Shown one piece after another: positions 1-47,214 of a DNA stretch of 47,214 nucleotides. The stretch lies in the NCBI GenBank assembly GCA_005787345.1, contig SYBH01000164.1, positions 1 to 47,214 on the forward strand, given 5' to 3'. The notes under the pieces are model-generated. The model had not been told where the DNA came from, made no database searches, and worked only from the letters and a program-made list of their open reading frames with translations. The DNA is from Actinomycetota bacterium. Lineage in GTDB: Bacteria; Actinomycetota; Acidimicrobiia; Acidimicrobiales; Acidimicrobilacustridaceae. Numbering within the stretch: position 1 is the first letter of the stretch; every line of letters begins with the position of its first letter. A program made the translations under genes and the position numbers.

Positions 1-1
1 A

Positions 2-106
2 CATGCCTACTACATCGATTACCGCAATGCACGGGCCAAGTTCATCGAGGTTGTTCTCGACAAGCTCGTCAACTGGGAATTTGTCAACGCCAATCTGGCG
101 TCCTGA
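2..106 (+). CDS. Fe/Mn superoxide dismutase, C-terminal end (partial)
   Basis: Only the last 34 codons are inside the window; the frame opens at base 2 and stops with TGA at 104-106. The residues HAYYIDYRNARAKF followed by VNWEFVNANL match the conserved C-terminus of the iron/manganese superoxide dismutase family, where the HAYY.DY segment and the VNW motif close the alpha/beta C-terminal domain. The enzyme converts superoxide to oxygen and hydrogen peroxide in the cytoplasm. The metal-ligand region with its histidines and DxWEH motif lies upstream of the window, so iron versus manganese use cannot be judged. A hairpin terminator follows at 131-156. Confidence 0.88.
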   Translation, partial: HAYYIDYRNARAKFIEVVLDKLVNWEFVNANLAS

Positions 107-130
107 TCCCTGCGCAGTGCCTGATTCTCG

Positions 131-156
131 AACGGGACCCCTATCGGGGTCCCGTT
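131..156 (+). terminator. Rho-independent-type hairpin after the superoxide dismutase gene
   Basis: Perfect 11-bp stem (131-141 pairs with 146-156) around a 4-base loop TATC, ending in a short T run. It sits 25 bases after the dismutase stop and before the promoter of the next gene, so it should insulate the two units. Confidence 0.75.
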
Positions 157-161
157 TCGCG

Positions 162-167
162 TACCGT
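162..167 (+). promoter_or_regulatory. -10 hexamer TACCGT of a leaderless transcript (MscS gene)
   Basis: TANNNT-type hexamer ending 8 bases before the GTG start at 176, with no Shine-Dalgarno between. This spacing puts the transcription start at or next to the start codon. No convincing -35 is seen because the region is occupied by the preceding terminator. Confidence 0.5.
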
Positions 168-175
168 CATCAGTC

Positions 176-1318
176 GTGATTGATTCTCTGGTCCTCGCCG
201 CAACCGATCCCGCCGCGCTTGAGGCCGCGTGCGGAGAGAACACCGGATGGTTCTGCGAGCGTGTTTTTGAATGGACAGGTTCTAAGCGGTGGGCCCACGC
301 GGCGGAGTGGTTTATCGCCAAGCCGCTTTCAATTCTGCTCGTTGTTGTCGTTGCAGGGATCGTTGCAATGATCGTGCGGCGAATGATTTCGAGATCAATG
401 GACCAGTTGTTTGCCGGCAGTTCAGAAAAAAAGCACAGCCGCAAGGGCAAACTGCGTCGTCGCACATCGGAAGTACTCCTTGCATCGGGAGATACCTCGG
501 TGCGAACGCAAGCAAGACTCGAAACTCTTACCGCAGTCTTTCGTTCCATCGGAACCGCGTTCGTGTGGTTCCTCGCGCTTTTCTTCACCCTTGAAGTGTT
601 GGGCATAAGTCTCGGACCGCTGTTGGCCACGGCCGGCATCGTCGGCGTGGCGTTGGGTTTTGGAACCCAAACCATGGTGCGCGACTTCATCAGTGGTTTC
701 TTTATCGTCGCTGAAGATCAATTCGGCGTTGGCGACACCATTGATGTCGGTGGCGGCGCTAAGGGTGTTGTCGAACGGATCACACTGCGGGCGACGCACA
801 TCCGTGATCCAGAGGGAACGATGTGGCACGTCGCCAACGGTCAGATCGTGAAGGTTGCGAATAAGAGCCAAGAATGGGCGCGCGCGCTCATCGACGTGGT
901 GCTGCCGTATGACGCCGATATTTCGGCGGTCAGTAATGTCATGCAAGAAGTTGCCGACACCATTCAGGCCGATCCGGAATGGTCAGCAAAGATCATGGAG
1001 CGCGCCGAGATCTGGGGCATCCAGGAATTCGATGCCGACGGTGTGCACGTCCGTATGGTTATTAAAACCGAACCCGCGGCGCAGTTTGGTGTGTTACGGG
1101 AGTTGCGCGCGCGAATGAAGGAAACCTTCGACGAACGAGGCATCTCGTTTGCCTATGCCGGTTCGCCGACCCAAGTAGTGCTCACCGAAACGCCACCACC
1201 AAAGGCGCCGCCGCCGACGGCAGCAGCCAAGGCGAATATGCCGTCGTCAGCCGGCGTCGGGATCGTTAGCGAGGGTCACGGCGACGCTGGCTTCAGCGCC
1301 GACGGCGACGCTGACTGA
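176..1318 (+). CDS. MscS-family small-conductance mechanosensitive channel
   Basis: A 380-residue inner-membrane channel of the MscS family, which opens on hypo-osmotic shock to release solutes. Hydrophobic helices lie near residues 48-68 and 122-145, followed by the pore-lining TM3-like segment (ATAGIVGVALGFGTQ then MVRDFISGFF), which is the most conserved part of the family. A beta domain follows (VGDTIDVGGGAKGVVE, THIRDPEG, ANGQIVKVAN) and then the alpha/beta C-terminal vestibule. The tail is rich in Pro, Ala and Lys and probably disordered. The GTG start is supported by the TACCGT hexamer 8 bases upstream. Its last 72 bases overlap antisense with the end of valS. The family is certain; the gating type is not. 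Confidence 0.9.
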   Translation: MIDSLVLAATDPAALEAACGENTGWFCERVFEWTGSKRWAHAAEWFIAKPLSILLVVVVAGIVAMIVRRMISRSMDQLFAGSSEKKHSRKGKLRRRTSEVLLASGDTSVRTQARLETLTAVFRSIGTAFVWFLALFFTLEVLGISLGPLLATAGIVGVALGFGTQTMVRDFISGFFIVAEDQFGVGDTIDVGGGAKGVVERITLRATHIRDPEGTMWHVANGQIVKVANKSQEWARALIDVVLPYDADISAVSNVMQEVADTIQADPEWSAKIMERAEIWGIQEFDADGVHVRMVIKTEPAAQFGVLRELRARMKETFDERGISFAYAGSPTQVVLTETPPPKAPPPTAAAKANMPSSAGVGIVSEGHGDAGFSADGDAD

Positions 1319-3880
1319 CGTTGCGTTCGCCGCTTCACGAACATCTTCAAGAACGCTTTGGAACGCCTCGGTGCGCGGGGTCGTGTCGGTGACGTCAATG
1401 ACGTCGACAGGCCACTTGAGCGAACGCTTCGATTCGGTTTTGGCGCGACGTGCTGCACTGAGAATTTCCGCTCCCATTGCATAAGCGAGCGGATTGCCAT
1501 CGGCGGCCGCATCGCGAAGTTGTGATGCGTTGGGCCACGGAGCACGGTGCACTGACCCGCTTTGCCACCAGGACCACACCTCTTCGGTAACGAAGGGAAG
1601 GAACGGTGCGAACAAGCGAAGCAGCGTTGAAAGTGTGAGTTGCAATGCAGCTTGGGCCGAGCGGGCGGCGTCGTCGCCACGACTTCCGTAGGCGCGGGTT
1701 TTCACGAGTTCGAGGTACTGATCGCAGAACTGCCAGAAGAACGCCTCGGTACGCTCGAGGGCTCGGGCGTAGTCATAACCATCGAACGCGGTGGTTGCAT
1801 CGTCAACAAGTGCGGCAAGATCAGCGAGCATGGCTCGGTCGAGTGGTTCGGTGATTGCTGACGGATCATGAATCTCGGCAACGCCATCTTCAGAACCAAG
1901 GCCAAGAGCGAAACGACTGGCGTTCAGCAATTTGATGCCAAGGCGGCGGCCAATTTTCATCTGGCCTTCGTCGAAGGCGGTGTCGGTGCCGGGACGCGCG
2001 CTTGCTGCCCAGTAGCGAACGGCGTCAGAACCGTATTGCTCAAGAAGATGAAGGGGAGTGACAACATTGCCCTTCGACTTCGACATCTTTTTGCGATCGG
2101 GGTCGAGTACCCAGCCTGAGATGCTGGCATTGCGCCACGGAATCGAGTTGTGTTCGAGATGCGAACGAACGGTGGTGGAAAACAGCCAGGTACGAATGAT
2201 CTCGTGTGCTTGGGGGCGCATGTCCATCGGGAAGGTACGAGCGAACAAGTCGTCGTCTTCGCCCCATCCGGTCGCAATCTGCGGAGTGAGCGACGAGGTT
2301 GCCCATGTGTCCATGACATCGGGATCGCCGGTGAACCCACCGGGAACATCGCGCTGAGTTTCTGTGTAACCCGCAGGAGTGTCGGTAGCGGGGTCGACAG
2401 GAAGCGCTGATTCGTCTGCGGTGATGGGCTGATCGTGAATGGGCGAACCATCGTCGTCGAGCGGATACCAAATCGGGAACGACACGCCAAAGAAACGCTG
2501 ACGGCTGACAAGCCAGTCACCATTGAGACCGTTCACCCAGTTCTCATAACGAACGCGCATATGCGGTGGATGCCAATGGAGTTCTTTGCCCCGTTCGAGC
2601 AGGGCTTCGCGCAATGGGAGATCACGGCCACCATTACGCAAGTACCACTGGCGGCTAGTGAGAATTTCGAGAGGGCGATCGCCCTTTTCGAAGAACTTCA
2701 CAGGATGAGTAATGAGCTTCGGTTCGCCATCGAGTTGGTTGGCGTCGCGTAACAGGTCGACGATCCGGACCTGGGCCTGCTTGATCGTTTTGCCAGCGAG
2801 TTCGCCGTAAGCAGCGATTGCACTCTCGCCTGCGGCCACGATCCATTCCGGTGCTTCAGACTGAATGCGGCCATCGACACTGATAATCGAACGAGTCTCG
2901 AGTTGGAGTTCACGCCACCAAATGACGTCGGTGAGGTCACCGAAGGTACAGATCATCGCGATGCCAGATCCCTTTTCGGGATCGGCTAATTCGTGTGGCT
3001 TGATTTCAACTTCGACACCAAACAGGGGCGTTCGAACAGTTGAACCAAAGAGTGGTTTGTAACGCTCATCGTCGGGGTGGGCAACGAGCGCAACACAGGC
3101 GCCGAGAAGTTCAGGACGAGTTGTTTCGATGTAGATCGGTTCACCGTTGTCGGTGCGCACGAATGGTAGGCGGTGATAAGCGCCTGGCATTTCGCGGTCT
3201 TCAAGTTCGGCTTGAGCAACTGCACAACGGAAGTCGACATCCCACAACACTGGAGCTTCTGCTTGGTACGCCTCGTCGCGCGCAAGGTTACGAAGGAACG
3301 CGCGCTGGGCAACGCGACGACAGCGGTCGTCGATGGTCGCGTAGGTGAGCGACCAGTCGACCGAAAGTCCGAGCGTACGGAAGAGCTCTTCAAATGCTTT
3401 TTCGTCTTCAGCGGTGAGCGTGTTGCACAACTCGATGAAGTTGCGGCGGCTGATCTGCGCCGGAAGTTTCTTCTGGTCTTCCTTTGGGCGATCAGACATT
3501 GGTGTCGGAGTTGTAAAGCTGGGGTCGTACGGGAGCGAGGGATCGCACTGCACGCCGTAGTAGTTCTGTACCCGCCGTTCGGTGGGCAAGCCGTTGTCAT
3601 CCCATCCCATTGGATAGAAGACCGATTTGCCACGCATGCGCTGGTAGCGGGCGATGGTGTCGGTGTGGGTGTAACTGAAGACATGGCCCACGTGGAGCGA
3701 GCCACTGACGGTCGGGGGAGGAGTATCGATCGAGTACACGCCATCTCGGGTGGCGGTGCGATCGAAGGAATAGGTGCCGTCGGCGTCCCAGGTCGCGCCC
3801 CAGCGGGCCTCAAGGCCCTCAAGGTCGGGCTTTTGGGGGACGGTCCAACTGCTTCGCGGGGTGGGGGTGGCCGATGTCAT
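1247..3880 (-). CDS. valS: Valyl-tRNA synthetase (ValS, type-2-like)
   Basis: An 877-residue class I aminoacyl-tRNA synthetase that charges tRNA-Val in the cytoplasm. The HIGH-type signature is HVGH at residues 63-66 after TPPPTVSG, and the KMSKS loop is KKMSKSKGNVV with KMSKS at 596-600. The segment GWDDNGLPTERRV and the editing-domain motif ETTRPELLGA are characteristic of valine enzymes that resemble the archaeal-type (type 2) form. The C-terminal anticodon-binding region is followed by a short tail rather than a long coiled-coil arm. The ATG start at 3880 is preceded by TAGCGT nine bases away and no ribosome-binding site, so a leaderless mRNA is likely. The 3' end overlaps the convergent channel gene by 72 bases. 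Confidence 0.95.
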   Translation of the reverse strand: MTSATPTPRSSWTVPQKPDLEGLEARWGATWDADGTYSFDRTATRDGVYSIDTPPPTVSGSLHVGHVFSYTHTDTIARYQRMRGKSVFYPMGWDDNGLPTERRVQNYYGVQCDPSLPYDPSFTTPTPMSDRPKEDQKKLPAQISRRNFIELCNTLTAEDEKAFEELFRTLGLSVDWSLTYATIDDRCRRVAQRAFLRNLARDEAYQAEAPVLWDVDFRCAVAQAELEDREMPGAYHRLPFVRTDNGEPIYIETTRPELLGACVALVAHPDDERYKPLFGSTVRTPLFGVEVEIKPHELADPEKGSGIAMICTFGDLTDVIWWRELQLETRSIISVDGRIQSEAPEWIVAAGESAIAAYGELAGKTIKQAQVRIVDLLRDANQLDGEPKLITHPVKFFEKGDRPLEILTSRQWYLRNGGRDLPLREALLERGKELHWHPPHMRVRYENWVNGLNGDWLVSRQRFFGVSFPIWYPLDDDGSPIHDQPITADESALPVDPATDTPAGYTETQRDVPGGFTGDPDVMDTWATSSLTPQIATGWGEDDDLFARTFPMDMRPQAHEIIRTWLFSTTVRSHLEHNSIPWRNASISGWVLDPDRKKMSKSKGNVVTPLHLLEQYGSDAVRYWAASARPGTDTAFDEGQMKIGRRLGIKLLNASRFALGLGSEDGVAEIHDPSAITEPLDRAMLADLAALVDDATTAFDGYDYARALERTEAFFWQFCDQYLELVKTRAYGSRGDDAARSAQAALQLTLSTLLRLFAPFLPFVTEEVWSWWQSGSVHRAPWPNASQLRDAAADGNPLAYAMGAEILSAARRAKTESKRSLKWPVDVIDVTDTTPRTEAFQSVLEDVREAANATSVSVAVGAEASVAVTLANDPDAG

Positions 3881-3889
3881 GACCCGATC

Positions 3890-3895
3890 ACGCTA
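3890..3895 (-). promoter_or_regulatory. -10 hexamer TAGCGT of a leaderless valS transcript
   Basis: TANNNT hexamer on the minus strand, 9 bases before the valS ATG. It lies in the 86-base divergent gap shared with the cysS promoter. Confidence 0.5.
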
Positions 3896-3952
3896 GTTCG
3901 CCCTGCCTGTTCGACTCACGTGAGGACTCGCAGGAGGGGGTGTGGGGACAGG

Positions 3953-3958
3953 TAGCGT
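3953..3958 (+). promoter_or_regulatory. -10 hexamer TAGCGT that points to the cysS start
   Basis: The hexamer ends 8 bases before GTG 3967. The same TAGCGT occurs in front of valS on the other strand of this divergent gap. It favours the GTG at 3967 over the longer GTG 3940 reading of cysS. Confidence 0.5.
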
Positions 3959-3966
3959 TGCCAGTC

Positions 3967-5322
3967 GTGCTGCACCTCTTCGATACCGCTCAGGGCAAGG
4001 TTGTGCCCTTCGAACCCCGTGAACCGGGGAAGGTCTCGATGTACGTGTGCGGGCCAACGGTCTACGGGCCGCCCCATTTGGGTCATGGTCGCTTCTCACT
4101 CGTGTTCGACGTTCTGCGCCGCTATCTCACCTGGACTGGCCTTGAGGTCAATTACGTCTCGAATATCACTGACATCGACGACAAGATCATCAAGCGGGCG
4201 AACGACGAAGGTCGAGAGTGGTCCGATATCGCGCAGAAGTGTGAGCAGGTGTGGTGGAAGGCCATGGAGGCCATCGGCGTCGAGCGTCCAACCTCCGACC
4301 CGCATGCCACTGCCTATGTCGATCAAATGGTTGAACTCATTGCCGACCTGATCGCTCGCGATGTTGCCTACGTTTCCGACGACGGCGTGTACTTCACCCC
4401 GGCTGCTGTTTCTGACTACGGATTGCTTGCCCGTCAATCGATCGAATCGCTGCAAGCTGGCGCGCGCGTCGAAGTGGCAGACCATAAGCATTCGCCGATT
4501 GATTTCGCGCTTTGGAAGTTCACCAAGCCGGGCGAACCTTCGTGGCCATCGCCGTGGGGCGAAGGTCGACCGGGTTGGCATACCGAGTGTGTCGTGATGT
4601 CACTCGATCTTTTGGGTGAAGGGTTCGATCTTCATGGCGGAGGCCAAGACCTCGCCTTTCCGCATCACGAGAACGAACGCGCCCAGGCGTTGGCGTCCGG
4701 TCGCACGTTTGCGCGGCATTGGATGCACAACGGCTTTGTTGAAGTCGGCGGCGAGAAGATGTCGAAGAGTCTCTGTAATTTCACCAATCTTCTCGATCTC
4801 GTTGAATCCACCGATCCGCGCGCGTATCGCTTGTTAGTTCTTCGATCGCATTACCGCACACCTCTTGAAGTCACCCGCGCAACAACCGACGACGCGTCAG
4901 CGGCATTACGTCGACTCGACGCGTTCGCTCGTCGTGCAACAACCGCTGGGCTAGCGGGCGAACCCGATACAGCATCGGTTGAGGCGTTCCGCGTCGCTAT
5001 GGACAGCGATCTCGATACACCTGCTGCTGTGGCGTTGTTATTTGGTCTTGTTGGTCAAGCCAATACGGCACTTGATGCGGGCGATTCCACAACCGCGGCA
5101 CCGCTAGCAGCTGCGGCTTTTGAAATTTGTCGCGCGGTCGGGCTTGTCCTCAACGCTGGCGGCGAAGAAGTTCCTGCCGAGATTCTCGACCGTGCTCGTG
5201 CTCGTGACGAGGCCCGCGCCGCCAAGGACTGGGCCGCTGCCGACGCCATTCGCGATCAACTCACCGGCGCCGGTTGGCTCGTTGAGGACACCGCCGACGG
5301 CACCCAGGTTCGTCCCGCCTGA
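3967..5322 (+). CDS. cysS: Cysteinyl-tRNA synthetase
   Basis: A 451-residue class I synthetase that charges tRNA-Cys. HLGH at residues 37-40 follows the zinc-ligand cysteine C28 in YVCGPTVY, and KMSKS is at 264-268 in EKMSKSLCNF. Further zinc-site residues are in GWHTECVVMS and HGGGQDLAFPHHENE. The C-terminal helical DALR-type domain ends in a segment rich in Ala and Arg. The frame is open from GTG 3940, but family alignments begin near LHLFDT and the promoter hexamer at 3953-3958 supports GTG 3967. The length and the complete tRNA-binding half argue for CysS rather than the shorter mycothiol ligase MshC. Its stop TGA shares a base with the next gene's ATG. Confidence 0.93.
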   Translation: MLHLFDTAQGKVVPFEPREPGKVSMYVCGPTVYGPPHLGHGRFSLVFDVLRRYLTWTGLEVNYVSNITDIDDKIIKRANDEGREWSDIAQKCEQVWWKAMEAIGVERPTSDPHATAYVDQMVELIADLIARDVAYVSDDGVYFTPAAVSDYGLLARQSIESLQAGARVEVADHKHSPIDFALWKFTKPGEPSWPSPWGEGRPGWHTECVVMSLDLLGEGFDLHGGGQDLAFPHHENERAQALASGRTFARHWMHNGFVEVGGEKMSKSLCNFTNLLDLVESTDPRAYRLLVLRSHYRTPLEVTRATTDDASAALRRLDAFARRATTAGLAGEPDTASVEAFRVAMDSDLDTPAAVALLFGLVGQANTALDAGDSTTAAPLAAAAFEICRAVGLVLNAGGEEVPAEILDRARARDEARAAKDWAAADAIRDQLTGAGWLVEDTADGTQVRPA

Positions 5323-6638
5323 TGGCAAAGAAGAAAGAACGTCAGCCGTTCCCGCGCGGGTTCTGGGTCATTTGGACAACCGTCGCAATTGACCTCATTG
5401 GTTTCGGCATTGTGTTGCCGATCCTTCCGCTCTATGCAGAACGGTTTGGTGCCGGTGCGGCAGTTATCGGCCTTTTGTCCGCAACGTTCTCTCTTGCACA
5501 ACTCGTGTTCGCTCCGGTGTGGGGAAAATTGAGCGACCGTATTGGTCGCAAGCCCATCATCATTCTGTCGTTGTGCGGAACGGCAGTTGGTTCGCTCGTA
5601 ACGGGTTTTGCCGGAGCGTTGTGGATTCTGTTTCTTGGTCGAATTATTGATGGCATATCGGGCGCGTCGGTGTCGGTCGCGCAAGCGGCTGTGGCCGACA
5701 TTTCACCGGCACGTCAGCGTGCTCGCTACATGGGCATTATTGGCGCAGCATTTGGCGTTGGCTTTGTTGCCGGTCCCATCATCGGCAGCCTTGCCGCCCT
5801 TGTCGATCCGAAAGCGCCATTCTTTGTCGCGGCAGCGATTGCGGCGATCAATGCGCTTGTGGCGCTGAAGCGGCTTCCTGAAACCGCGCACGGAGTAGCG
5901 GGACATCCCCTCGCTCGACCCGAAGTCGTTGCGGCGCGCGAGGCGGAATCTGCTGCAGCTGACGCTGATGCGGAAAGCATCGCCGAAGCCCCGGCACTCG
6001 ACGGACCAGGGATTGTTGAACCAGCTCACGGCGTGTTTCATCACGCTCATGCCGATAACACCTCGCCGACTCGACGCGCGGAAATCATTCGCCTGATCGT
6101 CATTGCGTTTGTTGGCATCGTCGCCTTTAGTGGTTTCGAAGCGACATTTTCATTGTTGGCGAATAATCGGTACGGACTCGGGTTGTCGGGAACCGCGGCC
6201 GTGTTCGCAGGTATCGGCGTCGTGCTCGTTGGTGTGCAAGGTGGTCTCGTTGGTCCGGTCACGCGCCGATTGGGCGAAACGCGAACTCTTCGTTTCGGTT
6301 TGATCTCGAACTGTTTCGGCCTTTTTGTTCTTGCGTTTGATCTTGGTTGGGCGGGTCTAGTGGTCGCGCTGCTACTGCTCACGGTCGGGCAGGGGCTACT
6401 TACTCCTACCCTTTCCTCGGCAGTGGCAGGTCGGGCTGGGCGTGACACGGGCGTTTGGCTGGGTTGGCAGCAATCGGCGGGAGGCGCCGGACGAGTCATC
6501 GGGCCCCTTGCCGCTGGGGCGCTCTTTCAATGGGCAGGCATGGGTTGGCCGTATGCGGTGGGTGCGGCATTGGCCGCTTTCGCCCTCAACCTTGTGCCCG
6601 GTCGCCCCAAGTCGGCATCGGCGGTTACCGCAGGGTAA
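5322..6638 (+). CDS. Major facilitator superfamily transporter (TetA-like drug:H+ antiporter family)
   Basis: A 438-residue integral membrane protein with about 12 hydrophobic helices. The first helix, FWVIWTTVAIDLIGFGIVLPILP, is typical of the TetA/multidrug exporter branch, and the cytoplasmic loop 2-3 signature reads GKLSDRIGRKP. A long acidic, Ala-rich loop sits between helices 6 and 7 (around residues 200-245), as usual for the family. Substrate cannot be predicted. The ATG overlaps the cysS stop by one base (TGATG), so translation is probably coupled and both are co-transcribed. Confidence 0.88.
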   Translation: MAKKKERQPFPRGFWVIWTTVAIDLIGFGIVLPILPLYAERFGAGAAVIGLLSATFSLAQLVFAPVWGKLSDRIGRKPIIILSLCGTAVGSLVTGFAGALWILFLGRIIDGISGASVSVAQAAVADISPARQRARYMGIIGAAFGVGFVAGPIIGSLAALVDPKAPFFVAAAIAAINALVALKRLPETAHGVAGHPLARPEVVAAREAESAAADADAESIAEAPALDGPGIVEPAHGVFHHAHADNTSPTRRAEIIRLIVIAFVGIVAFSGFEATFSLLANNRYGLGLSGTAAVFAGIGVVLVGVQGGLVGPVTRRLGETRTLRFGLISNCFGLFVLAFDLGWAGLVVALLLLTVGQGLLTPTLSSAVAGRAGRDTGVWLGWQQSAGGAGRVIGPLAAGALFQWAGMGWPYAVGAALAAFALNLVPGRPKSASAVTAG

Positions 6639-6695
6639 CTTTGCTGACGCACGCGTCGTCCCCGGATGCAACCGGGCCCCCCGAGAGGAACGCCA

Positions 6696-7913
6696 ATGTC
6701 CGATTACAGCCTTGACTTCAATGAAGATCAGCAAACACTGGTCGATTGGGTTCACACGTTCGCAGCCGATGTGATTCGTCCCGCCGCTGAAGAGTGGGAC
6801 GAGCGCGAAGAATTCCCGTGGCCCATCGTTCAAGAAGCAGCGAACATCGGTTTGTACGGCTGGGAGTTCATGGCCGCAAACCTTGCCGACCCGACTGGTC
6901 TTTCCATCGTTCTCGCCATTGAAGAACTGTTCTGGGGCGATGCTGGTATCGGCCTTGCCATCTTTGGTTCGGGTCTTGCCGCCGCAGGCATTAGCGGCAA
7001 CGGAACACCCGAACAGGTCATGGAATGGGTACCGCAGTGCTATGGCACCGCTGACAAGGTGCAGCTTGGTGCGTTCTGCGTGAGCGAACCCGACGCTGGT
7101 TCCGATGTTTCCTCGTTGCGCACGCGTGCGGTGTACGACGAGAAGACCGATGAATGGGTGCTCAACGGAACAAAGGCGTGGATCACCAACGGTGGCATTG
7201 CCGATATCCACGTCGTTGTTGCTGCGGTTGATCCGGAACTTAAGGGTCGTGGTCAAGCATCGTTCGTAGTTCCTCCCGGTACCAAGGGTTTGTCAATGGG
7301 ACAGAAGTACAAGAAGCACGGCATCAAGGCCTCGCATACGTCTGAAGTTGTGCTCGAGGATGTTCGTGTTCCTGGTCGTTGTTTGCTGGGCGGCAAAGAG
7401 AAACTCGACGACAAACTCGCTCGTGCTCGCGAATCTGGAAGCAGCGGCCAGAAGCAGCCGGCAATGGCAACGTTCGAAGCCACACGCCCGGCTGTTGGAG
7501 CGCAGGCGCTTGGTGTCGCTCGAGCGGCCTACGAGTACTCACTTGAATACGCCAAAGAGCGTCAGGCCTTTGGTCGTCCGATCATCATGAATCAATCAAT
7601 CGCATTCAAGTTGGCTGACATGAAGACGGAAATCGACGCTGCCCGATTGCTCGTGCATCGCGCCGCGTGGATGGCCGCAACTCGCAAGGAGTTCAAGGCC
7701 GGCGAAGGGTCAATGTCGAAGCTCAAGGCCGGCGAAGTTGCCGTGTGGGTGACCGAACAGGCCATTCAGATTCTTGGTGGCTACGGCTATACCCGCGAGT
7801 ACCCCGTCGAGCGTTGGCACCGTGATGCCAAGATCTTCACGATCTTCGAAGGAACTTCAGAGATCCAGCGCCTGGTGATCAGCCGCAATATCTCTGGTTT
7901 GCGAATTCCGTAA
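6696..7913 (+). CDS. Acyl-CoA dehydrogenase
   Basis: A 405-residue flavoenzyme that oxidises an acyl-CoA to the 2,3-enoyl-CoA and passes electrons to ETF (etfBA lies at 37.0-38.8 kb). The signature FCVSEPDAGSD near residue 140 binds FAD/substrate, ERQAFGRPI and QILGGYGYTREYPVERWHRDAK are the C-terminal FAD-binding motifs, and IFEGTSEIQRL carries the usual glutamate near the C-terminus. A hydrophilic stretch of about 25 residues after GRCLLGGKEK (rich in Lys, Arg, Ser, Gly) is longer than in most relatives. ATG 6696 is chosen because GAGAGGAA lies 7 bases upstream; the frame is open to 6666. The acyl chain specificity is unknown. Confidence 0.92.
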   Translation: MSDYSLDFNEDQQTLVDWVHTFAADVIRPAAEEWDEREEFPWPIVQEAANIGLYGWEFMAANLADPTGLSIVLAIEELFWGDAGIGLAIFGSGLAAAGISGNGTPEQVMEWVPQCYGTADKVQLGAFCVSEPDAGSDVSSLRTRAVYDEKTDEWVLNGTKAWITNGGIADIHVVVAAVDPELKGRGQASFVVPPGTKGLSMGQKYKKHGIKASHTSEVVLEDVRVPGRCLLGGKEKLDDKLARARESGSSGQKQPAMATFEATRPAVGAQALGVARAAYEYSLEYAKERQAFGRPIIMNQSIAFKLADMKTEIDAARLLVHRAAWMAATRKEFKAGEGSMSKLKAGEVAVWVTEQAIQILGGYGYTREYPVERWHRDAKIFTIFEGTSEIQRLVISRNISGLRIP

Positions 7914-7915
7914 AT

Positions 7916-7944
7916 CGCTCAAGCCATGGGGCGCATTGAGCGCC
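7916..7944. terminator. Possible bidirectional hairpin between convergent genes
   Basis: Two alternative stems lie in the 32-base gap: 7916-7922 with 7936-7942 (CGCTCAA/TTGAGCG) and GGCGC/GCGCC at 7930-7934 with 7940-7944. Neither has a T tract, so this is a weak call. Confidence 0.3.
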
Positions 7945-7945
7945 G

Positions 7946-9997
7946 TCACTTCGTGTGCTGCGCGTACCACTGCTTCAACGCGCTCTCGATAGCGGTGGTC
8001 ACGGTCGGAGCGATATGGGCAGATCCGGCAGTTGAGTAGTGCAGATGATCAATCCGAATGGTTTTGCCACTCGGCGTGAGCTCTTCGCAAGGTCCGCCTG
8101 TGCACAACAGCTCATTGAGATCAATTGACACCGTTGTATCGCTATGAGCGAGCGCGTACTCACGTTGGATCTGGCGCAACTGGGCGAACTTTCCGATGTT
8201 TGAAGCCGTGAGGCTGTCCTCGCGTTTCTCGTCGGGGAGGACTCTCGGATCAGCCTGAGAAACGATGATGAGTGGCATGCCATTCTCGGTGGCAATCGCA
8301 GCGGCTTTATCGAGTTCTGCGTTGTAGAGGGCGATCCATTCGGGCGAACCAAAGGCGATCCAAGTTCCATCGACAAGTACGTCGTAGGTATCGCGTAAGG
8401 CACCCGACCACACGATCGCGTCAGGCGAAAACGAAGCCGATGCGTCGCGCCATTGTGCTTCCCAGCCGACGCAAGACCCACCACCGCTGCGCAAGATTCC
8501 GAAGGACTTTGTTTGCTGTTGCATCAATGAACACTCGGAGATTCCCTTATTCCAAATGATGATGCGGGTGGGGTCGAACGGCGAGTTGTAGCCAGTGGGC
8601 CAAGGGAATTCGACAATTCCGCCGCCTATTGTCCACGCCACTGAATCGCCAAACCACAGAAGTGAAATGGGAGGGTCGGCGTTTTTGGCTGCTCCTGTTG
8701 AAGGAGCAACATTCGAGGAGAAATCAGTTGGGGCCGGTGCTGATGGCGCAGCACCAAACCAGACGATTCCAACGACGAGCGCAGTGGCGCCGAGCGCCCC
8801 GAGTCCGCCGTAAATGCGGTTTGGCTGTTTGGTTGTTGTGTTCTCGGTCGATGCAGGCCTCTGTCGACGGAATGGTTGCTCGATGAGGTACCAACTCAGA
8901 GCGGTAGCGACTGCGGTGAGCGCGATGCGAATGACGAAGAGCTCGATGCGGCCGGCCTGATCGTCGCTGAGGTGAAGACGGTCTCCTGTGACAAACACTT
9001 TGATTGGCCAGTGCCAGAGGTAGAGCCCGTAGGAGACGAGTCCGAGTGTTCGTAACCAGCGAAAACTGAGCGTCCTCGTGAAGAACGAATCATGACCATT
9101 GAGTGCGAGCACGACGATGCCTGTGGCCATTGCTATGACAAGAAAGCCCCCCGTGTAAAGCCAGTCCGAACGAAAGTCGGCAGTACTTGCGATGCCGATC
9201 AACGCGGCGAGCGCAACAAGCGCTGCGGTGGTGAGTGTCGTGCGGTTCACGGCCTTCAATGAATTCACCGGCCAAAGGCGGATAATGCAGGCAACGGCAA
9301 TACCAACGAAGAGAGCTTGCGAACGCGTATCGGTGCCAAGGTAGACACGTGATGGGTCAGATCCAGGCGTACGCAAGATCCACATGAGTGCACATGATGC
9401 AATTGCACCCACGACCGCACCGATGAGTGCGATGTGAGTCAGGCGGTGTACTCCGATGCGGCGCCGTAGAAGAGCAACTGTTCCGATGAGGGTGATAGGG
9501 AACATCAGGTAGAACTGTTCTTCGACTGCAAGTGACCAGAAATGATTGAGCGGTGATTCGGCGCCGAACGCGGCTTGGTAAGAGTTTTGTTGCGCGATTG
9601 ACCACCAGTTCGCGATGTAGGTAAGTGAGGCAACTGCGTGTCCTCGCAGCGAAGAGTCCACAGACCCGTGATCAAGGATTCTGGCAATGATGACGACGGC
9701 CACGATGGTTGCGATTGCGGCAGGAAGGAGTCGGCGAGCGCGTCTGGCGAAGAACCCCGATGCTGACATTGATTTCGTGTGGTCAACCTCTTCAAGCGCA
9801 AGCGAGGTAATGAGAAATCCGGAAAGCACGAGGAAGATGTCGACGCCGAGGAAGCCGGCCGGCACGATTTCGGGGGCGAAGTGATACATCACCACTGCAA
9901 CAACCGCGAGACCCCGCAACCCGTCAAGCGCGGGGATGTGAGCAAACCGTTTGGCGTCAGGTTCGACGCTTGTCGTTTCGTCAGTCAGTCCCCTCAT
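7946..9997 (-). CDS. OafA/YrhL-type membrane O-acyltransferase with C-terminal SGNH domain
   Basis: A 683-residue protein. Residues 20-380 are an acyltransferase-3 domain with about ten or eleven membrane helices: it opens with IPALDGLRGLAVVAVVMYHF and contains GVDIFLVLSGFLIT, FFARRARRLLP and the EEQFY motif. After a linker, residues from about 430 form a periplasmic/extracellular SGNH esterase-like domain with the nucleophile block WFGDSVAW and the distal DHLHYS. Such fusions transfer acetyl or other acyl groups to cell-surface polysaccharide or peptidoglycan. The ATG at 9997 has no ribosome-binding site but a TACCGT hexamer nine bases upstream. The acceptor is not predictable; the nearest polysaccharide genes are the glycosyltransferase at 17.9-19.0 kb and the LCP gene at 43.9 kb. 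Confidence 0.9.
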   Translation of the reverse strand: MRGLTDETTSVEPDAKRFAHIPALDGLRGLAVVAVVMYHFAPEIVPAGFLGVDIFLVLSGFLITSLALEEVDHTKSMSASGFFARRARRLLPAAIATIVAVVIIARILDHGSVDSSLRGHAVASLTYIANWWSIAQQNSYQAAFGAESPLNHFWSLAVEEQFYLMFPITLIGTVALLRRRIGVHRLTHIALIGAVVGAIASCALMWILRTPGSDPSRVYLGTDTRSQALFVGIAVACIIRLWPVNSLKAVNRTTLTTAALVALAALIGIASTADFRSDWLYTGGFLVIAMATGIVVLALNGHDSFFTRTLSFRWLRTLGLVSYGLYLWHWPIKVFVTGDRLHLSDDQAGRIELFVIRIALTAVATALSWYLIEQPFRRQRPASTENTTTKQPNRIYGGLGALGATALVVGIVWFGAAPSAPAPTDFSSNVAPSTGAAKNADPPISLLWFGDSVAWTIGGGIVEFPWPTGYNSPFDPTRIIIWNKGISECSLMQQQTKSFGILRSGGGSCVGWEAQWRDASASFSPDAIVWSGALRDTYDVLVDGTWIAFGSPEWIALYNAELDKAAAIATENGMPLIIVSQADPRVLPDEKREDSLTASNIGKFAQLRQIQREYALAHSDTTVSIDLNELLCTGGPCEELTPSGKTIRIDHLHYSTAGSAHIAPTVTTAIESALKQWYAQHTK

Positions 9998-10006
9998 GCG
10001 AGAGAA

Positions 10007-10012
10007 ACGGTA
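10007..10012 (-). promoter_or_regulatory. -10 hexamer TACCGT of a leaderless acyltransferase transcript
   Basis: TANNNT hexamer on the minus strand, 9 bases before the ATG at 9997, with no purine-rich site between. It lies in the 48-base gap after the amidohydrolase stop. Confidence 0.5.
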
Positions 10013-10045
10013 GCGACCGCGGCCAAGAGACAGAAAGCACCTCGA

Positions 10046-11323
10046 TTACTGAGAAATTGCGAGGCCTTCAGCGCGAAGGTCGCTCAGGACTTGGCCGAGA
10101 TTGAGCGTGGTGCAGGTCCGATTTTGGACAACGGTCCGCCCGTCAATCCACACGTCGATGACATCGGCGCGCGATGCGGCGTAGACGATGGTTGAAATTG
10201 GGTCGTAGATCGGTGTGAGCGAAGGCGAGGAGGGGTCAAGGCGGACAAGGTCGGCTTTCTTCCCGACTTCAATAGAACCGACCAGTTGATTGATCCCAAG
10301 TGCTGCAGCTGATCCCATAGTTGCCATTCGGAGAATGGCGGCGGCGGGCAGGACTGTGGGATCAAGGCGGTTGCCTTTATGGATGAGAGCGGCGATGCGC
10401 ATGGCAGCGAGCATGTCGAGGTCGTTCGACGACGATGGGCCGTCAGTGCCGAGGCCCACGGTGACGCCTGCAGCAAGCAACTCAGGAACGCGACAGAACC
10501 CCGATGCGAGTTTCATATTCGAACTTGGACAATGGGCGACGGCGGTGTGTGTTTCCGCGAGGCGCGCGATTTCTGCATCGGTGAGTACGACCGCATGCGC
10601 AAGAACCGTTCCGGAGCGAAGGAGTCCCTTTTCGTCGAGTAGCTCAACCGGTGTTCGCCCATAGCGGCTCTGAACATCAGCGACCTCACCGGCATTCTCT
10701 GAAGCGTGGATGTGAAAGCGGGCGCCTTCAGTTGCTGCGAGTTCTCCCGTCGCGCCAAGTTGCGTCGGATCCATCGTGTAGGTGCCGTGAGCGAGGATCC
10801 ACTGGTGGGGCTTCGATGAGGTCGCATTCGCAAGTCGTTGTTCGAATGGAATGTTGTCGGGCCCGTTCGATCCAATGAAGATTGGTCCGGTCTGCAGTCG
10901 GAAGCCGGCCTTTGCTGCTTCTTCGATGCTGGCATCGGGGTACCAATACATATCGAGTGCTGCGGTGCAGCCCGAAAGCATCGCCTCGGCGAACGCAGCG
11001 CGTACACCAACGCGAACATGGCGATCGGCCATGATCTTCGCCTCGGCCGGAAAGAGTTTTCCGAGGAAGGCCTGCAGATCAACGTCGTCAGCAAAGCCGC
11101 GGAATGCCGTCATTGCGAGATGTGTATGTGCGTTGATGAGCCCCGGCATCACGATTCCGCCACCAGCGTCGATCGTGTGATCGGTAGTTGATGCTGGCTT
11201 TGCGCCGGCGCGCAGTACTTCAGAGATCACGTCGCCATCGATGACGATGGTCCCGCCATCGATCACGGTGTCGTTGGCGTCGACGGTGACGATCGTTGCG
11301 TTGGTGATGGCGGTGCGAGTCAC
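10046..11323 (-). CDS. Amidohydrolase of the MTA/SAH deaminase (chlorohydrolase) group
   Basis: A 425-residue metal-dependent hydrolase of the ATZ/TRZ-MtaD subfamily, which typically deaminates S-adenosylhomocysteine, 5-methylthioadenosine or related adenosine compounds. The metal-binding motif NAHTHLAM near residue 60 and the block VAHCPSSNMKLASGF followed by VGLGTDGPSSSNDLDM match that subfamily. GTG 11323 is chosen because a GAGG site lies five bases upstream; the open frame extends to 11452 but would run into the upstream gene. It starts 40 bases after the dehydrogenase gene and is probably co-transcribed. An SAH-type substrate would suit the methyltransferase encoded further upstream in the same run, but that link is inference. 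Confidence 0.87.
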   Translation of the reverse strand: MTRTAITNATIVTVDANDTVIDGGTIVIDGDVISEVLRAGAKPASTTDHTIDAGGGIVMPGLINAHTHLAMTAFRGFADDVDLQAFLGKLFPAEAKIMADRHVRVGVRAAFAEAMLSGCTAALDMYWYPDASIEEAAKAGFRLQTGPIFIGSNGPDNIPFEQRLANATSSKPHQWILAHGTYTMDPTQLGATGELAATEGARFHIHASENAGEVADVQSRYGRTPVELLDEKGLLRSGTVLAHAVVLTDAEIARLAETHTAVAHCPSSNMKLASGFCRVPELLAAGVTVGLGTDGPSSSNDLDMLAAMRIAALIHKGNRLDPTVLPAAAILRMATMGSAAALGINQLVGSIEVGKKADLVRLDPSSPSLTPIYDPISTIVYAASRADVIDVWIDGRTVVQNRTCTTLNLGQVLSDLRAEGLAISQ

Positions 11324-11363
11324 GAGAACCTCAGGGTTGATGGGGGCGAACCCACAGAGTGTG

Positions 11364-12422
11364 TCAGTCGAATGAGTTACGAGGTGTGGTGAGGGGGAGG
11401 TCGAGGGAACTGACCAGTCCGGGTGCCGCGTCGACCACGAAAGGAATTGCATTTACGATCCGCATCGCTGTCGCCAGCATTCCCGATTCGTAGTAATCAG
11501 TGGCGCTGCCGACGAGTAATTCACAGGTGAGGCTTGGTTCGCCATCGATGATGATTCTGTACGTCCCATCTCGAGGCGCACTCGGCCATTCGGGGACGAG
11601 GTCCATCTTCAAACGATTGATGTGCTCCACCACAATCGCGTCTCGGCCATTTACGACGCCGATGGTTTCGAATCTGACAGCGCCAATCGTCCCGGCAGCG
11701 ACAGGGCCGAACGCAGTGTCAAGATCTCGGGGGGTTGGCTCCTGAAACCATGTTTCACGAATTTCATCAAGTTCGACACCGAGTCCGGCAGCAACAAGTT
11801 GCACGACCGGCCCCCATGTCATGAGTTGAGCGCCGGTACTCGCCATAATCGGTGCATGGTCCATGGGCTTTCCGAATCCAAAGACTTCGCGCATCGTGAA
11901 CTCCACCGGATAGGTGTCGTAGGTGAACAGTTCCTGCACGCGAACCGAACGAATCGAACTGGTCATGGTGAGGAGCGCAAGCGGAAATTGATCTGCTGCG
12001 AATCCGGGTTCGATGCCTGATGCATACAGCGTTGAACCGCTATTGAGGGTCGCAGCCTCGAGGCGCGTGCGCGCTCTTTCGGGGTACGACGGCGGGTACA
12101 CCAATGCAGGGCTTGTGACGGTGACGACGTTGATCCCATCGCTAAGGAATCGTTCATAGTCGGGAAGCGCGCCGGCATCGAGTGACGGGCCGCTGGCTGT
12201 GTAAACGATGCAATCGATATCGAGTGCAAGGATCGCCGTTGCATCGTTTGTAGCAATCACACCAAGCGGATCAATACCGACGAGTGTCCCTGCATCGACG
12301 CCAGCCTTTTCTGGTGAGTGCACCCAGACTCCTACGAGATCAAGGTCCGGCCTTCGGGCTATTGCTCGTACCGCATGTGCACCAACGCCGCCGGTTCCCC
12401 ACACTGCAACTTTCAGATTCAT
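11364..12422 (-). CDS. Dihydrodipicolinate-reductase-like NAD(P)-dependent dehydrogenase
   Basis: A 352-residue protein with an N-terminal Rossmann fold: VAVWGTGGVGAHAVRAI is the glycine-rich dinucleotide motif at residues 5-21, followed by DLDLVGVWVHSPEKAG. The layout resembles actinobacterial dihydrodipicolinate reductase-like proteins and 2,4-diaminopentanoate dehydrogenase, but I see no motif proving lysine biosynthesis, so the substrate is open. The ATG at 12422 has a strong AAGGGGGAA site. It lies 99 bases after the second ubiquitin-fusion gene and is likely the next gene in the same run. Confidence 0.78.
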   Translation of the reverse strand: MNLKVAVWGTGGVGAHAVRAIARRPDLDLVGVWVHSPEKAGVDAGTLVGIDPLGVIATNDATAILALDIDCIVYTASGPSLDAGALPDYERFLSDGINVVTVTSPALVYPPSYPERARTRLEAATLNSGSTLYASGIEPGFAADQFPLALLTMTSSIRSVRVQELFTYDTYPVEFTMREVFGFGKPMDHAPIMASTGAQLMTWGPVVQLVAAGLGVELDEIRETWFQEPTPRDLDTAFGPVAAGTIGAVRFETIGVVNGRDAIVVEHINRLKMDLVPEWPSAPRDGTYRIIIDGEPSLTCELLVGSATDYYESGMLATAMRIVNAIPFVVDAAPGLVSSLDLPLTTPRNSFD

Positions 12423-12521
12423 CGTTCCCCCTTGCGTGCCGACAGGTTCTCACGTTCCACAGGTTCGGGTAGTCCGGCGAGAACTGGGGCTGCCGCTGCG
12501 CAGTCCTGCGACTAATGCGCG

Positions 12522-13202
12522 CTAACCGGTGAATTTCGGATTGATTGTTTGGTCGTCGCCGATCGTGGTCTCTGCTGGTGTCTCGCAAAGGTCAATTGCG
12601 GTCAGGTTGACGAGGTCGATAAGGGCGCTGGTTGAGGTCGCAGCAAATGAGAGGTCGCTCGTTGCGGTGCCGGTTGGGACGGTGAATTGTTCGTTGAATT
12701 GGGTGAGACCGAGCAGCGCTCCGGTTGTTGAGCTGCCGAAGCTTCCGACGATGTTTCCGTTGGTGTCATAGAAAGTGAAGTTCCAGGCGAGTTCGCCCTT
12801 GGCCCAGAAGGAAATCTCATACGTCCCCGGTGAAAGTTCGATGTCACCCTGTGTCATGGTCGCATTGAGTTCGAGAGATGCGAGTTGCGCGTTTGGGTCA
12901 ATCTGAGGAGAGAACCCGTCATCGGTGAGAACGGGGGGAGTTTCATTCATCGCTTGATAGGTGACGACCCCAGTAGAGGGTCGGAGGCGAAGAACAAGTT
13001 GAAGGGTCGACTCTTTCTGAATGTTGTAATCCTGCAGAGTTCGCCCGTCTTCAAGTTCTCTACCGCCGAAGATCAGCTTCTGCTGATCGGGCGGGACTCC
13101 TTCTTTGTCCTGGATCTTCTGTTTCACGTTCTCGATCGCGTCCGAGGGTTCGACATCAAGCGTGATCATCTTGCCTGTGAGCGTCTTGACGAAGATCTGC
13201 AT
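12522..13202 (-). CDS. Ubiquitin-domain fusion protein B
   Basis: A 226-residue protein. Residues 1-76 are an almost eukaryotic ubiquitin beginning [20 protein letters not shown]; against human ubiquitin from memory I count 13 differences (about 83% identity). Lysines 6, 11, 27, 29, 33 and 63 are kept, Lys48 is Arg and His68 is Gln. The processing end is lost: after LRLR come Pro75-Ser76 instead of Gly-Gly. Residues 77-106 are an acidic, Pro-rich linker, and residues 107-205 form a predicted beta-sandwich ([48 protein letters not shown]) resembling carbohydrate-binding or galactose-binding-like domains. There is no signal peptide. ATG 13202 has AAGGAG eight bases upstream and lies 22 bases after copy A. 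Function unknown. Confidence 0.93.
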
Positions 13203-13224
13203 CGCGGGTGCTCCTTAAAGATCT

Positions 13225-13908
13225 TCAGCCGGTGAAGTTTGGATTGATCGTTTGGTCGTTGCCGGTTGCGGTCTCTGCTGTTGTTTCGCAAAGTTCGATT
13301 GCGGTCAGGCTGACGAGGTCGATGAGCGCGCTGTCTGAACGTGCAACGAATGTGAGATCACTGCTTGTGGTGCCTGTTGGGATGGTGAATTGTTCGTTGA
13401 ATTGGGTAAGGCCGAGTAGCGCTCCGGTTGTTGAGCTGCCGAAGCTTCCGATGAGGTTTCCGTTGGTGTCATAGAAAGTGAAGTCCCAATCAAGTTCGCC
13501 TTTGGCCCAGAACGAGAACTCGTAGGTTCCTTGTGCGAGCGAAACACCGCCCTGCGTCATGGTGGCATTGAGAGCGAGGATTGCGAGCTGCGCGTTTGCG
13601 TCGCTCTGAGGCGAAAGATCATCGCTGCTCAAGTCGGGCGGCGATTCGCCGACTTCTTGATAGGTGACGACACCGGTAGTGGCCCCGCTCAGTCGGAGCA
13701 CTAGGTGGAGGGTTGACTCCTTCTGGATGTTGTAATCGGCGAGAATTCGCCCATCTTCAAGTTGTTTCCCGGCGAAAATAAGTCGCTGTTGGTCCGGCGG
13801 GATGCCCTCTTTGTCTTGAATTTTCGCCTTGATGGCGTCGATCGAGTCTGAGCTCTCGACTTCAAGAGTGATGGTTTTGCCCGTGAGGGTTTTGACATAG
13901 ATCTGCAT
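13225..13908 (-). CDS. Ubiquitin-domain fusion protein A
   Basis: A 227-residue paralog of the downstream gene. Residues 1-76 ([18 protein letters not shown]...) differ from human ubiquitin at 10 positions by my alignment (about 87% identity): 4, 19, 22, 24, 25, 26, 55, 57, 74 and 76. All seven ubiquitin lysines and the Leu8-Ile44-His68-Val70 patch are present. The tail reads LRLSGA then TTGVV, so the Gly-Gly is destroyed. A linker (77-106) precedes the beta-rich domain (107-207; [34 protein letters not shown]) with one cysteine at 207 and the end [10 protein letters not shown]. The longest frame begins at 14136, but ATG 13908 with GGAG six bases upstream starts exactly at the ubiquitin methionine. 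There is no signal peptide or membrane segment. Function unknown. Confidence 0.94.
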
Positions 13909-13993
13909 CGCTACTCCGAGACGTTCGTGAGAGAGGACTTGAGTGAGGAAGCTGTGTGGATGCTTGGCGCTGAAGTGAAAGTTTTCGGAGTCA

Positions 13994-14989
13994 TCAAGAG
14001 GTCCTATGTATGACGACGGTGACGTGACGAGCCGATTCGAGTCCGGGGAGCGTTTCTGCGGTTCCGTTAGCGGCGGCATGAAACGGATGTGGTGCGGGGG
14101 TTGATTCGATGAGTGTCGTGAATCCTCTGCGTCCAAAGTCTTCGATCAGATCACGCAATGGATTGCTCCCATCGAGGAATGTCAATTCCGCGCAGAGGCC
14201 GATGAAGGTTCCGTCGGGGGCAAGAAGTTCGGTGCCTTCGAGGATGAATCGTCGCGGGAGTTCGAACCCAGTTTCTCCGCCCTGCGAGTAGATGCGCCCA
14301 TCGGCTCGATGAGCCGGCACCCACGGCGCATTCACACAAACAAAGTCAAAGGTTCCAGGGTGAATTCCAGAGGCGACGTCATTCGCAACAACGTGCATCC
14401 GAGACTTTGCCGTTTCAGGGAGAAGCTCGCGACTGAGTTGCGCAGTCTGCGTCGCTCGTTGGTTGATGTCGGTTGCAACGACTGTTTCGTATCGCGAAGT
14501 GAGGAACGCAGCGACAAGACCCGTTCCGGTCCCAAGATCAATCGCACGCTTTCCGTGTAGCCCGTATTTCCAGGCTTGATCACGTAAGAGCCATGTGTCG
14601 GTGCCGGCATAGACGCTGTCGATCGGAACGTCATCGGCCGAATCGAGAAAGGGGAGAATCGCCATCGCTTTCCCGTCCGACAACACTTCGAAGGAGAGTG
14701 AGAAGCGATGTTCCTCGGTGATGGTTGCGGCTCCCGTTTCAAGCAGCGCTGCAACCGGCTGCGGTCCGCCAAGGAAGCGCGATGCAGCCGCAACGTCGAC
14801 GTACTTGCCTAAGGCAAGATCAGCCAGTGCCTGATTCCTCTCGTCGTCGATTTGAAGACGCCCGAACCGATTGATGAAACCTGCGTCGGAGAGGTGTTGT
14901 CCGAACTCACCTATGGCTTGGAGGCACAGCGCAGAAGCAAGAATGTGCCCCGGTGACCAGCGCTTGATGAGCGCTGAATCCGGTGTCAC
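13994..14989 (-). CDS. HemK/PrmC-like class I SAM-dependent methyltransferase
   Basis: A 331-residue methyltransferase. The N-terminal 140 residues are helical, the SAM-binding motif [15 protein letters not shown] is at about 149-163, and ATDIN marks the acidic ribose ligand. The active-site motif is NAPW (about 220-223), where protein-glutamine and RNA/DNA N-methyltransferases of this group have NPPY or NPPF; the second residue is thus unusual. Relatives methylate release-factor glutamine, rRNA or small molecules; the target here is unknown. GTG 14989 overlaps the previous stop as GTGA, suggesting coupling; a TTG at 15016 is the alternative. It lies 85 bases upstream of ubiquitin-fusion A, which makes the fusion proteins a possible substrate (speculation). 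Confidence 0.82.
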
Positions 14990-15285
14990 GGCGGCGGCGG
15001 GGGAACGAAGGTCCAACCTGGTGCGGTATTCCCCGGTGCTCCGTCCTCAAATGATCCATTGGTAATGAGATTCGTCGAGCCACCAACGCTTGGCCCGCCG
15101 AGGTTGTCTTCGTTGTAGGGGTTCGCAGGTGGATGCCAATAGCCAGCGAACCCGCCATCGAAGGGTTGCGTCGAGCCCGAGACCGTCGCACTGGCCAGCG
15201 AACTGGGGGTCAGCGCCAGCACCCCGAAAAGGCCTGCTCCAAGGCTCAGGGCCCGACGGCGGCTGATTTCAGGGACCGACTTCAT
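14986..15285 (-). CDS. Small Tat-signal secreted protein with a truncated beta-domain start
   Basis: A 99-residue protein with a twin-arginine signal: SRRRALSLGAG then a hydrophobic run and the cleavage-like SLASA near residue 31. The mature part is Gly/Pro/Asn-rich and contains NLITNGSFEDG...GWTF, the typical first strand of carbohydrate-binding/choice-of-anchor beta-sandwich domains, but it ends in five prolines and a stop instead of continuing the domain. It may be a remnant or a deliberately short protein. ATG 15285 is preceded by TACTTT six bases upstream (leaderless). It heads the run that includes the methyltransferase and the ubiquitin fusions. Confidence 0.72.
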   Translation of the reverse strand: MKSVPEISRRRALSLGAGLFGVLALTPSSLASATVSGSTQPFDGGFAGYWHPPANPYNEDNLGGPSVGGSTNLITNGSFEDGAPGNTAPGWTFVPPPPP

Positions 15286-15291
15286 CGGCAA

Positions 15292-15297
15292 AAAGTA
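15292..15297 (-). promoter_or_regulatory. -10 hexamer TACTTT of the leaderless Tat-protein/ubiquitin-fusion run
   Basis: TANNNT hexamer on the minus strand, six bases before ATG 15285. It is the only clear promoter I see upstream of the ubiquitin-fusion genes, so the genes from 15285 down to 10046 may be one transcription unit. Confidence 0.45.
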
Positions 15298-15337
15298 GCA
15301 GATGAGATGGGTAGTTATTCTGCCATTGTCAGGGTTC

Positions 15338-15372
15338 TGTCTGGACTGCCGTACGATTCGCCAGTCCAGACA
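15338..15372 (+). promoter_or_regulatory. Perfect 11-bp inverted repeat around a putative -10: likely operator
   Basis: TGTCTGGACTG at 15338-15348 is repeated inverted as CAGTCCAGACA at 15362-15372, with a 13-base spacer containing TACGAT (15352-15357), a possible -10 for the OB-fold/thiolase operon. A repressor bound here would block that promoter. The TetR protein encoded at 17045 in the same direction is the obvious candidate, but that pairing is inference. Confidence 0.5.
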
Positions 15373-15402
15373 TCGGCGCACCGGCGCTGTGAAGGGGGAG
15401 CA

Positions 15403-15795
15403 GTGGCACAGCAAATTCCAATGGTCGACTATCTGGTGCTCGGAGATTCTCCGCACCTAGTTGCCAATGAGTGCACCGACTGCGGTGCAAAGTTCTTCGA
15501 CCGACGCAATGCGTGCGCATCGTGTGGCGGTACATCGTTCAAGAAGACCGATATCGCTACCGAAGGCGAGATTCGTTCTTTCACGATCGTCACTGCGTTC
15601 ATCCCGGGGGCTGACAACTACGTCCCTGTAGTCGTTGATCTTGGCGGCACAAGCGTTCGCGGTCAGCTCATCAACACTCCTGCCGAGGCCGCAAACATTG
15701 CGCTCGGACAGAAGGTTCGACTCACTACCTATTCCATCGGCGCCGATACCGCAGGCACCGAGGCCATCAACTACGGCTTCGAGCCGGTCAACTGA
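15403..15795 (+). CDS. DUF35-type OB-fold protein with zinc ribbon, partner of the adjacent thiolase
   Basis: A 130-residue protein. The N-terminal rubredoxin-like zinc ribbon is CTDCGAKFF...CASCGG (about residues 25-45), followed by an OB-fold (EIRSFTIVTAF, GQLINTPAE, LGQKVRLTTY). Proteins of this family bind thiolase-superfamily enzymes and form acyl-CoA channelling complexes, and they are usually encoded beside them, as here with the thiolase 11 bases downstream. GTG 15403 is chosen for its GAAGGGGGAG ribosome-binding site; the frame is open to 15133 but would cross the promoter region. It probably supports the thiolase in acyl-CoA or steroid side-chain degradation. Confidence 0.88.
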   Translation: MAQQIPMVDYLVLGDSPHLVANECTDCGAKFFDRRNACASCGGTSFKKTDIATEGEIRSFTIVTAFIPGADNYVPVVVDLGGTSVRGQLINTPAEAANIALGQKVRLTTYSIGADTAGTEAINYGFEPVN

Positions 15796-15806
15796 GGGGA
15801 CTGACA

Positions 15807-17018
15807 ATGGCAAACGATGACATTTGGATTCTCGGCATCAACATGACCAAGTTCGGAAAGCATCCGGACAAGGACGTTGTCGATCTTGCTTCCGAGGCTG
15901 CGCTCGCTGCGCTCGCCGACGGTGGCGTCACGATCAAGGACATGGGCATCCTCGCTGCCGGCAACCTCATGGGTGCTGCGGCAGGTATCGGTCAGCAATT
16001 GCAGAAGCAGATTGGTCAGACCGGCATCCCGGTGTTCAACGTTGCGAATGCGTGTGCAACTGGTGCAACCGCGCTTCGTACCGTGATCATGGCGATCAAG
16101 GCGGGCGAATGCGATATGGGTCTTGCCGTTGGCGTCGAAAAGCTTTCGGGTGCAGGAATGCTCGGTGCCGGTTTTGCCAGCGCGGCATCTGACGAATGGA
16201 CACCGGCTGGTCGTTACGGCGCAGTGTCTGGTTTCGAAGGCAAGCTCGGCACCGACATGATGCCCGGCGTGTTCGCGCAGGTCGGCATGGAATACCTGCA
16301 CAAGCATCCGTATGACGGCGCTGATTTCGAACTCTTCGCCGGCATTTCGGCCAAGAACCACTTCAACTCCACCATGAATCCGCTTGCGGCTATTCAGAAG
16401 GACATGTCAGTCGAGCAGATCATGGCTGAGCCCATGATCGCCTACCCGAATACTCGTGCAATGTGCTCGGCAAACAGCGATGGCGCTGCAGCAGCGGTTG
16501 TTGTTTCAGGCGAGAAGCTCCGCACGTTGTCAAAGGAACAGCAAAAGCGCGCCGTCAAGGTTTCGGCATCGATTCTTACGAGCGATCCGTACCAAGAGGC
16601 ATGCCAGATCCTTCCCGACGTCAACACGCTGACTCGTGCAGCAGCAAAGCAGGCCTACGAGCTTGCTGGCATTGGTCCGGAGGATCTCGACCTCGTCGAA
16701 CTTCATGACTGCTTCGCAACTGCTGAACTCGTGCACTACGACAATCTCATGCTCTGCGGCGAGGGCAATGCTGTTGACTTCTTCTTGTCAGGCGCAACCA
16801 CGCGTGACGGCAAGACCCCAGTGAATGTTTCTGGTGGCCTTGAATCGAAGGGTCATCCCATCGCCGCAACTGGCATCGCCAACATCTGGGAGATCTGTTA
16901 CCACCTTCGTGGTGAAGCGGGCGCTCGTCAGATTGAAGGCGCAAAGGTTGGACTTGCACACGTCATCGGCCTCGGTTCGGCTTGTGGTGTGCACATCCTT
17001 GAGAAGTCGGGTCTCTGA
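15807..17018 (+). CDS. Thiolase-superfamily acetyl-CoA acetyltransferase / SCP-x-like lipid-transfer thiolase
   Basis: A 403-residue thiolase-fold enzyme. The acyl-accepting cysteine is C83 in NVANACATGATALR, and the C-terminal blocks ELHDCFATAELV and GGLESKGHPIAATG carry the second catalytic site. This pattern fits the SCP2-thiolase/lipid-transfer group rather than classical FadA, and in actinobacteria such proteins pair with DUF35 OB-fold partners in sterol or fatty acid catabolism. The ATG has an AGGGGAC site and lies 11 bases after the OB-fold gene. Some members act as retro-aldolases, so thiolysis is likely but not proven. Confidence 0.9.
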   Translation: MANDDIWILGINMTKFGKHPDKDVVDLASEAALAALADGGVTIKDMGILAAGNLMGAAAGIGQQLQKQIGQTGIPVFNVANACATGATALRTVIMAIKAGECDMGLAVGVEKLSGAGMLGAGFASAASDEWTPAGRYGAVSGFEGKLGTDMMPGVFAQVGMEYLHKHPYDGADFELFAGISAKNHFNSTMNPLAAIQKDMSVEQIMAEPMIAYPNTRAMCSANSDGAAAAVVVSGEKLRTLSKEQQKRAVKVSASILTSDPYQEACQILPDVNTLTRAAAKQAYELAGIGPEDLDLVELHDCFATAELVHYDNLMLCGEGNAVDFFLSGATTRDGKTPVNVSGGLESKGHPIAATGIANIWEICYHLRGEAGARQIEGAKVGLAHVIGLGSACGVHILEKSGL

Positions 17019-17044
17019 GGCCCAGCGACAGCGGGTCGTTCATC

Positions 17045-17638
17045 GTGAGTTCTCGACTTCCGGCGTCTGAACGTCGTCAGCAGCTGCTCGATACAGCGCT
17101 GGCGACGTTTGCGCGCCTGGGATACCGAGATGCAGCGATGAACGACATCGCTGATGCAGCCGGCGTCACGAAGCCGGTGCTCTACCAACACTTTGCGTCA
17201 AAGCGCGAAATGTTCCTTGAGTTGTTGGCCGATGTTGCCAGTCGTTTGCGTTTGGCGGTGCGCGATGCAGTCGCATCATCGGCCACTGTTGGTCCTCGGG
17301 CTCAGGTCGAAGCCGGTTTCGCAGCCTGGTTCAACTGGGTCGACACCAATCGTGATGGATTCACGGTGTTGTTCGACAGCGAAGTGCGCCGTGACCCCGA
17401 GTTTGCAGAACAAGCGGCGAAGGTGCAGCGGCAAATGGCCGACACCGTTGCCGAATTCATCGTTGCCGAAGGTCTCGAGCCCGGTCGTCGTCGCCTCTTG
17501 GCCTACGGAATCGTTGGGCTAGGCGAAAGCACGTGCCGTCGTTGGCTCGAAAAGGAAATCGATCTTGACGCCGACGAACTCGCAGTGCAGGTCGCTGGTC
17601 TTGCGTGGTCAGGCCTGCGCGGGCTTTCACCGAACTAA
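17045..17638 (+). CDS. TetR/AcrR-family transcriptional regulator
   Basis: A 197-residue one-component repressor. The N-terminal helix-turn-helix spans about residues 8-54 (RRQQLLDTALATFARLGY, then MNDIADAAGVTKPVLYQHFASKREMF), the classical TetR signature. The ligand-binding C-terminal half contains VDTNRDGFTVLFDSEV. The GTG start lies 26 bases after the thiolase stop in the same direction, so it probably belongs to that operon and may act on the inverted repeat at 15338-15372. The ligand might be an acyl-CoA, by context only. It converges with the next gene, leaving seven bases between stops. Confidence 0.88.
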   Translation: MSSRLPASERRQQLLDTALATFARLGYRDAAMNDIADAAGVTKPVLYQHFASKREMFLELLADVASRLRLAVRDAVASSATVGPRAQVEAGFAAWFNWVDTNRDGFTVLFDSEVRRDPEFAEQAAKVQRQMADTVAEFIVAEGLEPGRRRLLAYGIVGLGESTCRRWLEKEIDLDADELAVQVAGLAWSGLRGLSPN

Positions 17639-17645
17639 TCGTCGA

Positions 17646-17918
17646 TTAACGGCCGTTCTCGAGATCATCGCGTTCGGCCGCTTTCACGGCGTAACCGGCA
17701 ACGATTGCTGGCGCGAGCAGCGCGGAACCGACTGCCATTAGGACAACGTTTGCTGTCACGAGTCCGCCGGTGAAACCGCCAAAGAATCCGATGAAGAAGA
17801 TCACGACAGCTATGGCAAAGAGCAGATACCCAATTCGCTGGGCCAGTGAAGCGGCATGTGCGATCTGTGCACGGCGCATGCGCACGGGGTCGTTCGAGTA
17901 ATCGGGCTTTTCGGTCAC
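17646..17918 (-). CDS. Small two-helix membrane protein
   Basis: A 90-residue protein not recognised as a named family. The N-terminus is charged (PVRMRRAQIAHAASL) and two hydrophobic segments follow at about 28-50 and 54-78, separated by GGFTGG, ending in a hydrophilic AAERDDLENGR tail. It should sit in the cytoplasmic membrane. Its GTG start overlaps the stop of the glycosyltransferase gene by four bases (GTGA), so it is translationally coupled to it. Confidence 0.75.
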   Translation of the reverse strand: MTEKPDYSNDPVRMRRAQIAHAASLAQRIGYLLFAIAVVIFFIGFFGGFTGGLVTANVVLMAVGSALLAPAIVAGYAVKAAERDDLENGR

Positions 17919-19021
17919 GGCAACCAGCCTGCCTCATCGAGGAGGTCGGTCAGTGCCGACTGCATGACTTCGAGGGAAAGAAACGACGAGACGACCTCAA
18001 AGTTGTGGTCAAGCAATGATTCGTCGGGTGCGGAAATCCACGTCTTGAGCGCGTCGAGGTTGTCAGTGTCGAACCACATGAATCCGAGCGCTCGAAGCTC
18101 CTCGGCGACCCGATAGTGGCCGACAATTGCTGGTCGACGATGGATAGCGGCATCTATTGGTGGGTTGCCGAATCCTTCCCATGTAGAGGGGAAGACGACA
18201 ACATCGCTGGCGGCATACATGTCGGCCAGTGAGGTCGACGGCTCGTGACCAACGTTGAGTCCCGCAGAGCGCGCGCTTTCAAGAAGCGACTCGAGCGTGT
18301 CGGTGTAGCCCTCTTCGGCTGGACCCGTGATCCAGTACGTCGCACCGAGTTGTTGTGCAATGTCGATGGCAAGCGGAACGTTCTTGCGTTCGATTGCCCG
18401 GACCGGATGCACAAGAACCAACTCTTCGACGCCAAAGCCGAGACGGTGGCGTTCGCTTTCGCGATCACCTAGCTCAGCATGCACATCGAATCCGTTGAGG
18501 ATGGTCGTAGCGGTGAATCCCCGGTCAAGGAACTGTTGTCGGGTGAGTTCGTTGATAGTGACATGACGCCACTGGCCACTGGGAACGGCTTCTCGGGGCG
18601 GCAGTTCGATGACGCCGGCGTACCGGTCGCGCTGCCATGCCGGGTCGTGGTGATGCCAAATAGTTGGCCGGCCTTCGCGGGCCCGCGCTACTGCGATCGC
18701 AGCAGGAAGGTTCATGGGGATGGAGCCAAGGTTCTCGACAACGACGAGGTCGCAATCGGCGAGAGCGGCTGAGACGATTTCGCAAATTTGGGCGATGTCT
18801 GCTTCGGTTGCTGCTTCAGGGCCATGGAGCCCCAAAGTTCCATCGGGCCATCGACCGATCGCAAGGTCGGGGAGGAGAATGTCCGCATTTCCGTCACCGG
18901 CCACGGTTCGTACGTCGAATCCGGCACGATGCAGCGCGTTGATCCAGGTATCGGCCACGATGGACACTCCATCGGTACCGCCGAGACGGAACGAAAGCAC
19001 AGCGCACGTGGACATTGACAC
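17915..19021 (-). CDS. GT4-like glycosyltransferase
   Basis: A 368-residue GT-B-fold glycosyltransferase. The N-terminal half starts with LSFRLGGTDGVSIVADTW, and the C-terminal nucleotide-sugar site includes LVHPVRAIERKNV and FPSTWEGFGNPPIDAA, the EGFG segment being the family-4 donor-binding motif. Donor and acceptor sugars are unknown. GTG 19021 and ATG 19015 are both possible starts and neither has a good ribosome-binding site. It is divergent from the glycoside hydrolase with only 15 bases between starts, which suggests related functions, perhaps making and breaking the same glucoside. Confidence 0.85.
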   Translation of the reverse strand: MSMSTCAVLSFRLGGTDGVSIVADTWINALHRAGFDVRTVAGDGNADILLPDLAIGRWPDGTLGLHGPEAATEADIAQICEIVSAALADCDLVVVENLGSIPMNLPAAIAVARAREGRPTIWHHHDPAWQRDRYAGVIELPPREAVPSGQWRHVTINELTRQQFLDRGFTATTILNGFDVHAELGDRESERHRLGFGVEELVLVHPVRAIERKNVPLAIDIAQQLGATYWITGPAEEGYTDTLESLLESARSAGLNVGHEPSTSLADMYAASDVVVFPSTWEGFGNPPIDAAIHRRPAIVGHYRVAEELRALGFMWFDTDNLDALKTWISAPDESLLDHNFEVVSSFLSLEVMQSALTDLLDEAGWLP

Positions 19022-19036
19022 CAGAAGGGGACGAGG

Positions 19037-20218
19037 GTGACCGACGGGATCGACGGCGAAGGACTCACGCTACCGGCCGATCCCGAGTTGGTCCGGGCCT
19101 CGGCCCGGGCCGTACTCGAGTCCAACTGGCGACCGGAGGGCTACACCGTCCCCAACGCCGAGGTCTATCCGTTCCAGTGGCTCTGGGACTCGTGCTTCCA
19201 CGCCATCACTTGGGCCGACCTCGGCGAGCCCGATCGGGCGCGGCGCGAACTTGCGCACCTCTTCCGAACGCAGAATGCCGAGGGATTTGTGCCTCATGTT
19301 GATTACGAGTTTTCCCCGAATCATCACGGTGACTTCTGGAAGCGTGAAGGTCATTCATCAATCACTCAGCCTCCGATGTTTGGACATGCGGTTGCCGAAC
19401 TGGCCCGGCGCAATATCGATGTCAGCGACCTCGTAGGCAAAGCCACAGCTGGACTCAATTTTCTCTTTGACCTTCGGTCGCGCGTCGACGGTTTGATTGC
19501 GTTGTGTCATCCATGGGAGAGCGGCGGCGACGATTGCCCTCGCTGGGATCATTGGTGCTCCGATGGTTGGAGCGTCACCAAGTGGCGTGAGACCAAAGGT
19601 GAACTCGTCGCATCGGTGCAACATTCGGCATTGGGTTCACCAATTTCGAATCCATCGTTTGTTGTTGCCAGTTGCGGATTCAACGCACTCGTTGCATTCA
19701 ATGCTTATGAGCTTGCATCGGTCACTAGCGATGAAGCGTTGATTGAGAAAGCAGATCTCTTGAGTCATCGACTACTTGCGCAGTGGGACGAACAACTCGG
19801 AACCTGGGTCGACACTGGCGATTCGGCATCCGATTCAGGTCGAGTTCGTTCGCTTGATGCGCTCTTACCTGTGTTGGTAGCAACAAATGAAGCAGTGATT
19901 GAACGGGTTTTTGGCAACCTGCGTGACGAGGCTGCATTCGGCGGCGCGTGTGGCCCGGCGGGAATGCATCGCGATGAACCAACCTTCGAAGCGCGTATCT
20001 ATTGGCGCGGACCCGCGTGGCCACAGCTCACCTATCTCTTCTGGGTCGCGGCATGTCGCCAGGGTCGCGAAGGCGATGCGCATGCACTCGCCGCGATGCT
20101 CACACGCGGCGCGCTCAACTCGTCATGGGCCGAGTATTGGGATGCAAGCGATGGGACTGGGTTAGGCGCAGCTCCGCAATCGTGGGCGGCACTCGCCGCG
20201 GTTGTTCAGCCTCGCTGA
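19037..20218 (+). CDS. MGH1/GH63-like glycoside hydrolase (glucosylglycerate hydrolase type)
   Basis: A 393-residue protein with an (alpha/alpha)6-barrel pattern. Motifs YPFQWLWDSCFHAI near residue 45, DYEFSPNHHGDFW, HPWESGGDDCPRWD and RIYWRGPAWPQLTYLF match the MGH1-like group that includes mannosyl- and glucosyl-glycerate hydrolases and the GH63 catalytic domain. The Asp in WLWDS and an acidic residue in the HPWESG block are expected catalytic positions by family knowledge. Substrate is likely a small compatible-solute glycoside, but this is inference. The GTG at 19037 has an AAGGGGACGAGG site, and no signal peptide is seen, so it should be cytoplasmic. Confidence 0.85.
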   Translation: MTDGIDGEGLTLPADPELVRASARAVLESNWRPEGYTVPNAEVYPFQWLWDSCFHAITWADLGEPDRARRELAHLFRTQNAEGFVPHVDYEFSPNHHGDFWKREGHSSITQPPMFGHAVAELARRNIDVSDLVGKATAGLNFLFDLRSRVDGLIALCHPWESGGDDCPRWDHWCSDGWSVTKWRETKGELVASVQHSALGSPISNPSFVVASCGFNALVAFNAYELASVTSDEALIEKADLLSHRLLAQWDEQLGTWVDTGDSASDSGRVRSLDALLPVLVATNEAVIERVFGNLRDEAAFGGACGPAGMHRDEPTFEARIYWRGPAWPQLTYLFWVAACRQGREGDAHALAAMLTRGALNSSWAEYWDASDGTGLGAAPQSWAALAAVVQPR

Positions 20219-20236
20219 AGTTGCGCGCGAAGTAAC

Positions 20237-20620
20237 TCAGGAAGCGCGGTTGATGCGAGCGGCTTCGGCCACTGCATCTTCACGTTCGATCTCGGCTGCA
20301 GTGAGAATGCGAACAGAACTTCCACCAGCCGGAACCGGCCGAGGTGGAGGCACGATGGTGCTGGCTCGAACAGCCGGGTCGAGCAATGTGCCCGAGATGC
20401 GCACCTCGCCGGTGAGATCGCGGGTGAGGGCCAGATGATTACGCGGGTCGGGGACAACCTCAACGATTGACCAAAGTGCAGCGTCAGCCCCAATTGGAAG
20501 ACGAACCTCGGCGGGGCGGCGAGTGATTCGCGTCTGGGGAGCACCGCCAGATCGGCGGTTGGCAAGAAGAGCGATGACAAGGAGAATTGCAAGGAGGAGG
20601 GCAGCAATCACGAGCACCAT
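20237..20620 (-). CDS. Membrane-anchored hypothetical protein
   Basis: A 127-residue protein of no recognised family. An N-terminal hydrophobic helix (about residues 1-20, rich in Leu, Ile, Val, Ala) is followed by NRRSGG and a soluble domain containing LPIGADAALWSIVEVVPDPRN. It should be a single-pass membrane protein. The stop is 18 bases from the convergent hydrolase stop. The ATG is preceded by TAACTT seven bases upstream without a Shine-Dalgarno. Confidence 0.7.
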   Translation of the reverse strand: MVLVIAALLLAILLVIALLANRRSGGAPQTRITRRPAEVRLPIGADAALWSIVEVVPDPRNHLALTRDLTGEVRISGTLLDPAVRASTIVPPPRPVPAGGSSVRILTAAEIEREDAVAEAARINRAS

Positions 20621-20627
20621 AAGAAAA

Positions 20628-20633
20628 AAGTTA
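20628..20633 (-). promoter_or_regulatory. -10 hexamer TAACTT of a leaderless transcript
   Basis: TANNNT hexamer on the minus strand seven bases before the ATG at 20620. A weak hairpin (20636-20641 with 20651-20656) lies just upstream and might end transcription from the lipoprotein gene. Confidence 0.4.
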
Positions 20634-20739
20634 GAACCACCGCGCGTCGGGGTGGTGGATCCTCATATGTCGTCGCGCGCCAGGCGTTCGTGACGCGTTG
20701 GTGAAGCGTTCGTGGAGCGCGCTGGTCGGTGCGAACGCG

Positions 20740-21342
20740 CTAGCGCTTGGAATCTTTCACCGATCCAATGAGCTTGCCTTTTGGATCGAACGCGGTGCAT
20801 CCGATGACCTGCACGCCTCGGCTGCGTTGCTCTTCGGTCGGCAGAACCCAGCCAACCTCGAACGAAGAGCTTGGGTAGGGAATGCCGACGTAGGTCTTGA
20901 ACGCAGCCGGGCACACTTTCTTGGCGGCGGCAACGAATTGCTCGGTGGTCGGGGTCGGAGTTGGAGCGAGACCCGCTGATGGGGTGGCGATGACCTCATA
21001 TTGGTGAGGAAGATCGCAGCTCAGGCGCAATATCACGTCTTTATCGCTCTTCAACGTGGCGTCGGCGGCGGGTATGGCTCTGGTCGTGACCGCTCTGCCC
21101 GTCGCAACCGACCGCAGATCGATGCAGTCGCCGGTAACCGGTCCATAGACGAAGGAGATTCGACCGACTCCGGCTTCAGGCTCAAGAGTCGTTGTTGTTG
21201 CGGGGCCAGGAGCGGTTGTAGTTGTGCTGGAAGTGGTCGAAGGAGTCGCGGAACTCGTTGATGACGATGAGCAGGCAACGAGCGCAAGCGACGCAAAGAC
21301 GAGGGCGGCAGCGATGACGTTGAGTCGAAGGCGTTTGGTCAT
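20740..21342 (-). CDS. Lipoprotein with septum-formation (PF13845-like) domain
   Basis: A 200-residue secreted lipoprotein. The signal peptide ends in the lipobox LVAC with Cys24 as lipidation site, followed by a Ser/Thr-rich linker (about 25-50). The C-terminal region with CPAAFKTYVGIPYPSS, WVLPTEEQRSRGVQVIGC and paired cysteines fits the actinobacterial septum-formation domain found beside cell-envelope genes. Its ATG lies two bases after the sortase stop, so both are one operon; a role in envelope assembly or division is inferred from the domain name and context. Confidence 0.8.
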   Translation of the reverse strand: MTKRLRLNVIAAALVFASLALVACSSSSTSSATPSTTSSTTTTAPGPATTTTLEPEAGVGRISFVYGPVTGDCIDLRSVATGRAVTTRAIPAADATLKSDKDVILRLSCDLPHQYEVIATPSAGLAPTPTPTTEQFVAAAKKVCPAAFKTYVGIPYPSSSFEVGWVLPTEEQRSRGVQVIGCTAFDPKGKLIGSVKDSKR

Positions 21343-21344
21343 GA

Positions 21345-22331
21345 TCAGTAGGCCGCAGGGAGGAGTCGAGCGATGTTAGTGAAGGCAAAGAACATCATGA
21401 CCAAAACAATCGGCGTGCCGATGGCGTAGGTGGTGAGGAACTTCCGATCTCTAAAGCGTGTCACGCGCTGTGCCCGTTCTCGCAGCAGTGACGGTGTCCA
21501 GAAGTGGGCCAGCCACCAAGTCCCGAACCATACGAGCCCCGTGAGGAGTGACCACGCAATTGCGGCCGGCCAGGCCGAGGAGTCTCCACCTGCGAGCACA
21601 TCAGTTGAAGCATCGGTGGTAACCCCTTCGTAGACAGGGATCGGGGTCGCTGGCGCTGGAATCGAGGTGAGGGTCGCAGTCACCACGATGCGCTGCGCGG
21701 CGCTGAACTTTGGATGGCAAGACACGAGGGTCAAGCGGTTCCCAACGTTTTGGTCGAGGATGGAAAGATCGTCGGGCGACACGATGATGTGGCCCGAAGC
21801 TGTCCCGTCTTTCGGATCGATGTAGGTATCGACCTTGTAGGTGAAGGTTCCTTGAAGCGTTTGCACCGTGATTATGTCGCCCGGCACAAGCTCATCAATG
21901 CGATGAAACGGTGCTTGATACGTAGTGCGGTGCCCAGCAACTGAGGCATTACCTGGTTGGCCGGGCAGCGGTGTCTGTGGAAAATGTCCCGGGCCTTTTT
22001 GCAGCCATTTGAGGTCAACGCCTTGCACCATGACGAAGTCAGAATTGATGGTCTTCATTGTGATTCGCGCAATGGGGTCACCCGGCTCAGGGATCGGCAG
22101 GTCGGCCGTAGCGGTGACAACAGGTTCTGCCTCTGTAGGAGCTGCCTCTGTAGGAACTGTCGGCGGCGTGAACTCGGCGATCTGGGTGTTGAACTTGTTC
22201 GTGAGGTTGTCCTGAGCCCGAGCCGTAGACAGGCCCGTTCCCCAAAGTTGGTAGGCAACGAACAGCAGAATTACGACGCCGCCGCGCATCATGAACCGCC
22301 CGATTGCTCCCACGATGGTCCACAACTGCAC
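21345..22331 (-). CDS. Class E sortase
   Basis: A 328-residue membrane transpeptidase that would attach proteins to the peptidoglycan. An N-terminal helix at about 17-32 anchors it, the catalytic His134 is in AGHRTTYQAPF, Cys205 in TLVSCHP and Arg214 in AAQRIVV. Class E enzymes usually read TLTTC, so Val-Ser is a variation. Two further hydrophobic segments near 252-275 and 300-325 give extra C-terminal helices. No obvious LPXTG/LAXTG substrate is encoded in this window. The GTG at 22331 has TAGGGT six bases upstream. Confidence 0.9.
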   Translation of the reverse strand: MQLWTIVGAIGRFMMRGGVVILLFVAYQLWGTGLSTARAQDNLTNKFNTQIAEFTPPTVPTEAAPTEAEPVVTATADLPIPEPGDPIARITMKTINSDFVMVQGVDLKWLQKGPGHFPQTPLPGQPGNASVAGHRTTYQAPFHRIDELVPGDIITVQTLQGTFTYKVDTYIDPKDGTASGHIIVSPDDLSILDQNVGNRLTLVSCHPKFSAAQRIVVTATLTSIPAPATPIPVYEGVTTDASTDVLAGGDSSAWPAAIAWSLLTGLVWFGTWWLAHFWTPSLLRERAQRVTRFRDRKFLTTYAIGTPIVLVMMFFAFTNIARLLPAAY

Positions 22332-22337
22332 GTGAGA

Positions 22338-22343
22338 ACCCTA
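22338..22343 (-). promoter_or_regulatory. -10 hexamer TAGGGT of the leaderless sortase transcript
   Basis: TANNNT hexamer on the minus strand six bases before GTG 22331, in the 68-base divergent gap shared with the ccm operon promoter. Confidence 0.5.
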
Positions 22344-22382
22344 GCGAGGCTGGCCGCTTGGTCTCACGGCGGGAGCGACCGC

Positions 22383-22388
22383 TACCCT
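22383..22388 (+). promoter_or_regulatory. -10 hexamer TACCCT of the ccm operon
   Basis: TANNNT hexamer 11 bases before the ccmA ATG at 22400, giving a leader of only a few bases. The same TACCCT precedes the LCP gene at 43885. Confidence 0.45.
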
Positions 22389-22399
22389 CAGGTCACCCC

Positions 22400-23104
22400 A
22401 TGGAGCTAGATGACCCCACATTCCGGTTCGGGACCGAGCCCGTGGTCCACCTCCGCGGGGCAGTGGCCCTGCTCGGCCGAGTCCCTGCCCTCGCCGGTGT
22501 CGATCTCGATGTCGACCGCCGCCGCATCGTTCTTCTGCGCGGCGCAAATGGGGCGGGGAAGACCACGTTGTTGCGTGCCCTTGCCGGGTTGGTGCCGATT
22601 ACGTCTGGTGAGGCAGTTGTTTTGGGCGTCGACCTTCGAGATGACCGCCGCGCAGTGCGTCACCGGGTTGGGTTACTGGCGCACGGAACCGGCCTCTATG
22701 ACGAACTCACTGTTGCCGACAATGTTTATTTCTGGACGCGGGCAGCGCGAGCCGATATGGCCGATGCCGAAGCGGCAATGACACAACTTGGTCTCGATGG
22801 TCGATTGCGCGATGTCGCGGTTGGCCGTTTGTCGACTGGTCAGCGACGGCGAACCTCTCTTGCCTGTTTGCTGGCACGACGTCCCGAACTTTGGCTACTT
22901 GATGAACCGCATGCCGGCCTCGACAAAGATGGACGCGACATTGTCGATGCCCTTGTTCGCGATGCAGCCGCGGCTGGAGCAACGATCATCCTGAGTTCTC
23001 ACGAACTCGACCGCTCAATCGAGCTTGCTGACGAGATCGTGACGCTCGGTGGCGGCGTTGCTCTCGATGAAGGCGTGGGTGGCGGTGATGGTCATGTTGA
23101 CTGA
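22400..23104 (+). CDS. ccmA: Heme exporter ATP-binding protein CcmA
   Basis: A 234-residue ABC ATPase. Walker A is GANGAGKTT (about residues 54-62), the signature is LSTGQRRRTSLA, and Walker B is LWLLDEPHAGLD with the switch histidine in SSHE. With CcmB and CcmC it powers release of heme-loaded CcmE in System I cytochrome c maturation at the cytoplasmic membrane. ATG 22400 is preferred over the open frame start at 22304 because of the TACCCT hexamer and the family N-terminus. The stop overlaps the start of ccmB. It heads a nine-gene operon. Confidence 0.9.
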   Translation: MELDDPTFRFGTEPVVHLRGAVALLGRVPALAGVDLDVDRRRIVLLRGANGAGKTTLLRALAGLVPITSGEAVVLGVDLRDDRRAVRHRVGLLAHGTGLYDELTVADNVYFWTRAARADMADAEAAMTQLGLDGRLRDVAVGRLSTGQRRRTSLACLLARRPELWLLDEPHAGLDKDGRDIVDALVRDAAAAGATIILSSHELDRSIELADEIVTLGGGVALDEGVGGGDGHVD

Positions 23105-23762
23105 CGCATGGCTGATCGCTCGCAAGGATCTCAAGCTTGAGATTCGCTCGCGGGTAGCGATCAACCAGGTCATGCCTTTTGCCCTCCTCGTGCTGGTGCT
23201 GTTCGCCTTCGCTCTTGATCCCGACCGTGGACTTCTTGAAAAAGCCACTCCGGGTCTCTATTGGATCGCCGTACTTTTCAGTGGCTTGTTAGCTATGCAG
23301 CGGGCGTTCTCTCTTGAAGCGGCCGATGGTGTGACCGATGCACTCCGGCTTTCAGGGTTATCCCCGGCCGGCATCTATCTCGGTAAAACCCTTTCGGTAG
23401 CGGTCCAATTGCTCGTTCTTGAGGTCCTTCTCGGTATCGGAGTGGCTGTGCTTTATGGCACGTCAATCACCGGCTGGCTTCTTCTACTAGTCACGATCGT
23501 GGTCGCGACCGCGGCGATCTCGACCGCCGGTACCCTCTTTGGCGTGGTGGCAGCGGGTCTCCGAGTTCGTGAAACCCTCCTTCCACTTCTACTGTTGCCA
23601 GTACTCGCTCCGGTGTTAATCGGAGCGACCCGTGCCTTCGAGTCAGCGCTCAGCGGAACACCGTCAGAGGGCTGGCCGTGGGTTGGATTGATGAGTGTGT
23701 TCGCTGTTGTGTATGCGGTGGCTGGAATCTTCGGATTCGGCCCTTTGATGGAGGAATCGTGA
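23094..23762 (+). CDS. ccmB: Heme exporter membrane protein CcmB
   Basis: A 222-residue protein with about six membrane helices. The start LTDAWLIARKDLKLE.RSR and the segment FSGLLAMQRAFSLE are typical of CcmB, the ABC permease partner of CcmA. The frame is open from 23049, but ATG 23094 (or 23088) matches the family start and overlaps the end of ccmA by 11 bases. Its stop overlaps ccmC as GTGA. Confidence 0.9.
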   Translation: MLTDAWLIARKDLKLEIRSRVAINQVMPFALLVLVLFAFALDPDRGLLEKATPGLYWIAVLFSGLLAMQRAFSLEAADGVTDALRLSGLSPAGIYLGKTLSVAVQLLVLEVLLGIGVAVLYGTSITGWLLLLVTIVVATAAISTAGTLFGVVAAGLRVRETLLPLLLLPVLAPVLIGATRAFESALSGTPSEGWPWVGLMSVFAVVYAVAGIFGFGPLMEES

Positions 23763-24520
23763 CCACCGAGACCGTCGGGTCAGTTGAGGCCAGCGCCAGC
23801 GGGCCGACCTCTACCGGTTCGCGCACCACAATGGTCCTCGGCATTGTCACGCTCATTGCACTCGGAGTACTCGTGCTCTTTGGGCTCATCTTGAGCCCGG
23901 CCGACGAGAGCCAAGGCGATTCAGTTCGGATCATGTACGTGCACGTGCCGTCGGCGATACTTTCCTACGCTGGTTGTTTCCTCACCGCAATCGGTTCGGC
24001 CGTCTTCTTATGGCGTAAGTCGCAGTGGTGGGAACTCGTTGCCTACGCAGGGGCGGAAGTCGCTGCGCTGTTTACGGCGTTCACCCTCATCACCGGAATG
24101 CTCTGGGGTCGACCCACATGGGGCGTTTATTGGGTGTGGGATGCGCGGCTTACCTCTGAAGCACTGCTCATGCTTTTACTGCTCGGGTATCTGGCGGTCC
24201 GCCGCCTTGCGGCCGACTACGAAGTCCGTGCCAAACGCGCAGCAATCATCGGGCTCCTACTGGTGCCGAACATCGTGATCGTGCGCCAATCAGTTCAGTG
24301 GTGGCGCACCCTGCATCAAACCCCAACTCTCTCACTCTCTGGTGCAGAGATTCAGGGCTTGATGCTCTTTTCTCTCTTCACCGGTTTTGTTGCGATCACG
24401 CTGGTTTTCATTTGGATGGTCATCCACAGATTCCGGGTCGCGTGGCTCGAAGAGCAACTTGAAGCTGAAGGTCTTGACACCGCAATCGCTGAACGACGCG
24501 CCGAAGGAGTGATCTCGTGA
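23759..24520 (+). CDS. ccmC: Heme lyase/transfer protein CcmC
   Basis: A 253-residue protein with six membrane helices. It has the tryptophan-rich heme-binding motif WGVYWVWDARLTSE at 121-134 and the two flanking heme-ligand histidines, H62 in YVHVPSA and H186 in LHQTPT. CcmC loads heme onto CcmE on the outer face of the membrane. GTG 23759 overlaps the ccmB stop by four bases and has GAGGAA just upstream. The C-terminus is a hydrophilic tail overlapping ccmD. Confidence 0.93.
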   Translation: MTTETVGSVEASASGPTSTGSRTTMVLGIVTLIALGVLVLFGLILSPADESQGDSVRIMYVHVPSAILSYAGCFLTAIGSAVFLWRKSQWWELVAYAGAEVAALFTAFTLITGMLWGRPTWGVYWVWDARLTSEALLMLLLLGYLAVRRLAADYEVRAKRAAIIGLLLVPNIVIVRQSVQWWRTLHQTPTLSLSGAEIQGLMLFSLFTGFVAITLVFIWMVIHRFRVAWLEEQLEAEGLDTAIAERRAEGVIS

Positions 24521-24681
24521 GCACCACGGTCGACATTGCGCAAGCCACTGGAACGTGGCCGTTTGTGGCCGCTGCGTGGGCTGTGGTGTTTGGTGGAATG
24601 GGCGTCTACGCGCTTGTCACGGTTGTGCGCGGTCGTCGTTTAAGCAAGCAGGTTCCACCGGAGAAGCGTCGATGGAGCTGA
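24517..24681 (+). CDS. ccmD: CcmD-like small membrane protein
   Basis: A 54-residue frame starting at GTG 24517, overlapping the ccmC stop by four bases (GTGA) and overlapping the ccmE start by ten. It has one membrane helix (WPFVAAAWAVVFGGMGVYAL, about residues 14-33) and then a basic tail RGRRLSKQ, the layout of CcmD, which stabilises the CcmABC-CcmE complex. Position between ccmC and ccmE supports the call more than sequence, which is poorly conserved in the family. Confidence 0.85.
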   Translation: MSTTVDIAQATGTWPFVAAAWAVVFGGMGVYALVTVVRGRRLSKQVPPEKRRWS

Positions 24682-25199
24682 CGCCGCGTACCGGTCCCGA
24701 ATCTGAAGATGGAGTTGCCGCCTCGGCCGCGCCTCGCAAGAAGCGTCGAATGAGTCGTCCGGCGATAGCGGTTCTCGTTGCGGTCATCGCAGTCGGAGGT
24801 TATGTCGTGGTGCAGGCGCTCGGAAGCGCTACCACCTTTTATCGGAATGCCGACGAAGCAGTTGCACAACGTGAGTCACTTGGTGTGAAGCGGTTTCGTC
24901 TGCAAGGGACCGTTGTTCCCGGAACCATCGTGCAAACCGGCGACGGAGTCACCTTTGAAATCGCCTACAACGGCGTGCCAATAACCATCCAACACGTTGG
25001 CGATCCGCCCGAAATGTTTAAGGAGAATCAGGCGGTTCTACTCGAAGGACATTTTGTGGCCGATGGTTCAACCACCTATGACTCAGACCTCATGATCGTC
25101 AAGCACAGCGAGGTCTACAAAGCAGAGGAATCCGACCGCCTCAACCAGGCTGAGATGAACGGAAACGTTCCTGTCACCTCGGTTCGGAGCGGCTCGTGA
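24672..25199 (+). CDS. ccmE: Heme chaperone CcmE
   Basis: A 175-residue periplasmic heme chaperone. A basic N-terminus (PRKKRRMSRP) precedes one membrane anchor at about 29-50, followed by a beta-barrel OB-fold (GVKRFRLQGTVV, VTFEIAYNGVPI). The covalent heme ligand is His145 in KHSEVY with Tyr149 (HxxxY), the classical bacterial form rather than the CxxxY variant. ATG 24672 lies inside the end of ccmD. The stop overlaps ccmF as GTGA. Confidence 0.92.
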   Translation: MELTPRTGPESEDGVAASAAPRKKRRMSRPAIAVLVAVIAVGGYVVVQALGSATTFYRNADEAVAQRESLGVKRFRLQGTVVPGTIVQTGDGVTFEIAYNGVPITIQHVGDPPEMFKENQAVLLEGHFVADGSTTYDSDLMIVKHSEVYKAEESDRLNQAEMNGNVPVTSVRSGS

Positions 25200-27169
25200 A
25201 TCTCGCACTTGGACGTGCAGGAATCACTCTTGGTTTTGCTGCGGCGATTCTTGGTGCCGTCACGGTTGGTTACGGACTGATCCGTCATCGTCCCGACCTT
25301 GTCCGGTTGTCTCGTTGGTATGCAGGGCTGGTCTTCCTCGGAGGACTCCTCGCTGCGATCGCGATGGAACGAGCACTCATCACGCGTGACTTCACGGTGC
25401 TCTACGTCGCCGATAACGGTTCGACGAAAACCCCGGCGCTCTACAACTTTGCAACGTTGTGGGGAGCTCTCGAAGGTTCGATCATCCTTTGGGCGCTCAT
25501 TCTCGGTGGCTACCTCATGGCGGTTGTGGTGAAGTTCCGCAAGCGTCTTGCCGATCCGCTTGTTGGTTGGGCGATTTTCACGATGCTTATTGTCTGCATT
25601 TTCTTTTTCTGGATGTTGGTTGGACCGGCCAATCCGTTTAAGAGCTTCTCCCCACCGGCTGGTTTCGATGGTCCAGGGCCAAATCCTTTGTTGCAGAACC
25701 ATCCGCTTATGGCGTTCCATCCGCCGATGCTGTACCTCGGCTACGTCGGGTTCACCGTTCCGTTTGCTTTCGCTATCGCTGCGTTGATCACGGGTCGTGT
25801 GGGCGAAGGATGGTTGCTGGCCACTCGCCGTTGGACGCTCATTGCTTGGGGTTTCCTCACCGCGGGCATCATTCTTGGATCGTGGTGGTCCTATGAAGTT
25901 CTTGGCTGGGGCGGCTACTGGGCGTGGGACCCAGTAGAAAACGCGTCCTTGTTGCCATGGCTTACCGGCACCGCGTATTTGCATTCGGTGCTTGTGCAGG
26001 AACGCCGTGGCATGTTGCGGGTTTGGAATATCTCGTTGCTGTGCGCAACGTTTGCGCTGACGATTCTTGGCACATTCATCACTCGATCTGGCGTTATTGA
26101 ATCGGTCCATGCATTCACCACGTCGGGAATTGGTCCCGCAATCATTTCCTTCTTTGCTCTTATAGTGCTGTCAACGGTTGTGCTCATCGGATGGCGCGGC
26201 GATCGCTTGCGATCACCTGGCCGAATTGATTCTCCGTTGTCGCGCGAAGGGGCATTCCTCGCAAACAACGTTCTGTTTGCGGCCTTCGCATTCGTGGTCC
26301 TGCTTGGCACGTTGTTTCCGTTGGTTGTTGAAGCAATCAACGACGATCGAATTTCGGTTGGAGTTCCGTATTTCAATCGAATGACGATGCCGATTGGATT
26401 GACGCTGCTTTTCCTTATGGCGATTGCCCCGGTTCTTCCTTGGCGCAAGGCCAGCGGAGAGTTGTTGCGCCATCGATTGATTTGGCCTGCGTGGATCGGT
26501 GTTGGTTCGTTGATCTTCGCGGTCGTTGTCGGTGCCCGCGGCTTTGCGCCGGTGTTGGCATTCGGGCTCGGCGGATTTGCTGCAGGCTCCGCCGGTCGCC
26601 AAGTCGTGCTCGCTACTCGGCGTCAGGGCTGGCGTGGTCTTATTGGCCGAGCAAACGGCGGGATGATTGTCCATCTTGGCGTGGTGATGATCGCCGTGGC
26701 GTTTGCGGCAAGTAGCAGTTACGTTCGTCAAGCCGAGTTCACGCTTACACAGGGGCAATCTGCGCAGTTTGCTGGTCACGAGTTGGTCTACGTGGGTCAG
26801 AACACCAAGCAAGAGTCCGCCAAGATCGTGGATCAGGTTCTCATCACTATCGACGGCACTGGTCCTTGGGCTCCATCGCTCAACAAATTCGCGAACGGCA
26901 ATCAAACAATTGGAACGCCTTCGGTTCGTACGACTTTTACCGATGATGTGGTCTTGTCAGTCATTGATATCAAAGGTGGCGAAAACGGTTCGGTGACCAT
27001 TCGCGTCACGGTTCAACCGCTCATCATGTGGCTATGGATCGGTGGTGGAGTGATGGCGCTCGGCACGCTGCTCGCAGTATTCCCCGGCCGTCGCCGCAAT
27101 CCGCTCGATGCTGTTTCTGCGCCGGTAGCGGTTGAGCCTCCAAAAGATTCGACCGGAGCCACCGTATGA
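25196..27169 (+). CDS. ccmF: Heme lyase CcmF
   Basis: A 657-residue protein with many membrane helices, the central heme lyase of System I that joins heme from CcmE to apocytochrome CXXCH cysteines. The WWD motif GWGGYWAWDPVENASL is at about 237-252, and conserved histidine-containing segments NHPLMAFHPPMLYLG (about 168-182) flank it. GTG start and ATGA stop overlap both neighbours by four bases. A periplasmic beta-rich segment (about 505-620) precedes the last helix. Confidence 0.95.
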   Translation: MNLALGRAGITLGFAAAILGAVTVGYGLIRHRPDLVRLSRWYAGLVFLGGLLAAIAMERALITRDFTVLYVADNGSTKTPALYNFATLWGALEGSIILWALILGGYLMAVVVKFRKRLADPLVGWAIFTMLIVCIFFFWMLVGPANPFKSFSPPAGFDGPGPNPLLQNHPLMAFHPPMLYLGYVGFTVPFAFAIAALITGRVGEGWLLATRRWTLIAWGFLTAGIILGSWWSYEVLGWGGYWAWDPVENASLLPWLTGTAYLHSVLVQERRGMLRVWNISLLCATFALTILGTFITRSGVIESVHAFTTSGIGPAIISFFALIVLSTVVLIGWRGDRLRSPGRIDSPLSREGAFLANNVLFAAFAFVVLLGTLFPLVVEAINDDRISVGVPYFNRMTMPIGLTLLFLMAIAPVLPWRKASGELLRHRLIWPAWIGVGSLIFAVVVGARGFAPVLAFGLGGFAAGSAGRQVVLATRRQGWRGLIGRANGGMIVHLGVVMIAVAFAASSSYVRQAEFTLTQGQSAQFAGHELVYVGQNTKQESAKIVDQVLITIDGTGPWAPSLNKFANGNQTIGTPSVRTTFTDDVVLSVIDIKGGENGSVTIRVTVQPLIMWLWIGGGVMALGTLLAVFPGRRRNPLDAVSAPVAVEPPKDSTGATV

Positions 27170-27759
27170 CGGCCTCATCAGGCGAGGCTGCGGCCCCACG
27201 AGTTGGCAGCAAGCTCGCGCGTAATGCAGCGATTGTCGTTGGCATTGTCCTTGTTGCGCTTATTGCACTTCTGGCTACGCGTGGCACAAGCACGCCCATT
27301 TCGAGTCAGATCGTTGGTCAAGCAGCACCAGACTTCACCGGAGCGGATCTGGACGGTTCAACCTTCCGAATGGCCAATCATCGGGGTGAGTGGGTGCTGG
27401 TGAACTTCTTTGCAACGTGGTGTACGCCTTGTCGCCTCGAGAATCCACAGATCCAGCAGTTCGTTGATTCACATAAAGGTGATCCGGTCCAAGTGGTGAG
27501 CATCGCCTTTTCCGACGATGCCGATTCCATTCGTGACTATTGGGTCAACGAGCGCAATACGTGGCCAGCCATTTCGAACGACACAGGTTTGATCGCCCTT
27601 AACTACGGGGTGACCAAAGTTCCCGAGTCCTACATGGTTGCACCCAGCGGCCTTGTGGTTGCGGGCTTCTTTGGTGGGGTCACCGCCGCCGGACTCGACA
27701 AGGTCATTACAGACAACGGCGGAATGGCAGTTGCGGGGACGGGGACGGGGACCAAATGA
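27166..27759 (+). CDS. ccmG: CcmG/DsbE-type thiol-disulfide oxidoreductase
   Basis: A 197-residue membrane-anchored thioredoxin-fold protein. The anchor is at about 20-38, and the active site is WCTPC at 85-89 in FFATWCTPCRLENP. The cis-proline segment is KVPESYMVAP. It reduces apocytochrome CXXCH before heme attachment. The C-terminus is a short Gly/Thr repeat (GTGTGTK). It overlaps ccmF and ccmH by four bases each. A CcdA-type electron donor is not encoded in the window. Confidence 0.92.
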   Translation: MTASSGEAAAPRVGSKLARNAAIVVGIVLVALIALLATRGTSTPISSQIVGQAAPDFTGADLDGSTFRMANHRGEWVLVNFFATWCTPCRLENPQIQQFVDSHKGDPVQVVSIAFSDDADSIRDYWVNERNTWPAISNDTGLIALNYGVTKVPESYMVAPSGLVVAGFFGGVTAAGLDKVITDNGGMAVAGTGTGTK

Positions 27760-28289
27760 GTTCGCAGTCGGTATTTGCGAAGGGGTCACCGATTCGTCGC
27801 TGGGGCCCGTGGATCGCGGTTGCTGTCATTGCTTTTTCGGCCCTCTCAGTTGCGGCCTTTGGATCTCGCTCAGCTCCAACCGCACAAGATCGTGTGAGTT
27901 CGATTTCTCGAACTGTGAAGTGTCCGGTGTGTTCTGGCGAATCGGTTGCTGAATCGAATGTTCCTGCCTCGCAGGAAATTCGTCGCCAGATCGCTGAGCA
28001 AGTCCAACAGGGACAGTCTGACGACGAGATTCGATCGTTCTATGCAGCCAAGTACGGTCAAGCGATTCTCCTGACGCCGTCGGCCTCTGGAGTAAACGCA
28101 TTGGTGTGGATACTGCCAGTCGTTGCGCTTGCTGTTGGTATCGCTGCGCTGGTCATCGTGTTCCGGCGGTGGTCGTCAATGCCGCAAGAGCGCGCAACTG
28201 ACGAAGATCGTGAACTCGTCGCGTCCGCACTTCACCCTGAAGAAGGGGTCGATCCGAATGACCCGCATGGCGAGGGAGCATCGCGGTGA
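27756..28289 (+). CDS. ccmH: Cytochrome c maturation protein CcmH
   Basis: A 177-residue membrane protein. After an N-terminal helix (about 18-36) comes the redox motif KCPVCSGESVAES with Cys56 and Cys59, then helical residues including IRSFYAAKYGQAILL, and a second helix at about 117-142. This is the CcmH/CycL family, which acts with CcmG in apocytochrome thiol reduction and with CcmF in the ligation complex. The start overlaps ccmG (ATGA), and the stop overlaps ccmI (GTGA). Confidence 0.92.
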   Translation: MSSQSVFAKGSPIRRWGPWIAVAVIAFSALSVAAFGSRSAPTAQDRVSSISRTVKCPVCSGESVAESNVPASQEIRRQIAEQVQQGQSDDEIRSFYAAKYGQAILLTPSASGVNALVWILPVVALAVGIAALVIVFRRWSSMPQERATDEDRELVASALHPEEGVDPNDPHGEGASR

Positions 28290-29179
28290 CGACGCCTACA
28301 GGCGGAACCGCTGCCCGTCGCGCAGCGCGTGAGGCAAGCGCGACAACTTCCTCCAAAGGGAAGTCCGCGCCCAAGTCGGTATCAGTATCCGCCCGACGCC
28401 GAGAACTTGATCCCGATGCCTTGGCTGTGCTTGAGGAAGAGCGCGATTTCCTCCTTCGGTCTCTTGAGGATCTCGAACGCGAGTATGCAGCTGGCGATGT
28501 CGATGATTCAGACTTCGAGGAACTCAAAGACGATTACACCGCGCGCGCCGCAGCCGTGATCCGTGCGATCAAGGACCGAACTGAAGCGGTGAAGTCGCTC
28601 CGTCCGCAACGCAACTGGCAGCGAACTGCACTTGGCCTCGTTCTCGTCGGGACGATGGCGGTTGGTGCAAGTTGGGTCATGTTCCGTAATGCAGGTACAA
28701 GAGCGCCGGGCCAAGGTTTAACTGGCGATATTCGTCAGGACAGCTCAAATTTGATACTCCAAGCGCAAGGTCTTACTGGTCAAGCACAAGCCTCGTTACA
28801 GGCGGGCGATTCCGCCAAGGCCATCAAGCAATTCGAGTCGGCCGTCCGGGCCTATGACAAAGCGCTCGAGATCTCACCTGAAAACGTTCAGGCCATGACC
28901 TATCGAGGTTGGGTTCTACACACGATCGCTCTTTCGAGCGAGCCATCAGTTGCTGCTGAGTTCGATCGGCAGGCTCTCGAATATCTCGACGAAGCCATCG
29001 CAACTGATCCCTCGTATTCCGACGCCCGTGTTTTCCGTGCAATTCTCGAACGCAACGCCGGCGATTTTGTTGCGGCGAAAGCCGATCTTGATGCGATCGA
29101 CGTAAATGCCATTCCGATGTACATGATTCAGATGGTTAACTCGTTGAAGGAAGAAGTTGCTGCCGGACGTCGTGACTAA
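28286..29179 (+). CDS. ccmI: CcmI-like TPR protein
   Basis: A 297-residue protein. A CcmI-type N-terminal segment (LEEERDFLLRSLEDLEREYAAGDVD, about 51-75) precedes a single membrane helix (about 112-132) and then TPR repeats (SAKAIKQFESAVRAYDKALEISPEN, about 175-200, and a second repeat near 230-265). CcmI presents apocytochromes to the CcmFH complex. The order of domain and helix differs slightly from the proteobacterial form, so it is called by similarity and by its place as last gene of the operon. Its stop is six bases from a convergent gene. Confidence 0.8.
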   Translation: MTTPTGGTAARRAAREASATTSSKGKSAPKSVSVSARRRELDPDALAVLEEERDFLLRSLEDLEREYAAGDVDDSDFEELKDDYTARAAAVIRAIKDRTEAVKSLRPQRNWQRTALGLVLVGTMAVGASWVMFRNAGTRAPGQGLTGDIRQDSSNLILQAQGLTGQAQASLQAGDSAKAIKQFESAVRAYDKALEISPENVQAMTYRGWVLHTIALSSEPSVAAEFDRQALEYLDEAIATDPSYSDARVFRAILERNAGDFVAAKADLDAIDVNAIPMYMIQMVNSLKEEVAAGRRD

Positions 29180-29185
29180 CTGGTG

Positions 29186-29647
29186 CTAGGCCGAAGGCGG
29201 AACATAGCGGCCAAGAAATGGCCGTCCGTTGCGCAATTCGATAATCCAGGTCGAACCCTTTTGATCGATGAGAGGGCCATCGGTGTCCATCCCGTCGGCA
29301 ACGAGGCGTCGAAGTAGGTGGGGGATGAGATCACCGTGACTGCACGCGACTCCGTCGAACTCATCAAGTTCAAGCAGGATTCGATAAGCCTCGTCTGTTT
29401 CGGCACCTTCGGCGAGTGCCTCGGAACTCTGCACCGTCAACTCAAATTTCCGGGCGAGTGGCTCCATTGTTTGCATGCATCGGACGTAGGGACTCGAAAC
29501 GATCCGCCCCACAACGAGATCACCCACAACATGGGTAAGCGCGTTGGCTTGGGCGTTGCCGCGTTTTGATAACGGTCGGAAGCGGTCTTCGGCTGTCCAC
29601 TCGGAGCGCTTCCCGGCGTGAGCATGGCGAGTAAGGAAAATCGTCAC
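29186..29647 (-). CDS. SixA-like histidine phosphatase
   Basis: A 153-residue member of the histidine phosphatase superfamily. The phosphoacceptor is in FLTRHAHAG (RHA motif, residues 7-9), the arginine pair is in PLSKRG and SSPYVRCMQT, and the second catalytic histidine is in ACSHGD. Length and layout fit SixA-type phosphohistidine phosphatases or small nucleotide/sugar phosphatases. The GTG at 29647 has TACGTT six bases upstream. Confidence 0.85.
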   Translation of the reverse strand: MTIFLTRHAHAGKRSEWTAEDRFRPLSKRGNAQANALTHVVGDLVVGRIVSSPYVRCMQTMEPLARKFELTVQSSEALAEGAETDEAYRILLELDEFDGVACSHGDLIPHLLRRLVADGMDTDGPLIDQKGSTWIIELRNGRPFLGRYVPPSA

Positions 29648-29653
29648 ACGAAG

Positions 29654-29659
29654 AACGTA
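29654..29659 (-). promoter_or_regulatory. -10 hexamer TACGTT of a leaderless transcript
   Basis: TANNNT hexamer on the minus strand six bases before GTG 29647, with no Shine-Dalgarno between. Confidence 0.45.
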
Positions 29660-29709
29660 GTCAACGAAATCACTGCTGTTTGCGCAAGGTTGAAAAGTTC
29701 ATCGAATGG

Positions 29710-30876
29710 CTACGCGCTAAGTGATCGAAGTTCACTCACTATTTGTGGAAGTTGTTCGCAGAGCGCATTGATGTCGTCGATTGTGGAGTTATGTCCGACG
29801 GAAACCCGTAGCGATCGTTGAGCGTCGACGCCCATTGCCTCAAGGACGGGTGATGGCTCGAGTCCCTCGGATGCGCATGAACTGCCAGAGTGCAAAGCAA
29901 TACCGAGCCGATCGAGCCCAAGAACGACTCCTTGTGGTTCAACGCCTTCGACGGCCAGACATAACAAATGTGGGAGTCGGTCTGGGGACTCAAGCGGACC
30001 CAAAAGCGAGATGCCAGGTGTCGTTGTTAATCGTTCGAGAGCGGTTGCAAGAAGGTTGCGGTTGCTTGAGGCCTCGGAGTCGAGGGTCGATTCATCGAGT
30101 TCAGACGCCACAACTCCTAGTGCGATCGCAGCGGAAACGCTCTCGAGTCCCGCGCGTCGTGAACGCTCCTGCTCGCCACCAGCGAGGAGCGGCTCGATGC
30201 GAAGTCCCTGGCGGACCCAAAGGCCACCGACTCCGGGTGGGCCGCCAAACTTGTGTCCGCTGAATGACAGAAGGTCAATGCCGAGATCCTTTGGATCTAC
30301 GGCAACGTGCCCAACCGCTTGCGCCGCGTCAACGTGAAGAAGGATTCCGCGATCTGTGCAGGCAGCCGCGATTTCCGCAACGGGTTGCAGCGTTCCAACT
30401 TCGTGGTTGCCCCACTGAAGGTGGGCGAGAGCTGTAGTGGGGGTGAGGGCATCGATGAACGCGTCGACGTCAATACGACCGTATGAATCGACGTTGACAA
30501 TGGAAACAGAACCGCCAAATGCGCTCGCGAAAAGTTCGCTTGAGCGTCGAACTGCTGAGTGCTCAACCGCCCCAAACACGATGTGGGGCGGCGAGCCCTT
30601 CTCGACACATCGACGCACCGCACCCCATGTTGCGGCTGTGATTGATTCTGTTGCTCCGCTCGTGAAGATGATCTCCCGTTGCTTAGCTTTCAGTAAGGAA
30701 GCAACTTGTTCGCGAGCGTTCTCTAGAAGAACGCGCGCTGTCATCCCCTCGTGATGGATCCGGCCAGGATCTCCAAGCGTTCCCTGGAATTGAGCGGCAA
30801 GCGCTTCGGAAAGTGCAATTCGAGCTGAGTCGCGTAGAGGTGCTGTCGATGCGTAATCGAGATAGTGACGAGCCAC
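29710..30876 (-). CDS. Cysteine desulfurase (NifS/IscS-like)
   Basis: A 388-residue PLP enzyme that takes sulfur from cysteine for iron-sulfur clusters or thiolation. The PLP lysine is Lys209 in SFSGHKFGG, the cofactor-binding histidine is in GAVEHSAV and Asp in HVDAAQAVG. The persulfide cysteine is Cys334 in HSGSSCASEG. GTG 30876 is chosen because it follows the upstream stop by five bases and begins just before RHYLDYAST; the frame is open to 30906. It is co-transcribed with the SufR-like regulator, which fits iron-sulfur control. Confidence 0.9.
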   Translation of the reverse strand: MARHYLDYASTAPLRDSARIALSEALAAQFQGTLGDPGRIHHEGMTARVLLENAREQVASLLKAKQREIIFTSGATESITAATWGAVRRCVEKGSPPHIVFGAVEHSAVRRSSELFASAFGGSVSIVNVDSYGRIDVDAFIDALTPTTALAHLQWGNHEVGTLQPVAEIAAACTDRGILLHVDAAQAVGHVAVDPKDLGIDLLSFSGHKFGGPPGVGGLWVRQGLRIEPLLAGGEQERSRRAGLESVSAAIALGVVASELDESTLDSEASSNRNLLATALERLTTTPGISLLGPLESPDRLPHLLCLAVEGVEPQGVVLGLDRLGIALHSGSSCASEGLEPSPVLEAMGVDAQRSLRVSVGHNSTIDDINALCEQLPQIVSELRSLSA

Positions 30877-30881
30877 GAGGT

Positions 30882-31601
30882 TCAGGCTTCGAGCGAGGTG
30901 ACGCACACGTCGTCGCCCATGGGCTTCGACGATTCAAGCGCGATGGTGGCATCGCTGCCGTGAAGTTCAGCAACCATGCCCTTCATCATCCCGCGGTCGA
31001 CTGCACAGATGACTGGATTGGCCATGACCGCATCGCCGAATGGGCAGTGCTCCGAAACGATGCGCAATTCGTTGTTGCGACGTTCGGCGTGTGCAGCGAA
31101 ACCTTGCGAGGTGAGTGCATCGGCCACGGTCTGCAGGATGGATTGAATTGAACGCTGCTGGTCAACACCATGGCCGAGGCGTTGAGCGAGGAGCCGTCCG
31201 TATTCGATGCCGACGTCTTCCGCCATCGCTTCGGCCTGGTCTCGGGGAAGCATGTCAAGAGCACGGCCAAGCAACGTAATGAGCACGTCGTCGTGACGAA
31301 CGGGCAGATCGAGGTGATCGCCTTTGGTTGTGGCGGTGTAGCGCTTGGACGGTCGGCCTGCCCCGGTTCCACCTCGGGCGACTGCCACCTCGAGATATCC
31401 GCCAGCGGCGAGTTTGTCGAGGTGGTGACGAGCGACATTGGCATGGAGATCGAACTGTGCCGCCACCTCGCTCGCAGTCACACCGGCGTCGCCAGCGCGA
31501 GCAAAGAGGTAGATCTCACGGCGTGTGGGGTCGCCAAAGGCCGAAGTAATGGCCGTAACCACCGAGCTGAACTCGGTCGGACTGAGGGTCGCCTGCTCCA
31601 C
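30882..31601 (-). CDS. SufR-like iron-sulfur transcriptional regulator
   Basis: A 239-residue regulator with an N-terminal winged helix-turn-helix (about 20-75; SAFGDPTRREIYLFAR, ASEVAAQFDLHANVARHHL). Three cysteines, Cys186 (EHCPFGD), Cys199 (VICAVD) and Cys233 (DVCVT), show the C-x12-C spacing of SufR-type sensors that bind a [4Fe-4S] or [2Fe-2S] cluster and repress iron-sulfur assembly genes. GTG 31601 has TAGAAT six bases upstream, and a palindrome directly behind it (31614-31627) is a likely autoregulatory operator. It is divergent from mrp. Confidence 0.85.
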   Translation of the reverse strand: MEQATLSPTEFSSVVTAITSAFGDPTRREIYLFARAGDAGVTASEVAAQFDLHANVARHHLDKLAAGGYLEVAVARGGTGAGRPSKRYTATTKGDHLDLPVRHDDVLITLLGRALDMLPRDQAEAMAEDVGIEYGRLLAQRLGHGVDQQRSIQSILQTVADALTSQGFAAHAERRNNELRIVSEHCPFGDAVMANPVICAVDRGMMKGMVAELHGSDATIALESSKPMGDDVCVTSLEA

Positions 31602-31607
31602 CTCGGT

Positions 31608-31613
31608 ATTCTA
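31608..31613 (-). promoter_or_regulatory. -10 hexamer TAGAAT of the SufR-like/desulfurase operon
   Basis: Near-consensus TANNNT on the minus strand six bases before GTG 31601, and directly adjacent to the palindrome at 31614-31627, so a repressor bound there would cover the promoter. Confidence 0.5.
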
Positions 31614-31627
31614 CCTACCGCAGTAGG
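31614..31627. promoter_or_regulatory. Palindrome CCTAC-N4-GTAGG, probable operator between regulator and mrp
   Basis: Perfect 5-bp arms (31614-31618 and 31623-31627) around CGCA; weaker symmetry continues outward (TTCT and AGAA). It lies in the 59-base divergent gap between the SufR-like regulator and mrp and touches the regulator's -10. Control of both by the SufR-like protein is inferred. Confidence 0.5.
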
Positions 31628-31660
31628 AGAAATTCCCCGACCCGAAGCGAGACCCCCTAA

Positions 31661-32806
31661 ATGCCCATTACCGATGCCGATGTCATCGAGGTCCTCCGTC
31701 CTGTTGAGGACCCCGAACTCCACCGGAGCATCGTCGACCTTGGGATGGTTCGCGGTATAGCCATCGACGGACCAGTCGTGGCTATTCAGATCGCCCTGAC
31801 TGTGGCCGGTTGTCCATTGCGCAACGAAATCCAAAATCGCGTCACCAACGCGATCGTGGCTCTCGATGGAATCGATCGTGTCGACCTTGACTTCACCGTC
31901 ATGACCGACGAAGAGCGCGCTGCAATTCGCGAACTTCTTCATGGCGATCCAGCGTCGACTGCAGGCACGCATCAGGGTCACGGCCATGCCGAAGGTCGTG
32001 TCATTCCGTTTGCCGATCCTTCGAGTTCCACTCGAGTTCTGCTGATTGCTTCAGGTAAGGGCGGAGTCGGTAAGTCATCAATCACGACGAACCTTTCAAT
32101 CGCTCTCGCACAACGCGGACACAAGGTTGCTGTCGTCGACGCCGACGTATGGGGTTTTTCGATTCCGCGCATGCTTGGCGTGAATCACACCCCAACGATC
32201 ATCGATGAAATGATCGTGCCACCCGAAGCGCATGGCGTTCGTTGCATTTCGATGGGGTTCTTCGTCGAAGAAGATCAGCCCGTCATTTGGCGAGGCCCCA
32301 TGCTTCACAAGGCCCTTGAACAGTTCCTCACCGATGTGTTCTGGGATGAACCCGATTTCCTGCTCGTGGATCTTCCGCCAGGCACCGGCGACATTGCGTT
32401 GTCGCTCGCTCAGTTCTTGCCGCGTGCTGAACTCTACGTCGTCACGACTCCGCAGCCCGCAGCGCAGAAGGTTGCCCAACGTGCAGCGTTCATGGCAGAG
32501 AAGGTGAACATCGAAGTCAAGGGTGTTATCGAAAACATGTCGTGGTTTACCGGCGACGACGGAAAGCGCTACGAACTCTTTGGCGCAGGTGGTGGGGCCG
32601 AGTTGGCCGAGCGTCTCGATGTTCGCTTCGTCGGTCAGGTGCCGCTGGTGCCTGCTCTTCGTGAGGGATCCGACGACGGTCGCCCGGTTGTGGCCGTAGA
32701 ACCCGAGAGCGAAGCTGCGGTTGCGATCCGTGCACTCGCCGAGGTCATTGACCTCGAACTCGCTCCGACTCGTCGCTATAACGCTGGACTCAAATTGCTG
32801 GGATGA
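31661..32806 (+). CDS. mrp: Mrp/NBP35-family P-loop ATPase, iron-sulfur cluster carrier
   Basis: A 381-residue protein. Residues 1-95 are a DUF59/MIP18-like domain (DVIEVLRPVEDPELHRSIVDLGMV). The deviant Walker A is SGKGGVGKSSIT (131-142), followed by DADVWGFSIPRML and the switch DLPPGTGDI. ATPases of this family carry or insert [4Fe-4S] clusters. The CxxC pair seen near ENMSxF in many family members is absent (ENMSWFTGDDGKRYELF), as in other actinobacterial Mrp proteins by my recollection. It is divergent from the SufR-like regulator and cysteine desulfurase, which fits an iron-sulfur role. Confidence 0.92.
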   Translation: MPITDADVIEVLRPVEDPELHRSIVDLGMVRGIAIDGPVVAIQIALTVAGCPLRNEIQNRVTNAIVALDGIDRVDLDFTVMTDEERAAIRELLHGDPASTAGTHQGHGHAEGRVIPFADPSSSTRVLLIASGKGGVGKSSITTNLSIALAQRGHKVAVVDADVWGFSIPRMLGVNHTPTIIDEMIVPPEAHGVRCISMGFFVEEDQPVIWRGPMLHKALEQFLTDVFWDEPDFLLVDLPPGTGDIALSLAQFLPRAELYVVTTPQPAAQKVAQRAAFMAEKVNIEVKGVIENMSWFTGDDGKRYELFGAGGGAELAERLDVRFVGQVPLVPALREGSDDGRPVVAVEPESEAAVAIRALAEVIDLELAPTRRYNAGLKLLG

Positions 32807-32872
32807 AGGCTCGGTCTCGCGACCTAGCATGAGGCGCCGGCCATCAGGTCGGTTTCGTACAGGAGGAATTTC

Positions 32873-33109
32873 GTGGACGTTCGTATTGGTGTGCAACAGA
32901 CACCTAAGGAAATCGAGATCGAGATGGCGTCCAATGCCGATCGCGCTGAAGTGCGCGCATCGATCGATGCTGCGTTGGCTGACGCCACCAGTGTCCTTTG
33001 GTTGACTGACCGTCACGGGCGTGACATCGCTGTTCCCTCGGCAAAGATTGCGTACATCGAATTGGGCACCTCCGATAGCGAACGCCGCATCGGTTTCGGC
33101 GCGGGCTGA
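32873..33109 (+). CDS. DUF3107-family small protein
   Basis: A 78-residue actinobacterial conserved protein. Features are the start MDVRIGVQQTPKEIEIE and the end VPSAKIAYIELGTSDSERRIGF, both typical of DUF3107. The function is unknown. GTG 32873 has a strong AGGAGGAA site six bases upstream, and a TAGCAT at 32825-32830 may be its -10. It lies 18 bases before the histidine kinase. Confidence 0.85.
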   Translation: MDVRIGVQQTPKEIEIEMASNADRAEVRASIDAALADATSVLWLTDRHGRDIAVPSAKIAYIELGTSDSERRIGFGAG

Positions 33110-33127
33110 TCCCGCCGCCACGGTCCA

Positions 33128-34600
33128 ATGGCCAATCTGGCGGAACTCGCTGAACAACGGTTGCGGCTCACCGCTGCGGAAACAAACCACCTCCAGCGTT
33201 TGCTGGGCACGTGGGGGTTGCTCGCTGATCTGAGTTTCTCAGACCTCATGTTGTTCGGCCGCGATCGAAGCGCCGACGATGAGCACTCGATGGTCGTGCT
33301 CGGACAGATTCGACCGACAACGAGCCAAACGCTTTTCACCAACGACTGGGTCGGACGCGTCGTTACTGCCGTGGAACGGCCGCTCGTTGATCAAACATTT
33401 CTGACCGGCGCATTCTCTGAGGGGGAAATCCCTCCAGGGGCGATTGAGGGTCCGGTTCGTGAAACCTGCATTCCTGTCACTTTCGGTGGCCGCACGATCG
33501 CAGTGCTCACGAAGGATGCGAATCAACATGTCGCCCGACAGGACGGCGTTCTCGAGCGCACCTATCTCGATGTTTTCAATCGCTTTGCCGAAATGGTTGC
33601 CGATGGTGGCTTTCCGTTTTCGGGTGAAGAGGAGCGAGGCGTTGTTATGCCTCGAGTCGGCGATGGTGTGATGGTGCTCGATGCGGAACAGAGAGTTCAG
33701 TTCGCGTCACCAAACGCAATTTCAGGGCTGCACCGAATCGGTGTGCACGCAAACTCGGAAGGAGAGCGCTTCGGCGAACTTGGCCTCCCCGACTCTCCGG
33801 TGCGCGCTGCGTTTGCACTTGGTCGTCCCACCGATGAGGAAATTGAACGCGGCCCTAATGTCACAATCCTTCTGCGTATCGTTCCTCTTGTTGCCGCCGG
33901 AGAAGTGACTGGCGCTCTCGTGCTTATGCGTGACATCTCTGAACTGCGCCGGCGCGATCTCATGTTGTTGTCGAAGGACGCAACGATTCGCGAGATTCAC
34001 CATCGGGTGAAAAACAATTTGCAGACGATTTCTGCGCTGCTTCGATTGCAAGGCCGCCGTTTGTCATCGCCGGAAGCGAAGGCCGCGATTGAAGAATCAG
34101 TTCGACGTATTCGATCGATCGCTCTTGTGCATGAAACGTTGTCAACCACGATTGGTGACGATGTTCCGTTTATCGAAATCGTTCGACCACTTGTGCGAAT
34201 GGTGGAGGAAGGCCTGATCTCGCCTGATCGTCCGATCCGGTTCACGGTGTTCGGCGATGCGGGGATTCTTCCCGCCGATGTGGCGACACCGCTTGCTGTC
34301 GTGCTTACCGAACTTCTGCAGAACGTGGTAGATCACGCGTTCTCGTTGGGGTCAACCGATGACGCCACGGTCATTATCGAACTCGAAAATACCGGTACTC
34401 GCTTGCGGGTGACGGTGACCGACAACGGAGTGGGAACAGCTCCGGGCTTCACGATCGATGACAGTAAAGGGCTGGGCCTCTCAATCGTTCGTACGCTCGT
34501 CACGACTGAATTAGGTGGAACCATCGGGTTCTCGGCTGGCGAGGGCACGAGCAGCCGTCCTGGTACCGCTGTCCGGATCTCGGTACCTGTCCGCCGCTGA
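33128..34600 (+). CDS. pdtaS: PdtaS-like sensor histidine kinase
   Basis: A 490-residue cytosolic kinase. An N-terminal GAF-like domain (about 20-165; LSFSDLMLFGR, PVTFGGRTIAVLTKD) and a PAS-like domain (about 175-270; MVLDAEQRVQFASPNAI) precede the HisKA_2 phosphoacceptor region EIHHRVKNNLQT (His291 or His292). The HATPase domain has ELLQNVVDHAF and DNGVG plus GLGLSIVRTLV. This matches PdtaS, which phosphorylates the RNA-binding response regulator PdtaR in actinobacteria; PdtaR is not in the window. No membrane helix is present. Confidence 0.9.
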   Translation: MANLAELAEQRLRLTAAETNHLQRLLGTWGLLADLSFSDLMLFGRDRSADDEHSMVVLGQIRPTTSQTLFTNDWVGRVVTAVERPLVDQTFLTGAFSEGEIPPGAIEGPVRETCIPVTFGGRTIAVLTKDANQHVARQDGVLERTYLDVFNRFAEMVADGGFPFSGEEERGVVMPRVGDGVMVLDAEQRVQFASPNAISGLHRIGVHANSEGERFGELGLPDSPVRAAFALGRPTDEEIERGPNVTILLRIVPLVAAGEVTGALVLMRDISELRRRDLMLLSKDATIREIHHRVKNNLQTISALLRLQGRRLSSPEAKAAIEESVRRIRSIALVHETLSTTIGDDVPFIEIVRPLVRMVEEGLISPDRPIRFTVFGDAGILPADVATPLAVVLTELLQNVVDHAFSLGSTDDATVIIELENTGTRLRVTVTDNGVGTAPGFTIDDSKGLGLSIVRTLVTTELGGTIGFSAGEGTSSRPGTAVRISVPVRR

Positions 34601-34634
34601 CGCAGGCAGCGTGCAGCCTCCGCCCAAAACGACA

Positions 34635-34658
34635 ACGACCTCCCCGAAGGGAGGTCGT
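34635..34658. terminator. Bidirectional hairpin between pdtaS and whiB
   Basis: Perfect 10-bp stem (34635-34644 with 34649-34658) and a CGAA loop. The minus-strand side is followed by a T-rich run, so it best serves whiB but also lies after pdtaS. Confidence 0.7.
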
Positions 34659-34691
34659 CAGAGCGAGTCGGAGACTCAGAGAATCAGAGAA

Positions 34692-35051
34692 TCAGGATGC
34701 CTTGCGACGGGCGGCGAGCCACTGACGGCGAAGCTTGCGGCGCTCTTCTTCTGAAGTGCCTCCCCAAATGCCCGAGTCTTGGTTGGTGGCAAGGGCGAAG
34801 TCGAGGCAGGGCTGACGAACTTCGCAATCGGTGCAGACGGACTTTGCATTGTCGATCTGCTCAATCGCTGGGCCGGTAGTGCCGACCGGGAAGAAAAGAT
34901 CAGGGTCGGTGTCACGACAAGCGGACTGGTCACGCCAGTCGTCGGCGATTGTGTTCAGGGTCATTGCATGGGGCGCGGTCAGGGCCACGGTTCCTCCAGG
35001 ATCAGGGGTCACGAAGCGGTTTTCCGGCCGATCCGTGAGATGTGTGTTCAT
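34692..35051 (-). CDS. WhiB-family iron-sulfur transcription factor
   Basis: A 119-residue WhiB-like protein. Four cysteines (C45, C73, C76, C82; C-x27-C-x2-C-x5-C) ligate a [4Fe-4S] cluster, and the turn GIWGGTSEEERRKLRR is the family motif, followed by a basic C-terminus (LAARRKAS) that could contact DNA. WhiB proteins act with the principal sigma factor in actinobacteria. Start ATG 35051 has GGAGAGG five bases upstream; a GTG at 35066 is the in-frame alternative. The WhiB subclass is not clear. Confidence 0.92.
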   Translation of the reverse strand: MNTHLTDRPENRFVTPDPGGTVALTAPHAMTLNTIADDWRDQSACRDTDPDLFFPVGTTGPAIEQIDNAKSVCTDCEVRQPCLDFALATNQDSGIWGGTSEEERRKLRRQWLAARRKAS

Positions 35052-35293
35052 GCCACCTCTCCGCACCGTGAGAATCGAGAAGTGATTCGAACGGACCCGG
35101 ACGTGTGTGGCTGAGGGGCGAGAACGTACTTGCGGCGCAAATCACGCGCAAGGGTTTTTTGCAAATCCTCTGGTCAGCGCCCGCGATACCGCGGTGGGTT
35201 TGACAGTTACGAACCCTTTGTGACGAATGACACCTAAACTACAAAGGTGAGGTTTACGCAAAACATCACGGTCGAGACGCGTACGGTGGGCAA
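35052..35293. other. Intergenic region between whiB and the phosphodiesterase gene
   Basis: A 242-base divergent control region, the longest non-coding stretch in the window. A consensus TTGACA occurs on the plus strand at 35200-35205 with only a poor -10 match near 35223, so it is doubtful. The plus-strand gene has its own TACGGT at 35282-35287. I see no small gene, riboswitch or repeat. Confidence 0.5.
35282..35287 (+). promoter_or_regulatory. -10 hexamer TACGGT of the leaderless phosphodiesterase transcript
   Basis: TANNNT hexamer six bases before ATG 35294. Confidence 0.5.
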
Positions 35294-35974
35294 ATGGTGA
35301 ATGTCATTGCACATCGAGGGGCTTCAGCAGCGAATCCGCCGGGCAATACGCTCAACGCCTTTGCTGAAGCGGTGACACAGGGGGCCGATTGGGTCGAACT
35401 CGATGTTCACCTCACTGCCGACGGCGAGATTGTTGTTCATCACGATCCCGTTTTGGCCGACGGCCGAGTCTTGGGCGAGCTTTCGGCTGCTGACCTTCCT
35501 AACGTCATTCCGACGCTGGCCAAAGCGCTTGCTGCATGTTCGCCACTAGCGGTGAATGTTGAGATCAAGCCCGATGGCGTCGATGCGCTTCGGTCATCTC
35601 TTATTGCAAAAGTCGTGGAACTTCTGCAGTCGCAACCGACCTCGCGCGAATTCCTGGTTACCTCCTTTGATCACGACATCTGTGACCAAGTCCGAGCATT
35701 GGACCCAACACTTCCTACGGGGTTACTCAATGCTCATGGCGAGTCGTTGCAAACCGATCTCGATCGTGCGGAGTCTGCGGGGCATGTCGCGATCAATCCT
35801 TGGTACGGAATTGTGACGAAAGAGTTTGTGGATCGCGCGCATTCACTCGGAATAGCGGTGAACGTGTGGACAGTCGATGACCCCGAGCAGATTCGGTCCC
35901 TATTCGAAATGGGCGTCGACGCCATCATCACGAATGTTCCGAGTTTGTGTCGCAAGGTTCTCAGCGAGAGGTGA
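35294..35974 (+). CDS. Glycerophosphodiester phosphodiesterase
   Basis: A 226-residue TIM-barrel GDPD. It begins VNVIAHRGASAANPPGNTL, with the catalytic His and Arg of HRG; ELDVHLTADGEIVVHHD carries the metal-binding Glu/Asp and second catalytic His. Later strands include VEIKPD and VNVWTVDDPEQIRSL. It hydrolyses glycerophosphodiesters from lipid turnover to glycerol-3-phosphate and an alcohol. There is no signal peptide, so it should be cytoplasmic. The stop overlaps the convergent lipid kinase by 14 bases, and both act on lipid head groups. Confidence 0.93.
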   Translation: MVNVIAHRGASAANPPGNTLNAFAEAVTQGADWVELDVHLTADGEIVVHHDPVLADGRVLGELSAADLPNVIPTLAKALAACSPLAVNVEIKPDGVDALRSSLIAKVVELLQSQPTSREFLVTSFDHDICDQVRALDPTLPTGLLNAHGESLQTDLDRAESAGHVAINPWYGIVTKEFVDRAHSLGIAVNVWTVDDPEQIRSLFEMGVDAIITNVPSLCRKVLSER

Positions 35975-36890
35975 CTCGCGGAACGACAAGCGACAACGAA
36001 TCGGGTTCGTAGCGCAAATCGAGATATTCAATATCGCCGAGGTAGTCACCGTCGACCTGATGGGGGATAGGCCCGTAACCGTTTATCTCCACATGCGTGA
36101 CGTCGGTCTGGAAGGAGACATTCTTGTTATGTCGAAGTTGCCGTCCTGAGCCAAGCGCCGAGGACAGAATGCGCATGAGCGGCAAAGCGTCAAGTGTTCG
36201 AAGGGTGATGACGCTTAATGGCCGATCAAGTGTCGTTTCAGGGGCAATGGTAAATGGCCGCGTGCCAATGAATGTGTAGGGGTCGGTGTTAAGGCAAATT
36301 GTGAACATTGCGTCGTCGACTGTTGGTTGACCTTCGACCCGGACGCTGAAGTGAGCACGCTTTCGGTTGTACTTGCGCAGCCACGTGTCGAATGCGGCCC
36401 AACCAAAGAGCGCGTGATTCGCCCATCGCTTTAGCGAACTACGTCGTTCAACTTGGGCAACAACCGCGGCGTCGAATCCGATTCCGACGTGGAACAAGAA
36501 GTAGCGACCGTTCACGGAGCCGAGCCCGATGCGTTGGATTGAATTGTTGGTAAGGGCGTCAAGAAGTGCGCCGGTGGCCTCGATGGGGTCATCGGGTAAG
36601 CCGAGTGTGCGGGCAAAGACGTTCGTGGAACCGCCAGGAACAGCAGCAAGCGCCGTGGCCGTTCCTGCGAGTCCGTTGGCCGCTTCGTTGAGCGTGCCGT
36701 CGCCTCCGAGTACGACGACGACATCGGCACCGTCGGCTGCAGCGGCGGCGGCAAGGCGAGTGGCATGCCCCCTGCGGACGGTCTCCGAGACGGTGACCTC
36801 GTGGTCGGCGGCAAGCGCTTTGGTAATCACCACCCGCCCCCGAGCGGTGACCGAAGAGGCCGATGGATTGACGATTAGGTGAATCTTCAC
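35961..36890 (-). CDS. Diacylglycerol/lipid kinase (YegS/DagK-like)
   Basis: A 309-residue kinase of the DAGK catalytic family. The nucleotide-binding motif VVVLGGDGTLNEAANGL is near residue 58, with AAVPGGSTNVFART downstream, and the C-terminal beta domain contains HVEINGYGPIPHQVDGDYLGD. It phosphorylates diacylglycerol or a related lipid. The GTG at 36890 has TACGGT ten bases upstream. It is convergent with the phosphodiesterase (14-base overlap). Confidence 0.9.
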   Translation of the reverse strand: MKIHLIVNPSASSVTARGRVVITKALAADHEVTVSETVRRGHATRLAAAAAADGADVVVVLGGDGTLNEAANGLAGTATALAAVPGGSTNVFARTLGLPDDPIEATGALLDALTNNSIQRIGLGSVNGRYFLFHVGIGFDAAVVAQVERRSSLKRWANHALFGWAAFDTWLRKYNRKRAHFSVRVEGQPTVDDAMFTICLNTDPYTFIGTRPFTIAPETTLDRPLSVITLRTLDALPLMRILSSALGSGRQLRHNKNVSFQTDVTHVEINGYGPIPHQVDGDYLGDIEYLDLRYEPDSLSLVVPRVTSR

Positions 36891-36900
36891 AAGGACTTTG

Positions 36901-36906
36901 ACCGTA
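36901..36906 (-). promoter_or_regulatory. -10 hexamer TACGGT of the lipid kinase transcript
   Basis: TANNNT hexamer on the minus strand, 10 bases before GTG 36890, giving a leader of at most a few bases. Confidence 0.45.
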
Positions 36907-37000
36907 GCGGAGCCCCGGAGGTGACGTCTCAGACCCGGTCCTCAAACAATGTCCCCGTGTGATTTGGCCCCAACCCCATTCTGCGGGCAGGATTCGACCT

Positions 37001-37783
37001 ATGAACGTTGTCGTTTGTGTCAAGCAGATCCCGGACCCGGCTGATCCTGGTGCGTTGGATCCCACTACTAAAACCCTGAAGCGAGACGGCAAGCTCATCC
37101 TCGACGAATCTGATTCGTACGGTGTTGAGATGGCGCTGCAGCTTGTGACTACCGCCGGTGGCGGTGAAGTCACACTCGTCTCTATGGCTCCGAATGGTGA
37201 AGTGTCCGGTCTTCGAACCGCTCTTGCCATGGGTGCTGCGAAGGCGATTCTCGTCAGTGACGATGCACTCGCTGGTAGCGACGCACTCGCAACTGCCAAG
37301 GTGCTCGCGAAAGCCATTCAGCGCGTCGAAGGTGCAGATCTTGTTCTCACCGCGACCGAATCAAGTGACGGTTACACCGGAACGGTTCCCGAGCAGATCG
37401 CTGGTTTGCTCGATCTTCCGTCGGTTACCTTCGCCAAGTCGATCAGCGTCGAAGGAAGCACCGTCAAGATTCAGCGTCAGACTGAAGCTGGTTACGACGA
37501 TGTCGAATGCCCGCTTCCTGCTCTTGTATCGGTGACCGCTGGTGTTGTTGAACCGCGTTACCCATCCTTTAAGGGCATCATGGCGGCCAAGTCCAAGCCA
37601 GTCGACACACTGACTGTGGCTGACCTTGGTCTCGATGCCAGTCAGGTCGGTTGGGCCGGTGCCGGTCAGCAGATCGTGTCCATTGCGGAAGCTCCCGCTC
37701 GCGAGGCTGGTGAGGTCTTCGAAGACGACGGCACCGCCGTCGAGAAGATCGTCGCTTTCCTCGACGACCTCAAAGTTCTCTAG
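37001..37783 (+). CDS. etfB: Electron transfer flavoprotein beta subunit
   Basis: A 260-residue AMP-binding subunit of ETF, which carries electrons from acyl-CoA dehydrogenases to the respiratory chain. It opens NVVVCVKQIPDP and contains ATAKVLAKAIQ, DLVLTATESSDGYTGTVPEQIA and VEPRYPSFKGIMAAKSK. The frame is open from 36959, but ATG 37001 matches the family start. It is followed 12 bases later by etfA and likely serves the two acyl-CoA dehydrogenases in the window. Confidence 0.95.
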   Translation: MNVVVCVKQIPDPADPGALDPTTKTLKRDGKLILDESDSYGVEMALQLVTTAGGGEVTLVSMAPNGEVSGLRTALAMGAAKAILVSDDALAGSDALATAKVLAKAIQRVEGADLVLTATESSDGYTGTVPEQIAGLLDLPSVTFAKSISVEGSTVKIQRQTEAGYDDVECPLPALVSVTAGVVEPRYPSFKGIMAAKSKPVDTLTVADLGLDASQVGWAGAGQQIVSIAEAPAREAGEVFEDDGTAVEKIVAFLDDLKVL

Positions 37784-37795
37784 GAGGAATTGATC

Positions 37796-38764
37796 ATGGC
37801 TCTTTCAAAGATTTGGGTGCTCGCCGAAGCAACTGACGGCAAGGTCACCACAACCACTCTCGAACTTCTTACCAAGGCCCGTTCATTGGCCGACACGGTT
37901 GAAGTGGTCTACGCCGGCGGCGACGCCGACGCGATTGCTGGCCAACTCGGTGAGTTCGGCGCATCGAAGGTGTACACAACTGGCGATCTCGCTGGTGCAC
38001 TTCCGGGTGTTCCTGTGTCCAGTGCCATCGCTGCTCTTGTCGAAGGCGGCAACGCTCCCGACGCGATCATCGCTGCGACCTCATACCTCGGTCGTGACAT
38101 CTCCGGTCGCCTTTCGGCCAAGCTCGACCGCACCGTGATCACCAACAACACCGACCTCGAGGTCGACGGGTCAAGCCTCATCACGACCGAGCCGGTGTTC
38201 GGTGGCACTACCGACGTCAAGACCACCTTCACTGCCGCTGGTCCCCACTTGGTGCTCGTGCGTCCGAAGTCCTTTGTCGCAGAATCCGCTGGTGGCGGCG
38301 CCGCTGCAGTCGAGACTATTGCGGTTCCCGATGGCGGTAAGAGCGCTGGGGCAAAGGTCGTCAATCGTCACGTCGAAGAGCGTGAAGGGCCGTCACTCGA
38401 TGAAGCCGCAGTTGTGGTTTCGGGTGGTCGTGGTCTTGGCGAACAAGCGCAGTTCGCCCTCGTCGAGGATCTCGCCAAACTTCTCAACGCTGCACCGGGT
38501 GCATCCCGTGCGATTGTCGACGCTGGTTGGGTTCCCTACAGCTACCAGGTCGGACAGACCGGCAAGGTCGTCAAGCCCACCGTCTACATCGCTGCTGGTA
38601 TTTCCGGCGCGACACAGCACATGGTCGGCATGAAGGGCTCAAAGAACATCATCGCCATCAACAAAGACGCTGAAGCGCCGATCTTTGCGGTCAGCGATCT
38701 CGGCATCGTTGGCGACGTGCACAAGGTTCTGCCGCAGCTCATCGAAGCTCTTAAGGCTCGCTGA
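37796..38764 (+). CDS. etfA: Electron transfer flavoprotein alpha subunit
   Basis: A 322-residue FAD-binding subunit. The N-terminal domain is followed by the FAD signature [19 protein letters not shown] and [18 protein letters not shown], then [20 protein letters not shown] at the C-terminus. VVSGGRGLG is also conserved. ATG 37796 has a strong AGGAGGAA site; TTG 37790 is less likely. It pairs with etfB, and a strong terminator follows. Confidence 0.95.
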
Positions 38765-38783
38765 GCTCCATCACTGCAATGTT

Positions 38784-38814
38784 CAAACGCCCCGGTCAAT
38801 GGCCGGGGCGTTTG
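38784..38814 (+). terminator. Strong hairpin terminator after etfBA
   Basis: Perfect 12-bp stem (38784-38795 with 38803-38814) around a 7-base loop, with T-rich bases in its descending arm. It lies 20 bases after the etfA stop and faces the end of the convergent SCO1664 gene. Confidence 0.85.
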
Positions 38815-38853
38815 TCGTTACCGACGGTTTCATTGAACAGCGACTGACGTGGT

Positions 38854-39615
38854 TTAGATCAACGGCCAAGGGTAGCGATGGCCGCTTTCGTCTATCGGGA
38901 GCACTCCTTCGCGAATCAGCGCTCGTGCTCGGCCAAGCACCGCGTCTTGCTCAAAGGTGCCGAGCAATCTCTTCACTGCATCGTTCAGGCCAGTGTCGAC
39001 GAGTGACTGCAGGTCTGCGAGAAGTTCACCGTCGATTTCTTCGCCACCAAAATCCCAGATGACGGTGCGGAGTTTGAATTCAGCATGGAATGACAGACCG
39101 TTATCGATGCCCCAGATGTGGCCCGCGTCGTCGATCAGACAGTGGCCGCCTTTGCGGTCGGTGTTGTTGCAGACAAAGTCAAACACCGCCATTCGTTGCA
39201 ACTGATCGTGGGTTGCTTCATCCTCGAGCATGGTGAAGTAGTGCTGCTCGAAGTCAGCGTCGATGAATCGCTGCACCGATCCAATGCCGTGGGGTGCGTC
39301 TTCTCTACCGACAGTGAATGGAACAACTCCCCAGCCAAGAGCATGACTGAGTTCATACGCAGCAACTTCACGCTTCCAAAGGCCGTCAGGAAAATCCCAC
39401 AGCGGGCGTTCACCGATATGAGGTTTGTAGATCACGCGGGCAGAGTCCTCGCCGATAGTCGCTTCGGCGAGGAAGGTTGCGTTTGAACTCCAGGGCATTC
39501 GTCCGATGAGTTCAATGTGACCACTCGCGACGACGGCCTCGATGTTGCCGCCGGTTGTTGCGTCTAGTTCAGACGCGGACAAGGGTGGCCACCTGGATCC
39601 ATCGGACGACCGCAC
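38854..39615 (-). CDS. SCO1664-family protein
   Basis: A 253-residue protein of the actinobacterial SCO1664 family, remotely related to PI3/4-kinase-like and HipA-like folds. Motifs are SNATFLAEATIG, VIYKPHIGERPLWDFPDGL (kinase-like lysine), FDFVCNNTDRKGGHCL (catalytic-loop-like N..DRK) and IWGIDNGLSFH. The function is unknown. The GTG at 39615 overlaps the DUF3090 gene by 52 bases; a TTG at 39582 preceded by AGGTGG is an alternative start. It is the last gene of the three-gene cluster. Confidence 0.88.
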   Translation of the reverse strand: MRSSDGSRWPPLSASELDATTGGNIEAVVASGHIELIGRMPWSSNATFLAEATIGEDSARVIYKPHIGERPLWDFPDGLWKREVAAYELSHALGWGVVPFTVGREDAPHGIGSVQRFIDADFEQHYFTMLEDEATHDQLQRMAVFDFVCNNTDRKGGHCLIDDAGHIWGIDNGLSFHAEFKLRTVIWDFGGEEIDGELLADLQSLVDTGLNDAVKRLLGTFEQDAVLGRARALIREGVLPIDESGHRYPWPLI

Positions 39616-40082
39616 AGCCGACAGGCGGGGCGTCCGGCACGAACAAGGTCATTTCCAACGGCGATAAATGCTGCGACCTGCGCGCGCGAGAGGCGGAATC
39701 GGGCAGTCGCCGATTCGAATCCGAAATCTTCGTCGAACGCGTCGTCGGCAATTTCGTCAAGGTCAGGTACTTCCTCGGCAACAATCACGAGTCGGTCATC
39801 GTCCTCTTCGTACGCAACGGCGAGTCCGCCAACCGTCCATTGCATGTCGAGAGGAGGGCTCGCTGATAGCGGTGCAACGAATTGGCCGGGATGAATGGCG
39901 GGAAGGTCAGTCAGGATTCCGCCGAGGTATTCGCACAACGCAGCGACTTGTTGTTTCTCGAGCTTGAACGACACGGTGCGTCCAGCGTCGGTGGCTTGAA
40001 TGAAAAACGTTCGTCGGCCTGGTTCGCCAAACGCGCCAGGAACAACTGAATCAGGGTCCATGAACTCCCATGATTCGCTCAC
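39564..40082 (-). CDS. DUF3090-family protein
   Basis: A 172-residue actinobacterial protein of unknown function. It contains FFIQATDAGRTVSFKLEKQQVAALC near the N-terminus, an acidic middle part and a C-terminal zinc-ribbon-like CRLCGRPMDPGGHPCP. The ATG at 40082 overlaps the phosphomutase stop as ATGA. In mycobacteria and streptomycetes this family lies between MSMEG_4193- and SCO1664-type genes near the mycothiol gene mshC. Confidence 0.9.
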   Translation of the reverse strand: MSESWEFMDPDSVVPGAFGEPGRRTFFIQATDAGRTVSFKLEKQQVAALCEYLGGILTDLPAIHPGQFVAPLSASPPLDMQWTVGGLAVAYEEDDDRLVIVAEEVPDLDEIADDAFDEDFGFESATARFRLSRAQVAAFIAVGNDLVRAGRPACRLCGRPMDPGGHPCPRLN

Positions 40083-40726
40083 GAGAGTCCCAACTTCGAC
40101 AGATCGTCTCCAGTTGAGTTCACCGTGAGGACCGCAGGTCCTCCCGATGAGTAGAGGATCGCAGAGATTGAGCAGGGTGAAACGACGATGCGTTGAAAGA
40201 GGTCAAGGTGAGTTCCAAGTGCTTGCGCGATCGCAGCCTTGATCGGATCAGCATGTGAGACAGCGACAATCGTTTGCCCTGGGTGTTTTGCGACCAGTGA
40301 ATCGATTGTGCCGACCATGCGGGTCTGCATTTCCGCAAAGGATTCGCCGTTGGGGAATCGAAACCCGCTGGGATAGCGCTGCACGGTTGTCCACTCGGGA
40401 AGCTTTCGGAGAGCGTCGAGTTTCTTGCCGGTCCAGTCGCCGAAATCGCATTCGAGCAGACCGCGATCAATCGCTACCTTGAGTTTGCGTTCCCGAGCAA
40501 TTGGCTTGGCGGTTTCGCGAGTGCGTTCGAGCGGTGAGGCGTAGATCGCTGAAACTTTGGACAACTTCGCGATTCGACTGGCAGCAGCTTCTGCTTGAGC
40601 GATGCCGGAGTCGGCTAGATGAAGGCCTCGGGCTCGACCGGGCAGGGTGGTTCCGGTCGTGGGGGTCTGGCCGTGACGAACGAGCAGAACGAGGGTGGGT
40701 GCAGGGGCAGATCTCTTACGGGCCAT
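40079..40726 (-). CDS. MSMEG_4193-family phosphomutase-like histidine phosphatase
   Basis: A 215-residue histidine phosphatase with VLLVRHGQTPTTG (RHG motif), ASPLERTRETA, LLECDFGDWTGKKL and VSHADPIKAAIA (second catalytic His). It matches the actinobacterial MSMEG_4193 group. The substrate is unknown. The ATG at 40726 has TAGGCT nine bases upstream and it leads the three-gene cluster. No mshC gene is present beside it, unlike in mycobacteria. Confidence 0.9.
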   Translation of the reverse strand: MARKRSAPAPTLVLLVRHGQTPTTGTTLPGRARGLHLADSGIAQAEAAASRIAKLSKVSAIYASPLERTRETAKPIARERKLKVAIDRGLLECDFGDWTGKKLDALRKLPEWTTVQRYPSGFRFPNGESFAEMQTRMVGTIDSLVAKHPGQTIVAVSHADPIKAAIAQALGTHLDLFQRIVVSPCSISAILYSSGGPAVLTVNSTGDDLSKLGLS

Positions 40727-40735
40727 GGGAAGGAG

Positions 40736-40741
40736 AGCCTA
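40736..40741 (-). promoter_or_regulatory. -10 hexamer TAGGCT of the MSMEG_4193/DUF3090/SCO1664 cluster
   Basis: TANNNT hexamer on the minus strand nine bases before ATG 40726, with no Shine-Dalgarno between. Confidence 0.45.
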
Positions 40742-40865
40742 CCGAGCCGTCTCGGCCGACGGACCGGTCGGGTGGCTTTCGGCCGGTGATGTCGGGGGAC
40801 CGGGGGGCACCGACTACGGTAGCGACCGCCTGCCGCCGCCCCCCGGACGATGCGGCATCGACTTC

Positions 40866-41330
40866 ATGAGGATGGTCAGCACGATGTTGGGACGACGAGT
40901 TGGCGCTGGTGTTGTTGGTCTTGCCCTTGCGATCGTGATTGGGCTCAGTGGTTGCAGTCAGGGCAACACTCCTACGGAGTACAACACCCTCACGCAACAG
41001 AACTTTGTCGAACTCTGCACCAATTATCTCTACACCTCGTCTGGTGAGATCACGGCAATTGATGCATCGACAGCGGCAACGCTTGATACGGCGCTCAAAG
41101 CCACCGGGACCACGATCGCCTCTGATGTCAAGGGATCAAGCGAGTCGTCATGTCTCTGCATGTACTCAGTATTCGTCGACCAAATGCCGATTGCTGACTT
41201 CACCACGCTCAATAGCGACCTGAAGTCAGATCCCGAGAAGACGTGGAATGGCGTCTCTTCAGAGATCAAAGATGCACTGACGAAGTGCGCAACGGGAACC
41301 ACCGCGTCGACAACGACGACCGCAGGCTGA
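40866..41330 (+). CDS. Hypothetical lipoprotein
   Basis: A 154-residue secreted lipoprotein of no recognised family. The signal peptide ends in the lipobox LSGC with Cys30. The mature part has cysteines in FVELCTNYLY and SSCLCMYSVF, and the C-terminus is a Thr-rich stretch. ATG 40866 is chosen, with 40872 and 40884 as alternatives; the longer open frame to 40695 is GC-rich and unlikely. A TACGGT at 40815-40820 could be its -10. Confidence 0.7.
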   Translation: MRMVSTMLGRRVGAGVVGLALAIVIGLSGCSQGNTPTEYNTLTQQNFVELCTNYLYTSSGEITAIDASTAATLDTALKATGTTIASDVKGSSESSCLCMYSVFVDQMPIADFTTLNSDLKSDPEKTWNGVSSEIKDALTKCATGTTASTTTTAG

Positions 41331-41342
41331 TCGCCCGCAGTA

Positions 41343-42515
41343 TTACTTCGCTGCTGGCTTCTTCTTTTCGGGAAGTCCGAGACGAACTTCCGTTTGGGCC
41401 CACTGCGGCCAACGAGCACGGCTCTTTTCCGCGAGTTTGCGCATGAGAGCGATCGCTCCGGGGTCTTCATCGCCGGGACGAGCTTCGATTGAACCGTCGG
41501 CGATCATTCGCTGAATAATTTCGCGGCCGACATCGGTTCGAACGATGGTGAGTGTCCAGTCGTTGTCTTTACCAATACCGCCGGTCGAAATGTCGGCATG
41601 TTCTGCTGCGAAATCGGGGCAGTGATTGCAGCCCTCACGAGTCCAGTCGTGACATTCCTTGAGGTTGACCTCGTGGTAGCCGCCATCGCGGGTCCAGATT
41701 TGGAAAACACCCTTGATGTTCATCTTGGTGATTTCCGACTTCGGGATGCGGTACTTCGCCTCGAACAGCTCTTCAAAGATTGCGTCATCGAACGTCTTTG
41801 AGCAAAGCAAACCGATGTTGAAGACGATGGGCTTGGAGACCTTGCCGATTTTTCGCGACCACATAACTGGGGCGATTGAGGACTGGCAACTCATGCCAAC
41901 AAGGGCGAGTCGCTTGAGGCCGCGTTCTTTGGCTTCGTCCATTGCGAGTGTGTTGGCTGAGTAGGTGTAGCGACTGCCAGCGCCTGCGAGCACTTCTTCG
42001 CGATTGGTAGCAACGCCGGGGATGGCTTTCCAGGTCGCTGCATCGCCGCCTTCGAGGTACGAGGTAAGCGCGCCGTCGATGTAGTCGTTGTCGAGCGCCC
42101 AAATGAGAAGTGCCGACACCAAGCCGCCGTCTTGACCCATGCGGTGGACCATGTCATCAGATGCGCGGGTGAGGAGGATGTCGCTGTAGATGCCAGCAAC
42201 TTCATCGTCGGCACGGTCGCGATCGAAGAGGTGTTCGTTTGCTTGCGGTTCCCATGCTCGGAAGCGCGGGCAGGCGCGGGTGCAACTGGTGCAGCCCTTT
42301 TGTCCGTGACCGCAATCGGTGGGGCCGAGTTCGTCTTCGATGTGGAACGGCTTGTAGCCGCCAGCCTCGTGGTTGTACCCGATGACATCGTGAGGGCACG
42401 CAATGACGCAGCCAGCACAACCGGTGCACAGGCCGGAGGTAATGACCTCGCTGAAGAGTTCCTGCCACTGAAAGGTCCAGCGTTCGGCTTTGGTTGGCGT
42501 TTCGGTGGTGCTCAT
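41343..42515 (-). CDS. Coenzyme F420 hydrogenase/dehydrogenase beta-subunit-like iron-sulfur protein
   Basis: A 390-residue protein. Two [4Fe-4S] sites are visible: CTGCAGCVIACP (C30, C33, C36, C40) and C68, C75, C78, C82 (CGHGQKGCTSCTRACP). The rest contains the FrhB/FdhB-type flavin domain with GQDGGLVSALL and GMSCQSSIAP, plus extra cysteines in CHDWTREGCNHCPDF. Relatives transfer electrons between ferredoxin or a reductase and F420. The frame is open to 42578, but ATG 42515 with TAGATT eight bases upstream is preferred. The physiological partner is not in the window. Confidence 0.87.
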   Translation of the reverse strand: MSTTETPTKAERWTFQWQELFSEVITSGLCTGCAGCVIACPHDVIGYNHEAGGYKPFHIEDELGPTDCGHGQKGCTSCTRACPRFRAWEPQANEHLFDRDRADDEVAGIYSDILLTRASDDMVHRMGQDGGLVSALLIWALDNDYIDGALTSYLEGGDAATWKAIPGVATNREEVLAGAGSRYTYSANTLAMDEAKERGLKRLALVGMSCQSSIAPVMWSRKIGKVSKPIVFNIGLLCSKTFDDAIFEELFEAKYRIPKSEITKMNIKGVFQIWTRDGGYHEVNLKECHDWTREGCNHCPDFAAEHADISTGGIGKDNDWTLTIVRTDVGREIIQRMIADGSIEARPGDEDPGAIALMRKLAEKSRARWPQWAQTEVRLGLPEKKKPAAK

Positions 42516-42523
42516 AGAAGGTG

Positions 42524-42529
42524 AATCTA
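42524..42529 (-). promoter_or_regulatory. -10 hexamer TAGATT of the F420-type protein transcript
   Basis: TANNNT hexamer on the minus strand eight bases before ATG 42515. Confidence 0.45.
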
Positions 42530-42604
42530 CCCCGCAGGCAAGGGTTCGCTGCCCTTCGGCGAAACGATTGGACGGCATAGGCCTTCATCGGAAGACTGTC
42601 GCCC

Positions 42605-43846
42605 ATGGACCTGAACTATCCGGAAGACGCCGAGGCCTACCGCAGCGAAGTTCGCGGGTGGCTTGAAGAGAACCTCCCGAAGGGTTGGTTCGAACCCGGA
42701 TTCGAGATGAGTGCTGACGAGCGCGCGCTGTTTCTCGAGGAATGGACATCCAAGCTCTACGGCGGCGGTTGGATCTGCGCCTCGTGGCCGACCGAGTACG
42801 GCGGCAAGGGCCTTTCCACCATGAAGGCTGTTGTGGTGGCAGAAGAATTCGCGAATGCCGGTGCACCAATGCGAGCCGACTTCTTCGGCGACACACTTGT
42901 TGGCCCGACCATTCTCCAGTGGGGCACCGAAGAGCAGAAGAAGGAATTCCTTCCCAAGATTCTTTCGGGCACCATCGCTTGGTGTCAGGGATTCAGCGAG
43001 CCCGATGCCGGTTCCGATCTCGCCAACCTTGGCACCAAGGCTGTGCTTGACGGCGACGAGTGGGTTATCAACGGCCAAAAGATTTGGACCACCCAGGGAT
43101 TCATTGCTGACTACGTGTTCATTCTTTGTCGTACCGATCCCGATGCACCGAAGCACAAGGGCATTTCCTATTTGCTGTGCCCGATGGATCAGCCAGGTGT
43201 TGAAGTTCGCCCGATCAAGCAAATCGATGGATCGGCCGAGTTTGCCGAGGTGTTCCTCACCGATGCGCGTTGTGCGAAAGAGAACGTCGTTGGTGGCCTG
43301 AACAATGGTTGGGCTGTCGCGATGACCACACTCGGTTTCGAACGAGGCACTTCGGCGACAACGGGCTATCGCCGTTTCGAAACCGAACTGAATCACATCA
43401 TCGCTGTGGCAAAGAAGAACGGCACTATTGAAGATCCGATGATTCGTCAGCGCATTGCGCTTGCATGGTCGAAAGTTCAGATCATGCGTATCAACGGCCT
43501 TCGCTCGCTGACGGCAGTAGTCCAAGATCGCAAGGACTTTGGTGTTGCGGCACTTGGTGCAACGAACAAGATCTTCTGGAGCGAATATCACCAGCAGGTG
43601 ATGGCGCTTGCAATGGATGTACTTGGTCCCGAAGCTCAGCTTCTGCTCGGCAATGCCGGAACGGAAGAGTCTGTGCCTGGCTACGGCCGTCGCGCAGTCG
43701 ATCCGGCCTATCCCGCCAACGCGCTCCAATCCTCTTTTTTCTTCAGTCGCTCCGAGACTATTTGGGGCGGAACATCGCAGATTCAGCGCAATATCGTCGG
43801 TGAACGAGTGCTGGGACTGCCCAAGGAGCCCAAGGTCACAGCCTGA
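42605..43846 (+). CDS. Acyl-CoA dehydrogenase (FadE-type)
   Basis: A 413-residue flavoenzyme. Motifs are GFSEPDAGSDLANLGTKA, NGQKIWTTQG and, at the C-terminus, SRSETIWGGTSQIQRNIVGERVLGLP. This pattern resembles FadE subunits used for steroid or branched-chain substrates in actinobacteria. No strong ribosome-binding site or TANNNT hexamer is seen upstream. It is divergent from the F420-type gene (89 bases). Confidence 0.9.
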   Translation: MDLNYPEDAEAYRSEVRGWLEENLPKGWFEPGFEMSADERALFLEEWTSKLYGGGWICASWPTEYGGKGLSTMKAVVVAEEFANAGAPMRADFFGDTLVGPTILQWGTEEQKKEFLPKILSGTIAWCQGFSEPDAGSDLANLGTKAVLDGDEWVINGQKIWTTQGFIADYVFILCRTDPDAPKHKGISYLLCPMDQPGVEVRPIKQIDGSAEFAEVFLTDARCAKENVVGGLNNGWAVAMTTLGFERGTSATTGYRRFETELNHIIAVAKKNGTIEDPMIRQRIALAWSKVQIMRINGLRSLTAVVQDRKDFGVAALGATNKIFWSEYHQQVMALAMDVLGPEAQLLLGNAGTEESVPGYGRRAVDPAYPANALQSSFFFSRSETIWGGTSQIQRNIVGERVLGLPKEPKVTA

Positions 43847-43884
43847 ACCGAGCGGGGTGACGGAGTGTCGGAAACGGCCCCGAC

Positions 43885-43890
43885 TACCCT
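43885..43890 (+). promoter_or_regulatory. -10 hexamer TACCCT of the leaderless LCP transcript
   Basis: TANNNT hexamer nine bases before ATG 43900; identical to the one before ccmA. Confidence 0.5.
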
Positions 43891-43899
43891 GTTCCTTTC

Positions 43900-45534
43900 A
43901 TGTCCGATGTACCCCCCACGTCGGGAGGGCCCGTACCCCCATGGGATCCGGGTCAAACTCCTCGACGCAACGCCAGTTCTCCCGGTCGCCGGGTACTTGG
44001 CTCATCGAAGACCCCGCCTGCTGGCGGTTCGTCAGACGCGGGGCCAAAGCCGAATTTCCGTCATGCCAAGCCGCCCAAGACCGGTAAGCGTGTTCTCAAA
44101 GTCGGCATCGGGGTAGTTGTACTCATTGGCCTGGGCTTCGCCGCTGTCGCCGGCTACGGCTGGTACCGCTTTAACCAGATCAATCGAGACTCTCTGGCTC
44201 TTGAGTCATCTTCGGGCGGTGTGCAGAACTTCCTGATCGTTGGGTCCGATAGCCGGTCTGGAATTTCAAAGTCTGACAACAATTCGTCAGCATTTTTGGA
44301 TAGCCAAGGCGCGCAGGAGTCTGGGCAACGCTCCGACACGATCATGGTTGTCCGGGTCGATTCGAAAAACAAGACCATCAATCTGATGTCACTCCCTCGA
44401 GATTTGTGGGTTCCAATTCAACCTTCGGGGAAAGAAGAGCGAATTAATACCGCGTTTGCTCAAGGTAAAGACAGTGCCGATGGTGCGCAGCGGTTGATCG
44501 ACACAATCAAGGCGGATTTCGGGATCAGTATCAATCACTATGTCGAAATCAACTTCGAGAGTTTCAAAGGGGTAACCGACGCAGTTGGCGGTATCCCGAT
44601 GTACTTCGACAAGCAGGTGCGCGACAGAAGTTCTGGTTTCTACATGTATGGAACTGGATGTCAGGTACTCGATGGCGATGCTGCACTCGCGTATGCCCGA
44701 TCCCGCCACCTTGAGTATCTCGATCCCAAAACAAAGAAGTGGATTGAAGACCCGAGCGCTGATCTTGGGCGCATCTCTCGTCAGACCTTGTTCATGCGCA
44801 CAATGCTTGATCGTTCACAAGACAAGTTTGGTTCGATGGACTTAAAGGCGATCAACAGTTTGGTTTCATCAACTGCCGACAACCTCACTCTTGATTCCAA
44901 ATTAAGCATCGGCAATCTCGTCTCTCTCGGGAAATCTTTCAAGGGTTTCTCGGGCTCTCAGATTCAGACGCACGCGCTGCCGGTCTATATGGATATGACC
45001 AATGGTGGTGCGAGCATTCTTCGTCTCAATACCGCTGCTGCTGAAGATGTCTTCAATATCTTTCGAGGCCTTCCCGCCGGTACCGTTATGCCAACGTCAG
45101 TGGTCGTAAGCGTCGCCAATGCCACGGGTACGAAGGGCAAGGCGGTCGAGGTCTCCGATCGGTTGCGCCAACTTGGATACATGTCCAAGTCGACTGGTGA
45201 CGTCACCAAGTCGCAATCAGCCACCGTGATCAGGTACCTGCCTGGCTCCGAGAAGCAGGCGGATCTCCTTCGTCGTCAACTCGGCGGCAACGCTGAGATG
45301 CAGGTTGACAAGACGTTGAAGAGCAGCGCTCCAGTCACCGTTCTCCTTGGGTCATCGTTCACCGGTGTCCTTACTGAACCACTCCCGCCGACGACGACAA
45401 CAACGATTGCGGGAGCGGTTGCACCCTCAACCTCAGCGGCAACCGGACCAGTGACGACAGTGAAGCCTGGTGAGGTCACTGAATATGTTGGCGTTGAGGC
45501 TGGTAAGGCCCCCGAAGGCGTCGTCTGCAAGTGA
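43900..45534 (+). CDS. LytR-CpsA-Psr (LCP) family protein with LytR_C domain
   Basis: A 544-residue membrane protein that likely attaches cell-wall polysaccharide to peptidoglycan. A Pro-rich cytoplasmic N-terminus (1-65) precedes one helix (about 67-88). The LCP domain (about 105-350) has NFLIVGSDSRSG, SDTIMVVRVD, NLMSLPRDLWV, INTAFAQG, VDAVGGI-like TDAVGGIPMYF and YARSRHLE. The LytR_C domain follows (about 395-485; VVVSVANATGTKG), then a Thr/Pro-rich tail. Its stop overlaps the acyl-CoA ligase start by four bases (GTGA). Confidence 0.93.
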   Translation: MSDVPPTSGGPVPPWDPGQTPRRNASSPGRRVLGSSKTPPAGGSSDAGPKPNFRHAKPPKTGKRVLKVGIGVVVLIGLGFAAVAGYGWYRFNQINRDSLALESSSGGVQNFLIVGSDSRSGISKSDNNSSAFLDSQGAQESGQRSDTIMVVRVDSKNKTINLMSLPRDLWVPIQPSGKEERINTAFAQGKDSADGAQRLIDTIKADFGISINHYVEINFESFKGVTDAVGGIPMYFDKQVRDRSSGFYMYGTGCQVLDGDAALAYARSRHLEYLDPKTKKWIEDPSADLGRISRQTLFMRTMLDRSQDKFGSMDLKAINSLVSSTADNLTLDSKLSIGNLVSLGKSFKGFSGSQIQTHALPVYMDMTNGGASILRLNTAAAEDVFNIFRGLPAGTVMPTSVVVSVANATGTKGKAVEVSDRLRQLGYMSKSTGDVTKSQSATVIRYLPGSEKQADLLRRQLGGNAEMQVDKTLKSSAPVTVLLGSSFTGVLTEPLPPTTTTTIAGAVAPSTSAATGPVTTVKPGEVTEYVGVEAGKAPEGVVCK

Positions 45535-47072
45535 GCGGGGTTGCCGGAACTCTTGCCGGCATGATCGAAGGCGTCGCGGCCAGTCATCCCGACGACACGG
45601 CTCTGATCGATGCTGCTGGATCACTTACCTTCTCTGAATTGAGTCAACGAGTGCGCGCACCGGTGGCGCTGACAAACGAACTTCTTCGTCCGGATGTTCG
45701 TGTTGCGGTGATTGGGTCGAATCATCGTGTTTGGGTCGAGTTGTATTACGGCGTTCCCGCTTCGGGGAGGACGCTCGTGTTTCTCAACCATCGACTTCAT
45801 CCACGTGAGGTGATCGCAATGATTGAGCGATCAGGCGCGGGAATTGTTGTTGGCGAAATCGGTGAGCTGGATCGCCTTCGGGACGCGGGAGTCGAACTCC
45901 CAATGTTCGATTGGCAAACTTGGTCGGATCTGGTCGATGGCTTCGATGGCGGTCCTGCGCTGACTCCCGTTAATCCAGAAATTCCGGCATGGTTGTTGTT
46001 TACAAGTGGCACAACCGCGGCGCCGAAGGGTGCGTTGTTGACGCATCGGAGCATTCTCGCTGCGGTTGACGCGAGTGCCGGCGCGCGTCCAGTTGAAGTT
46101 GACGACGTATATGTCTTTCCATTCCCGTTGTGTCATGTCGCCGGATACAACGTTGTGCATCGCCATGCGCACGGACGGCCAGTTGTGTTGATGGGCGGAT
46201 TCTCCGCGGCGGAGTTCTGCGACATCGTCGAACGCGAGCGGGCAACCTCCACATCGCTTGCTGCCACCATGTTGGCAACACTTGTCGATTTGATTGACGC
46301 TGAGCCGCATCGACGTGCGCAGTTGGAACCGCTTCGGTCGATCGCATACGGCGCGGCACCCATGCCGACACCGCTCCTTCGGCGAGCAGACGAATTGTTG
46401 AAAGTTGATTTCGCTCAGGGCTATGGGATGACCGAACTCTCAGGGAACGCGGTTTTCTTAAATGCCGATGCCCATCGTCGGGGGCTTGCGGGCGATGCAG
46501 AATTGCTTGAAGCGGCAGGGCAACCTGCACCGGGTGTTGACCTTCGACTCGTCGACGCCGAAGGAAACGACGTCGCACGCGGAGAAGTGGGGGAGATCCT
46601 CATTCGTGCGCCTCAGGTGATGCTGGGGTACCTCAATGATCAAGAAGCGACCGAGGCGGCGCTTCAAGACGGGTGGTTGCGTACGGGCGATATGGGCCGA
46701 ATGGTCGAGGGCTGGCTGCACGTCGTCGACCGCAAGAAGGACATCATCATCACTGGTGGAGAAAACGTTTCGTCTCTAGAAGTCGAGGCGGCCGTGCTTG
46801 AGCATCCGAGCGTGGCGCGTGTGGCTGTGGTCGGCGTACCCGACTCGAAGTGGGGCGAGAACGTGTGCGCGGTCGTTGTTGCGACGCCAGGGCTTGAGAT
46901 CGTTGCCGCCGAGGTCGTGGCGTTCGTGCGTCAGAGGCTTGCGGGATTCAAAGTTCCTCGGCACATCGTCGTTGTCGAGGAACTCCCAGTGACGGGTTCA
47001 GGAAAAGTCGTGAAGGCCGAAATCCGCGAACGTTTGGCCCAGAATCCCGAATTGCTTGGGAATCGCCTCTAG
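45531..47072 (+). CDS. AMP-dependent acyl-CoA synthetase/ligase
   Basis: A 513-residue ANL-superfamily enzyme that activates a carboxylic acid as acyl-AMP and transfers it to CoA. The P-loop-like motif is LLFTSGTTAAPKG (about 153-165), followed by YGMTELSG, RTGDMG, VDRKKDIIITGGENV and the catalytic lysine in VTGSGKVVK. The chain length is not predictable. The GTG start overlaps the LCP stop (GTGA). It may feed the acyl-CoA dehydrogenases in the window, or supply an envelope modification given its coupling to the LCP gene. Confidence 0.92.
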   Translation: MSGVAGTLAGMIEGVAASHPDDTALIDAAGSLTFSELSQRVRAPVALTNELLRPDVRVAVIGSNHRVWVELYYGVPASGRTLVFLNHRLHPREVIAMIERSGAGIVVGEIGELDRLRDAGVELPMFDWQTWSDLVDGFDGGPALTPVNPEIPAWLLFTSGTTAAPKGALLTHRSILAAVDASAGARPVEVDDVYVFPFPLCHVAGYNVVHRHAHGRPVVLMGGFSAAEFCDIVERERATSTSLAATMLATLVDLIDAEPHRRAQLEPLRSIAYGAAPMPTPLLRRADELLKVDFAQGYGMTELSGNAVFLNADAHRRGLAGDAELLEAAGQPAPGVDLRLVDAEGNDVARGEVGEILIRAPQVMLGYLNDQEATEAALQDGWLRTGDMGRMVEGWLHVVDRKKDIIITGGENVSSLEVEAAVLEHPSVARVAVVGVPDSKWGENVCAVVVATPGLEIVAAEVVAFVRQRLAGFKVPRHIVVVEELPVTGSGKVVKAEIRERLAQNPELLGNRL

Positions 47073-47162
47073 GCGTCGACGGGATTGAAGTTCATGGAAC
47101 AATCTGAATGGAAGCGGATTCCTGCCGACAGCAACTCGGCACTATCCGATGTGACATGAGAG

Positions 47163-47214
47163 CGCCCTCGGGGCGATTCGAACGCCCGCACACGCCTCCG
47201 GAGGGCGATGCTCT
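47163..47214 (-). tRNA. tRNA-Arg (CCG anticodon), 3' part
   Basis: The 52 bases at the window edge fold as the 3' portion of a tRNA on the minus strand. They contain the discriminator G and acceptor strand CGAGGGC, the T-arm GGGCG-TTCGAAT-CGCCC, a 4-base variable loop, the anticodon loop CTCCGGA with anticodon CCG at 34-36, and the end of the D-arm (AGAGC). The 5' acceptor strand is beyond the window. CCA is not encoded. The 27-43 pair appears to be a T-T mismatch, which is minor. Confidence 0.85.

What the first reader, a model, noticed from the sequence alone, without database searches (positions are those of the whole stretch)
12522..13908. Two tandem bacterial genes encode near-eukaryotic ubiquitin fused to a beta-rich domain
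Both proteins start exactly at the ubiquitin methionine with a good ribosome-binding site. By my alignment against human ubiquitin from memory, copy A differs at 10 of 76 positions and copy B at 13. Known bacterial ubiquitin-like proteins are usually far more divergent (ThiS/MoaD-like, BUB) or unrelated (Pup). The genes are in an ordinary actinobacterial operon context, with bacterial signals and neighbours, so contamination looks unlikely. I know of no described system of this kind.
Basis: partly seen in the sequence, partly recalled or inferred. Interest (0 to 1): 0.95.

Follow-up and report, generated by a model that had tools for sequence, protein, structure and literature searches.

The report
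Tandem bacterial ubiquitins on split lectins
A bacterium carries two genes for almost human-like ubiquitin that has lost the end needed for tagging proteins; instead it appears to be built into a sugar-binding protein made in two halves and probably carried out of the cell, one local version of a wider bacterial habit of putting ubiquitin on exported proteins.

Summary
Window 12522-13202 and 13225-13908 (minus) encode two ubiquitin-headed proteins, 13 and 10 differences in 76 from human ubiquitin, without a GG end. It is not contamination: 15 of 21 genomes of the genus have them, with shared neighbours.

It is not a tagging system. The C-terminal part is a carbohydrate-binding (CBM) jelly roll whose first 20-25 residues are missing. 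A separate small upstream gene (14986-15285) with a Tat export signal ends in what looks like those residues; 20 of 23 comparable ubiquitin gene clusters have one. Both window proteins end in PxFTG, a C-terminal tag shared with many exported-looking proteins of this bacterial family. Elsewhere, 56 of 66 loci have a signal-peptide-like stretch directly before ubiquitin Met1.

Best reading: a non-conjugated ubiquitin exported on a split lectin, probably by Tat hitch-hiking, and sorted by PxFTG. The split and the export are supported by sequence and predicted structure; joint transport, anchoring and the ubiquitin's target are inferred. The closest described relative is the secreted antibacterial ubiquitin BfUbb of Bacteroides fragilis.

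The parts
12522..13202 (-). Ubiquitin-CBM fusion, copy A (226 aa): ubiquitin 12981-13202 (residues 1-74, then PS, no GG), jelly-roll C-part, linker and tail NPKFTG
13225..13908 (-). Ubiquitin-CBM fusion, copy B (227 aa): ubiquitin 13687-13908 (ends LRLSGA, no GG), jelly-roll C-part, tail NPNFTG
14986..15285 (-). Small protein (99 aa) with a Tat-type signal (SRRRAL) that ends in a CBM-start-like stretch (TNLITNGSFEDGAPGNTAPGW) and a proline run, then stops: the 'N-part'
   Evidence: purifying selection; Pfam finds no CBM in it
13994..14989 (-). Class I SAM-dependent methyltransferase, PrmC/HemK2-like below the curated cut-offs, motif NAPW; a GTG start overlapping the N-part stop by 4 bases (GTGA) is assumed; the maximal ORF starts at 15016
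   Evidence: same gene cluster between N-part and ubiquitin in relatives
12522..12539 (-). PxFTG-stop: C-terminal tag of copy A (CCGAAATTCACCGGTTAG)
13225..13242 (-). PxFTG-stop: C-terminal tag of copy B (CCAAACTTCACCGGCTGA)

Best explanation
A horizontally acquired ubiquitin, no longer conjugatable, serves as the N-terminal head of an exported lectin-like protein. (1) SHOWN by sequence: the gene order is N-part (Tat-type signal plus a CBM-start-like end of about 24 residues), a methyltransferase, then two ubiquitin + CBM-C genes. (2) SUPPORTED by profile and predicted fold: the C-part is a CBM jelly roll lacking about that start. (3) INFERRED: N-part and ubiquitin-CBM-C are made by coupled translation and join in the cytoplasm by strand complementation to complete the jelly roll. 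(4) INFERRED: the folded complex leaves through the Tat pore on the one signal peptide of the N-part (hitch-hiker export), which would explain why a peptide with so little of its own to fold uses Tat and why the ubiquitin fusion has no signal. (5) INFERRED from a strong comparative pattern: the PxFTG tail sorts the protein with other exported proteins of this bacterial family. (6) INFERRED, weakest: outside, the ubiquitin surface binds a protein of another cell, either an envelope target of a competitor, as BfUbb is reported to do, or a ubiquitin-binding protein of a grazing protist; the methyltransferase modifies one of the partners. My odds by step: exported 0.75, split CBM 0.8, Tat hitch-hiking 0.55, PxFTG as a sorting or anchoring signal 0.65, antagonism as function 0.25.
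Against: No complex, export or binding was measured. Three of 23 clusters lack an N-part (L099, L102, first copy in L155), and in L023 it stops just before the conserved Trp. The N-part's CBM match is weak in sequence (E 0.05; Pfam finds no CBM in it or in 10 relatives), and C-part Pfam matches are below the gathering score (E 0.2 for copy B; 1 of 22 C-parts, E 0.076). Two fusions share one N-part in the window, so stoichiometry is unclear. N-part and fusion could be exported separately or the fusion act in the cytoplasm. PxFTG has no hydrophobic anchor and no known machinery, and most genomes that use it lack ubiquitin (21 of 37). The ubiquitin tree is mostly unresolved (9 of 91 inner branches well supported) and does not group these ubiquitins.
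Confidence: 0.55

Rival explanations
1. Cytoplasmic binding protein: the ubiquitin-CBM fusions stay inside, and the Tat N-part is a separate small exported protein that merely shares the operon.
For: The fusions have no signal peptide of their own; two fusions follow one N-part in the window.
Against: PxFTG tails otherwise sit on proteins that look exported (23 of 24 with a signal-like stretch) and are absent from fusions in 7 genomes without the tag; in IMCC26207 each of two fusions has its own N-part; strong N-part hits only in ubiquitin-bearing genomes; the CBM fold lacks about the N-part's residues.
Confidence: 0.2
2. One protein made by programmed frameshifting: N-part, ubiquitin and CBM-C are read through as a single exported chain with ubiquitin inserted in a CBM loop.
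For: In L018, L019, L020, L022, L023 and L106 the N-part stop overlaps or abuts the ubiquitin reading frame's start.
Against: A methyltransferase gene of about 1 kb separates them in the window, L011, L012, L014, L015, L016, L021, L024, L092, L094, L100 and L105; no common slippery heptamer at the overlaps (by eye); Shine-Dalgarno and Met starts.
Confidence: 0.07
3. Conjugating ubiquitin system (bacterial ubiquitination).
For: Ubiquitin core nearly intact, Ile44-patch residues mostly kept.
Against: No diglycine, and a ~150-residue C-terminal part in its place; no E2 (PF00179) in 21 genomes, although the control set did not ring either; no such enzyme among the neighbours scanned.
Confidence: 0.02
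4. Decaying remnant: a transferred ubiquitin gene landed in a CBM gene and broke it; the pieces persist by chance.
For: Some copies are damaged: L015 second copy stops early, first copy in L155 shifts frame.
Against: dN/dS 0.12-0.28 for the N-part, 0.04-0.14 for ubiquitin in pairs with useful divergence, 0.09-0.30 for the C-part (rough, dS is high in several pairs); same arrangement in at least two families of the order (f1 and f7).
Confidence: 0.04
5. Contamination or chimeric assembly.
For: The window is one contig of an 82% complete, 174-contig assembly.
Against: 15 of 21 genomes of the genus and other assemblies, including strain IMCC26207 on a 254 kb contig, carry it; shared flanks; GC continuous with the window apart from 53.6% at 13-14 kb. 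Read coverage could not be examined.
Confidence: 0.005

Closest known systems
BfUbb, secreted ubiquitin of Bacteroides fragilis (PMC3352274, PMC5705921; passages read)
   Same: Near-eukaryotic ubiquitin in a bacterium, no GG end, exported, mature chain starting at ubiquitin Met1; horizontal origin proposed.
   Different: BfUbb is a free 76-residue mature protein behind its own SpI signal and inhibits other B. fragilis strains. Here ubiquitin is fused to a CBM part, has no signal of its own, is tandem, and is paired with a Tat half-CBM gene and a methyltransferase. Activity unknown.
Ubiquitin-headed envelope proteins in other bacteria (autotransporter, SLH, IPTL-CTERM proteins)
   Same: Ubiquitin at the N terminus of a protein that looks built for export or the cell surface; mostly no GG (6 of 66 keep it).
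   Different: One chain with its own signal-like stretch; other anchors. I found no paper on them in the searches listed in Tried and rejected.
Carbohydrate-binding modules CBM16, CBM61, CBM4 and the CBM-like domain of phage tailspike TSP4
   Same: Jelly-roll fold of the C-part (predicted).
   Different: Here the domain seems to begin on another polypeptide.
Tat hitch-hiker complexes such as PaoABC (PMC4273604, start of abstract seen in a listing; general statement in the abstract of PMC10924467, same)
   Same: A signal-less protein would leave on a partner's Tat signal.
   Different: Known cases are, as I recall, mostly cofactor enzymes; here the carrier would be a CBM fragment. No export shown here.

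Membership tests
Ubiquitin family (PF00240), structural membership | Ubiquitin sequence and beta-grasp fold | tested here: met
Conjugating ubiquitin | C-terminal diglycine, free or exposable | tested here: not met
   LRLRPS and LRLSGA followed by ~150 residues
Conjugating ubiquitin | E1/E2 enzymes in the genome | tested here: inconclusive
   PF00179 0 of 21 genomes, but 0 of 14 controls rang too; E1 not searched
BfUbb-type secreted ubiquitin | Near-eukaryotic ubiquitin without GG | tested here: met
BfUbb-type secreted ubiquitin | Own cleavable signal peptide directly before Met1 | tested here: not met
   ORFs start at Met1 (MSG-Met1 in some relatives) with a ribosome site; the upstream extension of copy B's frame overlaps the methyltransferase gene
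BfUbb-type secreted ubiquitin | Free-standing 76-residue protein | tested here: not met
   226 and 227 aa fusions
BfUbb-type secreted ubiquitin | Inhibits related strains | not testable with these tools
   -
CBM jelly roll (CBM_4_9 / CBM16 / CBM61-like) | Fold | tested here: met
   Predicted model only:
CBM jelly roll (CBM_4_9 / CBM16 / CBM61-like) | Pfam CBM_4_9 above gathering score | tested here: not met
   Copy B 12.4 bits vs cut-off 25.9; 1 of 22 C-parts matches at all
CBM jelly roll (CBM_4_9 / CBM16 / CBM61-like) | Complete domain on one chain | tested here: not met
   About the first 20-25 residues of CBM16 chains uncovered
CBM jelly roll (CBM_4_9 / CBM16 / CBM61-like) | Sugar binding | not testable with these tools
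   -
Tat hitch-hiker complex | Partner with Tat signal, co-expressed | tested here: met
   Motif level only: SRRRAL in the window, Tat motif in 18 of 18 counted; overlapping genes on one strand; expression not tested
Tat hitch-hiker complex | Physical complex and Tat-dependent export | not testable with these tools
   -
LPXTG / PEP-CTERM style sorting signal | Motif followed by membrane helix and basic tail | tested here: not met
   Chains end at PxFTG
BUB/BIL and ThiS/MoaD ubiquitin-like proteins | Own sequence families and enzyme operons (recalled) | not tested
   Lead from memory only; the window proteins match ubiquitin itself

The most novel reading that the evidence does not exclude
Bacteria of many phyla have mounted ubiquitin as a non-covalent binding head on exported proteins. 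In Acidimicrobiia this became a two-gene machine: a Tat-targeted CBM strand donor captures signal-less ubiquitin-CBM chains, completes their fold in the cytoplasm, carries them out, and a C-terminal tag (PxFTG) for which I found no description delivers them to the envelope, with a dedicated methyltransferase modifying one partner.
Probability: 0.4. Interest if true: 0.9.

Novelty: new variant of a known kind. Interest (0 to 1): 0.78.

Why it matters
One secreted bacterial ubiquitin (BfUbb) has been studied, and its authors called B. [quoted passage not shown] The scan here shows dozens of near-eukaryotic ubiquitins on exported-looking proteins across bacteria, so ubiquitin may have a second life outside tagging. 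The Acidimicrobiia form adds a testable split-domain route for exporting a signal-less protein through Tat and points to a family-wide C-terminal tag that may define a sorting pathway. The inferred steps are open to ordinary laboratory tests.

Tried and rejected
Assembly artefact: rejected by recurrence. Frameshifted single protein: rejected for the window because a methyltransferase gene lies between. Conjugation: rejected (no GG). Phage origin: one scan of viral contigs gave a single distant relative (L159, 46% over residues 1-73). Pfam and NCBIfam gave no CBM call above cut-off. The ubiquitin tree (94 rows, 74 columns) was mostly unresolved and says little on origin. The second-look structure search with the whole model listed only ubiquitins, so the C-part was modelled alone. 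Promoter and terminator scans gave nothing usable (0 promoter-like sites; 6 terminator-like sites, all on the plus strand, 3.2 expected).

Literature: searches. In them I found no paper describing ubiquitin-headed envelope proteins in bacteria in general, the Acidimicrobiia genes, or a PxFTG tag; subscription journals are mostly missing and preprints are not held. Seen: passages of PMC5705921, PMC3352274, PMC12853789 and PMC12396204; the start of the abstracts of PMC4273604 and PMC10924467 in a listing. The B. fragilis target (a peptidyl-prolyl isomerase, Tyr119; Jiang et al., Nat Microbiol 2024) I recalled and then saw only in the passage of PMC12396204 that cites it.

Counting notes. The 23 clusters with about 1.2 kb or more upstream: N-part seen by script at window, L011, L012, L014, L015, L016, L092, L094, L100, L105, L106, L103, L019, first L018 copy, L022, L021, L024 (17); by eye at the second L018 copy and L023 (in L023 it stops just before the Trp) and the second L155 copy: 20 in all; absent at L099, L102 and the first L155 copy. 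Not counted: L020 (115 bases upstream, which do hold the end of an N-part), L097, L098 and L013 (196-429 bases, none seen), L017 (contig starts inside the fusion). The N-part of L097's genome lies on another contig. The script's second L018 row repeated the first N-part; the Tat count of 18 is 17 plus the second L018 copy. L091, L093, L095, L096, L101 and L104 repeat L011, L014, L012, L013, L016 and L015 and were not counted twice. Of 46 distinct PxFTG tails fetched from three genomes (own, G004, G005), 2 are the window's, 15 have an open 5' end and 5 are under 120 aa; the other 24 were tested. A first pattern test used different regions for N-parts and the 24; one search repeated the 24 around their hydrophobic core with the same result. 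One of the 26 pattern hits in the own genome ends in TGG, not a stop, and the 552 may hold more such; all 4 hits in the seven tag-free genomes end in TGG. The 20 full-length fusions are rows 1-20 of A1 (18 FTG, one FAG, one YTG); L015's damaged second copy stops before the tail, and fusions of G008 and G011 run off their contigs.

Full report
Two minus-strand genes at 12522-13202 and 13225-13908 encode 226- and 227-residue proteins that begin at ubiquitin Met1, each behind a Shine-Dalgarno-like stretch, 22 bases apart. Both match Pfam ubiquitin at E of 6.2e-29 and 3.5e-29, and the model of copy A overlays 1ubq at 0.8 A over 76 residues with 83% identity. They differ from human ubiquitin at 13 and 10 of 76 positions (and by eye). 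Neither keeps the diglycine needed for conjugation.

It is not contamination. The window is one contig of an 82%-complete assembly. The gene is in 15 of 21 genomes of the genus, 1 of 16 others of the family, and none of the 24 further genomes of the order in the same draw; the family search gave the same 16 of 37. In an even draw of the phylum it is rare, 3 of 396, own genome included. Neighbours are shared with relatives: amidohydrolase, dehydrogenase and thiolase genes (Pfam) and a glycosyltransferase gene. Read coverage could not be examined.

It is part of something wider. A scan of one genome per species gave 91 encoding loci, 80 kept. Fourteen are of the Acidimicrobiia type (L011-L024). 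Of the other 66, 56 carry a hydrophobic signal-peptide-like stretch directly before the ubiquitin, 52 of these with small residues at -3 and -1, and 6 of the 66 keep GG (the rule is my own, not a trained predictor). Several records are not labelled as metagenome bins, such as Rhodoferax lacus, Neptunomonas antarctica, Rhodopirellula maiorica, Paenibacillus sp. XY044 and the complete genome of Verrucomicrobia bacterium IMCC26134; others are binned genomes whose labels may be wrong. Of ten chosen for a domain scan, five are autotransporters, one has S-layer homology domains, one IPTL-CTERM, one SdrD_B repeats, and two show nothing but ubiquitin. Of six more-or-less short ones given to NCBIfam (one repeated), three pass the IPTL-CTERM cut-off. 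So in most of the loci found here ubiquitin looks like the N-terminal head of an exported protein.

The Acidimicrobiia fusions lack a signal peptide, but something else is there. Upstream of the methyltransferase lies a 99-residue protein (14986-15285) with a twin-arginine signal. It ends in TNLITNGSFEDGAPGNTAPGW plus TFV and a proline run. A protein ending in a similar way stands upstream of 20 of 23 ubiquitin clusters with about 1.2 kb or more of upstream sequence (list in Tried and rejected). In L018, L019, L020, L022 and L023 its stop overlaps the start of the ubiquitin gene, in L106 by one base, in L103 nine bases separate them; in the window and eleven other clusters there is room for, and in most of them I saw, a methyltransferase gene between (gaps of 980-1106 bases). 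In the window the likely GTG start of the methyltransferase overlaps the N-part stop as GTGA. In IMCC26207 each of two fusions has its own N-part. Strong N-part hits (E under 1e-6) occur in 13 of 16 ubiquitin-bearing genomes of the family and 0 of 21 without ubiquitin; weak hits (E 8e-4 to 6e-3) in four of the latter cover mainly the signal region of long ORFs, one of them reaching profile position 63 of 81. Genomes are related, so the p-values (1.6e-7; 0.0015 within the genus) overstate independence. Selection looks purifying: dN/dS 0.12-0.28 for the N-part, 0.08-0.17 for the methyltransferase, 0.04-0.14 for ubiquitin (one near-identical pair gave 0.30 on dS 0.04, one pair was saturated), 0.09-0.30 for the C-part (one saturated).

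The C-part is predicted to be a carbohydrate-binding-module jelly roll without its beginning. The profile's best PDB match is the end of phage tailspike TSP4 (E 0.0015), then galactanase modules (CBM61, E 0.6-0.7). Modelled alone (pLDDT 82, pTM 0.72) it matches TSP4, CBM61, CBM16 and CBM4-2 at Foldseek E 4.2e-6 to 6.5e-5. On compact CBM16 chains, model residue 1 falls on residue 23-25: about the first 20-25 residues are uncovered, close to the length of the N-part's CBM-like end. A relative in another genome has VVNGDFSAGMAPW upstream of the matching part on one chain (L156; E 0.002, 0.005). The N-part profile's own best PDB match is a glycosyl hydrolase family 10 protein at NNLIANGTFEENADGWTKPSW (4mgq_A, E 0.05; the related entry 4mgs, titled BiXyn10A CBM1, is among the fold matches of the C-part). 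Sequence support for the N-part is therefore weak alone; position, length and co-occurrence make the case. The highest Z rows are domains of insecticidal proteins; this is a widespread fold and says nothing on function.

The N-part signals are of the Tat type: 18 of 18 counted, against 1 of 24 other proteins that share the PxFTG tail, 23 of which have a signal-like hydrophobic stretch. Tat exports folded proteins, and signal-less partners can ride along (abstract starts of PMC4273604 and PMC10924467). A mature N-part of a few dozen residues would hardly need Tat for itself. TatC is in 19 of 21 genomes searched, own included. I infer hitch-hiking; it is not shown.

Both window proteins end in NP[KN]FTG. 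The DNA pattern for PxFTG-stop gave 26 hits in the own genome (25 with a true stop) and none for the reversed control. Over 37 genomes of the family it gave 552 against 35, over the other 24 of the order 58 against 49, of which 17 against 0 come from one genome (G041). By eye the tagged proteins include beta-helix, protease-like, beta-propeller-like and collagen-like ones; one has a choice-of-anchor Q domain just before the tail. The tail consensus is (D)PV(A/V)PxFTG (41 tails from three genomes). All 20 full-length fusions in tagged genomes carry FTG (18), FAG or YTG; fusions in seven genomes without the tag lack it. This is the best evidence that the fusions belong to the exported set, since the tail tracks the host's habit, not the ubiquitin.

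Function remains open. BfUbb of B. fragilis is a secreted ubiquitin without GG whose mature chain starts at Met1 and which inhibits other B. fragilis strains (PMC5705921 and PMC3352274, passages), with a peptidyl-prolyl isomerase residue deciding sensitivity according to a citing passage in PMC12396204. By analogy an exported ubiquitin could bind a competitor's envelope protein, or a ubiquitin-binding protein of a protist. Residues of the Ile44 patch are mostly kept: Leu8 in 24, Ile44 in 23 and Val70 in 26 of 35 Acidimicrobiia-type rows (one row is out of register). The methyltransferase (closest to PRK14968/HemK2-type models, below their cut-offs) would be expected to act on a protein, but this is a guess.

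Verdict: a real, conserved and unusual system. It is a new variant of a known kind (secreted bacterial ubiquitin), with a split-domain arrangement and a C-terminal tag for which my literature searches found no description.

Noticed in passing
G000 and 36 other genomes of the family (e.g. L153, L152, L147, L140): PxFTG at the very C terminus of dozens of proteins, 23 of 24 tested with a signal-like hydrophobic stretch; looks like a family-wide sorting tag without a membrane helix. Also enriched in G041 of another family (17 vs 0).
   Followed up: partly
window 21345-22331 (-): Sortase-domain protein (PF04203, E 1.8e-26) about 6 kb beyond the N-part; whether it handles PxFTG (which resembles LPXTG) is unknown.
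   Followed up: no
L025-L090: Near-eukaryotic ubiquitin directly behind signal-like stretches in 56 of 66 loci labelled bacterial or archaeal; joined to autotransporter barrels, SLH, IPTL-CTERM and adhesin-like repeats in those scanned.
   Followed up: partly
L034: A 'Cyanobium' binned contig whose ubiquitin keeps GG and is followed by what looks like a ubiquitin-protease domain (by eye, recalled); possibly eukaryotic contamination.
   Followed up: no
L036, L058, L088: Short proteins ending at or just after LRLRGG; possible free ubiquitins, L058 behind a signal-like stretch.
   Followed up: no
G557:C18:699-899 and C19:2430-2651: Ubiquitin-family matches inside 1259- and 1289-residue open frames in an order-level relative.
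   Followed up: no
L015 8692-9093; L155 (first copy): Damaged fusion copies: one stops early in the CBM part, one changes frame inside the ubiquitin.
   Followed up: no
window copy A, L013, L098, L100: Ubiquitin and C-part of the same gene show very different dS to the same relative (e.g. copy A vs L013: 0.53 and 1.78), suggesting exchange between tandem copies.
   Followed up: no
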